Assembly: GCF_003987065.1 (NCBI RefSeq)
Contig: NZ_PIPY01000005.1
Location: forward strand, 1-64,000
Reading direction: 5' to 3'
Source of the DNA: Pseudidiomarina insulisalsae
GTDB lineage: Bacteria > Pseudomonadota > Gammaproteobacteria > Enterobacterales > Alteromonadaceae
DNA: 64,000 nt
The stretch's first letter is position 1, and every line of letters begins with the position of its first letter. Below are positions 1 through 64,000 of the stretch, in pieces. The translations under genes were made by a program, and so were the position numbers. The notes under the pieces are model-generated. The model searched no databases, was not told where the DNA came from, and saw nothing but the letters and a program-made list of their open reading frames with translations.

Positions 1-82
1 TCATGGCAACAAACTTGGCTTTCTCTTGCGGAGTATAACGACGACGACGTTGTTCGCCAGTAAAAATTTCAATGCGCTCCAT
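1..82 (-). CDS. IS3-type transposase OrfA, N-terminal part (cut by window edge)
   Basis: The first 27 codons of a leftward gene are visible. They read MERIEIFTGEQRRRR followed by YTPQEKAKFV, the basic helix-turn-helix start typical of small OrfA transposase subunits of IS3 (IS2-like) elements; some IS66 accessory proteins begin similarly. The gene starts at 82 and runs off the left edge, so its integrity cannot be judged. An inverted-repeat-like terminus lies upstream at 129-155, which marks the end of the element. The call rests on N-terminal resemblance only. Confidence 0.6.
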   Translation of the reverse strand, partial: MERIEIFTGEQRRRRYTPQEKAKFVAM

Positions 83-128
83 AGACACTCCTTAAAGATA
101 GGTCTAAGCCTATCGCTTAACTAATGAA

Positions 129-155
129 TGTCCGTTTTAAATGGGGGCTATTACA
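129..155 (-). repeat. Probable terminal inverted repeat of the left IS element
   Basis: Read leftward from 155 the sequence begins TGTAATAGCCCCCATTTAAA, starting with TG as IS3-family ends do, and lies 47 bases upstream of the orfA start. It is therefore the likely outer end of the element. The other end is outside the window, so the pair cannot be compared. Confidence 0.45.
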
Positions 156-176
156 AAAAACAAGATGGAGAAATGA

Positions 177-470
177 ATGGAAGAGAAAGAGTTAAATCAG
201 TCCCAGTCAGTTGAAAATGGCATTGCTGATGGCCCTAAAGTCTTGGCGTTTCTTTTTTACTTAATTTCCATATGTACTTTGGCATATGCTTTTGTTCTGG
301 GATACCAAGACCCTAGTTATAGCACAGAGATTGTGGGCGGAGACGCATACAACTACATAATATTCACCAACCGGGCATTAATTTTTGCTACGTGTGGCGT
401 CGCATCAGCGATTATCGGTTTGGGAGGTCAGCTTGCCGGGATAATGTCGATTCTAAATAGTCAAAAATGA
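177..470 (+). CDS. Small two-helix membrane protein, unknown function
   Basis: A 97-residue protein with an acidic, hydrophilic N-terminus (about 20 residues) and two hydrophobic stretches: VLAFLFYLISICTLAYAF at about 22-39, and about 66-90, which is rich in small residues. Start chosen at the ATG with GATGGAG six bases upstream. It begins only 22 bases beyond the presumed IS end, so its transcription may be driven from the IS or it may have lost its own promoter. No family was recognised. It sits in an accessory region of IS fragments. Confidence 0.6.
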   Translation: MEEKELNQSQSVENGIADGPKVLAFLFYLISICTLAYAFVLGYQDPSYSTEIVGGDAYNYIIFTNRALIFATCGVASAIIGLGGQLAGIMSILNSQK

Positions 471-810
471 CGTTACATCAGTCTTAGTTAACTGGCTGTG
501 TGCTCGCTGACACTTATTAATTGGTCAACTATGCAAGTTTCAGAATAAAGCGGTTCTACCCCGTTTCTACGGACGGCTTACAGGGGTAGAACCCATTACA
601 CCTCTGAAAATCAGTGCCTAGGTGTAGTTTTTGCTACGCATACTCTTATATGCCGATCCGCATATCGGAAATTGCATTACTGAAGCTGGTCGCAAATTAG
701 ACACCTTCTCATTGTTTTTGTTAGAAAGTATTGCCATCTTTGCTATGTATAGATTTTAAGTTTCTGATTTTTCCATGCGAGATAAGGTTTAGGTACTTAA
801 GGACAAGAAC
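471..810. other. Intergenic stretch with an 11-bp inverted repeat
   Basis: No convincing gene is present. It holds a perfect inverted repeat, GGTTCTACCCC at 552-562 and GGGGTAGAACC at 583-593, separated by 20 bases with no T-tract after it. It also contains one copy (618-638) of a 21-bp word found again at 1936-1956 with 18 of 21 bases identical. Confidence 0.6.
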
Positions 811-1047
811 ATGATCATGACGAGCGTCAGGTTAAAATTGCTCAATTATGTGCAAAAGAAATCCCCAGAGAGGTTGCTTTGGACATTAGCTTTCGTCGCC
901 GGAGCGGCATATGGGCTGGCGTACCTTATCGATATCGCGGGTAATCTTTCAATTTCCAGCCTCGCCAAAGTGCTGAACCCTCTCGCTGGTTTTATTCTTC
1001 TTGTTGGCCTGCTGCAATACATTGTGCGTGATATCAACCGCGAGTGA
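811..1047 (+). CDS. Small membrane protein, unknown function
   Basis: A 78-residue protein with two predicted membrane helices (about 22-42, LLWTLAFVAGAAYGLAYLI, and about 55-72, LAGFILLVGLLQYIV) and a charged C-terminal VRDINRE tail. The ATG is preceded by AAGGA about eight bases upstream. The stop lies immediately beside the end of an IS3 orfB remnant on the other strand, so the gene survived next to an insertion. No family was recognised and no partner is obvious. Confidence 0.55.
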   Translation: MIMTSVRLKLLNYVQKKSPERLLWTLAFVAGAAYGLAYLIDIAGNLSISSLAKVLNPLAGFILLVGLLQYIVRDINRE

Positions 1048-1048
1048 C

Positions 1049-1480
1049 CTAAATGTTCACATGAGCTTGAGCTGGTTCAAATGAACTTGCCACTTTGATA
1101 GCGCGATACTCTCGTGGTGACATCATTTTTAATCCGCTGTGCGGATGGTAATTATTGTAATCCTCGAACCAGTCAGCCAACTGAGCCATTACCGTTGCTG
1201 CGTCTGGTCGGTCATTCATGTAGACATAATCACGTTTAAAGGTCTTTACGAACGCTTCAGCCATGCCATTACTCTGTGGGCTGCGAACCGGCGTCGTACA
1301 TACCTTAAAGCCCAGTGCTCTGGCGAACTGCCGGGTTTCATCGGCAATATAGCAACTGCCGTTATCGGTCAGCCACTCCAGCTCTCTTGGTAAGACAGAA
1401 GTATCGCCAAAGCGCTTTTCAATGCTTTCTAAGAGTACATCCTGCACCATTGTGGCGCTAATGTCTTTGGTGGTGGCAAC
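1049..1480 (-). pseudogene. IS3-family (IS2-like) transposase OrfB, C-terminal fragment
   Basis: The reverse-strand frame reads ATTKDISATMVQDVLLESIE, then LTDNGSCYIADETRQFA, RSPQSNGMAEAFVKTFKRDY and NNYHPHSGLKMMSPREY. These are the integrase-core signatures of IS2-like OrfB, including the second catalytic Asp (TDNGS) and the Glu (NGMAEAF). The N-terminal half, with the first catalytic Asp, is missing. The frame runs directly into IS66-derived sequence near 1480 with no start codon, so this is a remnant and not an active transposase. Confidence 0.85.
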
Positions 1481-1905
1481 AGTAATTCCATCTCGGCTTC
1501 AGCAATCGCGCTCAGACCGTTGGTGCTTTTGCGAAAATCAACCGGCTGTTTATATAAATTAATGGCCGAAAGCTCGACGAACATCTTCATGCCGCAAGCG
1601 ACTTCACCAGTTGAGCCAGCCAGTGCGGTTCGACATGCGGTAGCAATATCAGCTCCAGGCCCCACAGTTTAGCGTCCGAGCATCCTGGTGGCCTTACAGG
1701 ACCTGCTGCGCCTGAACAAAACCGATCGGGTGCTCTTCGAGCAATTCGCGACGCTGTTTGGTAAAGTACGCCGGGTTAAATTAACGCTCAGCGCAAAATG
1801 CTTCCTGGGTTTGGCCGCCTTGTTCAAACGCCTCAAAAAGCTCAAATCATTGTGTGTGGCTGCTATGGGTACGATTCGTAAATCGGCTCGTTGCCTGGAG
1901 CGTGG
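1480..1905 (-). pseudogene. Decayed IS66 tnpA and 5' piece of tnpB
   Basis: Reading leftward from about 1905, the frame gives FELFEAFEQGGQTQEAFCAE, an in-frame stop, FNPAYFTKQRRELLEEHP, a second stop, a shift of frame, then LPHVEPHWLAQLVKSLAA and a stop. This resembles IS66 TnpA. The last codons overlap a tnpB start (ATGAAGATGTTC) whose product MKMFVELSAINLYKQPVDFR continues to AIAEAEMEL before it is replaced by IS3 orfB sequence. At least two nonsense codons, a frameshift and the truncation make it non-functional. Confidence 0.75.
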
Positions 1906-1911
1906 TGACAA

Positions 1912-2240
1912 ATTAGGCCATCTACAATATGCTGTCTAGGTGTGGTTGTAGCTACGTTTACGAAAGAACGATCTCTGATGATGCAGGGCGTTGTTCCCGG
2001 CTTGGCGGAGTGCGTGAAAGACTTTGTATTACTCTAAACGTAGCTTTCGATTAAATATTGGTAGAGTGCTGTTGAAAATCTTTATTTCGACTGTTTTTGC
2101 ATATAATCTAAAATCCGGTAGCACACAGTTAACTCCGGATAGTCCCGGGGCCATACTTTTTCAGAGTATTAACATGTATATCGCTTAAGAAGATCATAGT
2201 GCGTTGGTTGCTAATCAAAGACTTCTAGTAAGGGTGCAAA
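1912..2240. other. Intergenic leader of the helicase cassette
   Basis: No gene is evident. The stretch holds the second copy (1936-1956) of the 21-bp word seen at 618-638 and a possible -10 box. A short dyad, ATCCGG ... CCGGAT, lies near 2113-2140. The composition changes here to the AT-rich style of the following two genes. Confidence 0.5.
2081..2107 (+). promoter_or_regulatory. Possible weak sigma-70 promoter for the helicase cassette
   Basis: A perfect TATAAT lies at 2102-2107. The best upstream partner is TTTATT at 2081-2086 with a short 15-base spacer; TTGAAA at 2072-2077 is too far away. The location, about 135 bases before the first gene of the cassette, is reasonable, but the -35 match is poor. 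Confidence 0.3.
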
Positions 2241-4373
2241 TTGATAAAAGTTATATGGGGCTCCAATAGAGATGCCCCACAAACATCGAAAATTCTAGCT
2301 GATAAAGTTGCCGGTCTAGGTGATATTGAAGGTTATTTGTATATAGGTTACCCGATAATTGGTACCCCCTCAGGAGCGATGAAATGCGACGCGCTTTTGG
2401 TGACAAAGACTCACGGCCTCGTTGCTTTTGACTTAGTCGAAGGTAGTGAACTGGGAGATTATGTTGGGCGCCAAGATGCATTGGCGACGATGCTTGAAGT
2501 CAAACTTAAGCCATTTCCAGAATTAAAAAATAGAAGGGAGCTAAAGTTTAGCGTTAATACCGTGACTTTTGCTCCCATTGCTAGAGGGCTGCCTGAAAAT
2601 AGCGACCTTGATACTCATATCGCATCGGAAGATAAACTTCTTGAAGTTTTAGACAACTTTCAATGGAATTGTGATAGCGATGTTTTTTCACATTTAATCG
2701 CAGCTATCCAGCTTGTAACAAGCCTTCGAGGAGGGGCTTCCAAGCGCCACGTCGAGAAAGAAAATTCTTTAGGAGCAAGGCTGAAAAAGCTTGAAGAGAC
2801 CATCGCTAATTTAGATCAGCACCAATCTGAAGCGGTAATTGAAAGTGTCGATGGTGTACAAAGAATAAGAGGACTGGCGGGCTCGGGAAAGACAATCGTA
2901 CTTGCATTAAAAGCATCTTATCTGCACGCACAAAACCCAGACTGGAAGATTGCTGTAACATTTAATACTCGCTCACTCAAAGAGCAGTTTAAGCAGTTAA
3001 TTAATAACTTTACAATTGAACAAACGGGTACTGAACCAGACTGGGAGCGCTTATATGTTATGAATGCTTGGGGAGCTCCAGGCATCCCAGATAATGACGG
3101 AATGTATCATAGGTTTTGTCTTGAAAACGAATGCACTTATTTCGATTATCAATCAGCGAAGTATAAGTTTGGAAACGACAGAGCGTTTGAGCGAGTCTGT
3201 GAACTTGCACTTACAGAAAGTAATGAACATCAGAGCCCAACTTTTGATGCGATTTTAGTTGATGAAGCGCAGGACTTTCCTTCTACGTTCTTGCGCTTAT
3301 GTTATGAATCCCTGAAGAAACCAAAACGCTTAGTATATGCATACGATGAGCTTCAAAATTTAAATGGAACGTCAATGGCTCCACCCGAAGACATCTTCGG
3401 AACTGATAAGGATGGTAATCCAAAAGTCACTTTAGATACTGTAGCAGAGGGAATGGGCAAGCAAGATATAATACTTGATAAGTGTTACCGAAACTCTCGA
3501 CCAGTCTTAACATCGGCGCACGCTCTGGGGTTTGGAATCTATAGAAATGAAGGGCTAATTCAGCTTTTTGACCAAGATAAGTTGTGGGAGGATGTTGGGT
3601 ACACCGTGACTGATGGAGTCCTTGCTGGAGGTGAGGAGCTTACATTGGAGAGACATGAGAGTGCAAGTCCGGCATTCCTTGAAACCCATTCAAAATTAGA
3701 CGAGTTGATTGATATAAGAGTTTTCGAAGACAAAAAGCAGATGAACTCAGCACTTGTTTCTGCTGTACGTAAAAATGTAGAAAACGATGAGTTAAGACCA
3801 CAGGACATATTGGTTATAAATCCCGATCCATTTACGACGAAAAAGAACGTTGGCCCAATAAGAGGAAGACTAGCAGAGCTTGGAATCTCATCTGAACTTG
3901 CTGGAGTCAGTACATCTCGCGATGTCTTCAAACGTGATGGAGCGATAACCTTTACTGGAATATATCGAGCAAAGGGAAACGAGGCCGGAATGGTTTATGT
4001 TATAAACGCTCAGGATTGTAACAGTGCGTATACGCCGTCTCAACTTGCTTTGGCACGGAATCGTCTTTTCACCGCGATCACAAGAAGTAAGGCATGGGTG
4101 CGAGTTTGGGGTTTTGGGCCCAAAATGGAACAGTTAAAAGAAGAATGGCTCAAACTAAAAGACAATTCGTTTCGTCTCCGCTTCCGCTACCCAACTATTG
4201 AAGAGAAATCAAAATTAAGGTTGATAAATAAAGATATTAGTAACAAAAGTAAAGAGCCCCCCCATAAATATAAAAAGATTCTGGAAGAATTGAGTGTTGC
4301 GCTAGAGCGCGGCGATGTTTCTATCGACGAAGTTCCAGAGGCTTTAGTTAAGCAAATAAAGCTGTTCGAATGA
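2241..4373 (+). CDS. SF1 (UvrD/Rep-like) helicase with N-terminal nuclease-like domain
   Basis: A 710-residue protein with clear superfamily 1 helicase motifs: Walker A GLAGSGKT at 211-218, Walker B VDEAQD at 340-345, a downstream YDELQ element, CYRNSRP, IYRAKGNEAGMVYV and the motif VI-like ARNRLFTAITRSK near the C-terminus. Residues 1-200 hold a separate domain with GYPIIG ... KCDALLVTKTHGLVAFDL, resembling the core of NERD/PD-(D/E)xK-type domains but lacking the usual E-x-K, so any nuclease activity is doubtful. Start is TTG with AAGGG upstream; the next ATG would remove much of the N-domain. The stop overlaps the next gene by ATGA. AT-rich composition and IS neighbours suggest transfer. 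A role in phage defence is inference. Confidence 0.8.
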   Translation: MIKVIWGSNRDAPQTSKILADKVAGLGDIEGYLYIGYPIIGTPSGAMKCDALLVTKTHGLVAFDLVEGSELGDYVGRQDALATMLEVKLKPFPELKNRRELKFSVNTVTFAPIARGLPENSDLDTHIASEDKLLEVLDNFQWNCDSDVFSHLIAAIQLVTSLRGGASKRHVEKENSLGARLKKLEETIANLDQHQSEAVIESVDGVQRIRGLAGSGKTIVLALKASYLHAQNPDWKIAVTFNTRSLKEQFKQLINNFTIEQTGTEPDWERLYVMNAWGAPGIPDNDGMYHRFCLENECTYFDYQSAKYKFGNDRAFERVCELALTESNEHQSPTFDAILVDEAQDFPSTFLRLCYESLKKPKRLVYAYDELQNLNGTSMAPPEDIFGTDKDGNPKVTLDTVAEGMGKQDIILDKCYRNSRPVLTSAHALGFGIYRNEGLIQLFDQDKLWEDVGYTVTDGVLAGGEELTLERHESASPAFLETHSKLDELIDIRVFEDKKQMNSALVSAVRKNVENDELRPQDILVINPDPFTTKKNVGPIRGRLAELGISSELAGVSTSRDVFKRDGAITFTGIYRAKGNEAGMVYVINAQDCNSAYTPSQLALARNRLFTAITRSKAWVRVWGFGPKMEQLKEEWLKLKDNSFRLRFRYPTIEEKSKLRLINKDISNKSKEPPHKYKKILEELSVALERGDVSIDEVPEALVKQIKLFE

Positions 4374-5032
4374 ACCTTCGGCAGGTTACGGAACAGTGTA
4401 CTACGATGATTACTAGACTTACTACTGGTAGTCTTAGTGTACAATTCAAGTTTCCGTCAGAGAAACGTAGCGGTGATCTTATTGAGTATGGGGGATTAAA
4501 AGCACTGCGAGAATCTGCAGTGATGAAGTCAATACCTTACAAGGACATCTATGATAGCCTTATTGAAAACGATGCGTTTCACGTCAAGTTGATTGATGGT
4601 TCGTTGATGAGCTTTCAATACGCTTTTTTTGCAAATAGTGGAAAGCTAGCAAAACATAGACTTTTATTTTTTCCTAGCCCGAAACTCCCAGAGTATGACA
4701 GTAATTACAAAGATTACCTCGAAAATGATTTGTATATTGACGCAATGGAGCCGTCTCTGGTCAAATTTCCAGTTAGGTTTGACTTCGATCCCAAATACCA
4801 AAAATCACCATTTCACCCAGCATCACATCTTACTCTAGGTCAATATAAAAACTGCCGCATACCTGTATCAATGCCTGTGAGCCCTAGAAAGTTTACGCTT
4901 TTCATCATTAGGAATTTTTACCATACAAACTACCGACAATATAAAAATATGTACGATAAAAAAGATAAGTTTGTTACTCCAGTGGGTACGATTACAAGTT
5001 TAGAGCGAGATATTAGCCATTTTATTTTGTGA
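4370..5032 (+). CDS. DUF2290-like protein, partner of the helicase
   Basis: A 220-residue soluble protein that begins inside the stop codon of the helicase gene (ATGA overlap), so the two are translationally coupled. The C-terminal half carries HPASHLTLGQYKNCRIPVS followed by PVSPRKFTLFIIRNFYH, which I recall as the hallmark of DUF2290 proteins; this assignment is from memory and needs a profile search. There are no membrane helices or signal peptide. As in the helicase, the sequence is AT-rich and unlike the downstream cys genes. The function is unknown; strict coupling suggests the two proteins act together. Confidence 0.6.
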   Translation: MNLRQVTEQCTTMITRLTTGSLSVQFKFPSEKRSGDLIEYGGLKALRESAVMKSIPYKDIYDSLIENDAFHVKLIDGSLMSFQYAFFANSGKLAKHRLLFFPSPKLPEYDSNYKDYLENDLYIDAMEPSLVKFPVRFDFDPKYQKSPFHPASHLTLGQYKNCRIPVSMPVSPRKFTLFIIRNFYHTNYRQYKNMYDKKDKFVTPVGTITSLERDISHFIL

Positions 5033-5103
5033 TTTCCCCCATTCGACATTTGTCTCCTGAAGGTTATTATCTCAAAAAAAACTCTAATTAACTCTGTGTC
5101 AGT

Positions 5104-6996
5104 TTAGGGGGAGTGGACATACCCCCGCTCCCGCAAATACCCAACTACAAGCTCAACCGCATCCTCCACACGCATCTCACTCATATCCACCCGCAGCTCT
5201 GGCTGCTCAGGCGGCTCATAAGGCGAGCTAATGCCGGTAAAGTTAGCAATCTCTCCCCGTCGCGCCTTGGCATACAGTCCCTTACTGTCGCGCTGCTCGC
5301 AAACCGCAAGCGGCGTATCGACAAAAATCTCCACAAACTCGCCCTCTTGCACTAACTCGCGCACATAGTCACGGTTGCTGCGCAGCGGCGAGATAAACGC
5401 CGAAAGCACAATGGTGCCGGCGTCGACAAACAGCTTGGCCACCTCGCCAATGCGGCGGATGTTCTCAATGCGATCGGCCTCGGTAAAGCCTAAGCCGCGG
5501 TTTAAGCCGTGACGAATGTTATCGCCATCAAGCAGGTAGGTATGTTTTTCTAAAGCCAGCAGGCGCTCCTCGACCGCGTTGGCAAGGGTCGACTTGCCCG
5601 CGCCCGACAAACCGGTAAACCACAAAATAACCGGCTTTTGTTGCTTAATGGCCGCGCGCTGCGCTTTGCTAACGCTCGGCTCCTGCCAGGTCACCGGGCC
5701 TTTTCGCGGGGGCGTTGCCAGCTCGTTATCCGCCAGCGGCTTTTCGATTATGCCGGCGGCGACGGTGGCGTTGGTCTGCTTATCTATCAGAATAAAAGCG
5801 CCGGTCTGACGGTTTTGCTTGTAGCTGTCAAACACCAGCGGGCGCTGCGCCTGCAAATCCACCAGGCCAATTTCATTGAGCCCCAGTTGCTGCGCCTCCT
5901 GCTCTTTTAAGGTATTCATGTCAATGCGATAACGCACCCGCTCTGGGGTGACGGTAGCGCTCTGACTGCCCATTTTCAGCAGGTAATCGCGCTCGGTTTG
6001 CAGCGCGTCTTCGTGCATCCACACCAGCTTGGCGCGCAATCGGGCGCTGGTGTAGGGCAGGGCGTCTTTCTCGACCAGCATGTCGCCGCGGCTGATATCC
6101 AGCTCGTCGTTGAGCGTCAGCGTGACCGCCTGCGGTGCCTGCGCGCTTTGCAGCTCGCCGTCGAAGGTCAGAATGCGCGAAATGCTGCTCAGCTGACCTG
6201 AGGGCAGCACGCGCACAGTGTCGCCCACCTTTACCTCGCCCGAGGCCAGACTACCGGCATAACCGCGAAAGCCTGGGCCATCACCAAAGTTCGCGCGGTT
6301 CACCCATTGCACCGGAAAGCGCATGGCATTGCTTTTCGGCCGTTGAATGGGCAGCGTCTCAAGATACTCCAGCAGGGTGCGACCGCGAAACCAGGGCGTA
6401 TTCGCACTCTTTTGCACCACGTTGTCGCCGTGCAGGGCGGCTACCGGCACAAAGTGAATGTCGGGAATGTCTAACAGCCCGGCAATTTTCAAATAGTCCT
6501 GCTGAATGTCTTTGTAGCGCGCCTGTGAAAAGCCCACCTGATCCATTTTATTGACCGCCACAATAATGTGCTTAATGCCGAGCGAGCTGACAATAAAGCT
6601 GTGGCGCTTGGTTTGCGCTTGCACGCCTTTTTCGGCGTCAATCAGAATAACGGCCAGATCAGAGGTGCTGGCGCCGGTGGCCATGTTACGGGTGTACTGC
6701 GCATGACCGGGGGTGTCGGCAATAATAAATTTGCGCTTGTCGGTGGCGAAATAGCGGTAGGCCACGTCAATGGTAATCCCTTGCTCGCGCTCGGCCTGTA
6801 AGCCGTCGAGCAGACTGGCGAAGTCGAGGTCGTCGGTAATTTGATCATCATACAAGGCCTGCGCGTCGTGCAGCAGACGGCCGATGAGGGTGCTTTTGCC
6901 GTCGTCGACATTGCCACAGGTAATAAAGCGCAGCAGCTCTTTTTGTTCGTGCTGGCGCAGGTAGTCGTCGATGCCAGGCCCGTGTGTTGTACTCAT
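5104..6996 (-). CDS. cysNC: Bifunctional sulfate adenylyltransferase subunit 1 / APS kinase
   Basis: Activates sulfate: the CysN GTPase part works with CysD to make APS, and the CysC part phosphorylates APS to PAPS. The N-terminal EF-Tu-like GTPase shows GNVDDGKST at 28-36, [17 protein letters not shown] and NKMDQ; the C-terminal APS kinase shows a second P-loop, GLSGAGKS, near residue 460, and [16 protein letters not shown]. At about 630 residues it matches a CysN-CysC fusion rather than the separate E. coli proteins. Start is the ATG at 6996, overlapping the cysD stop (TGATG), with GGAGGG inside the end of cysD; the TTG one codon upstream is less likely. Confidence 0.95.
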
Positions 6997-7901
6997 CAAA
7001 AGTAGCCCTCCTGCTTTTTCTTCTCCATAGAGCCGGCGCTGTCGCGGTCTATCACGCGTCCCTGACGCTCGGAGGTGGTGGCCTTGAGGGTTTCTTCAAT
7101 AATTTCAGGCAAGCTGGTGGCGCTCGACTCGATGGCGCCGGTCAGCGGATAGCAGCCTAAGGTGCGAAAGCGCACCATTTTGGTTTGTGGCTGCTCGTTT
7201 GGACGCAGCGGCATGCGCGCGTCGTCGACCATAATTAAGGTGCCGTCGCGCTCGACCACCGGGCGTGGTTTGGCAAAGTAGAGCGCGGGAATTTCAATGT
7301 TCTCGGCGTAGATGTATTGCCAGATATCCAGCTCGGTCCAGTTGCTGAGCGGAAACACGCGGATGCTTTGTTGGGGCTTAATGCGGGTGTTGTAGATGTT
7401 CCATAGCTCGGGGCGCTGGTTGCGCGGGTCCCAGCGTTGCTGGGCATCGCGAAAGCTGAAAATGCGCTCTTTGGCCCGTGACTTTTCTTCGTCACGGCGC
7501 GCGCCACCGAACACGGCGTCGAACTGATGTTTCGTTAGCGCTTGTTTCAGCGCCTGGGTCTTCATAATGTCGGTGTGTGTTGCGCTACCGTGCGTGAACG
7601 GGCCGACGTTCTGCTTGATGCCTTCCGGATTGGTGTGCGTGAGCAACTGAAAGCCGTGTTTTGCCGCCATGCGATCGCGAAAGGCGATCATTTCTTTGAA
7701 CTTCCAGGTGGTGTCGACATGCAGCAGCGGAAACGGAATTTTCGCCGGCGCGAAGGCTTTGCGCGCCAGATGCAGCATGACCGAGCTGTCTTTGCCCACT
7801 GAGTAGAGCATGACCGGCCGCGCAAACTCCGCCACCACCTCTCGCATAATGTGAATGGCTTCGGCTTCAAGCTGCTGTAAATGAGTCAGGCTGGCGGTCA
7901 T
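6996..7901 (-). CDS. cysD: Sulfate adenylyltransferase subunit 2
   Basis: The catalytic ATP-sulfurylase subunit, a PAPS-reductase-fold protein that forms APS from ATP and sulfate together with CysN. The P-loop-like [40 protein letters not shown] and the C-terminal [10 protein letters not shown] plus [12 protein letters not shown] match CysD closely. Start taken as the ATG at 7901, giving [20 protein letters not shown], which aligns with the known E. coli N-terminus; the longer TTG form from 7967 would add 22 residues with no family support. First gene of cysD-cysNC; a partial family A repeat lies in its upstream region. Confidence 0.95.
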
Positions 7902-8024
7902 AACGTGCTGCGCTGGTTGTTGTTTTGGTTTGCCGACATCATACCCCAGCGTTGGCGTGCGCGGCAATTGTGTTGATGCCCCCGCGCCATTTTTGGCGGC
8001 GCTGCGGATGCGGGTTGTGGATTG

Positions 8025-8110
8025 TGGGGGAAGCTGTGGGGCTCACTCGGGTGGTTGGTACATACACCGAGCGGGTGGCGGGTTGGGCCCGTAGTAGAAC
8101 TACGGGCTAC
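8025..8110. repeat. Family A repeat, copy 1 (left end missing)
   Basis: Matches copies 2 and 3 over its inner part and right hairpin, which reads CCCGTAGTAGAACTACGGG followed by CTAC (stem CCCGTAGT/ACTACGGG). The left GTAG hairpin is replaced by unrelated sequence, so this copy is truncated or diverged. It lies between the divergent cysD and galE genes. Confidence 0.8.
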
Positions 8111-8204
8111 ATTGAGAATGAGGTGACGTTTAAGAAGTGCGCAATTCTAAAATTTTGTGTTAAGTTGTTGGAATGTTATTTGTTTTCAGCAGCAAGGAAC
8201 GTAA

Positions 8205-9212
8205 ATGATCTTGGTGACGGGCGGTGCAGGCTACATCGGTTCTCATACCGTTGTGGAGCTAGTTCAGGCTGGTAATGATGTGCTGGTCATCGATGATTTG
8301 TCGAACGGTTCACGCACCAGCTTAAAGCGCGTTGAGCAAATCACGCAGAAGCCGGTGAACTTTGTTCAGGGTGATAGCGGCGATAAGGCTTTGCTGCGCA
8401 AGATTTTCTCGAATCACTCAATTGACGCGGTTATTCATTTCGCCGGTTTTAAGGTGTTAAACGAAAGCGTTGATGAACCGCTTAGCTACTACCGCAATAA
8501 CTTCTGTGGCACGGTTGCCTTGTGCGAAGTGATGCAGGAATTTGGCGTGAAAAAGATGGTGTTTTCATCATCGGCAGCCGTGTATGGAACACCTAATAGC
8601 GTGCCTATTCGCGAAGACTTTCCCACCGGTGGCACTACCAATCCCTACGGCACCTCAAAATACATGGTCGAGCGTTTGCTTGCTGATATTTGCACAGCGT
8701 ACCCAGAGTGGTCAGTAACTGCCTTGCGCTATTTCAACCCCGTCGGTGCGCATGAATCGGGCCTCATTGGTGAAGACCCTAACGGTATTCCCAACAATTT
8801 GGTTCCTTATATTGCTCAGGTTGCGGTGGGTAAGCTGCAAGAGCTTAGCGTTTTTGGCAACGACTACCCAACAGCTGATGGCACCGGCGTGCGTGATTAT
8901 ATTCATGTGGTTGATCTGGCGCGTGGGCATCTGGCTGCATTGGACCATATGACCCGCGGCTTCGACGCGGTGAACCTTGGTACCGGGCAGGGCGTGTCTG
9001 TGCTTGATATGGTCAAAGCCTTCGAGGCCGCGTCTGGCCGCTCCGTTCCCTGCAAACTAGTCGACCGCCGCCCCGGCGACGTCGGCGAGTGCTACGCCGA
9101 CCCCAGCTACGCCTACGAGCGTCTAGGCTGGCGCGCCGAACTCACCCTCGACGACATGCTGCGCGACACCTGGCGCTGGCAGTCGCAAAACCCGGATGGT
9201 TATGGCTTGTAG
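8205..9212 (+). CDS. galE: UDP-glucose 4-epimerase
   Basis: A 335-residue extended short-chain dehydrogenase that interconverts UDP-glucose and UDP-galactose with bound NAD. It shows the Rossmann motif GGAGYIGS at 6-13, SSSAAVYG at 121-128, catalytic YxxxK (Y148, K152), and [11 protein letters not shown], all typical of GalE at the usual length. ATG with AAGGA seven bases upstream. The stop codon TAG is formed by the first bases of a family A repeat (GTAGCCCG), so the repeat is fused to the 3' end. It probably supplies sugars for surface polysaccharide; there is no other polysaccharide gene next to it. Confidence 0.95.
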
Positions 9213-9313
9213 CCCGCAGTTCTATTGCGGGGGAAGCTATGGGGCACACTTGGGTGGTTGTAATGTACACCGAGCGTGTGGCGGGTTGGGCCCGTAGTAG
9301 AACTACGGGCTAC
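9209..9313. repeat. Family A repeat, copy 2 (full 105 bp)
   Basis: Starts GTAGCCCGCAGTTCTATTGC with hairpin stem CCCGCA/TGCGGG and ends with the hairpin CCCGTAGTAGAACTACGGG then CTAC. The two ends are imperfect inverted copies of each other, each with GTAG at its foot. This is the architecture of a pair of REP elements (BIME-like). It supplies the galE stop codon. Confidence 0.9.
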
Positions 9314-9573
9314 TCCTTGGGGCAGCGGCACTGAACCTGCAACTAGCGCTTTGATCTTATTCTTTTTTGATCAAAAGAATCAATAACCCCGTAAGCAAAG
9401 TGGATACTATGCTGTTCATCGGAAATAAGCAGAACGCAGCCGCTTATTTGTTTGGTTTGAAGCAGTAAAGTCTAATTTAGATATAGCTAATGAGCCGGTG
9501 CACCGAACCCTGACGTAGGCAACTACAACCAACGTGCTCGGTAGTCTTAGTCAGACAACAGAGGGGAGTATCT

Positions 9574-12354
9574 GTGCAGCAACACTCGCATGTATTCAAG
9601 GATGAGAACGAACTCAAAGTCTTTATTGAAGCCAATGCTTTGGATAGCTGCGATGGCTTATTGCAGATCCTGTCGGGGCTTGGGCGTACGGAGGTCGCGC
9701 CATTACTGGGAATGATCAAAAGCCATCTGCCGGGTTTCTCGATATTCGGCGCCTCGACCGCCGGCGAGATTATTGAGGGAAGCACGACTGAAAAAACATT
9801 GCTGCTAAACTTCATCGTATTTGAGAAAGGGACATCAGCCAGCCTCATCCGGCTGGAAAACCACACTCAGGAGCAGTTCTCTGTCCTCAAAGAACAGCTA
9901 CGTGGCCTCAGTCCCAAGGCTATGATTATGTATACGAACCCCCTCGAAGATAGCCCGGAGCGATTTTTAACGGAACTCAAACAGTGCCTGCCGACAACGA
10001 TTATTGCTGGCGCGAATGCTGCTGATAACTTTGCGTTTACTGAAACCTACACTATTTACCATGAACAAACCTTTACGACTGGCTCAGTTATCGCTGTTTT
10101 GTCGGGTGAACACTTAATGGCCAGACAAGAGTTTATGAACGGTTGGAGTGGTATTGGTCCGCAGTTCACCGTCACCAAGGCTGAGGATAATGTGCTTTAT
10201 GAGTTAGACAACATGCCTTTGCTCACGGTTTATGAAAACTATCTGGGGCCACGAAGCAGAGAAAGCTTACCCGAGAGCGTGATGGAGTTTCCGTTTCTGG
10301 TGATACGGAACAAGATGAATGTTCTACGCGCCGCTATCGGCTTTGATGGTGAGGATATTATTTTTGGGGGGAAGTTTGAGGTTGGCGATAAAGTCATGCT
10401 TTCTTTTGCTGATCCTCACGAGCTGTTAGCCAGTACGCCAGAATTTGAGGCGACACCGAATGTGGCTACGCTAATATTTTCATGTGCTGCCAGAAAGTCA
10501 TATCTCGATAAAGATATCGATCTGGAAATGGCTAAGATTGGGTCCAAATTAAAGGCTAGCGGCGGTTTTTTCTACGGTGAGTTTTATACCGATGACAGCG
10601 AATTTTCCTTACTAAACCAAAGCACGACCTTACTGTTCTTATCTGAGGGACATGAGCTGCCCGTCGCCCGTTCAGCGGGTATGAAGAAAAATTTAGAACC
10701 CAGCAAATTAAAGTCATTGGCGCACTTGGCCCGGACCACGGGGCAGGAGCTGGGGGAGACGGTCTATTTTCTCGAGCAGCAACAAAAAGCCCTGAACTAT
10801 AACTCCATTGTGTCTATTACTGATCCGCACGGCGTTATCACCTATGTAAACCCTAGGTTCGAAGAGGTAAGTGGTTACAGCCGCAGCGAGTTAATTGGCA
10901 GTACTCACGCAATGGTGCGCCATCCGGAGACGAGTGGTAAATTATTCGCTGACCTGTGGCGCACCATTAAGAATAAGAAACCCTGGAAAGGGCTTATAAA
11001 AAATAAATGTAAAAGTGGTCGTTCCTATTATGTTCAGACGGTGATTGTTCCCATTCTTGATGAAAATGACGTTATTAAGGAATTTCTGAGTATAAGAAAT
11101 GATGTCACCAATATTGTTGAAGCGCGACGCACCATTAAAGAGCAAACGCACGATCCCCTGACCGGGCTGCCAAACCGCGTCAAGCTAGTGATGGATTTGA
11201 AAAAGAAAGATACTAGTAAGGTTGGCGTTTTTGATGCGCGGAACTTCAAAACTATTAATGAGTATTGGGGCATCAGCCACGGTGACCAGTTAATTAAAAG
11301 CATTGCTGCAGAGCTGACAAAAGCTGCTGAAAAATACGAGCTTCGGGTGTATCAGTTATCCGGCGCGTCGTTTAGTGTCAGAATGAACGCTGGCAGTGAT
11401 GAGTCGCAGTTTGATGCGATCTGCGAGAAGCTAAAAGCCGAGCTTGAAGAAATTGTTTACCAGGTTGAAGATGACCTTCACGAAGTTTTCTTTTGTGTGG
11501 GCATCGGCGACTCTTACGCCAAGTCAATGATATTGGCTGAAAGTGCGCTCGATGACGCCAAGGCCAATTATTACGGCTCATGGGTTGTTTCAAAAACGGA
11601 ACAAGATAACGTGAAGTCCTCGTATTTTTGGATTGAAGAGGTCAAGTCGGCTTTAAAAGAGGATCGACTGCTACCTTTTTTCCAGGAAATTAGCTCGGTC
11701 AATCAGTCTGGCTCAATACGCAAATTCGAGGCCTTAGCGCGCATTAAAACGCAAAGCGGCGAAATTATTAGTCCGGGGGCCTTTCTTGATTCGCTTAAAA
11801 AAACGCCTTACTACGGAGAGCTTACGCGCAAAATCTTTAGCAAGGCGATGGCGATGGTAGCTGATTATGATTGCAAGATATCAATTAACTTGTCGCTTCG
11901 CGATATCCTGAACCACGCTACCACGGAGTTTATATTAGAGGAGCTACGCCGCAAGGGCGGCGAGCGGGTAGTTTTTGAAATAACCGAAACTGAAGCCATT
12001 CAGGAATTCGCGGCCGTCAAAGAGTTTTTCGAGAGTATCCGCGAGGCGGGCGCCGCGATTGCAATTGATGACTTTGGCAGCGGCTATTCTAACTTTGCTT
12101 ACCTGGTCGAGCTTAAACCTGAGTTTATAAAAATTGACGGTTCAATTATTAAACTAATTGCCGCGGACGACAGCAGCCGAAAAGTTACTAAGAGTATTAT
12201 CGAAATGGCGCACAGTCTTGGCATTAAGACCGTCGCCGAGTTCGTCAGCGACGCCGAGATCTACAAAATACTGGAATGGCTCAATATCGACTTTGTGCAA
12301 GGCTTCCACATATCCAAACCCCAGGAAACCCTTGCCGGCGTGAAGCGCCGGTAG
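9574..12354 (+). CDS. FIST-PAS-GGDEF-EAL signalling protein (likely c-di-GMP phosphodiesterase)
   Basis: A 926-residue soluble protein. Residues about 30-375 form FIST_N and FIST_C sensory domains (FSIFGASTAGEI, CAARKSYL, GGFFYGEFY); a PAS domain follows at about 400-515 (ITDPHGVITYVNPRFEEVSGYS). The GGDEF domain begins DPLTGLPNR, but its signature is SGASF at 596-600, so cyclase activity should be absent. The EAL domain has FEALAR (E719), INLS, EITETE and IDDFGSGYSN and looks catalytically complete, so it should hydrolyse c-di-GMP in response to a ligand sensed by FIST. Start is GTG with GAGGGGAG upstream. Monocistronic; a family A repeat follows two bases after the stop. Confidence 0.9.
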   Translation: MQQHSHVFKDENELKVFIEANALDSCDGLLQILSGLGRTEVAPLLGMIKSHLPGFSIFGASTAGEIIEGSTTEKTLLLNFIVFEKGTSASLIRLENHTQEQFSVLKEQLRGLSPKAMIMYTNPLEDSPERFLTELKQCLPTTIIAGANAADNFAFTETYTIYHEQTFTTGSVIAVLSGEHLMARQEFMNGWSGIGPQFTVTKAEDNVLYELDNMPLLTVYENYLGPRSRESLPESVMEFPFLVIRNKMNVLRAAIGFDGEDIIFGGKFEVGDKVMLSFADPHELLASTPEFEATPNVATLIFSCAARKSYLDKDIDLEMAKIGSKLKASGGFFYGEFYTDDSEFSLLNQSTTLLFLSEGHELPVARSAGMKKNLEPSKLKSLAHLARTTGQELGETVYFLEQQQKALNYNSIVSITDPHGVITYVNPRFEEVSGYSRSELIGSTHAMVRHPETSGKLFADLWRTIKNKKPWKGLIKNKCKSGRSYYVQTVIVPILDENDVIKEFLSIRNDVTNIVEARRTIKEQTHDPLTGLPNRVKLVMDLKKKDTSKVGVFDARNFKTINEYWGISHGDQLIKSIAAELTKAAEKYELRVYQLSGASFSVRMNAGSDESQFDAICEKLKAELEEIVYQVEDDLHEVFFCVGIGDSYAKSMILAESALDDAKANYYGSWVVSKTEQDNVKSSYFWIEEVKSALKEDRLLPFFQEISSVNQSGSIRKFEALARIKTQSGEIISPGAFLDSLKKTPYYGELTRKIFSKAMAMVADYDCKISINLSLRDILNHATTEFILEELRRKGGERVVFEITETEAIQEFAAVKEFFESIREAGAAIAIDDFGSGYSNFAYLVELKPEFIKIDGSIIKLIAADDSSRKVTKSIIEMAHSLGIKTVAEFVSDAEIYKILEWLNIDFVQGFHISKPQETLAGVKRR

Positions 12355-12356
12355 CC

Positions 12357-12461
12357 GTAGCCCGCAGTTCTACTGCGGGGGGAGCTGTGGGGCACACCCG
12401 GGTGGTTGTAATGTACACCGCGCGTGTGGCGGCTTGGGCCCGTAGTAGAACTACGGGCTAC
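12357..12461. repeat. Family A repeat, copy 3 (full 105 bp)
   Basis: The same 105-bp length as copy 2, beginning GTAGCCCGCAGTTCTACTGC and ending in the right hairpin CCCGTAGTAGAACTACGGG plus CTAC. It lies between two converging genes and supplies the first in-frame stop met after the TAG that interrupts the leftward ClpP-fold gene. Confidence 0.9.
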
Positions 12462-12591
12462 GTTTGTTGATAAGTTCGCGGGCGACGGTTTTGTTGATTG
12501 TGCCTTGGTTCTGTACGCCCAGCGCGCCGGCTTGTGTCCATATGGTTTCATGCACGACGCCAGCCTGGAGCAGCAGTGACAGCGGCGGGTA
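12451..12591 (-). pseudogene. Separated C-terminal tail of the ClpP-fold gene
   Basis: After the TAG at 12592-12594 the reading frame of the upstream gene stays open for about 46 codons, YPPLSLLLQAGVVHETIWTQ and onward to VARELINKRSP, and ends at a TAG inside the family A repeat. The sequence joins naturally to ...GADDM before the stop, as if a Trp codon TGG had become TAG (DDMWYPPL). No start codon or ribosome site is seen for the tail alone. Confidence 0.6.
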
Positions 12592-13416
12592 CTACATGTC
12601 GTCGGCACCGGCCTGATACATGACGTCGGTGAAACTCTTATCGGCACCTTGCTGCAAGAAGTAGTGCGCCATTTTGTTCTGTAGCCGCATGATCTCCTGT
12701 TCGTCATCAGGTTGCTGCACGTAGAGTTGAAACTGATGGAAGCCAAGCAGGGCATTGTCGCCCACTATTCTGCGGTCACCGCGCATAAACACGAACGTAC
12801 AGGCTGAGGCGCAAAGATTGCTGACATAGGTGGTGAGTGGGCGCGTTGAGGTGCGCTCTGTATCCAGTATGGTGATAATACGCAGCGCCTCGTCGATGTC
12901 GCCGCCAATGCTGTCGAGCTTTAACACGTCGATGTTGGGGTGGCTTTGTAACAGCGCACTGACGTGATCGGAAATGGACAGCCCCAGTTCACCCTGAATG
13001 CTGAGGGTGGTGCCATCTTCCGAGACTTCCACCGTGTAGTTCTGCGTCTGCGCGCTGTGGTAGAGCTCAGTGGCCACCTGGCTGACAATGGCTAGGTTAG
13101 TGATGAGGGCGATAACGTTAACGATTAGTACTAGTTTGGTGATGGCAGGCCAGAAGCGCTTGCCTTGCTTACGGCGGGCATTGGCGCTGCGCCAGACACC
13201 GACTACCTGCCAGATGACTAACACCAGGGTCGCGAGTGTCATCAGTCCGATAAGCGTGACGCGGGTCTGCCAGGGCGTGCCGTCAAACGCGCCGCCGCTC
13301 AGCATAACGCGGCCTATCAGCGTTGTGACGAAATTCACCAGGATCAGGTTCACCCAGAAGGCGGTACCCAGCGGCAGCTCACCGCGCCAGTGACGCGCTA
13401 TGTAGTTGTTTTTCAT
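12592..13416 (-). CDS. Membrane protein with periplasmic ClpP/SppA-like serine peptidase fold (probably prematurely stopped)
   Basis: A 274-residue protein from the ATG at 13416 (a TTG at 13473 would add 19 residues). Three hydrophobic segments occupy about residues 15-120 (VNLILVNFVTTLIGRVML, LIGLMTLATLVLVIWQVVGV, LVLIVNVIALITNLAIV). The remainder resembles a crotonase/ClpP fold: LDSIGGDIDEALRI, CASACTFVFMRGDRR with a candidate nucleophile Ser, and LLGFHQF with a candidate His. The TAG after GADDM is followed by an open tail that looks like the native C-terminus, so the gene is likely a recent nonsense mutant or read through. Its substrate is unknown. It is transcribed divergently from the next operon. 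Confidence 0.7.
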   Translation of the reverse strand: MKNNYIARHWRGELPLGTAFWVNLILVNFVTTLIGRVMLSGGAFDGTPWQTRVTLIGLMTLATLVLVIWQVVGVWRSANARRKQGKRFWPAITKLVLIVNVIALITNLAIVSQVATELYHSAQTQNYTVEVSEDGTTLSIQGELGLSISDHVSALLQSHPNIDVLKLDSIGGDIDEALRIITILDTERTSTRPLTTYVSNLCASACTFVFMRGDRRIVGDNALLGFHQFQLYVQQPDDEQEIMRLQNKMAHYFLQQGADKSFTDVMYQAGADDM

Positions 13417-13640
13417 TTTTGTTATTTTTGTTTGGGACTGTAAGCATAGTACCTTTTTCAGGTAGTTTGACAATAGTCGGGTGCTCGTATTTCTAGCGCG
13501 AGTTAGCGTTCGCTGGTATTAATCTTCAATAGATGTTATACAACAAAGAGATAACATTAAGGCAAAAATGATTAAATATTGGCTTGTGTTTTATTCATAA
13601 TGATCGGAAGCGCTATCTCTACAAAAATTGCGGGTGAAAT

Positions 13641-14360
13641 ATGTTCAAGGTATTGATTCAACAAAAAAGTCCATCATTGTACGCTGCGCTTAGTTTCATG
13701 TTCGCAGTAGTTTACTTATCTTCGGCCCACGCACAGCAACTCGACTTATCGTCTTCAGAATTTAATGAAGTTTACGCATCCAATGTTCCTGTGAGTGGAC
13801 GCGTGCTTGTTGGTATTCAGATTGTATCTGCCGAGACATCACCCAACTTTGAAGTACAAGTGCCTAGCTCCTTTCAGGCCAAACCAATTTGTCTTCGCGT
13901 GCGATCACGCGATGGTACTTATAGCTCAGAAAACCAATATCAAGTTGTGGGTCAGCCAAATGACGGCTTGTATCAGGTTAATTATCCGACCAAATATATC
14001 TCAAAGTTGAATGACTTTTCTGATAATGAACTTGCGTTGCTTGCATTTCCGGGGATGTGCACAGACGATCAATTAGATACGTTGATGCTGTCTTTTCGGG
14101 GCGAGCAAATAGTCCTTGATGACGCCACAGAAGTGGTGTTGTTCGTTAACTCAGGGCGTAGTGCTGTGTTTGTGCAACTAAAGAATGACGAGCATGGCAA
14201 ATCAGTTCGCTGCGACAGGATAGAGGAAGGCATTCGCACTGGGTACGATACTTTGTGCCGATTGAACTATAGTGATCTGACTAAGGTCAATGGTGCGGTT
14301 TTATTGCGCCGACAAGGCTCGCGTATGCTGCCCCCGATTAAGTTTCAAGTGGCCATCTGA
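13641..14360 (+). CDS. Secreted protein of unknown function (gene 1 of three-gene operon)
   Basis: A 239-residue protein with a signal peptide ending AHA-QQ near residue 32 and a mature part of about 205 residues that looks beta-rich. Four cysteines (about C90, C139, C197 and C207) could form two disulfides in the periplasm. No family was recognised. The stop shares a base with the start of the next gene (TGATG), so it heads a tightly coupled operon with an inner-membrane protein and a trypsin-like protease. Its role may be as a partner or substrate of that protease; this is inference from position only. Confidence 0.65.
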   Translation: MFKVLIQQKSPSLYAALSFMFAVVYLSSAHAQQLDLSSSEFNEVYASNVPVSGRVLVGIQIVSAETSPNFEVQVPSSFQAKPICLRVRSRDGTYSSENQYQVVGQPNDGLYQVNYPTKYISKLNDFSDNELALLAFPGMCTDDQLDTLMLSFRGEQIVLDDATEVVLFVNSGRSAVFVQLKNDEHGKSVRCDRIEEGIRTGYDTLCRLNYSDLTKVNGAVLLRRQGSRMLPPIKFQVAI

Positions 14361-15298
14361 TGCGCTTTTCCTTTCTTCAGAATCGCCTATTTTTCATTTT
14401 ATTTGTGCGCCATTTTAAAAAAATTAACGGAATCCTTTTGCTCCTCGGATTCTGTCTATTTCTTTTGATTACCTATGTTATCTTTGCCGATCGAGAAGCG
14501 ATTTACTCAGTCAATGCAGAAACTGAGGTCGCGACTATAACCTTAATTGATGACCCGTTGAATCAATGGCAGTTACCCAGCGGGACTCTCACTCAAGATT
14601 TGATGGCGTTTGATCAAGCTCAGCAGCAGTGGACGGGGGCGGAAATTATTTTTCGTGCAAATGCTGATACCTCAGCCAGTTTTATGATCGATATTGCAGC
14701 AAATCAGCTAGCAATTGTTTTGCAAAGTGAGACTGCATCTGTTGGAACCATAATAGGAACTGGTCGAAGTAAGGCGTTGGGTTCCGATGTACTGATTAAG
14801 GTTCCTTTAGCGTCGAATGTCATCTTTCCCTTTTTCGGCGAGTTAGGTGTTGGTGAGGACGTCACCACGGGTGTCCGAACGACGCTTTTGTCGGGCTCCA
14901 TCAACATCATCGAAAAAGAGTTGTTCAGCGATGTGCGCTACGTTGCTGGCGACTATCAAATGAACGCTGGCGATCGTGTGCTGTTATATAAAAATCACGA
15001 GGCAAATGAGTTGGTGAAACTGCGCGGTTATATACGCCTTGCCGACAAGGTTCTAAAGGTCTCTGCCAATGGCATCGCAGAGTTGGCGCGAGTCGAACGG
15101 TTGGGCAGTGAGGGATATTCGGTTACATCCTCTGTTTGGCGCCGTGTGATTAATGATCCGGTCTTAATGTCGATAACGACACTACTTGCCATTCTGTTAT
15201 TACTGATGGAAATTATTAAACACATTATTGAATTGATTCCGCTATTACGCGCAAAGAATCAAGACGTGAAGGAACACCTTAACGATGAAGAGATTTAA
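14360..15298 (+). CDS. Membrane-anchored periplasmic protein of unknown function (gene 2 of operon)
   Basis: A 312-residue protein with one membrane helix near the N-terminus (about 24-43, ILLLLGFCLFLLITYVIF) and one near the C-terminus (about 272-295, LMSITTLLAILLLLMEIIKHII), enclosing about 225 periplasmic residues rich in beta-strand patterns and GTG/SGS turns. No domain was recognised. Start overlaps the previous stop by one base, and the next gene starts inside its last codons. It may hold the secreted first protein or the third-gene protease at the membrane; that is inference. Confidence 0.65.
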   Translation: MRFSFLQNRLFFILFVRHFKKINGILLLLGFCLFLLITYVIFADREAIYSVNAETEVATITLIDDPLNQWQLPSGTLTQDLMAFDQAQQQWTGAEIIFRANADTSASFMIDIAANQLAIVLQSETASVGTIIGTGRSKALGSDVLIKVPLASNVIFPFFGELGVGEDVTTGVRTTLLSGSINIIEKELFSDVRYVAGDYQMNAGDRVLLYKNHEANELVKLRGYIRLADKVLKVSANGIAELARVERLGSEGYSVTSSVWRRVINDPVLMSITTLLAILLLLMEIIKHIIELIPLLRAKNQDVKEHLNDEEI

Positions 15299-16382
15299 AC
15301 TTTTATTCGTATTGCTGTTGTGGCTAGGCAATTTAGCGAATGCAAATGCCAAAATTACCCAGGTACATGTAAGCGCAGGTGACGTTGGCCAAGGATTTCT
15401 AGTCGAACGCTTAGATCAGTGCTTTCTCGTCACGCCTGAACACGTAGTTAAAGATGAACTTTTCGGAAACTTGATTGGCGGTACTGATTTGCGTAGTCGG
15501 GGCGAGGCCTATCCGGTACAGACCTTTGGTTATGATTTGACCCTCATGGTGAGTTCTGGCGCATTAAATAGCGAGTGTGGAATTGCATTCTCCGGGCTAC
15601 CCACAGAATTACCAAACCTTGTAAGTGGTGCCTCGCGACTGTCTGTTTCGAGTGTGAACAGCGATGGCAGTTCGACCGTTACCCCTGCCAATTTGCTTGA
15701 CTCCGATTTGCTGTATTTGACTATTGACCCCAGTCACGAAAACATGATTTTTGCGCAAGGCATGAGTGGTAGCTTAGTGTTTTTCGAGGATACCCCAGTA
15801 GGAATGTTGCAAAGCGTCGATGCGGCTACCGGGCAAGGTCGTGTTTTACGAATGGATCGTTTAACTGAAACTTTGAAGCCATTTTTTGGAGCTTCGGCTG
15901 GGGTGGTAAAGTTTGAGGCTGCCCAAGCCAAGGATGAAATTGGTTCGGTAGACCTCGGCAGTTCGAGAAAGGCGGTGCCGCTGCAGTTGGTCTCTTGGTC
16001 GCATGAGCCCATTGCTGGTACGCGTGCTAGTTTTGCCATCGATAATGATAAAACTACCGAATTTAGGATGGCTCTTTATGATGCCTCACCAGTTATGCTG
16101 GAGTTCTTTCTCGGCGACGAACTGGTTGAGTTTTCTGAGGTAAAAATTGTCAGCCTTGTGAAGGAAGGGACCGCCCGCATCCGTGATTTTGAAATTTTAA
16201 CTGCGCGCACATCTGAGGGCAGACGCGGCTGGCGAAGTCTTCACAGCGGCACCATGTTGCCTAACGAGAGCGAAAAACTGATTTCGCTGGTCCCCAGTGG
16301 GGCGAAACGAATGACTTTGGTGATTCGTTCAACGTGGTCCGAGGGGAGTGAACTCACGTTGAACGAATTGACACTGTTTTAG
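15285..16382 (+). CDS. Secreted trypsin-like serine protease with C-terminal beta-sandwich (gene 3 of operon)
   Basis: A 365-residue protein with a signal peptide (cleavage after NANA near residue 22). A chymotrypsin-fold triad can be proposed: H53 in TPEHVV, D84 in YDLTLM and nucleophile S161 in GMSGSLVF, with spacing that fits a compact S1-type domain ending near residue 205. Residues about 225-365 form a second domain (AIDNDKTTEFRM ... LTLNELTLF) resembling discoidin/F5-8-type carbohydrate-binding folds. It starts inside the preceding gene and its stop overlaps that of the convergent downstream gene. Its substrate is unknown. The triad is read from sequence; the fold of the second domain is inferred. 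Confidence 0.7.
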   Translation: MKRFKLLFVLLLWLGNLANANAKITQVHVSAGDVGQGFLVERLDQCFLVTPEHVVKDELFGNLIGGTDLRSRGEAYPVQTFGYDLTLMVSSGALNSECGIAFSGLPTELPNLVSGASRLSVSSVNSDGSSTVTPANLLDSDLLYLTIDPSHENMIFAQGMSGSLVFFEDTPVGMLQSVDAATGQGRVLRMDRLTETLKPFFGASAGVVKFEAAQAKDEIGSVDLGSSRKAVPLQLVSWSHEPIAGTRASFAIDNDKTTEFRMALYDASPVMLEFFLGDELVEFSEVKIVSLVKEGTARIRDFEILTARTSEGRRGWRSLHSGTMLPNESEKLISLVPSGAKRMTLVIRSTWSEGSELTLNELTLF

Positions 16383-16993
16383 ATGACGTTAATTTTGATG
16401 GGGACGCTTGCGTCTTTATAACCACGACAGGTAAGAGTTCCCTCAAGCACGGACTCGTCGTTGAGAGTGGTACTGATGTAGCAGTTGTCTTGTGATGCGT
16501 CGAGGCGAAGGCCAGAAATGCTGCCCTGTCCAGCCGACTGATGATTCTCATACCTGATGAAACGTGCGTTGAAGTTACCATTGTTGATAGAGTAGTTCTG
16601 GACTCTCAGCGTACGATTTTTTCCAAAGTTTGATATATAGGACTTAAACTGTTTTTCATCATCCGCCGTAATACTCAACTCAATATTAAGCTCGCCGGTT
16701 TCTGCAATTTTCTTCCTCAAAGCAATTGCACGCATTGTATCATCTACGCTCGCAAATCCTGCACTGTATGCCAGCTCACGCATAGCTAAGTCTTTTGACG
16801 ACAACATCGCATCTAATGCTGCTAATCTCACAGTTTCATCAGCATGATTCAGCATATCTTTAAACTCTTTAATTTCTTTCGCGCGCTTCATAATCTCTTC
16901 CGCTGATTGCGCTGAGGCTGAATTCGGAACCGCTGTCATTAAACCAAATGAGACGCAAATAAGTGATAGTGTTTTTAGGGCTGTCGTTTTCAT
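16379..16993 (-). CDS. Small secreted protein with HEAT-like segment, unknown function
   Basis: A 204-residue protein from the ATG at 16993, which has AAGGA eight bases upstream; the longer upstream start would place a charged segment before the signal peptide. The signal peptide ends near SASA-Q. The first half of the mature protein is helical with a repeat-like DETVRLAALDAMLSSKDLAM pattern; the second half is beta-rich with two cysteines (DNCYIS, LTCRGY) that may pair. Its stop overlaps that of the convergent protease gene by three bases. No family was recognised. Confidence 0.65.
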   Translation of the reverse strand: MKTTALKTLSLICVSFGLMTAVPNSASAQSAEEIMKRAKEIKEFKDMLNHADETVRLAALDAMLSSKDLAMRELAYSAGFASVDDTMRAIALRKKIAETGELNIELSITADDEKQFKSYISNFGKNRTLRVQNYSINNGNFNARFIRYENHQSAGQGSISGLRLDASQDNCYISTTLNDESVLEGTLTCRGYKDASVPIKINVI

Positions 16994-17269
16994 TATTATT
17001 CCTTTTTCTTGTTTCATTGAAGAACTATTCAACAATAATGTATTAACAGAATGTTGACAAGAATAAAGGTATTACTTGTTATCGGTTTACGCTCAGTTCT
17101 GAGTTTACGGCGTCTTGCCGCGTGAGAGCCCATTCTTGATTGCGCGTTCGCTGGATTGCCTTCTAATCTGGCTGAGACAATTAAGCTAGGGCCTTACCCA
17201 CTAATTGAAGGAACCAATGATTAAATGGGCTACACTTGTTGCTAATGTTTTTTCAAATGGAGGCGAGCG

Positions 17270-19675
17270 ATGGACAGGAGTTCGATGCAACGTTTGGGTT
17301 GTTACCTGCGCATGAAGTGGCTGTCGCCGCGGCGCGTGCGGTTCTGGCTGCTGGCGCTGCTGGTGCTTTATACCTTATTCGGTTTTTTTGGCCTGCCCTG
17401 GGTCGTTCAGTCTTTTGCGAAAAGCACCGTGCAGGAAGACTTTGGCCGCTCGTTGCAGATTGAGTCGGTGCAGACCAACCCGTTCACGTTGAATATTCAG
17501 GTGAACGGGCTTGCGCTTGCTGATCGGGACGGCTCTGAGCTGCTGGGCTGGGATGAGTTATTTGTCGACTTTGCCTGGTCGAGCATTACTAATCAGGCCT
17601 GGACCTTTACCATTATTCGCCTTGAACAACCGGTTGTGCACGAAGAGCGTTTTGCCTCGGGTGAGACGCGGTGGTTGCGGTTTGTTGGCGATGTTAGCAG
17701 TGATCAGACGACTACTGCACCCGCTTCAGAGCCGGCGGCGCTGCCGGCACTGCGGGTTAATAAGTTGCAGGTGAATGACGGCGTGGTGCGCTTTACCGAT
17801 CATCTTGAGGGTGGTGCATCTGCGGAAGCATCGCAGGTGTCTTTGGCGCTACAGAGTCTTGGCCTGACAGTCACGGATTTTACCTTGCAGGAAGGCGCGC
17901 GCTTTCCGCTTCGTGTTAACGGCGAGCTGCGAGACGGCGGTACACTGACCTTTGACGGTAGCATGCAGGTGCTGCCGAACGTTGCGCTGGATGTGAATGC
18001 CGATGTGAATGCGTTAGCGCTGGCGCAGGCGGAGCCTTATGTGCGGCAGTTTGCTAATGTACGTCTTGAAAGTGGCACGCTTTCGCTGAACGGGCAGCTG
18101 TTAAGCGATGCGCAGCAGCCGCTGGCGTTTGAAGGCGCTGCCGGAGTTGACGGGCTTAGCGTGAAAAATGCTTTGCGCGATGAAGCGCTGATTGGCTGGC
18201 AACGTGTGGCGACCGAGAAAGTACGTCTGAGCCTGAAAGATCAGCAGCTACAGGTAGACCCTGTCACGGTGCAGGGTTTGACCGGGCGCATTGTTATTTA
18301 CGAGGACCAGACTACGAACTTTGGCCAGTTGGTGGCAGACCGTCGCGCTGAGGCTGGGGCTGCGGCTGGGGATTCGCAGAGCGCTGACGACGGCTCTGAC
18401 GAGGGCGCTAATGGTGAAGGTACTGCGCCGCCCCTGAGTGTGGCGGTTGCGCGCATTGATTTCAGCGACGGCGCTATTCACTTTGCCGATAACTCGTTGC
18501 CGCTGCCGTTTTCTGAGCGCATTCATACCTTGAACGGCGAGATCTCGACCTTGAATTCAAGCTCTGCTGAGCCTGCGAAGGTGACATTGCAGGGCGAGGT
18601 GGCTGAGTATGGCCTGGCCAATGTTGATGGTGCAATTCATGCCTGGCATCCGACGCGTGACACGCGCTTGCGGGTGAAATTTCGTAACCTTCAGGTTCCT
18701 GAATATTCGCCCTATACGGTGAATTTTGCCGGGCGCAAAATCGCTGGCGGTACCATGGATGTCGACCTGGATTACAGCATTGAAGACAGTCAGTTAGACG
18801 GTGAAAACAATCTGGTGCTGCATGACTTGAAGCTGGGCGAAAAAATGGCGGCAAGTGATGCGATGGATCTGCCGCTTGACCTTGCTATCGCACTGCTACA
18901 GGACAGTAACGGCGTGATTGATTTGTCGCTGCCGGTCAGTGGCGATGTGAATAATCCGCAGTTCGACATCGGCGCGGTGATTCGCCAGGCGATAGGTAAG
19001 GCGATTACCTCGGTGGTGACCGCGCCGTTTCGGTTTCTTGCCAACCTGGTCGGCGCGGGCTCTGAGGAGTTGAGTCAGGTTGAATTCGCCGCGGGTAGTG
19101 CCGAATTGCTGGCGCCGCAGCGACAGCGCATTGCCAAGTTACGCGAGGCCTTGCAGCAGCGTCCGCAGCTGGTGCTGGAGCTGGCCGGGCCTTATGAGCG
19201 CGACTTCGATGCGCCGGTCATGCAACGCCAGCAGGCCGCTTCGGACATGCAGCAACGCCTGGCCGAGGCGGGGCGCGCAGATGCCGACCCCGGGCTGACC
19301 CTGGCGGCAAATCAGGAGCTGCTGGAGGCGATGTTTTTGGCGAACTATCCGGGTATTCAACTTGAGATGGTGCGGGCGGACTTTACTTCGCCCGTTGGCG
19401 AGGATTCCGAAGAGGTGAACTTTGATGCGCTGGCGTACCGCAACTATCTGGCCGAGCGGGTGGTTGCTGCGCAGGTGGTAACCGATGCTGACCTTTATGA
19501 GCTGGCGAATGCCCGGGCGCAGGCGGTGCGCGACGCGTTGACGGGTGCGTCTGATGCTGCTGCGGATGCCGCGCCGGGCATTGCTGCCGAGCGCGTACGC
19601 ATTATGCCGCCTGATGCCACCGATGCCATGACGGATGAGCGCATCGCCATGGAGGCCGAGGTCAGCGCCGGCTGA
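17270..19675 (+). CDS. DUF748 (AsmA-like) envelope protein
   Basis: An 801-residue protein with a basic N-terminus, one membrane helix (about 25-46) and a long periplasmic beta-rich body. DUF748 features include FGRSLQIESVQTNPFTLNIQ, a repeated ARIDFSDGAIHFADNSLP-type motif and a C-terminal LPVSGDVNNPQFDIG. The end carries an OmpA-like phrase, VEFAAGSAELLAPQ. Proteins of the wider AsmA/TAM class are thought to help lipid or protein transfer between membranes, but this member's task is unknown. ATG has GGAGG about eight bases upstream. It converges on cysQ with two bases between the stops. Confidence 0.85.
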   Translation: MDRSSMQRLGCYLRMKWLSPRRVRFWLLALLVLYTLFGFFGLPWVVQSFAKSTVQEDFGRSLQIESVQTNPFTLNIQVNGLALADRDGSELLGWDELFVDFAWSSITNQAWTFTIIRLEQPVVHEERFASGETRWLRFVGDVSSDQTTTAPASEPAALPALRVNKLQVNDGVVRFTDHLEGGASAEASQVSLALQSLGLTVTDFTLQEGARFPLRVNGELRDGGTLTFDGSMQVLPNVALDVNADVNALALAQAEPYVRQFANVRLESGTLSLNGQLLSDAQQPLAFEGAAGVDGLSVKNALRDEALIGWQRVATEKVRLSLKDQQLQVDPVTVQGLTGRIVIYEDQTTNFGQLVADRRAEAGAAAGDSQSADDGSDEGANGEGTAPPLSVAVARIDFSDGAIHFADNSLPLPFSERIHTLNGEISTLNSSSAEPAKVTLQGEVAEYGLANVDGAIHAWHPTRDTRLRVKFRNLQVPEYSPYTVNFAGRKIAGGTMDVDLDYSIEDSQLDGENNLVLHDLKLGEKMAASDAMDLPLDLAIALLQDSNGVIDLSLPVSGDVNNPQFDIGAVIRQAIGKAITSVVTAPFRFLANLVGAGSEELSQVEFAAGSAELLAPQRQRIAKLREALQQRPQLVLELAGPYERDFDAPVMQRQQAASDMQQRLAEAGRADADPGLTLAANQELLEAMFLANYPGIQLEMVRADFTSPVGEDSEEVNFDALAYRNYLAERVVAAQVVTDADLYELANARAQAVRDALTGASDAAADAAPGIAAERVRIMPPDATDAMTDERIAMEAEVSAG

Positions 19676-19677
19676 GG

Positions 19678-20454
19678 CTATTGCGCAATAAAGTGGGGGT
19701 TGAGCATGGATTCTTTTTGATTGTATTGCAGCGGGGTGCCGTCGAGCGTGCTGACGCTGCCGCCGGCGGCGAGCACGATGGCGTGCGCTGCGGCGGTGTC
19801 CCATTCGCTGGTGGGTCCAAGGCGCGGATAGCGGTGGGCTTTGCTTTCGGCGACCAGGCAAAGTTTCAGTGAGCTGCCCATGGAAATGAGCTCGTAGGGC
19901 TCAATGAGCTGATTGAGGTAGTCTTCGGTGGCCGCTGACAGGTGTGAGCGTGAGCCGACGATTTTAAGCGGTGTCGCGTTCAGCTGTTTGCGCGCTTCAA
20001 TGCGATCGCCGTTTTTGTAGGCGCCCAGCAGCTTCGCGCCGCTGTACATAGTGTCAATGGCAGGCGCGTACACCACGCCGGCAACCGGGTTGCCGTTATG
20101 TATCAGCGCAATATTTACGGTAAATTCGCCGTTGCGCTTAATGAACTCTTTGGTGCCATCCAGCGGGTCAATCAGCCAGTAGGTCTGCCAGTTTTTGCGG
20201 GTGTCCCAGTCGATTGCGGCCGACTCTTCTGATAACTGCGGCAATTCTGCCAGTTCGGTCTCGCTGAGCTGTGTCAGCTCTGTTTTGATAATTTCATGCG
20301 CCTTCAAATCGGCCTGCGTCAGCGGACTTTCGTCGCTTTTCGTTTCCGTGGCAATACGCGCGCCAAAGTCCGGCGCCTCATAAATCTCCAAAATTGCCTC
20401 GCCCGCCTTGCGCGCAACGCCCTCAAGCTCGCGTAACGTCTGCTCTGTTATCAT
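19678..20454 (-). CDS. cysQ: 3'(2'),5'-bisphosphate nucleotidase
   Basis: Removes the 3'-phosphate of PAP, the by-product of PAPS use, so it supports the CysD/CysNC pathway at 5.1-7.9 kb. A 258-residue inositol-monophosphatase-fold enzyme with metal-binding motifs EESA, WLIDPLDGTKEF and EWDTAAAHAIVLAAGGS. Start is the ATG at 20454, preceded by AAGGAGG; the longer reading from 20508 lacks support. The upstream region is occupied by family B repeats. Confidence 0.95.
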   Translation of the reverse strand: MITEQTLRELEGVARKAGEAILEIYEAPDFGARIATETKSDESPLTQADLKAHEIIKTELTQLSETELAELPQLSEESAAIDWDTRKNWQTYWLIDPLDGTKEFIKRNGEFTVNIALIHNGNPVAGVVYAPAIDTMYSGAKLLGAYKNGDRIEARKQLNATPLKIVGSRSHLSAATEDYLNQLIEPYELISMGSSLKLCLVAESKAHRYPRLGPTSEWDTAAAHAIVLAAGGSVSTLDGTPLQYNQKESMLNPHFIAQ

Positions 20455-20500
20455 CGTATCGCCTCCTTTTTGCCTTAGCTTAGCACACACCGCAGCCCGC

Positions 20501-20700
20501 ACTTCCACAGCAGGGGCAGCCCTCCCTCTTTTTCACCCCGACGCCAGAGGGGGCAGCCCCCGCTTGCGCCGCTCGCCCCCGCCAAATCTTTGTTAGACTA
20601 TTGAACATACGAACTTTTTAACCTCTGCCCCAGTATGGGCAGAGGTGCACAAATTTTCGTGCTGGCAAAGAGGGGGCAGCCCCTGCTGGCGTAGCGGAGG
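20501..20700. repeat. Family B repeat cluster between cysQ and the ZIP-like gene
   Basis: Contains several imperfect palindromes with a GGGCAGCCC core (near 20511-20525, 20542-20572 and 20670-20693) and a separate perfect hairpin, CCTCTGCCC at 20622-20630 with GGGCAGAGG at 20637-20645. The last copy ends just before the ribosome-binding site of the ZIP-like gene. Only short unique sequence remains for promoters of the two divergent genes. Confidence 0.85.
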
Positions 20701-20709
20701 TTACAGACT

Positions 20710-21411
20710 ATGCTGATGAAAATGCTGCTTTTGACCTGGCTTGCAGGCCTTAGTGCTTTTGTCGGCGCGGTGCTGGCGAAATGGGAGGGCTTTGGGGGCA
20801 GTATTCTAAAGCAGAAGTTTATCCATGGCATTGTGGCTGGCGGTGGCGGTATTCTGCTCGCCGCGGTAATGTATGCGTTGTTGCCCGAGGCAAGTAACCA
20901 CCTGCCAATATGGGCGGTGGCCCTGGCTTTTATGAGCGGCGGTGTGTTGTTTTGCATTATTGATCAGTGGCTGGCGCGAAAAGCCAATCGTGCCTCGCAA
21001 CTGCTGGCGATGCTGCTCGATTTTGTGCCGGAAGCTTTAAGTCTGGGGGCTATGTTCGCGGTGAATCCGCGCTTTGGTATGCTGCTGGCGCTATTTATCG
21101 GTTTGCAAAATCTGCCCGAGGGCTTTAATGCCTTTCGTGAGTTGGATAATTCCAAAGTAACCGAGCGCCGTCTTCTTAGCGGTTTCTTTCTTGTTTCTTT
21201 TATCGGGCCAGTTGCGGCGCTTGCCGGCTATTTCTGGCTGGGCGATATGATGCAAACCACCGCTGTCATTATGGCCGCTGCATCGGGCGGTATTTTATAT
21301 CTTATTTTTCAGGATATTGCGCCTGATTCGACCATGCGTCGCTATTGGACACCGCCGCTTGGCGCGCTCATTGGCTTTGTAATAGGCATGGTGGGTAACC
21401 AGCTTCTATGA
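20710..21411 (+). CDS. ZIP-family-like metal transporter
   Basis: A 233-residue, roughly seven-helix membrane protein of the short ZIP permease type. The two helices that carry metal ligands in ZIP proteins are recognisable as LLDFVPEALSLG (D104) and GLQNLPEGFNAF (Q133), where classical ZIPs have His, so metal preference may differ from zinc or iron. GGAGG lies eight bases before the ATG. Both flanks are family B repeats, and the stop is directly followed by one. Monocistronic. The family is fairly certain, the substrate unknown. Confidence 0.8.
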   Translation: MLMKMLLLTWLAGLSAFVGAVLAKWEGFGGSILKQKFIHGIVAGGGGILLAAVMYALLPEASNHLPIWAVALAFMSGGVLFCIIDQWLARKANRASQLLAMLLDFVPEALSLGAMFAVNPRFGMLLALFIGLQNLPEGFNAFRELDNSKVTERRLLSGFFLVSFIGPVAALAGYFWLGDMMQTTAVIMAAASGGILYLIFQDIAPDSTMRRYWTPPLGALIGFVIGMVGNQLL

Positions 21412-21521
21412 CCTCTGCCCGGTAACGGGGCAGAGCTCGCAGGTTTTTGCCCCTGCGCCAGCAGGGGCTGCCCCCTCTGGCGCAGGGGAGGACGAGCAGG
21501 AGGGCTGCCCCTGCTGGCTTA
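21412..21521. repeat. Family B repeat cluster after the ZIP-like gene
   Basis: Begins one base after the ZIP stop with the hairpin CTCTGCCC/GGGCAGAG, continues with a long palindrome (CCCCTGCGCCAG ... CTGGCGCAGGGG, about 21453-21490) and a last core that touches the stop codon of the convergent peroxidase gene. It occupies the whole gap between the two convergent genes and may serve as a bidirectional terminator. Confidence 0.9.
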
Positions 21522-22682
21522 GAGGAGTTGCAGGAAGGCGAGCAGGGCGTCTTCTTCTTCGCGGGTGAGGGAGAAAGGGACGAGCTCGTCGGTGGTTTCA
21601 GGGTAGGGCTGCACCCAGGGCTGGTCGGCGGGGCGTCGGGGGCGCGGGCCGCCATGGCCGTATTGACGGACGATGCCGCGCAAGTTATCAAACAGGCCGT
21701 TATGCATCCATGGACGACTTTGCATCAGGCCACGCAGCATGGGCGTGCGAAACGCGCCAAGATTTTCGATGCGCTGGTCAATTTCCCAAAGCCCTAAATC
21801 TTCAAAACGCCGACCGTAATAATGAAAGCCTGTGACATGAAATTTCTGGTCCGACAGTAGTGGTCCGTTGTGGCAGCGCACGCAGCCGGCTTTGGTGCGA
21901 AACAGATCGAGACCATGTAATTCCTGATCGCTTAAGCTCGCCTGCGCAGTCGCCAAATCGCCCTGATCAACCGCGCGCAAAAACTGATCCAAGCGATTAT
22001 CCGGATGGTCATATAAAGTCAGTGTGCGCTGAAAGGCGGCTAGTGCACGGGCAATGTGGGGCCAGCGAACGTCTTCAAATCCGGGGTAGTTCGCAGCAAC
22101 GTGGGCGACAGCATGCGCGCGACTTGAGGCCATCTCCACCTCATCTTCCAAAGGCATATGCGCCTGTTGCACCAGATTTACCGCGCGCCCGTCCCAGAAC
22201 AGTTTTTCCCATAAATGCACGTCGAGCAGGCTTTGCGCGTTGCGTTTGCCAAGTCGTCCCTGAACACCAGGTGTCACGCGCTGATCATCGGCAAAGGCGT
22301 GGCTGCTTTTGTGGCAACTGGCACAGCTGACGGTGCCGTCAAGAGATAGTCCGGCGTCATGAAACAGGCGCTTCCCTAGCTGCACCTGCGCGGGATCTTG
22401 CGCCGGCGGCTCAGGCAGCGCCGCCACATCTTCGCTCGCTCCTTCTGCCAGCTCGGGCCAGTGCTGCAACGGCTGCAGATAATCGGCCCATAAGCGCTCG
22501 TAGCGATTGCGGTCATTCAATGGCGGCACCGAAGATTGCGGAGCTGGCATCGCCTCGTCGGTTTTTGGCTGCGCATCGCTCTCATCGCCCAGAAAAAGCG
22601 CGCCGCCGACCAGCAATAGCTGGAACAGCAGCGGCAGGGAGAGAATGGTCATTAGCGTCAACTTGAATTTAACGCCACGCAT
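21519..22682 (-). CDS. Di-heme cytochrome c peroxidase / MauG-family protein
   Basis: A 387-residue protein with an N-terminal hydrophobic anchor (about 8-31) and two c-type heme sites, CASCH at 120-124 and CVRCH at 267-271. Family signatures include RLFHDAGLSLDGTVSC, RNAQSLLDVHLWEKLFWDGR and FRTPMLRGL. It should lie in the periplasm and oxidise either H2O2-linked donors or, as MauG-type enzymes do, a protein or metal-bound substrate. It starts inside the end of the TonB receptor gene (14-base overlap) with its own GGAG, the last gene of a three-gene unit. That context argues for a dedicated partner of the receptor rather than a general peroxidase. Confidence 0.85.
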   Translation of the reverse strand: MRGVKFKLTLMTILSLPLLFQLLLVGGALFLGDESDAQPKTDEAMPAPQSSVPPLNDRNRYERLWADYLQPLQHWPELAEGASEDVAALPEPPAQDPAQVQLGKRLFHDAGLSLDGTVSCASCHKSSHAFADDQRVTPGVQGRLGKRNAQSLLDVHLWEKLFWDGRAVNLVQQAHMPLEDEVEMASSRAHAVAHVAANYPGFEDVRWPHIARALAAFQRTLTLYDHPDNRLDQFLRAVDQGDLATAQASLSDQELHGLDLFRTKAGCVRCHNGPLLSDQKFHVTGFHYYGRRFEDLGLWEIDQRIENLGAFRTPMLRGLMQSRPWMHNGLFDNLRGIVRQYGHGGPRPRRPADQPWVQPYPETTDELVPFSLTREEEDALLAFLQLL

Positions 22683-25365
22683 AGCTCACTCCAAACCAGA
22701 ACGAACGCCCGGTTTCAATGCCCGCCAGGCCAGGGCCGACGCTGTAGGTCCGCGAGTTGAGCAGGTTGGAAACCTCGAAGCTGAGGTTAATGTCATGAGC
22801 TGTGCCCAGCTTCAATTCGTACTCAAAATTGGCATTGAGTAAGGTGCGTGCCGGGCGCTCGACGACCTTATAAACCGCGTAGCTCAGGGCGTTGATATCA
22901 CACTCGCTACAGATCTCGTCACCGCGCGATATTTCGCGTAGGGCGCCGGTCGCTTCAGCGCTTTCGTAGGTTCCGACATAGTTGGCGATGAGCGTTGAGC
23001 TAAAACCGTCAAACCAGTCGCTGCGCAGCGATACCGTGGCGGTCAGCGGTCGGCTGAAGTCGTCCTGACGGCGGGTCAGATCATCGAAGCTGAGCAAGCG
23101 GAAGTTGCTGCGTCCGTCGTCACCTGTGGTTTGCAGGAAGACAATTTCATCCTCGGGAACGGCGTCAACGCTGTCGTCGTAGGATTCTGCTGAGCTCTCA
23201 TTCTCGGTGAAGCTGGTATGCGCCCAGAGTCCGTGGCGGCCGAAGTCTCTTTGGTAAGAGAGTGTCAAACGCTGGTGCGAGCCTTCGCCTTCGTTGCCCT
23301 GCAGGATTTCGGTGTAGCCGTCGCGGTCGATGGCGTCTGCGCGGGTGAGCAGGTCACGCCGCCAGCGTTGCACGGCTTTGATGCTAAAGACGCCCCCGGC
23401 GATGCGTTGCTTCCAGGCCAGCGTCGCCTCGTCGCTGTAGGGCGTGTCGATGTTATCGAAGCTGTAGCGGTAGCGCGGCGCCTGCGCTGAGGTGCGCCAG
23501 TCCTGCACGACACCGTTATTCAATGAGCGGTATTGGGTGATATAGCCGCGTTGTTGCTCACGGATTTTGTAGGTCAACACGTTGGCGCTGTAGTAGCGGT
23601 TGGCACCAACGACCAGGCGCGCGCTGCCAATATCGACACCGGCTTGCAGGCGCGGCGCGAGATTCAGATTGCCAAGGAAATCGTCATAGTCGGCGCGCAG
23701 TCCCAGATTAAATTCCCAGTTTGCGAGGCTGACATTGTGTTCCAGGTAGGCCGCGTACTCTTGCAGTTGCACGTCAATATATTCGAGTGGGTACACGCGG
23801 CGGTACTGGAAGAACTGGCCGCGGGTGAGCAGGTTTTCCTGATAGGCCTGCAAATGCTCGGGGTTGGCGAAGTCAATGCTGCCGCCAAGGCGCTCTGCCA
23901 GTACATCAAGCGGCACTGCATAGGTTTGCTCGATGCAGTCGAGCGTCATGCCGCGGCAGTCGATGTTGGCGTCGCGAAAAGGCGCGTTGTAGACCAGTCC
24001 AGTTTCGGTGCGACGGCGGGAAAGCTCCAGATAATTGCTTTCCAGACCGAGTTCCAACTGATGGTCGCTGTTACCCCAGCTCCAGGCGTCGAACTTAGCT
24101 GAGCCTCGCCAGGTCAATGTCTGCTGCTCTTTGTCGATATCGCCATATCCGCCCTCGACGCTGAACGGTACTTCGCCGACATTCAGCCCCCACGATTTGC
24201 CGGCAGCGCGGTACCAGGGCAGATATACGTTGGGTGCGGTGCGGCTGTTTTGCGAGGTCGCGTAGGAGAGCGAACTGCGAAAGAGGGCTGCCCCCTCTTT
24301 GTGACGGGCGGAAATGAGCAAGGTCTGCCCTCCGCCTTCGATGTCGAAGCGTGAGTCTTTGACGTCGGTGAGCAGGTAGCCGCCTTCATAAGGTGAGTGG
24401 GTGGCGGACAGGCGCACTTCGTCGAGGCCCCAGGCGTAGCTGGTTAACGCAAGACGCGCGCTGACAGATTCGCGCGCGGTGGGTTCGTTTTGTCGCAGCG
24501 AGTACTCGGTCATGGTCGAGGTGGTACGACTGAGCGCCAGATCCAGCGCGTAATCGGCGCCAATGGGCGTACTCGCGCTCAGGCTCAGGGTGCGTTTGCT
24601 GAACTGCGGCGCCTCAAAGGCCTCGCTATCGGTTTGCGCGGCGTCTTCACCGTTATAATCGCGCTCGTCGATCACGCGGTACTGGTTCCAACTCGACTCG
24701 CTGCCGCGATAGCTTAACGTAACACTCGGCTCGCGCGGCATGCGCTGGCGCGGCTGCACGTCGACCACGCCACCAGCAAAACCGCCAAAGCGCGCCGGCA
24801 CGTTGCTGTCATACACGGTAACGTTATCGACCAGCGACTGATTGATGAAGGTCGCCTGCGGATGTCCCTGCACGTCGTTGATTTGCGCGGGCGAGGCGCT
24901 GCTTGCGGCCGGGTCAAGGCGCGAATTATTGTTCACGCCGTTAAAGTAAAAACCGGTCTGCCAGGGCTGCGCGCCGGAAATCGACAGCAGTTGCGCGCGG
25001 ATTTCGCCTTGTAAATCGGCGCTTAGCGCACTGTCGGAACTTTGTACGCCCGGCAGCGTCAGCAGCATATCGGTAATGTTACCGTTGCCTTGCGGCAGGC
25101 CGTCGAGGTAGTCGCGCGAGAGGTTGTATTCGCCGGCCAAAGTCAGGCTCTCCGGCGCGTAGCGGTGGCCTTTTACGATGATGCGCTCGAGTGGCTCAAC
25201 GGCTGACGAGCCCTGAGCTTCGCTCGGGTCGGCCGTGCTCTTTGCCTCGGCAGCCGCGCTCGCAGTTTCGGCGGCGACGACAGCCGCACTACTAAGTAGC
25301 GCGGCAATTGTCACAGCGAGCAAACTCATGCGCGGCTTAGCCCAATGGGGTTGGGTCGTTCGCAT
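22669..25365 (-). CDS. TonB-dependent outer-membrane receptor
   Basis: An 898-residue outer-membrane protein with a signal peptide (to about residue 32, VVAAETAS), a plug domain beginning ERIIVKGHRY and containing LLTLPGVQSSDSAL and NVPARFGGFAGGVVDV, and a beta-barrel ending in an aromatic-Arg tail (SYAWR). No ligand can be read from sequence. The gene starts inside the end of the upstream lipoprotein gene and overlaps the di-heme peroxidase gene downstream. A short family B core sits within the reading frame (24280-24300, giving KEGAALF). It probably imports a metal complex or other large ligand. Confidence 0.88.
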   Translation of the reverse strand: MRTTQPHWAKPRMSLLAVTIAALLSSAAVVAAETASAAAEAKSTADPSEAQGSSAVEPLERIIVKGHRYAPESLTLAGEYNLSRDYLDGLPQGNGNITDMLLTLPGVQSSDSALSADLQGEIRAQLLSISGAQPWQTGFYFNGVNNNSRLDPAASSASPAQINDVQGHPQATFINQSLVDNVTVYDSNVPARFGGFAGGVVDVQPRQRMPREPSVTLSYRGSESSWNQYRVIDERDYNGEDAAQTDSEAFEAPQFSKRTLSLSASTPIGADYALDLALSRTTSTMTEYSLRQNEPTARESVSARLALTSYAWGLDEVRLSATHSPYEGGYLLTDVKDSRFDIEGGGQTLLISARHKEGAALFRSSLSYATSQNSRTAPNVYLPWYRAAGKSWGLNVGEVPFSVEGGYGDIDKEQQTLTWRGSAKFDAWSWGNSDHQLELGLESNYLELSRRRTETGLVYNAPFRDANIDCRGMTLDCIEQTYAVPLDVLAERLGGSIDFANPEHLQAYQENLLTRGQFFQYRRVYPLEYIDVQLQEYAAYLEHNVSLANWEFNLGLRADYDDFLGNLNLAPRLQAGVDIGSARLVVGANRYYSANVLTYKIREQQRGYITQYRSLNNGVVQDWRTSAQAPRYRYSFDNIDTPYSDEATLAWKQRIAGGVFSIKAVQRWRRDLLTRADAIDRDGYTEILQGNEGEGSHQRLTLSYQRDFGRHGLWAHTSFTENESSAESYDDSVDAVPEDEIVFLQTTGDDGRSNFRLLSFDDLTRRQDDFSRPLTATVSLRSDWFDGFSSTLIANYVGTYESAEATGALREISRGDEICSECDINALSYAVYKVVERPARTLLNANFEYELKLGTAHDINLSFEVSNLLNSRTYSVGPGLAGIETGRSFWFGVSYAWR
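24280..24300. repeat. Family B core palindrome inside the TonB receptor gene
   Basis: The palindromic AAAGAGGGC and GCCCCCTCTTT (sharing the central TG) have the same GGGCTGCCC core as the intergenic family B copies. It is read through in frame as KEGAALF in a barrel strand or loop. It could be a REP insertion or chance convergence because only the core is present. Confidence 0.5.
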
Positions 25366-28078
25366 CTTCTACTCCGTCATTGTCTGCATCGTTGTCGGTG
25401 GCAATGTCATTGTCAGCCAGCTGCTCTTCAGTTGCGCTGACCGCAAGGAAGTTGGCCAGGCCGTCCTGATCGGTGTCGACTGAGGCAACAATACTTGCCG
25501 GGAAGTCGTCTTGCAGCGCCTGAAGCTCGCTGATAAGTGCTGTCAACGTCAGACGCTCGGCGCTACCAAGGGGCAATTCGTTCAGTAGCTCTGATGCGAG
25601 TGAGTACTCACGAATAGCGGCAAGTGCCAGGGTCACGTCGGCTGCCTCGTCAATCGCGTCGACTTCGGGTAATTCGCGCATAGTGGTAGCCAGCGTCCGT
25701 GCCAGCGTACCGTTAAGCAGACGGCTGCGCGCCATGAAATCGGCATACTCAGGGTGGTTATAGGCATTGCGCCGTAAGGTCTGTAACACCGAGTAGCGGG
25801 TCAGCACCATGGCTGAGTCGCTGTCAAAGCTATTAAAAGTTGCCGCTAGTTGTAATAACGCATTCGCGCGCTCAGGAGCTGTCAGACTCTCATTGTTCTG
25901 CGCCTGGTTCAGTGCCGACTCGATGGCATTCAGCGCGCCGGTGTAGTCGCCGCTATAGGCCCGCACTTGCGCGACCTCAAGTGTGAAATCAAATTGGTCG
26001 GCGGAGGTTGTCGGCAGGCTGGCAAAGGTCGTCTCCAGCGTGTCGAGCAGGCTCAGGGCCTGACTGCTCTCACCCAGCGCCTGCCATGCAGTGACTGCGT
26101 CAAAGTGAGCATTCACGACATCGCTCAGCGAGACATCGCCTTCAACGGTATTGAAGTAGGTGGTCGCCATGGTTTCGCAGGCCGCAGCGGCGGCTGTCGC
26201 GTCAAGGCTGTCGATTGACTGATACAGTTGTACATATTTCAGGCAGCCGCGGGTGCCGGTCATATACAAGGTCGCGCCACCGTTTTCTGCAGCATAGGCA
26301 CTTGAGGTCAATACTGACAGGCCTTCGGTGAAAGCTTGTGCGGCCTCATCGGTGTAGCCGAGTGCGAGTAATTGGGCCCCCAGGTAAGGCGAAGCTGGCG
26401 TATTCTGGGTCAGTTGTACCTGCAAGTCGCGCAAGTCATTGCCGAACTCGGTCTTCAGTTGAGAAATGGCGTCATTGACGCTGCCGCCGTTCAGTACGAG
26501 GGCAAGGGCGCTGGCACCTGATACCGCATCTTCGGCGCGTGAGTAAAAAATACTGTCGCTTGGGATCAGCTGAAACGGCACATTTTCTGATACCGGCAGC
26601 TCAGGATATAAAATCGCAAAAGCGGCAGAGGCGTCCACTAAAGGGAAGGTGTAATCGGCCAGGCTAACTTGCGCGTAAGCTTTGGCTTCGCGAGCGTAAT
26701 TAGCGTCGTAGCTGACGTCGCCGTAGTAGCTGATGGTTTCGGCCAGTTGCGCACGCGCGGCTTCGGTGGCGCCGACCAGAATGTAGTATTCGGTGGCCAT
26801 GGCGCTGTAGAGCGGCGCGAGTTTATAGGCGCGTTCGCCGGCGTAGTCGCCACGGGTCAGAAGTTGATAACCGGTGTTGGCCACAATAGTCGTGAAGCGG
26901 TCGATGGCAGTGATGGCTCGGGTGCGATTTTCTGGTGTACGTTGCTGCTGATAGTGTTCAATGGCGCCTCTCACCTGATTGCGATAGGCGGTGACCAAGC
27001 GTCCGTAGGCAGTTGAGTATTCGTTTTGCGCGCCACCGATGGTGCTGGTGTAGACGTTCAGTTGCTGAATGGTCTGTTCAGCGCCGGCCTCGTCACCGGC
27101 GTCGATCTGGCGGTTCAACAAGGTCAATAGGAAGAGGGCGTCGGTGGAGGAAATGTTTTCCAGACCGTTATCGGCAATAAACTGCGCGTATTCTTTTAAT
27201 GCGTCGAGACGGGCGGCGCTGGCGAGGTCAGGTTCATTGGCTTCCGCGTAGGCATCGCCGAGATCTTTCAGGGTCACGGCGCGCGCTTGTTGCCCGGTAA
27301 TGTGATGGTTGAAAAGGCGTTCGACTTCGGTGTCGAGACCAGCGCGGGCGTACCCCTGTAGCAATGCGCTGTAGGCGTTGGCGCTGACAATGTCGTCATC
27401 AATTTGCTGCAGACGTTGCTCTGCGGCTTTTAAGTGTGACTTGTCAGAGCGGTAATAATAAGCGGCTTTTTCTTCGTTGGTGCTATAGGCCGGCTTTAGC
27501 GTGACGGTCGCTGTGGTGGTCGCCTGACCGTCGCTGATATCGACTGCGAACGACTGGTTGGGAAGCGTCAAAGTGTCGATGGCCAGTGTGAACGTGCCGT
27601 CGCTTTGTAACTGTAGCGTGCCGCTTTCGGGAGCGTTCGCGAGTGTGAAGGTAAGGCTGTCGCCGTCGACGTCGGTGGCGTTGATTTGACCTTCAATCAG
27701 GTTGTCGGCGGCCACTTCAATGGTTGATTGTTGTAGCTGCGGCGCGTCATTGACCGGGGCTACGTTGAAGCTGATGGAATAGCGCGTATTGCCGGCTTCG
27801 ATGAGGACTGAATCAGTGCCGTTGTAGTCTTGATCTGGTGTGTAGGTGACGAGTGCGGCGCCGACACTTACTTCGCCGTTTTGTGGCGCGGTGATGACAA
27901 TGGGCGTGCCGCTGAAGTTGATGGTTTGCTGCCAACTCGTGTCCTCGTTGAGCTGCGCTTGGATAGCCTCAAGCTCAGGTTCGTTGTTATCGCTGCCGCC
28001 ACCGCAAGCGGTGAGTAAAACTGAGGTGGTTAGCAATGCCGCCAGCTTCATGGGTGAGTTTAAGTTGTTATTTTTCAT
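25337..28078 (-). CDS. Large lipoprotein with cadherin-like domains and helical repeats
   Basis: A 913-residue lipoprotein: the lipobox LLTAC lies near residue 25, followed by GGGSDNN. Two Ig/cadherin-like modules follow (ITAPQNGEVSVGAALVTYTP; VNDAPQLQQSTIEVAADNL with DVDGDSLTF). From about residue 210 the protein is a long TPR-like alpha-solenoid, and it ends with calcium-binding-like repeats, DTDQDGLANF and DNDADNDGVEDANDP. It heads the overlapping lipoprotein-receptor-peroxidase unit and could be the surface or periplasmic ligand-binding partner of the receptor. No exact family was recognised. Confidence 0.75.
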   Translation of the reverse strand: MKNNNLNSPMKLAALLTTSVLLTACGGGSDNNEPELEAIQAQLNEDTSWQQTINFSGTPIVITAPQNGEVSVGAALVTYTPDQDYNGTDSVLIEAGNTRYSISFNVAPVNDAPQLQQSTIEVAADNLIEGQINATDVDGDSLTFTLANAPESGTLQLQSDGTFTLAIDTLTLPNQSFAVDISDGQATTTATVTLKPAYSTNEEKAAYYYRSDKSHLKAAEQRLQQIDDDIVSANAYSALLQGYARAGLDTEVERLFNHHITGQQARAVTLKDLGDAYAEANEPDLASAARLDALKEYAQFIADNGLENISSTDALFLLTLLNRQIDAGDEAGAEQTIQQLNVYTSTIGGAQNEYSTAYGRLVTAYRNQVRGAIEHYQQQRTPENRTRAITAIDRFTTIVANTGYQLLTRGDYAGERAYKLAPLYSAMATEYYILVGATEAARAQLAETISYYGDVSYDANYAREAKAYAQVSLADYTFPLVDASAAFAILYPELPVSENVPFQLIPSDSIFYSRAEDAVSGASALALVLNGGSVNDAISQLKTEFGNDLRDLQVQLTQNTPASPYLGAQLLALGYTDEAAQAFTEGLSVLTSSAYAAENGGATLYMTGTRGCLKYVQLYQSIDSLDATAAAAACETMATTYFNTVEGDVSLSDVVNAHFDAVTAWQALGESSQALSLLDTLETTFASLPTTSADQFDFTLEVAQVRAYSGDYTGALNAIESALNQAQNNESLTAPERANALLQLAATFNSFDSDSAMVLTRYSVLQTLRRNAYNHPEYADFMARSRLLNGTLARTLATTMRELPEVDAIDEAADVTLALAAIREYSLASELLNELPLGSAERLTLTALISELQALQDDFPASIVASVDTDQDGLANFLAVSATEEQLADNDIATDNDADNDGVEDANDPTPLG

Positions 28079-28161
28079 GGTTGAATAGCCCCCGAAATTG
28101 AATTTCGACGGATCTTAATGCGAATTATTCGTATTTGCAACCGAAGTTCTGTTTTTTTTCT

Positions 28162-28297
28162 TGGGCAGAGGTCTCGGTTTTTCGCCCCTGCGCCAGCAGG
28201 GGCTGCCCCTGCTGGCGCAGGGGCGGTGCGCAGGGGAGGTCTGCCCCGGGCGCAGGTCTGCCCCGAAAAGGGGCTGCCCCCTCTGGCGTGGTGGGGG
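28162..28297. repeat. Family B repeat cluster between the lipoprotein and ATP-grasp genes
   Basis: Holds the most perfect copy in the window: 19-base arms, CCCCTGCGCCAGCAGGGGC at 28185-28203 and its complement at 28205-28223, around a single central T. It is preceded by GGGCAGAGGTC and followed by two GAGGTCTGCCCC/CAGGTCTGCCCC boxes and a shorter core. The last copy ends at the stop codon of the ATP-grasp gene. Confidence 0.92.
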
Positions 28298-30211
28298 TTA
28301 GGCGAGATAGCTGAGCGCGAGGTCGTGCAGGTCGGTGGCGGCGATCTGGCGGAACTGGCAGGCGTCGGGGAGCAGCGCGCGGGGGCGCTCGATGGGTTTG
28401 GCGCTGTTGCTGACAATGGCGAGTTGCTGTCGGCATACGGGGAGTAGGGTTTTACAAAGCTCAAGATGCAAGTGTTGTGGTAACAGTCGTTCGGTAAACA
28501 CCAGTAGGTCGATATTGTCGAAAGCAAGGCCATTTTTGCTGATGTCGCCGTCGCGCACGTGCAGTAACAGGCTGGTCACGGCCGGGTCGGTCAACAGCGC
28601 CTGGCAGGCGGTAAACGCTGACTGCGCGCCGGAAGCGTCGGCTAATACATCGGCGCCAATGCCCATGCCTTCGGAGGTGATCCAGCCCAGGCCCGGCACC
28701 TTGCGACAACTGTCCACAAGCTCAGCCAGCGAGTCCTCACCGACCACCACAACCACAGGAATGCGGGGGTTCAGCGGCAAGCGTGCCTGCAAGACGTCGC
28801 GGTAAAGGTGCAATGCGGTGGTCGCGCCCAAATCTGGCTGTGCGTTCACCTCGCAGATGTTAGCGCCCACTTCGCGCCACGAGCGTGAGATATCGTCAAT
28901 CAGCAGGTCAATGCCGGCAATGTCGAGGCGCAGGGCACGCGCTGCGCGTTCAGCTAACGCGGCGTTATCCGGATGTAGCCGGTCAAACACCGGCACCGGC
29001 CTGCCCCCGGTGGCGACGTTAGCGATACTGCTCAGGCGCACGAACTGTCCGCGCTCGGGCACACTTTCAGCATTAAGCCCCTGCTTTGCCAGTATATGCC
29101 GGGCCTCATCGTCAAGGCGCAACGGTTTCAGGGTTTGCCGTGGGCCAACGCGGCGATGCAAGGTTAAATTCTCCTGCTCAATAAGCCGGGCAACATTCAG
29201 CTGCCCGTCCCCAAACACACCGCCGGGAACCCGCTCGACCGCCCACACCGCTTTGCCATCGACGACCGTCACACGATAATCGCGGCCAGCGACGTGTTGC
29301 TCGACCATCACCCGCTCAGAAGCCTCCGCAGCCTTTGCAAACGCCGCGCGCACTTCGTTCGCGTTGGTCAAATTGGCCGTAACCGCTTTACCGCCATCAC
29401 GATTGGACGGCTTGATGACTACCGGAAAACCGACCTTTTCAGCAAATTGCAGCGCCTCGTCGGCGGATTCCACAAAGCTGTTTTCCGGCACTGGCACGCC
29501 CGCTTGCCGTAAGCGCAGGTTGGTCACCAGTTTGTCGCGGGCCAGCCGTACGGAGATATTAGCGCTATCGAGGGAAAAAGTATGTTCAAACCAATGCGAG
29601 TTGGCACCAAAGCCGAACTGCGTAATAGCACCGTTTAATGGGATCACCGGAATATTAAGTTCAACGGCAGCTTTTAAAAATAGCGGGCTAAGGCTTTGTT
29701 TTTGAGAGCTTCTCACCTGCTCCAGAACCTCCAGAAGCTGACTCTGACGAATAGTATAGTGGTTACTGAAAAGTGCTTGATTTAAAAAGTCGATGACGAT
29801 CTTATAAGCTTGCGTACAAATGACCGGATTACAGTGGGGCACCGCTTGCACCACCGTTGAGCTCAACGAACGCGCGCCAAAAACCACCGCCGGCGCATCG
29901 AGTAACGGATACTTTAAATATTCAAGAATATGCGTCGCGGTCAGCGCGATCTGTCGCACCAGCTGCTCCCAACTGGCAACAGGCGTGTGTGACGGGTCAA
30001 TTGTCACCTCATCGACCTTGGCCAATACACCAAAGCCGTCAAAAAATGCCCGCAACTGCGCGCCGGTTTGCGGCTGGCTAAGTTGTGAGGCGAGCGTCGG
30101 GCTGCCGCGCAGGCCCAATACTAAGCTTGGTTGGCGGCGTCCTTTCCAGTAACCAGGAATGTATTTTTGCGAAACGATGCCAAGAGACTGTGCCTTATTC
30201 TTGCTAGTCAT
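28298..30211 (-). CDS. Cyanophycin-synthetase-like ATP-grasp ligase with degenerate Mur domain
   Basis: A 637-residue protein that follows the CphA plan. The N-domain (1-220) begins IPGYWKGRRQPSLVLGLRG. The ATP-grasp domain (about 225-480) has AGVPVPENSFV, FPVVIKPSNRDGGKAVT, VEQHVAGRDYRVTVVDGKA, SSIANVATGGRPV and ICEVNAQPDLG. Residues 483-637 align with the start of the CphA Mur-ligase domain, but the ATP loop GTNGKTTT is replaced by GEDSLAEL and the protein then stops. This resembles CphA2, which polymerises beta-Asp-Arg dipeptides using only ATP-grasp. The start overlaps the methyltransferase stop by eight bases. The product is probably a peptide-like amide ligation product; the true substrate is unknown. 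Confidence 0.8.
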   Translation of the reverse strand: MTSKNKAQSLGIVSQKYIPGYWKGRRQPSLVLGLRGSPTLASQLSQPQTGAQLRAFFDGFGVLAKVDEVTIDPSHTPVASWEQLVRQIALTATHILEYLKYPLLDAPAVVFGARSLSSTVVQAVPHCNPVICTQAYKIVIDFLNQALFSNHYTIRQSQLLEVLEQVRSSQKQSLSPLFLKAAVELNIPVIPLNGAITQFGFGANSHWFEHTFSLDSANISVRLARDKLVTNLRLRQAGVPVPENSFVESADEALQFAEKVGFPVVIKPSNRDGGKAVTANLTNANEVRAAFAKAAEASERVMVEQHVAGRDYRVTVVDGKAVWAVERVPGGVFGDGQLNVARLIEQENLTLHRRVGPRQTLKPLRLDDEARHILAKQGLNAESVPERGQFVRLSSIANVATGGRPVPVFDRLHPDNAALAERAARALRLDIAGIDLLIDDISRSWREVGANICEVNAQPDLGATTALHLYRDVLQARLPLNPRIPVVVVVGEDSLAELVDSCRKVPGLGWITSEGMGIGADVLADASGAQSAFTACQALLTDPAVTSLLLHVRDGDISKNGLAFDNIDLLVFTERLLPQHLHLELCKTLLPVCRQQLAIVSNSAKPIERPRALLPDACQFRQIAATDLHDLALSYLA

Positions 30212-30953
30212 GGGTCACCGCCGTGATCGTGGTTAGCTGCCAATGCATGCCGACAGTGCCGTCGGCGAAGTGAGTAAAGCCCAGATAATCGTCAATGGCA
30301 GCAACGGTTTGCGCAGGGCTGGCACTTTGTAAGTCAAACAGTTGCCAGCAAAAGTCACCCAGTTGTTCTCGTGTCGCCAAGCGCCAGAAAAACTGCTGCT
30401 GCGCCACCTGCTCGACGCGAAAACCTGCAGCGGTTAGTAAATGCGGCGTGTCGTCATTGAGATAAATGCCCTCATGGCCGGTGCTGTTATGAGCGCCAAC
30501 AAACTCATCCAGAAACTTTGCCACGGGCGAGTCTTGCTGTACATCAGAGAGCACCAGGCGGCCACCCGGTTTGAGTACCCGCGCGATTTCAGCAAATAAC
30601 GGCCGTTTGTCATCGAGGTGATGAACGCCGGCAAGGCTTACCGCGCAGTCAATTGAGTTGTCAGCCCACGGCAGGGGCAATAAAGGTACCGAGGTTGCAG
30701 CGTTGTTGCCGTGGTTAGTAAAGCTGGCGCAGGGCTCATGGCCCAGCCATTCGCAGTCAGGGGGCAGATGTCGCGCCAGATAACCGCCGCCGGCGGGAAT
30801 GTCAGCGACGCGCATGGCCCCGACGATAGCTGCGGCCTGAACCAGTTGCGCGAATTCTTCATCGCGCGCTTTAGGAAAGCGGGTCATGGCACGTTCGTAG
30901 GCAGTCCCTCGTGTCTCGAAGTGCTCGGTATAACTTCTCGCCATCGGGTTCAT
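30204..30953 (-). CDS. Class I SAM-dependent methyltransferase
   Basis: A 249-residue Rossmann-fold methyltransferase with the SAM motif VADIPAGGGYLARHLP, an acidic/aromatic second-strand region and LKPGGRLVLSDVQQDSP. There is no signal peptide. Its stop overlaps the start of the CphA-like ligase, so the two should be co-translated and may methylate a precursor or product of the ligase. Start at 30953 (AAAGGA is rather close); the ATG three codons inside is also possible. The substrate cannot be told. Confidence 0.8.
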   Translation of the reverse strand: MNPMARSYTEHFETRGTAYERAMTRFPKARDEEFAQLVQAAAIVGAMRVADIPAGGGYLARHLPPDCEWLGHEPCASFTNHGNNAATSVPLLPLPWADNSIDCAVSLAGVHHLDDKRPLFAEIARVLKPGGRLVLSDVQQDSPVAKFLDEFVGAHNSTGHEGIYLNDDTPHLLTAAGFRVEQVAQQQFFWRLATREQLGDFCWQLFDLQSASPAQTVAAIDDYLGFTHFADGTVGMHWQLTTITAVTHD

Positions 30954-31019
30954 GTCCTTTGCAGCTGCTTACGTCTGCTTATCATTAAGTAAACAAAAAT
31001 TAAATGCAAGACTGCCGTG

Positions 31020-32378
31020 TCAGCTATCCGCCCAGGTAACCTGGTTGCGGCCGTTTTTCTTGCTCTGATATAAGGCAAGGTCCGCCTGTTTGTAGGCTGC
31101 GCTGAGACTTTCGTCCTCGCCGACCGCGGTCGCGCCGATAGAGACAGTGAGGCTTAGCTCGGAGTCGTCAAACGTAATACGCATCCGGTCGATTACGGTG
31201 CGAACAGTCGCCAGCAATTGCTCAGATTTGTTCCGTGGAATATCAGGCAGTAACAGTGCGAACTCTTCACCGCCGACACGTGAGCAACAATCAGTGGAGC
31301 GCACTATGCCCGAGAGTTCACGTGCGACCCGTTGCAACACAAGGTCGCCGACGTCATGACCATAGGTGTCGTTGACTTTCTTGAAGTGATCAAGGTCGAC
31401 AAGCGCTAAACAGGTAATATTTGACGTCGTGTTGGTGCGCGCTTTGATATCTTCAAAACGCTCGGTTAAATACAGGCGGTTGGTAAGGCCGGTCAGAAAA
31501 TCGGAATAGGCGAGTTGCTCCAAGCGCTTCGTCTTCGAGCTGTTGAGTAAAACAGTCTCGATAGCCGAACAAACGAGGCTCACCAGTTCAATCTCTAGCT
31601 CAGAAAATGGTGTAATGCGTGGCGTTGGATTGCTGAAGCTAAGCGTGCCCCAGGTTTGTCCGTTCACTCTGATCGGGAAGCCGATGTAACTTTCAGCTTC
31701 GAGCTCTTTGGCGCAGGGGTGGCTTTGGAAGTCGTCGTTGTCGGTAATACTCTCAATGGCGACGACTGCTTCTGCCTCAAGTACCGTTGAGCAATAGGTC
31801 GTGTTGACGTTGAAGCACGTGCCAGGAGCAATTGGCTCGCCAGAAGTGTGAATATATTCAACGATATAGTCGTCTTTAATGATGCGGCTGGCGATACCGG
31901 TTTGCGCATTCAGATAGTGGCATCCCAGGCGCAGTAACTTGTCGATTCGATCGAGCGACAACGTTTGCGATTGCCGGTGCACGACATCATGGACGGCACG
32001 CAATACCTCAGCAGCACCGGCGTACTTGGTAATGTCATTGATCAGCGTGAAAAAACCATGTACCTCGCCGGTGTGCTCGTCACGGTTGGGGATATAGCGC
32101 ACATCAAGTTGCAGGCGACGGCCGTCGCGCAATCTGATTTCATCTTCAAAGTGGAGTTCTTCACCTTTCAGTACCCGCTGGTGCAATTTCGATACTTTGG
32201 CGTAGGATTGGGGGCCAACAATCTCCCCAATCGACTTTCCTTTAATGTCCTGTAGCGAGACACCGAAAAAGGCCTCGAAAGAGGAATTCACAAATCGATA
32301 GCAGCGGTCATTATCCACAAACGCAAAAAGAAAGGGCAACGAATTCGCGAATTTTTCAAAGCTGTGGTCGAGTTTCAT
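31020..32378 (-). CDS. PAS-GAF-GGDEF diguanylate cyclase
   Basis: A soluble 452-residue sensor enzyme. The PAS domain (about 10-125) has FLFAFVDNDRCYRFVNSSFE; the GAF domain (about 140-285) has GTCFNVNTTYCSTVLEAE and SYIGFPIRVNGQTWGTLSF; the C-terminal GGDEF domain has DFLTGLTNRLYL and an intact GGEEF at 369-373, so it should make c-di-GMP. ATG at 32378 has GAGG five bases upstream; the GTG at 32414 is a weaker alternative. A family B repeat fills the upstream gap. Confidence 0.88.
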   Translation of the reverse strand: MKLDHSFEKFANSLPFLFAFVDNDRCYRFVNSSFEAFFGVSLQDIKGKSIGEIVGPQSYAKVSKLHQRVLKGEELHFEDEIRLRDGRRLQLDVRYIPNRDEHTGEVHGFFTLINDITKYAGAAEVLRAVHDVVHRQSQTLSLDRIDKLLRLGCHYLNAQTGIASRIIKDDYIVEYIHTSGEPIAPGTCFNVNTTYCSTVLEAEAVVAIESITDNDDFQSHPCAKELEAESYIGFPIRVNGQTWGTLSFSNPTPRITPFSELEIELVSLVCSAIETVLLNSSKTKRLEQLAYSDFLTGLTNRLYLTERFEDIKARTNTTSNITCLALVDLDHFKKVNDTYGHDVGDLVLQRVARELSGIVRSTDCCSRVGGEEFALLLPDIPRNKSEQLLATVRTVIDRMRITFDDSELSLTVSIGATAVGEDESLSAAYKQADLALYQSKKNGRNQVTWADS

Positions 32379-32439
32379 CCAGGCCTCATTGTTGTCATTT
32401 GCTCGTGATGGCACTTTCTTGCGTACCAGACTGATTGGG

Positions 32440-32628
32440 CGCTGGCGCAGGGGCGTTTATCTAGCTTCGTACGAGTATTAGCATAGGAGCGTTGAGGCTT
32501 AGATTCAAATCCGGGGCTCGCGTTCTCGTCGACGCCAGCAGGGGCAGCCCCCCTTCGCCCGCACTGCCAGCGCCAGAGGGGGCTGCCCCCTCTGGCGCGG
32601 CTCGATTTTTTACCGAGGTCTGCCCTTG
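32440..32628. repeat. Family B repeat cluster after the serine hydrolase gene
   Basis: A partial core (GCGCTGGCGCAGGGGCG) near 32440-32456 is followed by a cluster at 32532-32628 with a perfect 13-base-arm palindrome, CGCCAGAGGGGGC at 32571-32583 and its complement at 32585-32597. A GAGGTCTGCCC box ends just before the stop of the hydrolase gene. Confidence 0.88.
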
Positions 32629-32633
32629 TTAGA

Positions 32634-34031
32634 TTATTTCTTATGGTTTTGGAAGCTTTCAATGATGCTGGCGAAACGATAGTCGTGTTGGTCGCTCACC
32701 AGATAATAGATATGGTGAGGATCAAGGAATAGCACGATGATGCCACCGTAGCCGCTAAGGAACGGGTACCATTTTTCGCTTTCCGGATGTTGCCAGAACC
32801 AGATGCTATCGCGATAGCGCAGGTTGCTGTGACCGGGCACGGGGTGAGCCTGCTCCGGCTGACCAAGGATATCGCTGAACCCGAGGTTCATCGGATCGTG
32901 CTGGATAAAGTGCGCGAGCTTCACCAGATCATGGGGAAGCAGGCTTAGACCATAGCCGCCCCAGACTTGCTGGCGATCATCTTTGGTAGTATCAATGCTA
33001 TACGCCAGCGGGCTGAGCTCAAGCGGTTGCCAGATGTGTTCGTATAAAAGCTCATCAAGACGGCCTTGCTGTTGTTGTTTCAGATAGTTTTGCAGCGCAG
33101 TGGCCAGTAAATAGGTGCTTGAACTCTGATACACCATGGGAATGGGGTGTTCCGCCTGTGCCTTATAGCTGCACGCATGCTTAAGCTTATCGGCGTGACT
33201 GCTGGGAGTGAAAAAGTTATTAACCGTGGCTTCTGCCGCCTCGTCTTTGCCATAACCACGATCCATGAAATGCCCGGTGCGCATGTTCAGTGCATCGCGC
33301 AAACTCACCGACTGCCAGGTTTCCCCTTCACAGACGGTGCCCCAGGTATTCATCGTTTGTGTGAGTAACGGCGTATCGCTTTGTTTTTCCAGCAGCATCG
33401 CGGCATTGGCGGCGATAAATGTTTTGCTCAGCGAATAAGCCGGCACCGCCAGCCAAGGCTGTGATGAGTAGTGCACCAGCAGTTGGCCGTCACTGTCACT
33501 TTGCGCCCATCCGTAAGTGGTGGGGTATTCCTGTTGATCCGGTTGATACATGGTCGGGCGCGCCTGTGCTTGCGGTGGCTGCGGTTGCCAGGGCGCGTCA
33601 TGCAGTGGTTGGGGCACCATGGTAAGATCCGGCGCGTGTTCCGACGTTTCACGACCAATTACTTTAATCTGTACGTTTCCCTGCCAGTCGTATGCGGCAT
33701 AGGAGCAGGTCTGTGCATGTAGCTGATAGTTAGCGCTAACTTCCTGCCCTGGCTTTAGCGCACCTATTTCGAGATCCCCTGGCAATTCAATGTTGCCGTT
33801 ATGCAGACAATTGGCGTTGTATTCGCGTAGCGCGAACGACAGGGCTTCGCCGGAGCTTGGCGTCAGCGCCAGGCCAAAAGGCTCATGCGCGGTGAATCCG
33901 CGTTGGCCAGCGACCCATTGCTGGTGCTCGGCCGAACTTGCCGATTGCTGCAGACGTAGCTCTGTATTTGGAAACTCCGGTCGGTCGAACTGCAGCTGCA
34001 AGGTTAAAATGACTGCACTGGTTAGTATCAT
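32634..34031 (-). CDS. Secreted serine hydrolase, beta-lactamase/penicillin-binding-protein fold
   Basis: A 465-residue protein from the ATG at 34031, which has the strong site AAGGAGG; the longer frame to 34139 has no such support. A short N-terminal hydrophobic stretch may be an export signal. The catalytic S-x-x-K is SLSK at 200-203, with a YQSS tyrosine motif later (VYQSSSTYLLATALQNYL). These define class C beta-lactamase-type hydrolases and esterases. Residues about 10-150 form an extra beta-rich N-terminal domain with cysteines. It is more likely an esterase or peptidase than a resistance enzyme; the substrate is unknown. Confidence 0.8.
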   Translation of the reverse strand: MILTSAVILTLQLQFDRPEFPNTELRLQQSASSAEHQQWVAGQRGFTAHEPFGLALTPSSGEALSFALREYNANCLHNGNIELPGDLEIGALKPGQEVSANYQLHAQTCSYAAYDWQGNVQIKVIGRETSEHAPDLTMVPQPLHDAPWQPQPPQAQARPTMYQPDQQEYPTTYGWAQSDSDGQLLVHYSSQPWLAVPAYSLSKTFIAANAAMLLEKQSDTPLLTQTMNTWGTVCEGETWQSVSLRDALNMRTGHFMDRGYGKDEAAEATVNNFFTPSSHADKLKHACSYKAQAEHPIPMVYQSSSTYLLATALQNYLKQQQQGRLDELLYEHIWQPLELSPLAYSIDTTKDDRQQVWGGYGLSLLPHDLVKLAHFIQHDPMNLGFSDILGQPEQAHPVPGHSNLRYRDSIWFWQHPESEKWYPFLSGYGGIIVLFLDPHHIYYLVSDQHDYRFASIIESFQNHKK

Positions 34032-34461
34032 CTGTTGTCCTCCTTCTGCGAGCGCTTGTTTGCGACTGACAAAAAATTGCGAAAGCGGATAATGAAAATT
34101 CTTCTGTATGAAATAGCGTAGCTGATTTTGCGCGGACAAGCAGAATGAGGTCGCTTGAGGATACTGTGTGACTGGTTTTTTTTCGGCTGGATATCACGGT
34201 TAATGTACGAAATTTGTTCAAAAATTTATACGTTATTTCCTAAAAACGGCTTGTCAGCGAAAAAAATTATCATTACTCCATTACCTCTGAGCCCTTGTAC
34301 CATGCGGCCTAAGTGCTAAATTAGTGACCGATGAGAGAGAGTGCTGTAAATAACTGGTTAAAAAGTTGTACCTTTCGGTATCTTTTTGATGTATCTTATT
34401 TTGCAAATGACGTTTCACATTGTTTTCGAATATTCGTAACAAACGTGTTCGTTGTTTTGTG
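34032..34461. other. AT-rich intergenic region upstream of the serine hydrolase
   Basis: No gene, RNA or clear promoter was recognised. The sequence is much richer in A and T than its neighbours, with runs such as GGTTTTTTTTCGG and CGAAAAAAATT, and no strong hairpin. It separates the leftward hydrolase from the repeat cluster that precedes the RAYT gene. Confidence 0.5.
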
Positions 34462-34611
34462 AAGGCTAAGGAGCCCGACTCCTTAGCTTTCAGCGCCGGA
34501 CCAAGGATGGTTCTGTCATGGAGGGCAGAGGCGCAAAGGTTTTGTTTGTTACGAAGGGAGGGCTGCCCCTCCCTTCGCGACAGGGAACCACTACCTACCT
34601 CTGACCCGACC
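34462..34611. repeat. Divergent family B repeat with altered stems
   Basis: Two hairpins: AAGGCTAAGGAG at 34462-34473 with CTCCTTAGCTT at 34479-34489, and CGAAGGGAGGG at 34552-34562 with CCCTCCCTTCG at 34567-34577. The second keeps the GGGCTGCCC centre of family B but has a different, still self-complementary outer stem. Boxes GGGCAGAGG (34523-34531) and ACCTCTGACCC frame it as in other copies. Confidence 0.75.
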
Positions 34612-34770
34612 ACGCTAATCCTCGACTTATTCCCCCAGTCGCAAATCGAGTATTTTCACGAAAACCTAAGTGACACCGCCCCGTAGCCCGTTGTCTTGCA
34701 TAACACGCTTACGCCACAGCGTGCCTCAATCTAGCCCACCCCCAGCCGGGGCAGATGTCACCACAACCCC

Positions 34771-34811
34771 CCGGCTGCGCCAGAGGGGGCAGCCCCTGCT
34801 GGCGCAGCCGG
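34771..34811. repeat. Family B palindrome upstream of the RAYT gene
   Basis: A 41-base palindrome with arms CCGGCTGCGCCAGAGGGGGC and GCCCCTGCTGGCGCAGCCGG around a central A; 18 of 20 arm positions pair. It lies 38 bases before the RAYT start and forms the left arm of the RAYT-repeat unit. A GTAGCCCG word like the foot of family A is at 34684-34691. Confidence 0.9.
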
Positions 34812-34849
34812 CTGTTATACTGACCTCTGAGCGCAACAGGGAGGTCGCT

Positions 34850-35536
34850 ATGCCAAATCGTAGAAGGAATGACGTGCCGGGGGTGGCGCTTCATATTACG
34901 CAACGTGGTAATAATCGGCAGCTGATGTTCAGGGAAAATGAGGATTATCAACGTTTTGCAGGTATGCTGATCCGCTACGCCGAGCAGTACAATATGGTCG
35001 TGCACGCCTGGATGTTGATGCCGAATCACATTCATCTTCTGGTAACCCCAAGTGAGCGGAAGATGACGGGGCGGATGATGATGTGTACCACGGGCTCTTA
35101 TACCCAGTACTACAACTCAAAATACCGCCGCACGGGGACGCTCTATGAGAAGCGCTATTTCTCGGCGCTGGTCGATTACGACGAGTATGTGATTAATGTT
35201 TATAAGTACATCGAAATGAACCCGGTCAAAGCCGGGCTCGTTACCCATCCGCGTCACTGGCACTGGAGTTCTTATCGCCATAATGCCGAGGGTATCTTTT
35301 CATCTATGCTGGTGCCCCACCTTTCCTTCTTGAAGCTTGGCATCACGCTGTCTGACTGCCGCAAAGCCTATCGCCAGCTGATTGCGGCGACCAATGTAGA
35401 TAGTGACGACTACGACAAGCTGCGCGAACAGATTCGGGACGCTCAGACGCACCAGTCGGTGTTCGGCGGCGAGGAGTTTCGGGCGGCAATGAGCAAGCAA
35501 TTAGGCTTTGAAATAGAGAGGGCAGAGGTCGAGTGA
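34850..35536 (+). CDS. REP-associated tyrosine transposase (RAYT, Y1_Tnp/HUH)
   Basis: A 228-residue single-strand endonuclease of the IS200/IS605-like class that processes REP hairpins. The HUH motif is PNHIHLLV (H60, H62), and the likely catalytic tyrosine is Y118 in YVINVYKYIEMNPVKAGLV. MPNRRRNDVPGVALHITQRG and GTLYEKRYFS are typical of the family. The ATG at 34850 has GGGAGG upstream; the longer in-frame reading from 34670 only translates the repeats. Family B palindromes lie on both sides (34771-34811, 35548-35574) and no IS ends are seen, as expected for a domesticated, single-copy RAYT. Confidence 0.92.
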   Translation: MPNRRRNDVPGVALHITQRGNNRQLMFRENEDYQRFAGMLIRYAEQYNMVVHAWMLMPNHIHLLVTPSERKMTGRMMMCTTGSYTQYYNSKYRRTGTLYEKRYFSALVDYDEYVINVYKYIEMNPVKAGLVTHPRHWHWSSYRHNAEGIFSSMLVPHLSFLKLGITLSDCRKAYRQLIAATNVDSDDYDKLREQIRDAQTHQSVFGGEEFRAAMSKQLGFEIERAEVE

Positions 35537-35547
35537 TTTTTTGCTTG

Positions 35548-35602
35548 CGCCAGAGGGGGCTGCCCCCTCTGGCGGAGCCAGGGGGGTGGGGGAGGTCTGC
35601 CC
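35548..35602. repeat. Family B palindrome downstream of the RAYT gene
   Basis: Perfect 13-base arms, CGCCAGAGGGGGC at 35548-35560 and GCCCCCTCTGGCG at 35562-35574, around a central T, followed by a GGAGGTCTGCCC box at 35591-35602 that abuts the stop codon of the leftward GGDEF gene. The tail of the RAYT gene itself contains GGGCAGAGGTCGAG just before its stop. Confidence 0.9.
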
Positions 35603-36949
35603 TTAGGTGGTGCGGCGCTTTTCTTGGTACATTTTTTTATCGGCGTGGGTGAGTATTTCCTGGGCGGAGATATTTTCGCCGGTATAAATGTAGGAGCCGA
35701 TGCTCAATGAGGGGTAGATTTTGTCACCCTGCCATTCGAGGGGGTGGTTTTCGACAGTTTGGCGAATTTTCGCCACTTTATCGCGCACGCGCTCGGGATC
35801 GACAAGGCGGTGCAAAATCACCAGAAACTCATCGCCGCCCACACGCGCGACTTCGTCATAAATGCGAATAGACGCGCGCAGCTCATTGGCAATCAGCCGC
35901 AGCAATTCATCGCCAGCCTGATGGCCATACACATCATTTACTTTCTTGAACCCGTTCAGGTCGATATTCAGCAAGGTAAAGTGCCGGGGGCGGCGCGACG
36001 CGAGCTGCCGATTCAAAACTTCCATAAAATGCCGCCGGTTCGGCAGGCCCGTTAGCTCGTCCTGCCGCGCGACACTACGGTGTATTAAGGTTGAGCGCCA
36101 AAAGGTTAGCAGTGATAAAAACAGTACGCCGGCAATCACCCAAGCGATGATACGGGCGATGTGACGCTGCCAAAAAGGCAGGTTGTCAATTGTCAGACCA
36201 TACTTGGCAGCGAGCAGCCATTCGCCATTGGGTATGGCAATAGGCAGTTGAATGTCAGCCTGATTAAAGGTCTCGACACTGCCAAAAATAACTTCCCGGT
36301 CGTCATCTGATTCAATGTGACCGCGCAGCGCAATCTCCGCGCCTGAAATACTATTCAGCCCGACTAATTTAATAAACTCGTCAAAATCTATCACGACACT
36401 AATAGTACCCCAATAGTCCCGATTCTCAGGGACGTCGGTAAAGATCGGAAAGCGAGCGATAATGCCTTTCCCTCCCTGAACCAGATCAACAGGGTTGGTG
36501 ACATAGACATCCTGTAATTCAATCGCGCGCAGGACCGTCATGAATTGCTCGGGGTTAGTTCGAAGATCAAAGCCAATTGCCGAGCGGTTACCTTTTTCAG
36601 GGTACACATATTGAACGACATTATTTGGCGCGAGGCCGATATTGCGGGCGATCTCAGATTTTTTATCTAAACGCCGCGCAATAGAAGGCCAGTCGCGGAT
36701 AACTTGTTCAGGGGCGAAACCAACGACGGTCGCCATACTATCGGCAATATAGGTCTCGCGAAAAATGAGGGCTTCAATACGTGCGCGGACTAAGGCGACT
36801 GACTTATTCAGGTCATTGCGTTGTTCGCGTAGCAATTGCTCTTTGTAAAGGCTGTGAACCGCTTCGGTTCCCCAGTAGGCAATGGCAATAAAAACCACGG
36901 AAAACACGGCAAACAGGGCTCTTTGACGCTGCCCAAACGTGAATTTCAT
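35603..36949 (-). CDS. CHASE-type membrane diguanylate cyclase
   Basis: A 448-residue protein with an N-terminal helix (about 8-28), a periplasmic sensor of about 220 residues resembling CHASE domains (IRDWPSIARRL, NVVQYVYPEKGN, VDLVQGGKGIIARFPIF), a second helix (about 265-285) and a cytosolic GGDEF domain with DELTGLPNRRHFM and intact GGDEF at 371-375. It should make c-di-GMP in response to an external signal. ATG at 36949 is preferred to the TTG four codons upstream. Its stop touches a family B repeat. Confidence 0.88.
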   Translation of the reverse strand: MKFTFGQRQRALFAVFSVVFIAIAYWGTEAVHSLYKEQLLREQRNDLNKSVALVRARIEALIFRETYIADSMATVVGFAPEQVIRDWPSIARRLDKKSEIARNIGLAPNNVVQYVYPEKGNRSAIGFDLRTNPEQFMTVLRAIELQDVYVTNPVDLVQGGKGIIARFPIFTDVPENRDYWGTISVVIDFDEFIKLVGLNSISGAEIALRGHIESDDDREVIFGSVETFNQADIQLPIAIPNGEWLLAAKYGLTIDNLPFWQRHIARIIAWVIAGVLFLSLLTFWRSTLIHRSVARQDELTGLPNRRHFMEVLNRQLASRRPRHFTLLNIDLNGFKKVNDVYGHQAGDELLRLIANELRASIRIYDEVARVGGDEFLVILHRLVDPERVRDKVAKIRQTVENHPLEWQGDKIYPSLSIGSYIYTGENISAQEILTHADKKMYQEKRRTT

Positions 36950-37006
36950 AAACGATTCCAATATACAGTTTGTTATAACCTAGCGAATGTAGGCTTATTA
37001 GGCAAC

Positions 37007-38380
37007 TCAAATGCTAGTGGGGTCAGCAACCGCAGCAACACCATGCGCGCACAGTAACGCCGCCAAAGAAACGCGTGCGTCACGGTCACCATGAATCAGC
37101 CGCACACTCCCCACCGAAGTCGCCTGCAGCACAAAATCCAGCAATTCCTGTTGATCAGCATGAGCAGAATACCCACCCAAGGTATGCACGCCGGCACGGA
37201 TCGTTACGCGCTCGCCGTCAAGCTCAACATAACCGCCGGCAGGGCCGTACTGTTGAATAACACGCCCCGGTGTACCGGCCGCCTGATAGCCAACAAAGAG
37301 CACATCGGTACGCGGATCGGGTAACAGCGCGCGCAGATAGTTGACCATGCGCCCGCCGGTGCACATGCCACTGGCGGCAATCACAATGCAAGGCTCACCG
37401 GAACTGCGTAAAAAATTCACCACCCGCTCATGTTCTTCATGGCTGCGCACGGTATGCAGGCGGGCAAAGTCCAAAGGATTGCGCCCCGAGCGATGGCGCG
37501 CCAGGGCTTCGGCGTCCCACAAAGAACTCAGCTGACTATATAAAGAAGTAAACTCGGCCGCCATTGGCGAGTCCAGAATGACCGTCATTTGTGGCCAGAT
37601 GTCGCCGGCCGAGGCAATCAAATCCTCGATCTCGTAAAGCAGCTCTTGCGTGCGACCAATACTAAAGGCCGGTATCAGCACCGTACCCCGGTCTAAAACA
37701 CAGCGTTCAATGACAGAACGCAACCGCTGCGCGCGGTCCTCGCGCGACTCATGATTACGATTGCCATAGGTACTTTCTAAAAATAACAAATCAGCACGTT
37801 CAAGCGGCGTAGGATCAGGCAACAGGGGCGTGTTGCGACAGCCAAGATCACCCGAAAAAACCACGCGATAGCTACTCTCAAGCCACTCAAACTCGACATA
37901 AGCTGAGCCTAAGATATGCCCCGCCTGGCGAAAACGCAGTTGCACATCAGCCACATCAAGTGCCTGCCAGGCGTCATAATCCAGCGGCCGCAATAATGAG
38001 CGTAACAATGTCAGCACCGATGAAATCAGCTTGCGATCACGGGTCAGGCCTATTTTCAGTGCGTCCTCAATAACCAACGGCAGCAATAGCGCCGTGGCAT
38101 GAGTGCAATAGATAGGACCGCGAAATCCGGCCATTAATAAATAAGGAATGCGTCCGACATGATCAATGTGCGTATGGGTAACGATAAGCGCCCGCACGAA
38201 ACTGATATCAAACTCAATGGCCTGAGTGTCAGCATCAGCACCACGCCCTGAGGTTTCGGCGCCCTGAAACAAACCGCAATCGATAAGAACGGACTGATTA
38301 CGAGCAAGAAATAACTGATGGCATGAGCCAGTGACACCGGCAAAAGCGCCGTGATGAATAACCTTGGGCGGCTGTTTCAA
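37007..38380 (-). CDS. Metallo-beta-lactamase-fold beta-CASP hydrolase (RNA-processing type)
   Basis: A 457-residue enzyme with the metal-binding HTHIDH motif, SGDLG, ESTYGNRNH, the beta-CASP motifs IAASGMCTGGRM and GYSAHADQQELLDF, and the terminal LIHGD. This layout matches bacterial Ysh1/CPSF-73-like exonucleases or nucleases acting on RNA; the exact substrate is unknown. The start is TTG at 38380: no ATG or GTG exists before the upstream stop, and the TTG overlaps the stop of the preceding gene (TTGA), which implies translational coupling. Confidence 0.85.
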   Translation of the reverse strand: MKQPPKVIHHGAFAGVTGSCHQLFLARNQSVLIDCGLFQGAETSGRGADADTQAIEFDISFVRALIVTHTHIDHVGRIPYLLMAGFRGPIYCTHATALLLPLVIEDALKIGLTRDRKLISSVLTLLRSLLRPLDYDAWQALDVADVQLRFRQAGHILGSAYVEFEWLESSYRVVFSGDLGCRNTPLLPDPTPLERADLLFLESTYGNRNHESREDRAQRLRSVIERCVLDRGTVLIPAFSIGRTQELLYEIEDLIASAGDIWPQMTVILDSPMAAEFTSLYSQLSSLWDAEALARHRSGRNPLDFARLHTVRSHEEHERVVNFLRSSGEPCIVIAASGMCTGGRMVNYLRALLPDPRTDVLFVGYQAAGTPGRVIQQYGPAGGYVELDGERVTIRAGVHTLGGYSAHADQQELLDFVLQATSVGSVRLIHGDRDARVSLAALLCAHGVAAVADPTSI

Positions 38381-38763
38381 AGCCGCGAGCGCCTGTGATT
38401 ACCACCAGGCAGGTCAGCACTGGACTCTTCCAGGTCGGGTCGCAATGCCGCGCGTTCCACCAGCCCGATGCAAAACACCAAGGTGGCGAGCAGCACCAGC
38501 GCCACAGGAGCTACAAAAGTGGTCAATTGCACATAAGCCGAGTCGCTGCCGGTCATGATCAGGTTATCGTGTAGGGCCAGAAAACCGCAAGAAATGAAGA
38601 AGACACCGCCGACAATACAGGCTAAATCAATGCGATCGCGGCGGTAACAAAGTTCGTAGTAACTCACCAGCGCCAGACCCGCACAAAAATAAGCCAGTGT
38701 CGCGCCGCTCCAGATAGCGATGGTTGCAGCTAATAATATGCAAATAAGAAGAACGGTCTTCAT
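38377..38763 (-). CDS. Four-helix membrane protein, unknown function
   Basis: A 128-residue protein with about four hydrophobic helices (VLLICILLAATIAIW, TLAYFCAGLALVSYYEL, IDLACIVGGVFFISCGFLAL, FVAPVALVLLATLVFCIGL) and a polar, basic C-terminal tail ending NHRRSRL. ATG at 38763; the longer frame to 38793 lacks a ribosome site. It is coupled to the beta-CASP hydrolase by a TTGA overlap, so it may act with it at the membrane. No family was recognised. Confidence 0.65.
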   Translation of the reverse strand: MKTVLLICILLAATIAIWSGATLAYFCAGLALVSYYELCYRRDRIDLACIVGGVFFISCGFLALHDNLIMTGSDSAYVQLTTFVAPVALVLLATLVFCIGLVERAALRPDLEESSADLPGGNHRRSRL

Positions 38764-38894
38764 GAAATTGTGGTCCTGCGTCCGTGTGAGCAATATTCAC
38801 ATCCGAGTCACAAAAACATAACACGAGATATGTGGATTCGCCAGATATTTTATCCAATTTTTTTCACAGACTTTTAGCATCTTGTCGCAAATCC

Positions 38895-38923
38895 TTGTCG
38901 ATGCCCCGCAACGAAGCTATAAT
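38895..38923 (+). promoter_or_regulatory. Sigma-70 promoter of the CapD-like epimerase gene
   Basis: TTGTCG at 38895-38900 and a perfect TATAAT at 38918-38923 are separated by 17 bases. Transcription should start near 38930, leaving a short leader before the mini-ORF at 38954 and the GTG at 38977. Confidence 0.8.
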
Positions 38924-38953
38924 TCGCCCTCTTAAAAGGAAGCCACAACGTTT

Positions 38954-38980
38954 ATGTTACCGGGATGTAAAGACCTGTGA
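38954..38980 (+). other. Eight-codon upstream reading frame overlapping the epimerase start
   Basis: ATG-TTA-CCG-GGA-TGT-AAA-GAC-CTG-TGA encodes MLPGCKDL. Its TGA overlaps the GTG start of the next gene. The only good ribosome-binding sequence, AAAAGGA at 38934-38940, lies upstream of this ATG, so the GTG is probably translated by coupling. It may also be a chance reading frame. Confidence 0.4.
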
Positions 38981-40881
38981 AATTACTTACCGCTCTACTG
39001 CAATTGCCGCGCTCAGCCAAACGCACGGTCAGCGTGATTGTCGATATTGCTGCTATCAGCTTCGCCCTCGTTGTCGCCATGCTACTTAGTAAAGATCAGC
39101 TGATCCCCAACGATCTTTTGGGTTGGTTAGCGGTCTATTGCTGGCTGATCATCGGCTCGGTTGCAGTGTATGTGAAGCTAGGTTTGTACCGGGCCATTGT
39201 ACGCTATGTCTCCGTGCGCGCCTTCGGTGTGGTTTTGATTGGCGCAGTGTTCTCGACGTTGCTGCTATGGGCGCTGGTCACTGCTTTTTCGGTGAATCTG
39301 CCGGCCACCGGCATTGTGAACTTTGGCCTGACCGCGCTGCTTATTATTGGTGGCAGCCGCTTTGCTATGCGTGAATTACATCATCGTCTGGTCAGCCGCA
39401 AGAAGCTGCCGGTGATGATTTACGGCGCGGGCTCCGCGGGACGCCAGCTGGCACAGGCGCTGACCAATGGCGAAGAGTTCGCGCCCGTTGCTTTTATTGA
39501 TGATGATCCGACCCTGCAACGGGCCTACTTGCTGGGCATACCGGTGATCGATCCGAGCCAGATTGAAGCGGCGGTCAGGGACAACCGCGTTGAGCGGATT
39601 CTGCTGGCATTACCCAGCGCGCCGCGTTCAAAACGTAAGCAGATTCTAGAGTCGCTGGAAGTATTAAACATTCGGGTACTGACGGTGCCGGGGATGGCCG
39701 ACATGGTCAATGGCGATATGGCGATTGACCAGCTGCAGGATGTGCGCATTGAAGACCTGCTTGGCCGCGACCCCGTTGACCCGGATCCAATGCTGATGCA
39801 GCAGCATATTCGCGACAAAGTGGTGCTGGTGACCGGGGCCGGCGGCTCCATTGGCTCAGAACTGTGCCGTCAGATTATTCAACAGCGTCCGAAAGCGCTT
39901 GTTTTGTATGAAATCTCAGAGTTCGGTCTGTACAGCATTGAGCGCGAACTACGGGAAATGCAGCAGCGGCTGAACCTGCAAAAAGTAGCGATTTACCCGA
40001 TTATCGGCACCGTGCAGCGACAAAATCGCATTGAAGCCGTGATGCAGTCATTCAGCGTACAGACGGTTTATCACGCAGCGGCGTACAAACATGTGCCTTT
40101 GGTCGAATACAACATGGTCGAAGGCGTGCGCAACAATGTCTTTGGTACGTTGCATACCGCTGAGGCAGCTATGCATGCAAATGTTGAGTTGTTCGTACTG
40201 ATTTCAACCGATAAAGCCGTGCGTCCGACCAACGTTATGGGTACTACCAAGCGTCTGGCCGAGCTGGTGCTGCAAGGCCTGGCAAAACGTAATGGCAGTC
40301 GTACGCGGTTCTGCATGGTGCGCTTTGGTAATGTTCTGGGGTCTTCAGGTTCAGTAGTACCACTGTTTAAGCAACAGATTGAGCAAGGCGGTCCGGTGAC
40401 CGTAACGCACCCCGATATCACCCGTTATTTCATGACCATTCCTGAGGCCGCGCAGCTGGTGATTCAGGCTGGCACCATGGGCGATTCCGGCGCGGTGTTC
40501 GTGCTCGATATGGGCGAGCCGGTACGAATTGTCGACATGGCCCGCAAGATGATTCACCTGAGTGGACTTGAAGTGCGCTCTGAAGCGCATCCGGACGGCG
40601 ACATTGACATCGCCTACACCGGGCTGCGTCCCGGCGAGAAGCTCTATGAAGAGTTGCTGATTGGGGACAACGTGGTGGCGTCCGATCACCCGCGCATCTG
40701 TCGCGCTCATGAGCGTGCGCTAGAGTGGCCGCAAATGCAGCAGTTACTCACCCAGCTGAACGAAGCCTGCCAGAACTTCCAAATTGATACCCTAAGAGAA
40801 CTATTGCTGAATGCGCCGACTGACTATCAACCAAGCGATCAGACCATTAACGATCTGATCTGGCGCAAAATGCAGGACTGA
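38977..40881 (+). CDS. Membrane-bound nucleotide-sugar epimerase/dehydratase (CapD/WbpM/FlaA1 family)
   Basis: A 634-residue inner-membrane enzyme: four N-terminal helices (about 20-125), a first Rossmann-like domain (MIYGAGSAGRQLAQALTNGE) and a C-terminal SDR domain with VLVTGAGGSIGSELCRQI, AAAYKHVPLVEYN and ISTDKAVRPTNVMGTTKR. The catalytic Tyr is replaced by Met (MGTTK), as in WbpM-type 4,6-dehydratases. These act on UDP-GlcNAc at the start of O-antigen or capsule sugar synthesis. GTG start; a consensus promoter lies 54 bases upstream. It is followed by a hairpin terminator shared with csrA. No other polysaccharide genes adjoin. Confidence 0.88.
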   Translation: MKLLTALLQLPRSAKRTVSVIVDIAAISFALVVAMLLSKDQLIPNDLLGWLAVYCWLIIGSVAVYVKLGLYRAIVRYVSVRAFGVVLIGAVFSTLLLWALVTAFSVNLPATGIVNFGLTALLIIGGSRFAMRELHHRLVSRKKLPVMIYGAGSAGRQLAQALTNGEEFAPVAFIDDDPTLQRAYLLGIPVIDPSQIEAAVRDNRVERILLALPSAPRSKRKQILESLEVLNIRVLTVPGMADMVNGDMAIDQLQDVRIEDLLGRDPVDPDPMLMQQHIRDKVVLVTGAGGSIGSELCRQIIQQRPKALVLYEISEFGLYSIERELREMQQRLNLQKVAIYPIIGTVQRQNRIEAVMQSFSVQTVYHAAAYKHVPLVEYNMVEGVRNNVFGTLHTAEAAMHANVELFVLISTDKAVRPTNVMGTTKRLAELVLQGLAKRNGSRTRFCMVRFGNVLGSSGSVVPLFKQQIEQGGPVTVTHPDITRYFMTIPEAAQLVIQAGTMGDSGAVFVLDMGEPVRIVDMARKMIHLSGLEVRSEAHPDGDIDIAYTGLRPGEKLYEELLIGDNVVASDHPRICRAHERALEWPQMQQLLTQLNEACQNFQIDTLRELLLNAPTDYQPSDQTINDLIWRKMQD

Positions 40882-40905
40882 GATCGCACGGGTGCGGTCT
40901 CATCC
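40880..40905. terminator. Bidirectional terminator between the epimerase gene and csrA
   Basis: Ten-base arms GAGATCGCAC (40880-40889) and GTGCGGTCTC (40892-40901) pair with one mismatch around a two-base loop, in the 30-base gap between converging genes. The epimerase stop overlaps the left arm. The T-run (CCTCTTTT) on the plus side is weak. Confidence 0.65.
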
Positions 40906-40909
40906 TCTT

Positions 40910-41098
40910 TTACAACTCGCTGAAGTCTTTTTCCTGCTCCCGCTGAATGCGGTAATACACTTCTTCACGATGCACTGGTACTTCGCGTGGTGCTTCAATC
41001 TGCACGCGCACCTGCGAACCTCGTACATCGGCAATGGTAATAGTGATGTCGTCACCGATCTTCAGTGACTCGCCAGCTTTGCGACTTAAAATGAGCAT
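40910..41098 (-). CDS. csrA: Carbon storage regulator, RNA-binding protein
   Basis: A 62-residue CsrA/RsmA homodimer subunit that binds GGA-containing hairpins in mRNA leaders and controls translation of carbon, motility and biofilm genes. [20 protein letters not shown], the [10 protein letters not shown] strand and [13 protein letters not shown] are near-invariant family sequence, with the RNA-contacting Arg in VHREE. AAGGA lies about nine bases before the ATG. It sits between a surface-polysaccharide gene and a GGDEF/EAL gene, both plausible targets. Confidence 0.97.
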
Positions 41099-41461
41099 GG
41101 GGCTATATCCTTATATATTCTTATTATTCCAAAAAACGAGAATGTTTTATTTGTAATCGCTTCCGAGTATAGCCGATTCCTAATCAAAGTCTTGTCTTTT
41201 TAGCGCAAAAGATACAACTTTTACCGAATCCATTTACCTGTTTTCATGAAAGTTTTATGCCCGTAGATGCAACATCTACCTACTGTCTAAACTTTGATAT
41301 GCAGATCCTCATATTTATGTCACTTCAAAGATTTGGTAAAAATCCACTAACGTTTAGTGCGTCATAATCGTACAAAAGTTTATAGAAAAAGCAACAAACA
41401 ACAGGTAAAATGGCACTTGTTTGAGTACTCCACATCAGCAATGTAACCAAGAGTAACGACG
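41099..41461. other. Intergenic region between csrA and a divergent small gene
   Basis: AT-rich, with no gene found. A short dyad, ACTAACGTTTAGT, lies near 41347-41359, and -10-like CATAAT (41363-41368) and TAAAAT (41406-41411) sequences occur on the plus strand without well-spaced -35 boxes. It must hold the csrA promoter(s), which could not be placed with confidence. Confidence 0.4.
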
Positions 41462-41701
41462 ATGAAAGGACTGAAGAAAACACGGAAAGTGGTGCTTTAT
41501 CGGGGTGACGAGGCCGTTTCGAACTTCTCTCAACATATTACGGACTCACTGGTTGCATCATTGCGCTCCATCCGGCGCGAGTTTAAGCGCAATCCAACGC
41601 TCACCCACGCTATCGTTACCGATAGCAAGGGCCGTAAATGGACAGTATCGCGCAATTTGTCTGATCTTGGCCTGCTTTGGCTGGCATTCCGCATTAAGTA
41701 A
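41462..41701 (+). CDS. Small basic protein, unknown function
   Basis: A 79-residue protein rich in Lys and Arg (MKGLKKTRKVVLYR, SIRREFKRNP), with no membrane helix or signal peptide. The second half, THAIVTDSKGRKWTVSRNLS, looks like a short beta-hairpin. The ATG follows AAGAGTAACGACG, giving a modest ribosome site. It precedes a GGDEF/EAL gene by about 70 bases and could be co-transcribed. No family was recognised; a nucleic-acid-binding role is possible only from its charge. Confidence 0.55.
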   Translation: MKGLKKTRKVVLYRGDEAVSNFSQHITDSLVASLRSIRREFKRNPTLTHAIVTDSKGRKWTVSRNLSDLGLLWLAFRIK

Positions 41702-41773
41702 AACTGCTATTCAAGCCTAAAAATTTGTGTTTATATGGAACGGTAACGTTAACTTAAAGTTTTGAACTGGCCG

Positions 41774-44506
41774 ATGAAAATAATAAACACAGACATACAG
41801 GCTAGAGCTGTCCTACAACTGGTCACCGCCACTGCGCTGGTGTTCGCCGGGCTGTTGATTTTTAGTTATCGACTGTTCGAGCCGACCCAGCAATTGCTGT
41901 ATCACTCCATAAGTTCTTCTTTCCAGCTGGTTATGATAGGCATCGGCTTAAGTGTGCTCTTGCATATTTATCGGCGCGAGAAGCCTTACTCCCGCTGGTG
42001 GGCGTCGCTGTTCGCCGCGATCGCCATCCTTGGTATTGTCGATGGCCTGGCCGGTAGCCGTTTTGATAATTTCAGTGCGCAGATTCCCTGGTTTGCTTAC
42101 CTTGCCTTTTTGCCCGTCGCTGTCGGCTTACTCATGCAGTTCCCCCGAGCTGGTGAGCGTCGCCCATGGCAAAACCTCACGCTGAAGCTGGGTGCCGGTT
42201 ACGGCCTTGGCCTGGCCGTGGTAGGTTCTGCCTTCTTTATTATGCACTTGTTTTTAAAAGCACCATTACTCGCCAAGCATCCAACCGGCAGCCTGGTGGT
42301 CTGTGTCGCCGCGTTATTGTCGGGCGTGGCATTTTATGCGGCCAGTTATCGGGGGCGGCGGCCCTTACCGCGCCTCTCGCCGACATCCGCTACCTTTACT
42401 ACCCTAGCGATTCTGACGGTCATGGTGTTTGGCGTCGGTATGTTTCATACCGAAATGTCCGACCTGAAGCGCGACGGCGAACGTGCCATTCAGCAGTTGC
42501 GTGACAGTCGCACCGCCATGGGTGAGAGTATTATCGAGTTATTTGAGCGGCTCGGTGAGCGTTGGGAAAACTATCCTTTGGACGAACACAGTGAGTTGAT
42601 GGAAATCGATATTGACGCCTATTTGCGCCATGTCGACTATCTTGACTCGCTAATGTTGGTTAGTCCTAACAATCGGGTCGTATTTGAGCGCATGAAACCC
42701 TCGCGTAGCAGCTACTTTGAGAAAGTCATGTCCGATCCGGTTATCATACGAGCGCTTGACGAGGCTGCGTCACAAACTCAGTTGATGGTGCCGGAGTTTG
42801 GTGCCAATGAGCTGACCGCGAAGCTGATTATTCGTATACCGGTCAACTTTCGTGACCCGCAGACATTAGGTGATAGCGGACTCTACTCCATTCTGGCAGT
42901 GCTTGACGTGCGCGCCATGCTGGGTACTGCCATGCTCAATACCTATAGTAGCGATATTGAAACCTATACCTTAGTGACCCCAGGTCGCTGGATGGACCGC
43001 GCTGGTTTCTGGGTCACGCAGCCGACCGCAGAGTATCTGGATAATAAAGCGCTCAAGCTGCACGAAAGCGGTTTATCGATGTACTACAGCAAAGATGTCC
43101 CGACCCAGGCGTTTCTCTATCGGCTCGACAACCTGCAGGAAACCTCAAATCTACAGATGCTAATCATCGTTGGTTGCATCGGTTTGGTGCTGCTCGTAGT
43201 ACTTGCGGTCGAACGAAATGTATCGCTGGAGGTACAGGGGCGTCAGTTATTTTACCAGGCACATCATGATGGCCTGACCGGACTTTGGAACCGCGACAGT
43301 ATTGAGGAATTTATAGGCACCCAGTTCCATGACACGCAGGACGTGAGCGTGCTCTTTATTGATCTGGACGGCTTCACGCTTATTAACGACAGTCTTGGCC
43401 TGCATGTTGGCGACGCCATTTTGAATCAACTGGCCGAACGACTCCAAGCGGAACAGCCGCGGCGCAGTGAGCTGGCGCGCTTTGCCAGTGACGAATTTAT
43501 TCTGGTGCTTGAGGGCATGACCCAGTTCCCGGAACGGGTGAAAAGTCTGGCGCAAGACATTATGAGTACTGTGGCGCAGCCTTACCGGGTAGGCGAGCAT
43601 AAGATTTATCTGACAGCTAGCATTGGTGTGGCGCATCAGACCGATGACGTGCGCACGCCGCTGGAACTTATTCAGCGTGCTGACATGGCGATGCACCAGG
43701 CGAAGAAACTCGGCTATAACTACTTTCTTGAATACGACAACAGCATGGCGCGGCGCTTACTATCCACCACCGCCATGCGCAGTCGCTTGCAGGAAGCGAT
43801 TGAGCACAACCAGCTAGAGTTACATTACCAGCCCATTGTGCGCTCGAACGATCAGCAAACGGTACAGGTCGAGGCGTTACTGCGCTGGCCGCAAACCGAC
43901 GGCAGCTTCATTGCCCCGGCGGAATTTATTCCGCTGGCAGAAATGACCGGGCAAATTGTGCCCTTAAGCGAATGGGTGTTCCAACGCGCGTGTGAGGACG
44001 CAGTGAACTTACAGCAGCGCGACCCAAAATTAAGGGTCTCGGTGAATATCTCTGCGTTGCACTTTAACCGTGCTAACTTCGTTGATTTCGTTCTGAATAC
44101 TTTGAACGAAACCGGCTGTCGCGGTGGCTGGATTGAGCTGGAGATGACCGAAAGTATTTTGCTTGAAGGGAGTCAGAACGCTATCGAACGCCTGCAAACA
44201 CTGCGTCGGCATGGTATTAGCATTGCCCTTGATGACTTCGGTACCGGCTTCTCAAGCCTAAGCTATCTCAAGCGCCTGCCAGTCGATGTGGTGAAGATAG
44301 ACCGCAGCTTTATTGCTGGTATTCGCCATCATAAGAGCGACAGGGTGTTGATTGAAGGGGTCATCCGGATCGCGCAAAGTCTTGATTTTGCGGTACTGGC
44401 TGAGGGCATCGAAACGCCGCAGCAGGCCGAGTTTGTGACGGATCTTGGGTGTAATTATATGCAAGGCTACTTCTTCGGCCGCCCCATCCCGCTCGAAAAC
44501 CTTTGA
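41774..44506 (+). CDS. Membrane GGDEF-EAL protein (likely c-di-GMP phosphodiesterase)
   Basis: A 910-residue protein. The N-terminal about 220 residues form some seven membrane helices (MASE-like), followed by a periplasmic sensor of about 210 residues and a further helix near 460 (MLIIVGCIGLVLLVVLAV). The GGDEF signature is ASDEF at 571-575, so the first two glycines are lost and cyclase activity is unlikely. The EAL domain has VEALLRW (E700), VNISALHF, EMTESI and DDFGTGFSS and looks active. ATG at 41774 is preferred; a TTG four codons upstream is possible. A long inverted repeat follows the gene. Confidence 0.87.
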   Translation: MKIINTDIQARAVLQLVTATALVFAGLLIFSYRLFEPTQQLLYHSISSSFQLVMIGIGLSVLLHIYRREKPYSRWWASLFAAIAILGIVDGLAGSRFDNFSAQIPWFAYLAFLPVAVGLLMQFPRAGERRPWQNLTLKLGAGYGLGLAVVGSAFFIMHLFLKAPLLAKHPTGSLVVCVAALLSGVAFYAASYRGRRPLPRLSPTSATFTTLAILTVMVFGVGMFHTEMSDLKRDGERAIQQLRDSRTAMGESIIELFERLGERWENYPLDEHSELMEIDIDAYLRHVDYLDSLMLVSPNNRVVFERMKPSRSSYFEKVMSDPVIIRALDEAASQTQLMVPEFGANELTAKLIIRIPVNFRDPQTLGDSGLYSILAVLDVRAMLGTAMLNTYSSDIETYTLVTPGRWMDRAGFWVTQPTAEYLDNKALKLHESGLSMYYSKDVPTQAFLYRLDNLQETSNLQMLIIVGCIGLVLLVVLAVERNVSLEVQGRQLFYQAHHDGLTGLWNRDSIEEFIGTQFHDTQDVSVLFIDLDGFTLINDSLGLHVGDAILNQLAERLQAEQPRRSELARFASDEFILVLEGMTQFPERVKSLAQDIMSTVAQPYRVGEHKIYLTASIGVAHQTDDVRTPLELIQRADMAMHQAKKLGYNYFLEYDNSMARRLLSTTAMRSRLQEAIEHNQLELHYQPIVRSNDQQTVQVEALLRWPQTDGSFIAPAEFIPLAEMTGQIVPLSEWVFQRACEDAVNLQQRDPKLRVSVNISALHFNRANFVDFVLNTLNETGCRGGWIELEMTESILLEGSQNAIERLQTLRRHGISIALDDFGTGFSSLSYLKRLPVDVVKIDRSFIAGIRHHKSDRVLIEGVIRIAQSLDFAVLAEGIETPQQAEFVTDLGCNYMQGYFFGRPIPLENL

Positions 44507-44516
44507 ACTACAAGAG

Positions 44517-44583
44517 CGTTACTGGATACTGGATATTAGTTACTGGCAAGTGACGGCTTTCCAATATCCAGTATCCAGTAACG
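44517..44583. repeat. Perfect 21-base-arm inverted repeat after the GGDEF-EAL gene
   Basis: Left arm CGTTACTGGATACTGGATAT plus T (44517-44537) and its exact complement at 44563-44583 enclose 25 bases. It could act as a terminator for the two converging genes, although there is no immediate T-run. Its words ATATCCAG and CCAGTAAC recur in the tandem array before acs. Confidence 0.9.
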
Positions 44584-44600
44584 AATAACGCTTTTGCTTT

Positions 44601-45761
44601 TTAAAAGCTGTACAGGGCCATGAATTGCAGGCGCGTCATATCGCCGTCTGTGCCCGATTCCAGTTCCCGCGTTGCCCGCGACAGCTCCGCTCCGAAAGTC
44701 AGGTTTTTCACCGGTGAGTACATGACATTCGCGCCCAGGCGCTGGGTGAACTTAGTGGTGTTGACGCCGGTCAGGTGAGTGTCCTTGTCGGCCCAGCCCC
44801 GGCTAAAAACCAGGTTGCTGCGGGTTGTATCATTCCAGACATGGCGGTAGGCCAGCGTGACCCCGCTGGCGTCAATGGCTTCAAGGTCGCCATTGGCGTC
44901 AATGACGGCGCTGTTGAAGGTATTCAACCCGAGATAGCGCCCAAAACCTGAACCGGTCTGAAACGAAGCGCGCAGATCATGCTTGCCTAACTGCCATTTG
45001 GCGCCCAGTGAGATGCCATAGCCTGCGGTGGTTTCGTCGTCGCCGTTGTTATCGGTGTCATAAGCCAGCTGGCGTACCAGACCAGCAATGCTATAAGTCA
45101 CAGCGCCGGTTATGCCAACATATTTGGCGGTCAGGTCGGGCATAATGCCATCACTTGAGGTAATACGGCTGCCACCACCAAAGGGCGTTACCGTGGTTTC
45201 GGGGTTTTCCAGCGACACGCTGAAACCACCCTGGGTGTAGCGTAGTTGCGGCTGGCGGGCGAAAATAATGCCGTCAGTGGCACCGATAAAGTCCACCGAT
45301 TCGGGCAAGATGGTTAAATTCTGAAAGTTCGACCAGGCCTGACCTACCAGCCAATTGCCGTAGGTGAAATAGGCCTGGCGCAGACGCGGTGAGTAGGAGT
45401 TGGTGATGCGCTCGTCGCCCACCGGCACTGTCATAAAGTCGAGCTCAATGCGGGCTGTTATGGCTTCACCATTATCCAGAACCTGACTGACATCAAAGAA
45501 AAAGCGCGACTGGCGCGCGTGAAAGTCACTGACGATGTCGTCGCCATTGCCGCCCACAGGCGTAGTGCTGGGAATGTAAAACTGGCGGCCGATAAAGCCA
45601 CTGGCAGGCGCGTTACCATCTTGATAATCTGACATAAATGCGTCGAGTTTTATGTAGCCGCTGAAGTTCCATTGCGGGTCTGCGGCGTGTGCGGGCGTCA
45701 TGGCGAGACCGCCTAATACGGCACTGGCGAGCAGTGTTTTTGTTAGTGTTTTGGGCAGCAT
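44601..45761 (-). CDS. DcaP-like outer-membrane porin
   Basis: A 386-residue protein with a signal peptide ending AHA-AD at about residue 27, then WNFSGYIKLDAFMSDY and SRFFFDVSQ, and a beta-barrel ending in Phe (LQFMALYSF). This start is typical of DcaP-type trimeric porins, which pass organic anions. It is divergent from acs, and the shared gap holds a dyad also present before the acetate symporter genes, so it may admit acetate or other carboxylates. Substrate and regulation are inferred. Confidence 0.82.
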   Translation of the reverse strand: MLPKTLTKTLLASAVLGGLAMTPAHAADPQWNFSGYIKLDAFMSDYQDGNAPASGFIGRQFYIPSTTPVGGNGDDIVSDFHARQSRFFFDVSQVLDNGEAITARIELDFMTVPVGDERITNSYSPRLRQAYFTYGNWLVGQAWSNFQNLTILPESVDFIGATDGIIFARQPQLRYTQGGFSVSLENPETTVTPFGGGSRITSSDGIMPDLTAKYVGITGAVTYSIAGLVRQLAYDTDNNGDDETTAGYGISLGAKWQLGKHDLRASFQTGSGFGRYLGLNTFNSAVIDANGDLEAIDASGVTLAYRHVWNDTTRSNLVFSRGWADKDTHLTGVNTTKFTQRLGANVMYSPVKNLTFGAELSRATRELESGTDGDMTRLQFMALYSF

Positions 45762-45837
45762 TGCGGTGCTCCTTGATTCGTTAGCTGATTCTGTTTTGCA
45801 CGAAAAAGCATCGAATGCTTAGGTGAAATAATCAATC

Positions 45838-45851
45838 TAGACTATGGTCTA
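45838..45851. promoter_or_regulatory. Candidate CrbR operator, porin/acs region
   Basis: The dyad TAGAC-TATG-GTCTA contains GACTATGGTC, which matches GACCATGGTC at 56993-57002 upstream of crbS and the DUF4212-actP genes in 9 of 10 bases. It lies 77 bases before the porin start and about 196 before acs. Assignment to CrbR rests on shared position in the acetate genes. Confidence 0.5.
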
Positions 45852-45904
45852 ATGGTCGCCCGCACCTAAATGCCAGAAGGTAGGTAAAATCAAAAGCGTT
45901 GTTG

Positions 45905-46020
45905 GTTATTGGATAGTGGTTATTGGGGGGTACTTCAACCACTATCCAATAACTAATATCCAGTAACTAATATCCAGTAACTAATATCCAGTAACTAATA
46001 TCCAGTAACTAATATCCAAT
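45905..46020. repeat. Inverted repeat and 14-bp tandem array just before acs
   Basis: GTTATTGGATAGTGG (45905-45919) pairs exactly with CCACTATCCAATAAC (45939-45953). Four perfect direct copies of TAATATCCAGTAAC follow (45954-45967, 45968-45981, 45982-45995, 45996-46009), then a partial fifth. The array ends about 17 bases before the acs ribosome-binding site, so it lies in the leader. Confidence 0.95.
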
Positions 46021-46046
46021 ATCGCATTAGCAGTTCCGGAGGTTTT

Positions 46047-47990
46047 ATGCAGCATAATGTTTACCCAGTACCGGCGGAAGTCAAAAGCCGCGCGCATATT
46101 GATAACGATGACTACCAGAAAATGTATCAGCAGAGTGTGGACGATCCGGAAAGCTTCTGGCGCGAGCAGGGGCAACGTATCAGCTGGTTTAGTCCATACT
46201 CGAGAGTGAAGAACACCAGCTTTCAACCGGGCGATATCAGTATTAAGTGGTTTGAAGATGGTACGTTGAATGCGTGCTACAACTGTGTTGACCGGCATTT
46301 GGCTGAGCGTGGTGACAAGACGGCGATCATCTGGGAAGGCGATGACCCGTCGGTGAGCGAGGAGATTAGCTATCAGCAGCTGCATGCTGAGGTATCCCGT
46401 TTTGCCAATGGTCTGAAGAAGCTTGGTGTTGAGAAGGGCGATCGCGTGGCAATTTATATGCCAATGGTGCCTGAAGCTGCTTATGCGATGTTGGCCTGTG
46501 CCCGCATTGGTGCGGTACATACGGTTATTTTCGGCGGCTTCTCGCCCAATGCGATTGCCGATCGGGTCAACGACTGTGGTGTTAAAGTGGTGATTACCGC
46601 TGATGAAGGCCGTCGTGGCGGCAAGACTACTGCGTTGAAAGCCAATGTGGATGAAGCGCTGAAAGACGACCGTTGCCCGACGGTAGAGCACGTAGTGGTG
46701 GCGAAGGTCACTCATGGCGATGTAGCGTTTGATGACAGCCGCGATGTCTGGTGGGATCAACTGATTAAAGATGTACCAACCGAATGCCAGCCGGAAGTGA
46801 TGAATGCTGAAGACCCGCTGTTTATTCTCTATACCTCAGGCTCGACGGGTAAACCGAAGGGCGTGCTGCATACCACTGGTGGTTATATGGTGTGGGCGTC
46901 GATGACACACGAGTATGTGTTTGATTACCACGAAGAAGATATTTACTGGTGCGCGGCCGATGTGGGCTGGATTACCGGGCACTCGTACATTGTTTATGGC
47001 CCGCTGGCTAACGGCGCGACCACGCTCGTGTTTGAAGGTTTGCCCACTTATCCGGGCGTGGGTCGTATTGGTGAGGTGATTGACAAGCATGGCGTGAACA
47101 TTCTTTATACCGCGCCAACAGCGATTCGCGCGCTTATGGCCAAAGGCACGGCAGCAGCCGAGACCAGCACCCGCGAGTCGTTGCGTATTCTGGGTTCGGT
47201 CGGTGAGCCAATTAATCCGGAAGCCTGGGAGTGGTATTACAATGTGCTCGGTGACGGTCGCTGCCCTATTGTGGACACCTGGTGGCAAACCGAGACCGGC
47301 GGCATCATGATTACTCCGCTGCCGGGTGCGACTGATTTGAAACCAGGCTCAGCGACGCGACCGTTTTTCGGCGTCCAACCGGCGCTGGTGAATGCCGACG
47401 GTGAAGAGCTTGACGGCGCTGTCGACGGCAATCTGGTGATTAAAGATTCCTGGCCGGGTCAATCGCGTACCCTATGGGGCGACCATGAGCGCTTTGAGCA
47501 GACTTACTTCTCCGCTTATAAGAACTTATATTTCTCAGGCGATGGCGCGCGTCGTGACGAAGACGGCTATTACTGGATCACCGGCCGCGTCGATGACGTG
47601 CTGAATGTTTCCGGGCACCGTTTGGGCACCGCTGAGATTGAAAGCGTGCTGGTCGAGCACCCGGCGGTATCTGAAGCGGCGGTAGTCGGTTACCCGCATG
47701 ATCTGAAAGGTCAGGGTATTTATGTTTACCTGATTGCGATGTCAGGCACTGAAATTACTGATGAACTGACCAAAGAGGTTCGTGAATGGGTACGCAAAGA
47801 GCTTAGCCCCATTGCTACCCCTGACTTTATTCACTGGGCGCCGGACTTACCGAAAACCCGCTCGGGAAAAATTATGCGTCGTATTTTGCGCAAAATTGCG
47901 GCCAATGAATTTGAAAACCTGGGTGACACCTCTACGCTCGCCGATCCGGGTGTGGTAGATTCGCTGATAGAGAATCGACTGAACAAATAG
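46047..47990 (+). CDS. acs: Acetyl-CoA synthetase
   Basis: AMP-forming acetate-CoA ligase, 647 residues, the high-affinity route from acetate to acetyl-CoA. [11 protein letters not shown] begins at Y262; other adenylation motifs are [23 protein letters not shown] and the hinge [14 protein letters not shown]608 in [12 protein letters not shown] corresponds to the lysine whose acetylation silences Acs in enterobacteria (Lys609). GGAGG lies five to ten bases before the ATG. The response-regulator gene crbR follows five bases after the stop, so the two are probably co-transcribed. Confidence 0.97.
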
Positions 47991-47995
47991 CACCC

Positions 47996-48646
47996 ATGGC
48001 TAAATTCCTTATCGCTGATGATCACCCGTTATTTCGCGAGGCGCTGCAAGGCGCCCTCGCGAATCACTATGCCAATTTGCAACTCAGAGAAGCGGGCGAT
48101 CTGGAAGCGACACTCAGCGCGCTCAATGACGATGACGACGTCGACTTGTTGTTACTTGATCTGCACATGCCAGGTAGCGGTGACTTGTATGGCCTGATCC
48201 GCATTCGGGAGGACTTTCCGTTGTTACCGGTCGCGGTTATCTCGGGTTCGGAAGACGCTGCGGTGGTGGCAAAGTGCATCGGTTTTGGCGCTTTGGGCTT
48301 TATTCCTAAGTCATTGTCTTCGGGCAACATTGCCGAAGCCATCGACGCCATTATGCAAGGGGATACCTGGGTGCCGGAACAGGTACGCGGTCGTCTTGAT
48401 AGTGTCAGCGCCGAAGATCAGGAGCTGGCGCGTAAAGTGGCTGATTTAACCCCGCAACAATATCGTGTGCTTTACCTGTTGCACGAAGGTCTGCTGAACA
48501 AACAAATTGCCTATCAGCTAAATATTACCGAAGCGACGGTCAAAGCCCATATTACGGCCATTTTTCGTAAACTTGGCGTGTACAGCCGCACGCAGGCGGT
48601 GTTATTGGCCGAACGATTGCAATTAGAAGCCCCGGTAAATTCCTAA
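47996..48646 (+). CDS. crbR: LuxR-family response regulator of acetate genes
   Basis: A 216-residue two-component regulator: receiver domain with ADDHPLFREAL, phosphoacceptor D55 in LLLDLHMPG and K in FIPKS, then a LuxR-type helix-turn-helix (LTPQQYRVLYLLHEGLLNKQ, ATVKAHITAIFRKLGV). In Vibrio and Pseudomonas, CrbR (also called ErdR/AgmR-like) switches on acs. Adjacency to acs and the presence of a crbS gene 5-9 kb away make the same assignment likely here. ATG begins six bases after the acs stop. Confidence 0.85.
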   Translation: MAKFLIADDHPLFREALQGALANHYANLQLREAGDLEATLSALNDDDDVDLLLLDLHMPGSGDLYGLIRIREDFPLLPVAVISGSEDAAVVAKCIGFGALGFIPKSLSSGNIAEAIDAIMQGDTWVPEQVRGRLDSVSAEDQELARKVADLTPQQYRVLYLLHEGLLNKQIAYQLNITEATVKAHITAIFRKLGVYSRTQAVLLAERLQLEAPVNS

Positions 48647-48756
48647 ATGTAAAATTTTGTAACATTCTTAACACAGAAAGGCTACCTTCTCTTTATCTCT
48701 TCGTGCTAAGTTTAAAAAAACGATAATTATAAAAACCACACAGCAGGAAGGATAAA

Positions 48757-51700
48757 ATGGCAACCCAAACCACTGTTTTACGCCCCGCGGCTCTCGCCGT
48801 GGCGGTCGTGTCAGCTCTGGTGGGTACTGCAGCCGTAGCACAACAGGTACAGCAGCAACCCACGCAAAGCCCGCAATTAATTACCCAGCATCAACTGGAT
48901 AAGCGCGATAAGAGTGCCACCAAGATGGTACGTGACTATGCCGTCACGCGCTTTATCGTGGAGCTTGAAGATCCTGCTGCTGCAGTTTACAAAGGCGGCC
49001 TGGCCGGCTTCGCACCCACCAGCCCGAAAGCAACAGGGGCGGCGCAGTTACAACTGAATTCGACACCGGTGACCAGCTATCAGCAGCATTTGTTAGGCAA
49101 ACAGAACGAGGTGGCGCGTGGCTTACGTGCTAGGGTCGGCAACCTTGAGGTAAAACACCACCTGACGCTGACCTTCAACGGTCTGGTTGTTGAAGTTCCG
49201 GAGCAAGTCAGCGATGAAGCTGCGCTACGCGCACACCTTGCACAAGTGCCTGGCGTGAAACGCGTGTACGAAGACAAGAAGTACTACGCCAACACGGCCA
49301 CCTCGATGGATCTGATTAACGCACCGGCGGTCTGGAGCGCGTTGGGTGGACAAGCGCAGGCTGGTCGTGATGTTAAAATCGCGATTATCGACAGCGGGAT
49401 CGATCCAGAACATCCCATGTTTGCTGACAATGGCCATCCTACCGTTCCACGCCCGTCTAAAGCTGATTATTGCACTACCAATATAAGTTTCTGTAACGAC
49501 AAGATTATTGTCGCGCGCTGGTATGAGCCCCAGGGGGAGGTAGACGCTAAAGAAACTGAAAGTCCGTTAGACATTAATGGCCATGGTACCCATGTTGCTG
49601 GTATAGCCTCAGGTAATCCCGCCACAGTAACTTTTGACGGTGCTAGCTTGAACCTAACAGGTGTTGCGCCGGGTGCTCACTTGATGGTTTATAAAGCACT
49701 TTTTGATGGTCCTCAAGATAGTCCTGCTTCGGGAAGCTCATCGCAGCTACTTCCCGCGCTTGAAGATGCTGTAGCGGACGGAGCTGATGTGATTAATAAC
49801 TCATGGGGCAGTGGTCCGGGTGGAGATCCCGCTGACAGTCCCTATCGGGATGCCTTTGCAGCTGCTAGAGAGGCCGGTGTATTAACGGTTACAGCTGCTG
49901 GGAATGCGGGTCCGGGCGATCGCACCATCGCTTGTCCAGGTTGTATTGAGGATGGCTTGACGGTCTCTAGCAGTCAGCACGGCGGTGACGTAAAATCTAT
50001 TATAGAAACAGGTGCTTTCAGTGAAATTTACGCGAAGCCTGGCTCTGGTAATTTTACCATTAATGAACCTATTACAGCGTTGCTGGCATTGGCTGCAAAT
50101 AGCGGCGACAATCTCGCCTGCTCGAGTTTTGCCAGTGGCACTTTCAACCAGCAAATTGTGGTGGTTCAGCGCGGTAGCTGTAACTTCAGTACTAAAGCCA
50201 ATAATATTCAGGCGGCCGGCGGGTTGGCGATGATTGTTTATAACAACGAGCCAGGTATCGTTAGAATGAGCATGGGCGAGGCAACTTTACCTTCGGTATC
50301 CATCACCCAGCCGGACGGTCAGGCAATCATAGCTGACTGGCAGAATGGTGACACGGCTACTATCAATATACCGCAGCGGTATGTAACCGATAATCTGGCC
50401 GATACCATGTCTGATTTTAGCGGCCGTGGCCCTAATGGTAACTCGACCTTTCTGAAACCTGATCTAACTGCACCAGGCAGTGACATTATTGCGCCCTATC
50501 TAAATTCTTCTTATGTTGAGTTAGATGGCACGTCGATGGCATCACCGCATGTTGCCGGTGCCGCTGCGCTGGTGCTAGATACACGGCCGAACCTTACTGC
50601 TGAACAATTGAAGTCAATTCTTATGACCTCCAGTGACAGCGGTTTACGAGATGATGATCTTATTTCAGCGACCACGCCTTTTGATCGCGGGGCCGGACGA
50701 TTGAATCTTGAAGCCGCGCAAGCGACCCAAGTGGTGGTGGATACGCCGTCGTTAGCCAATAACGCCTGTTCACTGGGCTGCGACTTTACCCGCAACTTTA
50801 CCAATATTGGTAATGCTGCGGTAAGTTTTAGCATTGAAACCAGTTTCAATGATCCGAATATCTCTGCAGTCGTAGATCAGGGCCTGTTGGCGCTCAACGC
50901 CGGTGAAAGCGGTAGCCTGACCTTCTCAATCGACACTCGGTTTGCCGCCGAAGGCTGGCATTTCGGTGAGGTGCTGTTAACCAGTTCACCACATCCGACC
51001 CTTCGTTTACCGGTCGCGGTGTATGCCAGTTCATCGGACAATGAAGCGATTGTAACTGCCGCGCACACTTCAGGTGAAGTTGCCATCGATGCGCCAATTG
51101 GCGTGCAGGCCAAAGGTGCACTTGGTAGTGGTGAGACGCCGGTGACCTTAAGCGTTACCTTACCTGATGGTGCGATACTTGATGAGAGCTCAGTAATTGT
51201 CGATGAGACGCTGTCGCAACGTACCAGTCTGACTATCAGTGCCGGTGAAATTGTCTGGCAAGGCAGTCAAAATGACGAGCCTGATATTCAGGAAATAGGC
51301 TTAAGAAACGGACTTTTTTTTGCAGGAAAAACAGTAGCGCAACTCACGGGTAACCAAATTGATAACCCTGTGTGCACTGAATATTGTGATGATGAGGTAT
51401 TCTCATTACCAATCGAGAACTTAGGAGGGATTTATCTTGATGGAGTGCAGTATAACAATTTAGTGATTTCAGCCAACGGTATTATCGGTGCAGGTAGTAT
51501 CGGAAATGATTTTGCTGACAGTGCTTCAAATCAAGCGATTCCTGATGAAAGTCCTCCCAATGCTTTCTGGGCTCCATTTTGGTCAGATCTCGAAATTGGT
51601 TTAGATGCTGGCGGCGGCCAGCTTAATATTGCTGCTGTTAAGGTAAATGATACAAACTGGCTCGCGATTGAGTTCGAAAACGTCCGCGAATATGATGACG

Positions 51701-52983
51701 ACTCAGGTGATCGCTACACCTTTTCGCTCTGGGCTGAATTAGGCACCGACAACGTTTACTTTAACTACATTGACCTGCCAGCAGGTGCGCCAGCCAACCT
51801 GACCATTGGTGCGGAAGCGGCAGCCGATGCGCTAGGCGTGATTGGTGCACAGTACTATTTTGATGGTCTTGGTACCTATCCGGCAAATGCTGATGTGTTA
51901 CTGGCGCAGGTCGAGCGCGGTGCGCGTGCCTCGGTGGTGATTGACTTCACCATGCAGGTCGACACTATTGCCGATGCACCGGACCGCGTAGTCACCACCG
52001 GCCGCGACGAACCGGCGACCATCGACCTCAGCACGGCATTTGCCGAAGCAGGTCGTGACCTGCTGACGCTTGTGAATGTCAGCGACGCTAACCGCTCGTA
52101 TGACGCAGTATTACCGCAGGTGATCGAAGCGGACGGCGCGGTACTTGCTGAGATTGTTAGCGAACCCGGCAATGGTACGGTGGTGGTAACTTCAAATAAT
52201 AATCTGACCTATACCCCGGCGAGTGGTTTTGTCGGTGACGACAGCTTTACTTATCGCGGCGTCGATAGCGCCGGACAGATGACCACGGTGGGGACGGTGG
52301 AAATTAGTGTCATCAATAACCCTCCTCAGGCGGTTGTTGAAGAGGTGGAGGGCCCGCAGGAAGCCGATACCACGTTGGAGCTTGATGCCAGCGGCAGCAG
52401 TGATCCGGATGGCGATACATTAAGCTTCAGCTGGACTCAGGTGTCGGGCACCAGTGCCGCCATCGCTGATGCGGATCAGGCTATTGCCAGCATTGTTGTA
52501 CCTGCGGTGGATAGCACAGAAACCGCTGTATTCGAGGTAACGGTCTCGGATGGTACGGACAGTGATACAGCTCAGGTTCAGGTCATTTTTCAGGGACCCA
52601 ACCGGGCACCAAACGCTTCCGCCAACAGCGCGCTGCGTCGCGTGCCCAGCGGCCAGGCGGTGACTTTAAGCGGCTCAAGTAGTGGCGATCCTGACGGCGA
52701 CGTGCTGTCGTACAACTGGGAACAGGTGTCAGGCCCGGCGGTTGAGTTATCCAGCCCGGAAGGCGAAACCACTCAGTTCAATGCGCCGAGCGTAAGTACC
52801 GAGCAGGACCTGGTGTTCCGCCTGACCGTCAGCGACGGTGAGCTGTCCGACACTGATGAGGTAACTATTACCGTGTATCCTCGTGAAGAAGATGCCGGTG
52901 AGGAGTCATCGGGTAGTTTCGGTGCCTGGTTAGCCTTGTTAGGATTACCACTGATATGGCTGCGTCGTCGGACGCAGCGTTAA
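48757..52983 (+). CDS. Secreted multidomain subtilisin-like (S8) protease
   Basis: A 1408-residue exoprotease. Signal peptide to about residue 28 (VAAQQVQ), an I9-like propeptide (about 65-185), and an S8 domain with triad D212 (IIDSGID), H276 (NGHGTHVAG) and S593 (GTSMASPHVAG), interrupted by a PA domain at about 430-530. Beta-sandwich domains and two PKD/cadherin-like modules follow (LELDASGSSDPDGDTLSFSW and a second SGSSSGDPDGDVLSYNW). The tail SSGSFGAWLALLGLPLIWLR plus RRTQR resembles a GlyGly-CTERM signal for rhombosortase processing and surface release. GAAGGA precedes the ATG. It degrades external protein; it is not evidently part of the acetate system around it. Confidence 0.93.
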   Translation: MATQTTVLRPAALAVAVVSALVGTAAVAQQVQQQPTQSPQLITQHQLDKRDKSATKMVRDYAVTRFIVELEDPAAAVYKGGLAGFAPTSPKATGAAQLQLNSTPVTSYQQHLLGKQNEVARGLRARVGNLEVKHHLTLTFNGLVVEVPEQVSDEAALRAHLAQVPGVKRVYEDKKYYANTATSMDLINAPAVWSALGGQAQAGRDVKIAIIDSGIDPEHPMFADNGHPTVPRPSKADYCTTNISFCNDKIIVARWYEPQGEVDAKETESPLDINGHGTHVAGIASGNPATVTFDGASLNLTGVAPGAHLMVYKALFDGPQDSPASGSSSQLLPALEDAVADGADVINNSWGSGPGGDPADSPYRDAFAAAREAGVLTVTAAGNAGPGDRTIACPGCIEDGLTVSSSQHGGDVKSIIETGAFSEIYAKPGSGNFTINEPITALLALAANSGDNLACSSFASGTFNQQIVVVQRGSCNFSTKANNIQAAGGLAMIVYNNEPGIVRMSMGEATLPSVSITQPDGQAIIADWQNGDTATINIPQRYVTDNLADTMSDFSGRGPNGNSTFLKPDLTAPGSDIIAPYLNSSYVELDGTSMASPHVAGAAALVLDTRPNLTAEQLKSILMTSSDSGLRDDDLISATTPFDRGAGRLNLEAAQATQVVVDTPSLANNACSLGCDFTRNFTNIGNAAVSFSIETSFNDPNISAVVDQGLLALNAGESGSLTFSIDTRFAAEGWHFGEVLLTSSPHPTLRLPVAVYASSSDNEAIVTAAHTSGEVAIDAPIGVQAKGALGSGETPVTLSVTLPDGAILDESSVIVDETLSQRTSLTISAGEIVWQGSQNDEPDIQEIGLRNGLFFAGKTVAQLTGNQIDNPVCTEYCDDEVFSLPIENLGGIYLDGVQYNNLVISANGIIGAGSIGNDFADSASNQAIPDESPPNAFWAPFWSDLEIGLDAGGGQLNIAAVKVNDTNWLAIEFENVREYDDDSGDRYTFSLWAELGTDNVYFNYIDLPAGAPANLTIGAEAAADALGVIGAQYYFDGLGTYPANADVLLAQVERGARASVVIDFTMQVDTIADAPDRVVTTGRDEPATIDLSTAFAEAGRDLLTLVNVSDANRSYDAVLPQVIEADGAVLAEIVSEPGNGTVVVTSNNNLTYTPASGFVGDDSFTYRGVDSAGQMTTVGTVEISVINNPPQAVVEEVEGPQEADTTLELDASGSSDPDGDTLSFSWTQVSGTSAAIADADQAIASIVVPAVDSTETAVFEVTVSDGTDSDTAQVQVIFQGPNRAPNASANSALRRVPSGQAVTLSGSSSGDPDGDVLSYNWEQVSGPAVELSSPEGETTQFNAPSVSTEQDLVFRLTVSDGELSDTDEVTITVYPREEDAGEESSGSFGAWLALLGLPLIWLRRRTQR

Positions 52984-53002
52984 GCGAAAAGGGAGTAACG
53001 CG

Positions 53003-53446
53003 ATGAAACTAGCTTTATCAGCAGTAGCGGTTATGTTGTTGTTGGGCTGTGGCGGTCCGCAACAACCCGCCGCCGACGAGCAACAGCAGGTGACCACGCC
53101 AGATGAAACGGTCGCTAATCCGGAGCTGGTGGATAACCGCGCTAAACTGGCTGAATTGGATCAGCAGATCCGCTCGATGGTCGGTATGGCATACGCCGAG
53201 AACATTGAGCAGTGCCGGTTGGCGGAAGTTGGCCACCGTCCCTGTGGCGGCCCGCAGTATTACATGGCGTACTCAACCGCCACTGTCGATGAAGCGGTAT
53301 TGCAGGAGCTCATTAACGAGCACCTGCAGTTACAAATCGCCTATCAGCGTGATCACGACATTGTCGGCACCTGTGAAGTGATTCCACGTCCGGCGGTGAC
53401 CTTACAGGGCGGTCGCTGCGTGGCAGTTAGTGCCTCAGACCGCTAA
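53003..53446 (+). CDS. Small lipoprotein, unknown function
   Basis: A 147-residue lipoprotein with lipobox LLLGC (Cys at about 16), a Q/P/E-rich linker, then a helical region (ELVDNRAKLAELDQQIRSMV) and four further cysteines (EQCRLAEVGHRPCGG, GTCEVIP, GGRCVAVS) that could form two disulfides. It follows the protease gene by 19 bases with GGGAG before the ATG, so it may be co-transcribed. Its 3' end overlaps that of crbS by 12 bases. No family was recognised. Confidence 0.7.
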   Translation: MKLALSAVAVMLLLGCGGPQQPAADEQQQVTTPDETVANPELVDNRAKLAELDQQIRSMVGMAYAENIEQCRLAEVGHRPCGGPQYYMAYSTATVDEAVLQELINEHLQLQIAYQRDHDIVGTCEVIPRPAVTLQGGRCVAVSASDR

Positions 53447-56400
53447 TTTTTGCAGGTGGCGCAACAGTGCTTTCAGCTGCGCCGGTTTTACCGGCTTGGC
53501 AATAAACAGCAACTGTTGCTCACGCGCCAGTAAACGTACCTGGTCATCGCGCATGGCGGTGACCAGGGCTCCTTTTAACTCTTCTCCCCAATAACCTCGC
53601 AAGGCTTTCACCAAGCTTAAGCCGTCATGCTCATCATCACCCAACTGATAGTCCAGCAACACGCCATCGGGCGCCTCATGTGTACTGGCATATTGTAATG
53701 CCGTGGCACTGCTGGTGAAGGTCTCAACAGTACAGCCCCATTTTTCCAGCAGGGCGCGCAGAGCGCTGAGATTTTCCTGATCGTCATCCACGCACACCAG
53801 CGTCAGTTGCTCATTAGGCATACTGGTATCGTGGGCGGACGATGGCAGTTCGACCTGGTCCGCGGCGCCGCGCGGCACCGTGACCATAAAACAGCTGCCT
53901 TTGCCTTCCTCACTGGTGAGTTTAAGCTCACAGTGCAGCTGTTCACTCATACGCTTGGCGACGCTCAGCCCCAGCCCGACGCCTTCAACACGGGTGTTCT
54001 GGCCGCGATAAAAGGCATCAAAAATCCGATGGCGCTGCTGTGTAGTAATGCCCGGGCCGGTATCCCAGACCGCAATCTGGAACGCATCGCCGCGTGGTCG
54101 CACGCTCAGCAGAACCTTGCCCTGAACCCGATTGTACTTAACCGCATTGGAGAGAAAGTTCTGAATAATGCGGCGCAAGTACGTCGGGTCGGTGTAAATC
54201 ACGGCTTCACGCCAGTGACTACGCAACTGAATCTCACGCTGCTGGGCGAGAACCTGATATTCGTTGAGCAGCGGCTGCAAAATACTGCTCAGCTTCACAT
54301 GGCGAAAGCTTGGCTGCAGCGCGCCCTGGTCCATTTTGGCAATTTGCAGCAGGGTACTGAGCAGATGTTCGGTCGACGTCAACGCGGTATCGAGCTTCGC
54401 GCTCAACTGCTGATTGTGCGGTGTCAGTGTGCTTTCATCGAGCGCCGACAAATACAGCCGCGCAGCGTTCAGAGGCTGCAGTATGTCGTGGCTGGCCAGG
54501 GCGAGAAAACGCGTTTTTGAAGCATTGGCCTGCTCGGCTTCTTGTTTGGCTTGTTTAAGCTCGACTTCAACTTTACGCCGCCGATCGATCTCTTCAGTTA
54601 ATTCATTATTAATTTCGCGAATTTTGCGTTGCCGCAGGTGAACGCGCTGCTCCAGATCAATGTTGGCCTCTTCCAGTGCCTGGGCGGTTTCCACGTGTTC
54701 GGTGATATCGGTAAAGCTGGTGACAAAGCCGCCATTAGGCAGCGGGTTGCCGACCATTTCAATCACCCGGCCGTCACCGCGACGGCGGATGAAGCGATGC
54801 GGTGAGCCCATTTGCATGTAATTTAAACGTTTATTGACCAGCTCATCGATTTCACCAGGGCCGCATTCGCCGCGCTCGGCGTTGTAGCGGATAAGGGTGG
54901 CAATGGGTTGGCCGGGCTTGACCATGCCGTCGGGATAGTCAAACAGATCAAGGTAGCGCTTGTTCCACGCCACCAGGCGTAATTCGGCATCGACCACACT
55001 GATGCCCTGCGCCAGGTTCTCGAGCGAACTGAATAAAATGGACTGCTGGGTTTGCAGCGCCTGAGTGGTGTCGTCAAAAAAGTGTACGACCTCTTCCAGG
55101 TGCAAACGGCGATCGCGTAGCGCTGCTTCAATTAACGAGCGGGCGGTGGCGGCACCGAGTACCCCGGTTAAGGCGCGCTCGACGTAATCGATAAACTCGC
55201 GGCTGGCGACATCATCTTTGTTGCTATCGTCAAGCATGGCCTGTTGTGCGTCATTGAAATAGGCCAGTAACTGGCGGGTGCGCTGCTCGCCGACGAAGGT
55301 TTTCAGCAACAGCAACATGTCGCCGTTGGTGGCCTGATGATGGCGGCCGATGGTGTGCTCCTGCACCGCCGTGCGCGGTTTAACAAAAGCCATGGCCTGA
55401 ATGCGATCAACCAGGCGCGCCTGGGCCAGCAATGAGAAGACAATATAGGCGGCGCTGTTTAATAACAGGCTTATCACCGTGCCCTGAGTAATAATGCTGG
55501 TTTCGCTGCTCTCGTGGGGTAAATACATGGGCAGCGCCACGCTGAACAGCCATGCCAGCAGACCTGCACCTAAGCCGATATAGACGCCGCGGGCGTGGCC
55601 CCGCCGCCAGTACAAGCCGCCGATAATGGCAGGTAGCAATTGCAGCACCACTGAGAATGCCAGCAAACCGATACTGACCAGGCCGGTGTTGGCGGCCCAC
55701 AGGTAATAGCACAAATAAGCCAGCAGCAGGATCAGCGCGATAGCGACGCGGCGAATAAACAACAGCCGGCCCTGAAACGAGCGCACTTCGGTTTGCCCTG
55801 CGCCAGCGCTACGACTGAAGGTGAACGACTGGCCGCGCTGTAAAATGAGCGGCATGATGACATCGTTGGTGATCATGGTGCTAAGCGTTACCGAGGCGAT
55901 AATAACCATGGCAGTCGCGGCCGAGAAACCACCGATAAAAATAACCACCGCTAACCAGGTTTGCTGTTGCAGCAAGGGTAACTGCAGGGCAAAGGTCGAG
56001 CCGTCAACGCCACTGCCCAGGACCAGATTTCCCGCCAGTGCAATGGGCACGATCGCCGCTGCAACCAGCATGAGGTACAGCGGAAAACCCCAGCGCGCGG
56101 TTTTCAGATGGCCCACATTGACGTTGTCGACCACGGTGACGTGAAATTGGCGTGGCAGGCATAAGATGACGCCTGCAGCCATGAGCGTCTGCACAATAAA
56201 GTCAAACTCACTGAGCGCCTGCCATGACCACTGCGTGCTCTGGGGCTGACGTAGCTGCTGCCACATGGTTATCGGCGACACGTCGCTAAATACCGACCAG
56301 GCAAACCACGCAGCGGCGAGTAACGCGACAAGTTTGACCAGCGACTCAAAGGCAATCGCCAGAATCATGCCGTTACGGTACTCGGTCACCTCAATGTGGC

Positions 56401-56923
56401 GGGTACCAAAGAGCATGGCGAATACCGCCATCAGTGCCGCCGCGGCCAGTTCGTTAATCGAGAACTGGGTCAGCGCGGTGGTGTTCTCGGTAAGTACCAT
56501 GAACGTCATACCCACCGCTTTTAACTGCAACGCAATATACGGAATAGTGGCGAGCGCGGCGATGAGTGTGACAAAGAGTGCCAGGCGCTGGCGCTTGCCG
56601 TAACGGCTGGCAATAAAGTCGGCGATGGAGGTGATGTTTTGCTGTTTGCTGACCGAGACCAGCTTCTCAACCAGCGGTAAGCCGAACAAAAATAACAAAA
56701 TCGGGCCCAGCAGTATGGGCAGATAAGCCCAGCCAAAGCTGGCGGCATTGCCCACCGCGCCGTAATAGGTCCACGATGTGCAGTAAATTGCCAGCGACAT
56801 GCTATAAACACTAGGACGGTAACTCAGACGGTTGGCCCAGCTGCCGGGCTTATCGCCCCAGTGGGCGACGGCGAACAGTGATGCCACATAGGCAAGGGCA
56901 GCGACAATTAGCAGTAAGGTCAT
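53435..56923 (-). CDS. crbS: CrbS-type hybrid sensor kinase with sodium/solute symporter domain
   Basis: A 1162-residue protein. The first about 520 residues are a 12-13-helix SSS-family transporter (YYGAVGNAASFGWAYLPILL, ITSIADFIASRYGKRQRLAL). Then come a linker, a PAS domain (SVVDAELRLVAWNKRYLDLF), coiled coil, HisKA with H812 in LASHDILQPLNAARL, a HATPase (NFLSNAVKYN, DTGPGI, GVGLGLSVAKRM) and a receiver with D1091 in LLDYQLGD. This is the architecture of CrbS, partner of CrbR in the acetate switch. ATG at 56923 is chosen: it starts directly at the first helix, and the upstream frame to 57082 crosses the operator region. Confidence 0.9.
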   Translation of the reverse strand: MTLLLIVAALAYVASLFAVAHWGDKPGSWANRLSYRPSVYSMSLAIYCTSWTYYGAVGNAASFGWAYLPILLGPILLFLFGLPLVEKLVSVSKQQNITSIADFIASRYGKRQRLALFVTLIAALATIPYIALQLKAVGMTFMVLTENTTALTQFSINELAAAALMAVFAMLFGTRHIEVTEYRNGMILAIAFESLVKLVALLAAAWFAWSVFSDVSPITMWQQLRQPQSTQWSWQALSEFDFIVQTLMAAGVILCLPRQFHVTVVDNVNVGHLKTARWGFPLYLMLVAAAIVPIALAGNLVLGSGVDGSTFALQLPLLQQQTWLAVVIFIGGFSAATAMVIIASVTLSTMITNDVIMPLILQRGQSFTFSRSAGAGQTEVRSFQGRLLFIRRVAIALILLLAYLCYYLWAANTGLVSIGLLAFSVVLQLLPAIIGGLYWRRGHARGVYIGLGAGLLAWLFSVALPMYLPHESSETSIITQGTVISLLLNSAAYIVFSLLAQARLVDRIQAMAFVKPRTAVQEHTIGRHHQATNGDMLLLLKTFVGEQRTRQLLAYFNDAQQAMLDDSNKDDVASREFIDYVERALTGVLGAATARSLIEAALRDRRLHLEEVVHFFDDTTQALQTQQSILFSSLENLAQGISVVDAELRLVAWNKRYLDLFDYPDGMVKPGQPIATLIRYNAERGECGPGEIDELVNKRLNYMQMGSPHRFIRRRGDGRVIEMVGNPLPNGGFVTSFTDITEHVETAQALEEANIDLEQRVHLRQRKIREINNELTEEIDRRRKVEVELKQAKQEAEQANASKTRFLALASHDILQPLNAARLYLSALDESTLTPHNQQLSAKLDTALTSTEHLLSTLLQIAKMDQGALQPSFRHVKLSSILQPLLNEYQVLAQQREIQLRSHWREAVIYTDPTYLRRIIQNFLSNAVKYNRVQGKVLLSVRPRGDAFQIAVWDTGPGITTQQRHRIFDAFYRGQNTRVEGVGLGLSVAKRMSEQLHCELKLTSEEGKGSCFMVTVPRGAADQVELPSSAHDTSMPNEQLTLVCVDDDQENLSALRALLEKWGCTVETFTSSATALQYASTHEAPDGVLLDYQLGDDEHDGLSLVKALRGYWGEELKGALVTAMRDDQVRLLAREQQLLFIAKPVKPAQLKALLRHLQKLAV

Positions 56924-56990
56924 GGGACTTGGGCTTCCGGCGTTTTCTGACACTGCTGACAGTAGCCCGAGCTGCGGGCAAGGGTCAAGC

Positions 56991-57004
56991 ACGACCATGG
57001 TCGT
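56991..57004. promoter_or_regulatory. Candidate CrbR operator, crbS/DUF4212-actP region
   Basis: A perfect 14-base palindrome, ACGACCATGGTCGT, between divergent crbS (68 bases away) and the DUF4212 gene (104 bases away). A second, imperfect half, CGACCAATGTCGT, lies at 57013-57025. The core matches the dyad at 45838-45851 near acs. Confidence 0.55.
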
Positions 57005-57107
57005 AAGGTGTTCGACCAATGTCGTATTTCTTGGTGGCAGATTGCCGACTAGATTGCTAAATGCATGAAGCAAGAATAACAATTAACAGAACAACCTGGA
57101 GGGCGTT

Positions 57108-57374
57108 ATGGCTTTCAAGAGTGAAGAACTCGCTAAAGCCTACTGGCGCGAGAATATCGGACTGGTATTAAAGCTACTGGCAGTCTGGTTTATCGTGTCG
57201 TATGGGTTCGGCATTATCCTGGTCGACTGGCTTAATCAGTTTACCTTTTTCGGCTTTAAACTGGGCTTCTGGTTTGCCCAGCAAGGGTCAATTATCACTT
57301 TCGTCATTCTTATTTTCATTTACGTGAAACGCATGGCGGCGCTTGATAATAAATACGAAGTTCACGAAGACTAA
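57108..57374 (+). CDS. DUF4212 small membrane subunit of acetate symporter
   Basis: An 88-residue protein with two helices (about 22-42, LVLKLLAVWFIVSYGFGIIL, and about 62-80) and the conserved start YWRENIGLVLKLL plus FGFKLGFWFAQQGS typical of DUF4212 proteins. These are encoded directly before SSS-family acetate/pyruvate symporters and are probably their accessory subunit, similar in role to E. coli YjcH. GGAGGG precedes the ATG; actP follows after 11 bases. Confidence 0.9.
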   Translation: MAFKSEELAKAYWRENIGLVLKLLAVWFIVSYGFGIILVDWLNQFTFFGFKLGFWFAQQGSIITFVILIFIYVKRMAALDNKYEVHED

Positions 57375-57385
57375 GGGGCCGACAT

Positions 57386-59101
57386 ATGGATATTCAAACG
57401 CTCACATTTATTATTGTCGGTCTGACGTTCGCGCTTTATATTGCCATTGCTATCTGGTCGCGTGCGGGCTCCACCAACGATTTCTACGTTGCCAGCGGTG
57501 GCGTGCATCCGGTGATGAACGGTATGGCTACGGCCGCCGACTGGATGTCAGCTGCGTCGTTTATTTCGATGGCCGGTATTATCGCCTTTGCCGGTTATGA
57601 CGGCAGTGTCTATCTGATGGGCTGGACCGGCGGCTATGTGTTACTGGCGCTGTGTCTGGCACCTTACCTGCGTAAGTTCGGTAAGTTTACCGTGCCCGAC
57701 TTTATTGGCGATCGTTACTACTCGCAAACGGCCCGTACCATTGCCGTTATCTGTGCCATTTTGATTAGCTTTACCTACATTGCCGGTCAGATGCGTGGGG
57801 TTGGCGTGGTGTTCTCGCGCTTTTTAGAAGTCGAAATCGCCACCGGTGTCTTCATCGGCGCGGTGATTGTTTTCTTCTATACCGTGCTTGGCGGTATGAA
57901 AGGCATTACCTATACCCAGGTGGCGCAGTACTGCGTACTGGCATTTGCTTATCTGGTACCGGCGATTTTCATTTCAATGTACATGACCGGGCATATTTTG
58001 CCGCAAACCGGATTTGGCGCGACCATTGCCGAGGGTGTGGCAGGCGAGGGCAACTATCTGCTGCAACGGCTGGATGGCTTGTCTGAAGAGCTGGGGCTGG
58101 CCGCCTACACTGAGGGCGTGCGTAACAAGATTGACGTGTTTGCCATTACGTGCGCGCTGATGGTGGGTACTGCCGGACTGCCGCATGTTATTGTGCGCTT
58201 TTTCACTGTACCGAAAGTTCATGACGCGCGTCGTTCAGCGGGTTGGGCATTGCTGTTCATTTCAGTGGTGTATTTAACCGCACCGTCGATTGCCGCTTTT
58301 GCCAAAGTGAACCTGATCAATACGGTCAATGGCCCTGAGCTGACCGGGGTGAAGTATGAGCAGGCGCCGGATTGGATCAAAAACTGGCAGAAAACCAATT
58401 TGATTCAGTGGGAAGACAAAAATAACGATGGCCGTATGTTCTATTCCGGCGACGAACGTAACGAAATGACCGTTGACCGCGATATTATGGTGCTCGCCAA
58501 TCCGGAAATTGCCGATTTGCCGGCCTGGGTGGTCGCGTTGGTGGCAGCCGGTGGCGTTGCTGCGGCACTTTCCACCTCGGCGGGCTTGCTGCTGGTGATT
58601 TCAACGTCGGTGTCCCATGACTTATTGAAGCGGACGTTCGCGCCGAATATTACCGACCGACAAGAGCTGAAATGGGCAAGGATTGCGGCCGCCGCCGCCG
58701 TCGCGTTGTCGACCTGGTTTGGTATTAATCCGCCCGGCTTTGTTGCGCAGGTGGTCGCCTTTGCCTTCGGGCTTGCCGCGGCGAGTTTCTTCCCGGCTAT
58801 CATCATGGGTATTTTCTACAAGCGCATGAACAGTACGGGCGCGATTGCCGGCATGGTAGTTGGTATTGTGTTTACCCTGGCGTACATTATTTACTTCAAG
58901 TTTGTAAATCCGGCGGCCAATGTCGAGGCGAACTGGCTATTTGGCATCTCGCCTGAGGGCATTGGTACCCTGGGTATGCTGATTAACTTTGTGGTGGCCT
59001 ATGTGGTTCACAAGCTAACCGGTGACGCGCCACAGGATACGCAAGATCTGGTCGAGTCGATTCGTTATCCGAAAGGAGCGGGCGGCGCGGTCAGTCATTA
59101 A
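57386..59101 (+). CDS. actP: Sodium/acetate symporter, ActP-like (SSS family)
   Basis: A 571-residue inner-membrane protein of about 13 helices. SSS motifs include NDFYVASGGVHPVMNGMATA, ADWMSAASFISMAG, FGKFTVPDFIGDRYYS and GTAGLPHVIVRFFTV, with an insertion carrying NKNDGR-like residues (EDKNNDGRMFYSGDERNE) seen in the DUF4212-associated subtype. Takes up acetate or related short carboxylates with Na+. Co-transcribed with the DUF4212 gene, across from crbS, and ended by a strong terminator. Confidence 0.9.
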   Translation: MDIQTLTFIIVGLTFALYIAIAIWSRAGSTNDFYVASGGVHPVMNGMATAADWMSAASFISMAGIIAFAGYDGSVYLMGWTGGYVLLALCLAPYLRKFGKFTVPDFIGDRYYSQTARTIAVICAILISFTYIAGQMRGVGVVFSRFLEVEIATGVFIGAVIVFFYTVLGGMKGITYTQVAQYCVLAFAYLVPAIFISMYMTGHILPQTGFGATIAEGVAGEGNYLLQRLDGLSEELGLAAYTEGVRNKIDVFAITCALMVGTAGLPHVIVRFFTVPKVHDARRSAGWALLFISVVYLTAPSIAAFAKVNLINTVNGPELTGVKYEQAPDWIKNWQKTNLIQWEDKNNDGRMFYSGDERNEMTVDRDIMVLANPEIADLPAWVVALVAAGGVAAALSTSAGLLLVISTSVSHDLLKRTFAPNITDRQELKWARIAAAAAVALSTWFGINPPGFVAQVVAFAFGLAAASFFPAIIMGIFYKRMNSTGAIAGMVVGIVFTLAYIIYFKFVNPAANVEANWLFGISPEGIGTLGMLINFVVAYVVHKLTGDAPQDTQDLVESIRYPKGAGGAVSH

Positions 59102-59108
59102 GTTTAAC

Positions 59109-59130
59109 GCCCGGCCCCGCCGGGCTTTTT
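59109..59130 (+). terminator. Rho-independent terminator of the DUF4212-actP operon
   Basis: Perfect seven-base stem GCCCGGC (59109-59115) / GCCGGGC (59119-59125) with loop CCC, followed by TTTTT at 59126-59130, eight bases after the actP stop. Confidence 0.93.
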
Positions 59131-59154
59131 ATATTCGTGGTTCGAAATTCGCGC

Positions 59155-59212
59155 GCTACGCTTTTCGTGCGGTCGTTGCACTCCCTTCTCGACGAATAAC
59201 GAAAAGCGTAGC
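59155..59212. repeat. 14-base-arm inverted repeat between actP and the DUF294 gene
   Basis: GCTACGCTTTTCGT (59155-59168) and ACGAAAAGCGTAGC (59199-59212) are exact complements separated by 30 bases. CGAATAACG words are repeated on the right side up to 59240, just before the next ribosome site. It is unlike families A and B. Confidence 0.8.
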
Positions 59213-59249
59213 ACTCGAGAAGCCAAGCGCACGAATAACGGGAGGCTTT

Positions 59250-61148
59250 ATGCAGCCGGATTTTAGTGAACTGAATCGCTTTTTATTAGACTGCCCGCCC
59301 TTTGACTTGCTTAGCGACGACAAGCGGCAATGGGTCGCTGCCCAGGTCAAAGCTGTTTACCTTAACGAACATAATGTCGATGAGCTTTTCAAAAACTACA
59401 GCCCGGCGCTTTACATTGTGCGCTCGGGCGCTTTTGACTTACTGGCTCCCGATGGCGACCTCATCGAACGCCTCGAATCGCACGATCTCTTCGGTTTCCC
59501 GTCACTGTTAAGCGGCCGCGACGTTGTCAATAAACTGAGCGTGGTCGAAGACGGCATCGTTTACATCATCAGCGCCGAAGTCTTCGACCACCTACGCCAA
59601 CACGCACGCCCCTTTGAGCGTTACTTTATCCACGCCCACGAGCAACGCCTGCTTTCCCGCCCGGGGCAGACCTCCCCCAATTTTGCCGCTAAAAAAGCAG
59701 GGGCAGCCCCTGCTGGCGTGGAGGGGTTGGGGGACGGGGCGTCGTTGCAGCGGCTGGTGGGTGAGGTGGTGGCGCGTCAGGCGGTTTGGCTGTCAAGTAC
59801 GGCGACGATTCAGCAGGCGGCGCAGCGCATGCGTGATGAGAAGATATCGTCGTTGCTGGTGGTGGATGACGGCCGGCTGGTGGGCATTTTAACGGACCGC
59901 GATTTACGTAACCGGGTGGTCGCTCAGGGGTTAGATCCGTCGCTTCATGTGAATGCGGTGATGACGCAGGCGCCCGCTACAATTGCCGCAAAGCAGAGTC
60001 TGCTTGATGCCTTGACGCTGATGACGCAGCACAATATTCACCATATACCGGTGGTTGATGAGAACGACCAACCAGTGGGTATGCTGACCCTTTCGGATTT
60101 GATCCGGCAGCAGAAAAGTGAGCCGGTGATGCTTATCAGCGCACTCAACCGGGCAAAAACGCGCGACGAGTTGGTGCATGAGGCGCGTCAAATTCCCGAG
60201 TACATACACAGCTTTGCGCAGCGGGTGAATCATGCGGCGGCGGTGGGACGGCTGCTGGCCAGCCTGACCGATACTATGACCCGCAAACTGATTGATTTAT
60301 ATGAGCAAAATCACGGCGTTGCGCCGGCAGCGTACGTGTGGCTGGCGTTTGGTTCGCAAGGGCGGGAGGACCAGACGCTCAGTTCCGATCAGGACAACGG
60401 CCTGTTACTGGCTAATGACCTGAATGAAAAGCAGCTGCAATGGTTTGCCGGTCTGGGTGAGTTCGTGTGCGAAGGCCTGGCGGCATGTGGCATCCCCAAG
60501 TGTCCGGGCAATATTATGGCCTCGAACCCTGATTGTCGTCGCACCCGCGCCGGCTGGCTGGAGCGTTTTCGCAGCTGGACTGAGGCGCCCACACCTAAGG
60601 CGTTAATGTACTGCCAGATCTTCTTTGACAGCCGCAATGTGCGTGGCAACAAGCGCCTGTACCAGGCTTATCGGGAGGATGTGGCCAAGCTCGGCCGCTC
60701 GGAGATTTTTCTTGGCAATCTGGCGCGCTTGCAGGCGAATGTGCAGGTGCCGCTGGGCTTATTTAATCGCTTTCGCGGCACCGAGTCAGGGAAAGACAGC
60801 GATCTGATTGACATCAAACGTTACGGTCTGGCGCTGATTAATGACATTGTGCGGCTCTATAGTTTACACGCAGGTCTGACTGAGCCGCGCACACTGACGC
60901 GGCTGGCGCTATTAAGTAACAGTCAGCTGCTGTCAAAAAGTGATAATCAGGCCCTGGCAGAAGCCTGGCAGTTTTTCACGCAGTTACGGTTGCAGCACCA
61001 ATTGGCCGTCTGGGGTACCGAGCGGCCGAAAAATGCGCTGGATCCTGACCAGCTGAGCACTTTGTCACGCCGGCAACTGAAATCTGCCTTTCGTATTATC
61101 AAAGATTGTCAGCAAGGGGTCAGTCTGAAGTTCGGGCGGATCGGTTGA
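59250..61148 (+). CDS. cNMP-binding / CBS / DUF294 nucleotidyltransferase-like regulator
   Basis: A 632-residue soluble protein: cyclic-nucleotide-binding-like domain (about 1-130), a CBS pair (about 170-290; SSLLVVDDGRLVGILTDRDL, HHIPVVDENDQPVGMLTLSD), a DUF294 nucleotidyltransferase-like domain (AFGSQGREDQTLSSDQDNGL) and its C-terminal helical domain (VQVPLGLFNRFRGTESG). It is often found next to actP and a DnaQ-like exonuclease in gammaproteobacteria; the role is unknown, probably nucleotide sensing linked to acetate metabolism. ATG at 59250 has GGAGG; the longer frame from 59022 overlaps actP. Residues about 138-158 are encoded by a family B repeat. Confidence 0.87.
   Translation: MQPDFSELNRFLLDCPPFDLLSDDKRQWVAAQVKAVYLNEHNVDELFKNYSPALYIVRSGAFDLLAPDGDLIERLESHDLFGFPSLLSGRDVVNKLSVVEDGIVYIISAEVFDHLRQHARPFERYFIHAHEQRLLSRPGQTSPNFAAKKAGAAPAGVEGLGDGASLQRLVGEVVARQAVWLSSTATIQQAAQRMRDEKISSLLVVDDGRLVGILTDRDLRNRVVAQGLDPSLHVNAVMTQAPATIAAKQSLLDALTLMTQHNIHHIPVVDENDQPVGMLTLSDLIRQQKSEPVMLISALNRAKTRDELVHEARQIPEYIHSFAQRVNHAAAVGRLLASLTDTMTRKLIDLYEQNHGVAPAAYVWLAFGSQGREDQTLSSDQDNGLLLANDLNEKQLQWFAGLGEFVCEGLAACGIPKCPGNIMASNPDCRRTRAGWLERFRSWTEAPTPKALMYCQIFFDSRNVRGNKRLYQAYREDVAKLGRSEIFLGNLARLQANVQVPLGLFNRFRGTESGKDSDLIDIKRYGLALINDIVRLYSLHAGLTEPRTLTRLALLSNSQLLSKSDNQALAEAWQFFTQLRLQHQLAVWGTERPKNALDPDQLSTLSRRQLKSAFRIIKDCQQGVSLKFGRIG
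59663..59722. repeat. Family B repeat inside the DUF294 gene
   Basis: The GGGGCAGACCTCC box at 59663-59675 and the perfect palindrome AGCAGGGGCAGCCCCTGCT (59696-59714), followed by GGCGTGG, match the intergenic family B layout. It is translated in frame as a linker that includes [12 protein letters not shown], between the cNMP and CBS domains, and does not break the gene. Confidence 0.88.
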
Positions 61149-61777
61149 TGGGCTGGTGGCAGCAGTTGCAGCATTTCTGGCAGCGGCGTCAGCATCTGAA
61201 TCGCGGCTGGCGTGACCATCGTTATATTGCACTTGATGTCGAAACCAGTGGACTGGATGCCAGGCGCGACCAGGTGCTTGCTATTGGCTGGATTGAAGTG
61301 ACGCCGCCAGTGATGGATTTTCAGCATGGTCAGTACTTTGTCACCCAAAGCGCGCCTGAGCTTAAACAGTCACCGGTGGTACATGGACTGGTGCGGCGCG
61401 ACTTTGCCAGCGCTGAAGCGCCAGAAGCAGCATTGCGGGCTCTGGCTGAGGTATTAGAGGGAGCGGTTTTGGTGTGTCATCATGTGCAGTTTGACTGGCA
61501 GTTTCTGCAACGCTTCGCGCGCCAATACAAGGTCAGGTTACGGCCGCTGGCAAAATTCGACACTCTTACCTTTGAAGCCCGCCGTCTGCGCCTACAGCAG
61601 CATCACATTGCCCGCGGCTCGCTCACCTTAAAGGCCTGTCGCAGTCGCTTTGGTTTGCCTGACTATCAGGCGCACCATGCGTTTTCCGATGCCATCGCTT
61701 GTGGTGAGCTGTTTTTGGCGCAGGCGTATCAATATGCCGGACGCACGAATGCGCCGTTAAAAGAGTTGCTGAAATAA
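61148..61777 (+). CDS. DnaQ-like 3'-5' exonuclease
   Basis: A 209-residue DEDD exonuclease: ExoI DVETSGLD with the two acidic ligands, ExoII VCHHVQFDWQFLQ, and ExoIII HHAFSDAIACGELFL with the final His-x4-Asp (DEDDh type). The start shares a base with the preceding stop (TGATG), so it is coupled to the DUF294 gene. Proteins of this kind beside CBS/DUF294 genes probably act on small RNA or DNA ends rather than as the replicative epsilon subunit. Confidence 0.9.
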   Translation: MGWWQQLQHFWQRRQHLNRGWRDHRYIALDVETSGLDARRDQVLAIGWIEVTPPVMDFQHGQYFVTQSAPELKQSPVVHGLVRRDFASAEAPEAALRALAEVLEGAVLVCHHVQFDWQFLQRFARQYKVRLRPLAKFDTLTFEARRLRLQQHHIARGSLTLKACRSRFGLPDYQAHHAFSDAIACGELFLAQAYQYAGRTNAPLKELLK

Positions 61778-61780
61778 AAA

Positions 61781-61804
61781 ACCGCTCCTTAACCAAGGAG
61801 CGGT
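61781..61804 (-). terminator. Terminator, oriented for the leftward LytTR gene
   Basis: Perfect ten-base stem ACCGCTCCTT (61781-61790) / AAGGAGCGGT (61795-61804). On the minus strand it is followed by TTTTTT; on the plus strand it is preceded by A residues and has no T-run. It therefore best serves transcription from the LytTR gene and may weakly stop the exonuclease transcript. Confidence 0.75.
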
Positions 61805-61947
61805 GAAAACGGAAGGACGGTTAAAACCTGTTATCGGGATCCAGGGAGAAGCGATAACTTCGTTCTAACCGACGTCCAGACTACTTCAATTGTGCGCTGT
61901 GTAATTCAATTTGTGATGAATGTGACGCATTCAGCCATGAATGCGTT

Positions 61948-62298
61948 CTAACTGGCCGCGCCGAGTCCCAGACTTTGAAACAAATTGCGGCGGTAGGCAT
62001 CACCAATACGGATCTCCTGACCGTTCTTCAATTCGACCAGCGAATATCGGCCAAGTTCACTGCTGATTTCATGTAACTGCTCAATATTTACAATCGCTGA
62101 ACGGTGTACCCGGACAAAGAGCTCAGAATCAAGGCGCTCGGCCAGCGAACTCAAGGTTTCGCGGTGCAAAATCATGCCCTCCTGCAAATGAATCTCAACG
62201 TAATTCGCGGCACCTTTAATCCAGATAATGTCTTCCACGGCAATGAAGCGAATACGCCCGATGGACTTTACCGGAATAAAATTCACTGAAGTTGTCAT
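61948..62298 (-). CDS. Stand-alone LytTR-domain DNA-binding regulator
   Basis: A 116-residue protein consisting only of a LytTR domain: IRFIAVEDIIWIKGAANYVE, ILHRETLSSLAERL, FVRVHRSAIVNIEQLHEI and the C-terminal LKNGQEIRIGDAYRRNL are family hallmarks. There is no receiver domain, so its activity is not set by phosphorylation within the same protein. It is divergent from an S9 peptidase gene, and the shared gap holds four direct CTTAA repeats at ten-base steps, a likely binding site. Confidence 0.9.
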   Translation of the reverse strand: MTTSVNFIPVKSIGRIRFIAVEDIIWIKGAANYVEIHLQEGMILHRETLSSLAERLDSELFVRVHRSAIVNIEQLHEISSELGRYSLVELKNGQEIRIGDAYRRNLFQSLGLGAAS

Positions 62299-62372
62299 AA
62301 CCCACCTCGTTTTAGTTTTACTCTGCTCAGTTGCGGTGGAAAAACTATGGCAAGGCTCTGCTACAAACTCTA

Positions 62373-62407
62373 CTTAAGCCTTCTTAAAGGTTCTTAAAGA
62401 GCCTTAA
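62373..62407. promoter_or_regulatory. Four direct CTTAA repeats at exact 10-bp spacing
   Basis: CTTAA occurs at 62373, 62383, 62393 and 62403, with the extended unit TTCTTAAAG at the second and third. One unit per helical turn places all four on one face of the DNA, as expected for cooperative binding by a LytTR-type regulator, whose sites are usually direct repeats. It lies 75 bases before the LytTR start and 123 before the S9 peptidase start. Confidence 0.6.
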
Positions 62408-62529
62408 AAACCAAACAAAACAGTACGTTATGTATTTCAAAAGAATAAAAATCTTTCCCTTTTTTAAGAAAAACTTCTATGGTTAACAGGTCGATTTAGC
62501 AACGGATACCACATAATCAGGAGAATCTT

Positions 62530-64000
62530 ATGGTGATTTCCCGTGTTAGCAGCGCCATGCTGCTTGGTCTGGGCTGCCTGCTGGCCGCACCGACTCAGGC
62601 ACTGGCAGTGCAGGAAACAATGGCGACTCCAACGGTAGATGCCGATGTCCGCACGCTTAATAATGGCAATTTGGTACTGGATAATATTCCGCCCATTCCC
62701 GCCCGCATTGGCGAGCAATTGAACCGTTTTCAGAACGTGCGCTCGGCTTCTTTTCGCAACTTTACCGCTGATGGTGACGCTATTTATATCAGCACCCGGT
62801 TTGGCGATGTGGCACAAATACACAAAGTCAGCGAAGCAGGGGGTTATCGCCAGCAACTGACGTTTTTTGATGAGCCGGTCGGTGGTCTGGCGCGCAAGCC
62901 AGAAAGTAATACCATGATTTTCAGTATGGATGCCGGCGGTAATGAGTTTAGCCAGCTGTTCCTGCTTGACCCGGACTCAGGTGACTACCACATGATCAGT
63001 GACGGCGAGTCGCGAAACGGTGCTGTGGTGTGGAGTCAGGACGGTGCGAAGATTGCTTATCAAAGTACCCGTCGTGATGGCCGCTCCAACGATATCTGGG
63101 TGATGGACCCGCAGCAGCCGGAGCAGGCGCAACTGGCGCTGGCTGCCCCTGATGGCAGTTGGTGGGGACCGGTGGACTGGCATCCTGATGGCGACACCTT
63201 GCTGGTGGTACAGTACACCAGCATTACCGATGTCAAAATTCATCAGCTCGATTTACAAGAGGGTGAACTTACTCTGCTTGAAGGCAGTGATGTTGGCAGT
63301 AATGCCAACTTCCCGCTGGGCTATCGTAAAGACGGCAAAGGTTATTTCTTTACCACCGATCAATTTTCTGACTTTACCCAGTTAGCGTTTCGCAACACTG
63401 ACACCGGTGAAGTAAGGGTGATCACCAAAGACATTAACTGGAACGTCGATAATTTTGCCCTCAGTGATGACGGTAAACAGGCGGCATTTACCATTAATGA
63501 AGAAGGGATGAGTCAGCTGTACCGCCTGGATCCGATGAGCTTTAAGGTAACCCGGGTCAAAGGGCTGCCCATTGGTGTGGTCGGTGGTTTAACTTTTAAC
63601 CCGGCCGGAGATCAGCTGGCGCTTAGCATCAACACGCCCAAATCACCTACCGATGTGTACTTACTGGATAGTGAGAACAGCCTCAAGCGCTGGACCTTCA
63701 GTGAAGTGGGCGGGCTGAATACGGACAACTTTGTTGAACCTGAGCTGGTGCGTTTTAGCAGCTTCGATGGCCTGGAAGTTCCCGCTTTCGTCTATAAACC
63801 TAAAAGCGAAGGGCCGCACCCGGTGATTATTTCTATTCATGGTGGGCCAGAGTCGCAGTACCGCCCTTATTTCAGTAGTACCGTGCAATTATGGTTACAG
63901 GAGCTGGGCGCCGCGGTGATTGCGCCTAATGTACGTGGCTCTGCCGGATACGGTAAAGAGTATGTCAGCCTCGATAATGGTTTTAATCGCGAAGATTCGG
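62530..64000 (+). CDS. S9-family prolyl oligopeptidase, 5' part (cut by window edge)
   Basis: The first 490 residues of an exported S9 peptidase: signal peptide ending near ALAVQ, then a seven-bladed TolB-like propeller with repeats such as VVWSQDGAKIAYQSTRRDGR and GGLTFNPAGDQLALSINTP. The hydrolase domain begins VIISIHGGPESQYRPYFSST and VRGSAGYGKEYV; the nucleophile elbow and the remaining triad lie beyond the window. Hydrolyses peptides in the periplasm or outside. GGAGAAT precedes the ATG by about five bases. The frame is open to the edge with no defects. Confidence 0.92.
   Translation, partial: MVISRVSSAMLLGLGCLLAAPTQALAVQETMATPTVDADVRTLNNGNLVLDNIPPIPARIGEQLNRFQNVRSASFRNFTADGDAIYISTRFGDVAQIHKVSEAGGYRQQLTFFDEPVGGLARKPESNTMIFSMDAGGNEFSQLFLLDPDSGDYHMISDGESRNGAVVWSQDGAKIAYQSTRRDGRSNDIWVMDPQQPEQAQLALAAPDGSWWGPVDWHPDGDTLLVVQYTSITDVKIHQLDLQEGELTLLEGSDVGSNANFPLGYRKDGKGYFFTTDQFSDFTQLAFRNTDTGEVRVITKDINWNVDNFALSDDGKQAAFTINEEGMSQLYRLDPMSFKVTRVKGLPIGVVGGLTFNPAGDQLALSINTPKSPTDVYLLDSENSLKRWTFSEVGGLNTDNFVEPELVRFSSFDGLEVPAFVYKPKSEGPHPVIISIHGGPESQYRPYFSSTVQLWLQELGAAVIAPNVRGSAGYGKEYVSLDNGFNREDS

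Follow-up and report, generated by a model that had tools for sequence, protein, structure and literature searches.

A CphA-type ligase with a degenerate Mur domain encoded beside a methyltransferase gene in Pseudidiomarina and other bacteria

The CphA enzymes are models of template-free peptide polymer synthesis, and one of them, CphA2, makes cyanophycin. The N-acetylglutaminylglutamine synthetase of TIGR03103, a related ATP-grasp ligase with a GNAT-fused architecture, makes a small capped dipeptide and is a precedent for small-molecule use of the fold. In the portions of four reports on which we draw, the CphA members described make cyanophycin (PMC10206079, PMC9427784, PMC9262961, PMC4431377). 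Here we describe a CphA-type ligase encoded in a 64,000-nucleotide stretch of Pseudidiomarina insulisalsae DNA (the window), where its gene overlaps that of a methyltransferase. Among the literature matches listed, no title or abstract opening concerned a pairing of a CphA-like ligase with a methyltransferase; an earlier mention is possible. The fold and the kinds of enzyme are already known, and what appears to be new is the combination of a CphA-type ligase with a methyltransferase and an altered active site.

Domain state and active site of the ligase

Both genes lie on the minus strand. The upstream gene, P0002 (30204..30953), encodes a class I SAM-dependent methyltransferase of 249 aa, and its end overlaps by 8 bp (30204..30211, minus strand) the start of P0001 (28298..30211), which encodes a CphA-family ATP-grasp ligase of 637 aa; the overlap suggests translational coupling. 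The coordinates, strand, lengths and eight-base overlap given in a first-pass annotation of this DNA proved correct when the sequence was re-checked, and the observation of a dead-Mur CphA-type ligase overlapping a methyltransferase gene is confirmed.

Residues 134-588 of the ligase match the NCBIfam cyanophycin synthetase models at an E-value of 4e-94, but the score of 316 bits is far below the cut-off of 877, and the TIGR02068 equivalog cut-off is failed as well (292.5 vs 850 bits). By sequence, the nearest solved structures are CphA1 chains, followed by CphA2 (7ta5, 8fxh) and then GshAB. The match to GshF/GshAB (3ln6, 3ln7) is much weaker and the domain composition different; we rejected a glutathione synthetase identity because the CphA models and PDB structures score far higher, a comparison made by profile and PDB score, with GshF left out of the tree described below. 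The TIGR03103 match is also weaker (1.6e-43) and spans residues 212-443 only. An AlphaFold model of the ligase (pLDDT 88.8) can be superposed on CphA1 and on CphA2 along almost its full length.

The N-terminal domain (approximately residues 1-170; 29702..30211, minus strand, boundary approximate) lacks the HxxEH primer-cleavage motif of CphA1, and is followed by the ATP-grasp (G) domain (approximately residues 176-462; 28826..29686, minus strand, numbering transferred by alignment). Residues 483-637 (28301..28765, minus strand) are what is left of the Mur-ligase (M) domain, with GLAFDNIDLLVF at residues 561-572. It had been proposed that the ATP loop GTNGKTTT of this domain has become GEDSLAEL and that the rest of the domain is gone. 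Both points held: GEDSLAEL occupies residues 491-498 (28718..28741, minus strand) in place of the CphA1 ATP loop GTNGKT, and the P-loop, the equivalent of the Mg-binding Glu558 and the Mur lid are all missing, the lid because the model comes to an end at the position that corresponds to CphA1 residue 708. The remnant is confidently predicted to be folded and contains no second ATP site. We compared 19 short ligases of this kind, with open frames of 570-715 aa. The M-domain P-loop (GTNGKT/S) and the Glu558 equivalent are absent from all 19 and present in all 12 CphA1 proteins examined, and the HxxEH motif occurs in 0/19 short ligases vs 8/12 CphA1.

Set against CphA1 (TIGR02068 / NF010623; 7wae, 7lg5, 7lgm), the window ligase has the active G-domain residues but not an active M domain with P-loop and lid. 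It keeps Lys227, Lys267, Arg313, Arg327, Asp435 and Glu454, and the catalytic G-domain residues do not vary in an alignment of 31 ligases that contains each of the 19 short proteins (roles in CphA according to the part of PMC9427784 used here). Changes were found at three other CphA1 positions, where His267 is replaced by Gly273, Glu215 by Arg222 and Gly456 by Asp460. At the His267 position, His or Gln occurs in 0/19 short ligases vs 14/14 CphA1; at the Gly456 position, Gly is found in 3/19 short ligases, 14/14 CphA1 and 2/2 CphA2. The Glu215 position is Arg in 15 of the 19 short ligases and Glu or Asp in none, while among CphA1 rows it is Glu in just 8/14 and Arg in one. CphA2 has Asp at this position, the P-loop GHKGIG and Gly at 456, where the window ligase has Arg, DGG and Asp, and its residue in the His267 column is Lys. 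Neither the charge reversal at Glu215 nor the loss of His267 is diagnostic by itself: position 215 is variable within CphA1, and CphA2 has no His in the 267 column. Because CphA2 nevertheless makes cyanophycin, the residue changes alone do not exclude that product.

With CphA2 (7ta5 from Gloeothece citriformis; 8fxh/8fxi from Stanieria sp.) the window ligase shares the CphA fold, an inactivated M domain and the missing Mur lid. The first-pass annotation's assignment to the CphA2 state is therefore right as to domain state but does not extend to identity, as the ligase belongs to a clade of its own, has the different G-domain residues listed above, lies outside cyanobacteria and is unlinked to cyanophycin turnover genes. 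The inactivated-Mur state was also said to be present here in a gammaproteobacterium. This is so, and dead-Mur CphA copies occur elsewhere too, so that the state is not confined to cyanobacteria: the M P-loop is also missing from second CphA-like copies at L089, L096, L097, L107 and L109 (5/5 fragments), which, unlike the window ligase, adjoin CphA1, and which are known from fragments alone. Alignment and model together show that the window ligase descends from CphA, that its ATP-grasp site is complete and that its predicted M domain is folded but catalytically empty. Short dead-Mur proteins like this one are probably mislabelled when they are called "cyanophycin synthetase".

Association of the ligase with a methyltransferase

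The window methyltransferase matches Pfam Methyltransf_11 (E 1.5e-11) and was modelled at pLDDT 89.2; it has the Rossmann-type methyltransferase fold and the glycine-rich SAM loop. No cut-off of a named NCBIfam methyltransferase family was reached; the best family for the window protein was DVU_1556 (49.3 vs 155 bits), and across 13 methyltransferase members no best E-value was better than 4e-13.

To describe how the pair is distributed, we surveyed 26 genomes of the genus, scoring every first-look candidate. The ligase is present in nine and the methyltransferase in seven, all seven inside those nine (hypergeometric 5.5e-5, relatedness ignored). The methyltransferase is always directly upstream of the ligase, in six cases whole and in one (G002) as a 176-aa remnant without the central part of the SAM fold; G018 and G007 have the ligase and no methyltransferase. 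Ligase orthologues at 41-50% identity occur in 8 of the 25 congeners, and together with the ligase dN/dS values given below they place the observation far beyond chance.

Scanning genome contigs with the single ligase protein gave no match, and a scan with the methyltransferase alignment was used instead. It covered one genome per species, relied on two exact peptide motifs, favours close relatives and did not seek ligase-only loci. Thirteen loci were recovered, six of them the congeners. Outside the genus, the ligase directly adjoins the methyltransferase in 6/7 named loci, in either gene order: the methyltransferase comes first in Thauera and in MAGs labelled Kuenenia and Rhizobium, and the ligase comes first in MAGs labelled Chromatiales, Rheinheimera and Gammaproteobacteria. 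The seventh, an Opitutae MAG, has no ligase adjacent to the methyltransferase. Because the Kuenenia and Rhizobium loci are largely syntenic, and the Rheinheimera and Baikal loci likewise, we count four lineages. The taxon labels of these four MAG loci may be binning errors. Overlaps of 4 bp were found in 4/6 of the adjacent pairs outside the genus; over 12 methyltransferase/ligase pairs, with ATG start codons as chosen in our analysis, the junction is a 4- or 8-bp overlap in nine and a gap of 8-15 bp in three. Outside the class, the ligase of G892 (locus L115) is preceded, at a distance of 63 bp, by the gene of another class I methyltransferase (22% identity).

As a control, we examined 28 other ligase loci (L082-L109) with flanks of 0-1.4 kb. 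A second CphA copy lies upstream in 16. A Pfam scan of 10 further upstream flanks found five genes of Peptidase_S51, the family to which cyanophycinase belongs, and no methyltransferase; the remaining two loci are G583, with a 2OG-Fe(II) oxygenase upstream, and L083, which has no upstream flank. The CphA1 loci examined thus mostly have a Peptidase_S51 or second CphA neighbour, where the window ligase has a methyltransferase. From the 28 downstream flanks, 20 segments were scanned, and 0/20 contained a methyltransferase; this half of the control is weak, the segments being short and often cut, and 6/20 matched any family. A methyltransferase profile built without the G892 row misses the G892 methyltransferase, so methyltransferases of other kinds beside ligases could escape wherever Pfam was not used.

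Wider surveys, in all of which counts are lower bounds, turned up methyltransferase homologues that mostly stand apart from the ligase. In the class (369 genomes, up to seven candidates scored in each), a search for the methyltransferase with a limit of E 1e-15 picked out at least seven genomes, the window genome included, and none of the six other hits has a ligase within about 1.5 kb. In G651 a ligase lies about 5.5 kb from the methyltransferase homologue; in G484, G676, G561 and G542, a six-frame search of 10-16.5 kb around the methyltransferase found none, the G484 contig ending about 1.8 kb downstream of it. G720, on a short contig, was outside this wider count. In the order (394 genomes, up to six candidates each), at least four genomes match the methyltransferase, again including the window genome; the other three hits are distant homologues (23-33% identity) without a window-type ligase, one of which, in G112, adjoins an ATP-grasp_4 gene. 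The methyltransferase homologue at L068 likewise has no ligase. In the phylum (398 genomes, up to three candidates each), the ligase profile matches at least 33 genomes at E 1e-60, mostly in frames of CphA1 length; we took in the short ligases of G892, G583 and G064 and left out a 659-aa frame in G1070. Among the ORFs picked within 16 kb of the divergent G583 and G064 ligases, there was no methyltransferase of the window family. On plasmids, 10 records match the methyltransferase, all distantly, one covering more than 80% at 27% identity, and 130 match the ligase, none covering more than 80%, with CphA and ngg on top among the best 40 of 130.

The methyltransferase-ligase link is therefore strong but not universal, as the more distant methyltransferase homologues are mostly without a ligase. 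With the neighbour conserved in 7/26 genomes of the genus and 6/7 named loci outside it, exceptions notwithstanding, the earlier reading is supported as regards a CphA-type dead-Mur ligase with a conserved methyltransferase neighbour, and partly supported overall: no second ATP site, no glutathione synthetase identity by profile and PDB score and no lack of conservation of the neighbour was found.

Phylogeny and selection

We constructed a tree of the ligases from the G domain (288 columns, 37 rows), leaving out GshF and the five second-copy fragments and representing CphA2 by two G-domain fragments. Fourteen rows form one clade (99/98): the nine Pseudidiomarina ligases, Thauera, the Kuenenia/Rhizobium pair, G651 and G892. 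Separate from it are the three ligase-first ligases (100/100), G583 with G064 (100/98), and CphA2 (100/100), and all four groups together split from CphA1 at 97/96. The proposed check, placing the ATP-grasp domain in a CphA1/CphA2 tree, puts the ligase outside the CphA2 clade. We did not adopt a sister relation of the short ligases to CphA2 (97/96), because the branches are long and a topology with the short ligases beside six CphA1 rows and CphA2 outside was not rejected (p-AU 0.187). Placing CphA2 with 7wac was borderline (p-AU 0.063), and a single clade made up of the 14 rows and the ligase-first group was not rejected (p-AU 0.164). These results are compatible with one loss of M activity or with several. 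The methyltransferase tree, from which the G892 row was left out, is poorly resolved; the pairs that it has in common with the ligase tree are the window with G016, G005 with G003, Kuenenia with Rhizobium, and Rheinheimera with Baikal.

Selection was estimated as dN/dS (NG86). For the ligase, values were 0.13 (G018/G007), 0.18 (G005/G003, dS 1.8), 0.25 (Kuenenia/Rhizobium) and 0.23 (Rheinheimera/Baikal), the pairs window/G016 and G018/G002 being saturated. For the methyltransferase they were 0.12 (G005/G003), 0.11 (Kuenenia/Rhizobium) and 0.19 (Rheinheimera/Baikal). The last 148 codons of the ligase, its dead C-terminal part, have a dN/dS of 0.12 in G018/G007, which indicates that the M remnant is maintained.

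Candidate products of the pair

Acting together, the ligase and methyltransferase probably produce a peptide-like compound that is small and methylated. We hold it reasonably likely that the pair is a two-enzyme biosynthetic module for a methylated small peptide or amide, in which the dead M domain is retained as a scaffold. The ligase would activate one carboxylate as an acyl phosphate, as its kept residues suggest (PMC9427784, in the part used here), and would then couple this through an amide bond to the amino group of a small peptide or single amino acid; the M remnant may serve as a structural or oligomerisation platform; and the methyltransferase would methylate a building block or the product, before or after ligation, perhaps capping a carboxyl or amine. 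That the ligase persists without the methyltransferase in G018 and G007 points to ligation as the central step, with methylation serving for tailoring or capping. Methylation would be dispensable or done elsewhere in these two genomes, whose ligases are under purifying selection (dN/dS 0.13), and in G002, where only the methyltransferase remnant is left. If this is true, a conserved dead-engine branch with a methyltransferase would offer a compact path, of two genes, to a new class of product, and the module would reveal what role is left to the M domain after the loss of catalysis.

The most likely product is a methylated di- or oligopeptide of small size (or an amide), not cyanophycin. The methylated peptide or dipeptide polymer suggested in the first-pass annotation is a hypothetical form of it. 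Cyanophycin is unlikely because the ligases stand apart from CphA2 in the tree, the active site is altered, and CphA1, cyanophycinase and IadA are missing. The first-pass annotation had noted the lack of CphA1, cyanophycinase and aspartate dipeptidase near the pair, and this holds genome-wide, one protein query for each finding no match in the window genome. IadA and a weak match to cyanophycinase were found in only one congener, G008, and it has no ligase; this and the conserved methyltransferase link make it quite improbable that the ligase is a genuine CphA2 that imports its substrate, beta-Asp-Arg dipeptides of external origin, for repolymerisation, with the methyltransferase incidental. 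The domain state is that of CphA2, but the residues at the Glu215 position, the P-loop and position 456 differ, and the grouping of the two in the tree rests on the long branches discussed above. The PF01112 asparaginase/isoaspartyl aminopeptidase is uninformative here, being present in 26/26 genomes of the genus, the window genome included. Elsewhere in the family, in three genera (L038-L040), an IadA-like gene, a cyanophycinase-like gene and CphA1 are followed by a further CphA-like gene, identities being confirmed for the L038 genes. A broader proposal is that a third branch of the CphA family, found in several bacterial lineages, no longer makes cyanophycin and instead works with its own methyltransferase to form a methylated peptide not described before, which might be a compatible solute or a short isopeptide polymer of repeated units; it is tentative and in our view rather doubtful.

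The strongest rival to a two-enzyme peptide module, in view of the capsule-type genes close to the ligase at five of the nine genus loci, is surface-polysaccharide decoration, in which a capsule or exopolysaccharide would carry a methylated amino-acyl or peptidyl substituent that the pair produces or adds to it; we consider it unlikely. Genes for a Wzi-like protein and phosphoglucose isomerase lie within about 8 kb of the ligase at those loci (L031, L032, L034, L035 and L036), as does a Wza-type export gene at L031 and L032 (Pfam run on L031, the other loci by clustering). In the window, Polysacc_synt_2 (CapD-like), galE-like (by eye and clustering), CysNC-like, CysD-like and Inositol_P (CysQ-like) genes lie within about 25 kb of the pair, and glycosyltransferase, sulfotransferase and PaaK-like genes occur near some methyltransferase homologues. 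The neighbours vary among genomes, however, the Wzi match falls short of the Pfam threshold for that family, and by eye no capsule genes were recognised in the ORF lists of the ligase-first loci or of Thauera, whose list is poor. That the two genes are co-expressed yet act in different pathways would account for ligases without a methyltransferase (G018, G007) and methyltransferase homologues without a ligase, but sits poorly with adjacency kept in four lineages, in both gene orders and in most cases with a start codon that overlaps the preceding stop, and with the different methyltransferase beside the G892 ligase; its probability is low. We strongly disfavour the reading of the ligase as a decaying CphA1 without function, and give it almost no weight: M-domain motifs are lost, the spread is patchy (9/26 genomes) and the methyltransferase is absent or broken in 3/9, but all 19 short ligases have open frames, the four measurable pairs have ligase dN/dS of 0.13-0.25 and the G-domain catalytic residues are invariant.

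Chorismate-binding enzymes are encoded near the pair in L064 and L118, and do not co-cluster at E 1e-10. We rejected a PaaK-like enzyme as a third component of the module, since it was found in 1/26 genomes of the genus (G016, about 70 kb from the pair) and not in the window genome. Genes for PaaK-like adenylating enzymes do turn up repeatedly close to either member of the pair at L063, L064, L111/L118, L112, L113 and L114.

Inactivated and Mur-only CphA relatives

We found that the P-loop of the Mur-ligase (M) domain was absent from all five of the second CphA-like fragments at loci that also carry CphA1 (L089, L096, L097, L107 and L109), and dead-Mur CphA proteins therefore occur beside CphA1 in non-cyanobacterial genomes. 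An Alteromonadaceae relative encodes the mirror image of the window ligase: the protein P0004 (L038:8298-9977), which adjoins CphA1, has a cyanophycin synthetase match that is confined to the Mur (M) half and retains the GTNGKST loop. By clustering, ORFs resembling P0004 are also present at L039 and L040, in two further genera of the family. In G008, a congener without the ligase, IadA is encoded close to a weak cyanophycinase match (contig C5, 17592-24742), and this region is perhaps a cyanophycin-use locus.

Neighbours of the ligase-methyltransferase pair

Adjoining the pair is a three-gene block (window 21519-28078) encoding a MauG-like di-haem peroxidase, named by Pfam, together with TonB-receptor-like and large lipoprotein-like proteins, both named by eye. 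Homologues of this block also lie near the pair in the congeners G004 and G012 (L033 and L037). A transposase-like ORF of the REP-associated type, recognized by eye (window 34670-35536), has a homologue near the pair in a third congener, G016 (L030:5261-6007).

Other partners and larger islands

Short ligases were also found with other upstream partners. At L115 (4646-10935), a different class I methyltransferase lies 63 bp upstream of the ligase. At L116 (7613-10267), a 2OG-Fe(II) oxygenase takes the place of the methyltransferase ahead of a divergent short ligase. An ORF that by eye is 5-oxoprolinase/hydantoinase-like is convergent with the L115 ligase.

Larger islands containing both ligase and methyltransferase, at L064 (1986-8732) and L111/L118, include chorismate-binding and AMP-binding enzymes. 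The L111 island additionally encodes TauD, a P450 and a glycosyltransferase. Three methyltransferase homologues without a ligase (L112, L113 and L114) all have PaaK-like adenylating enzymes nearby, and these loci are possibly surface-polymer or natural-product islands. Other genes near these homologues are QueC-like at L112, and a sulfotransferase and a P450 at L113.
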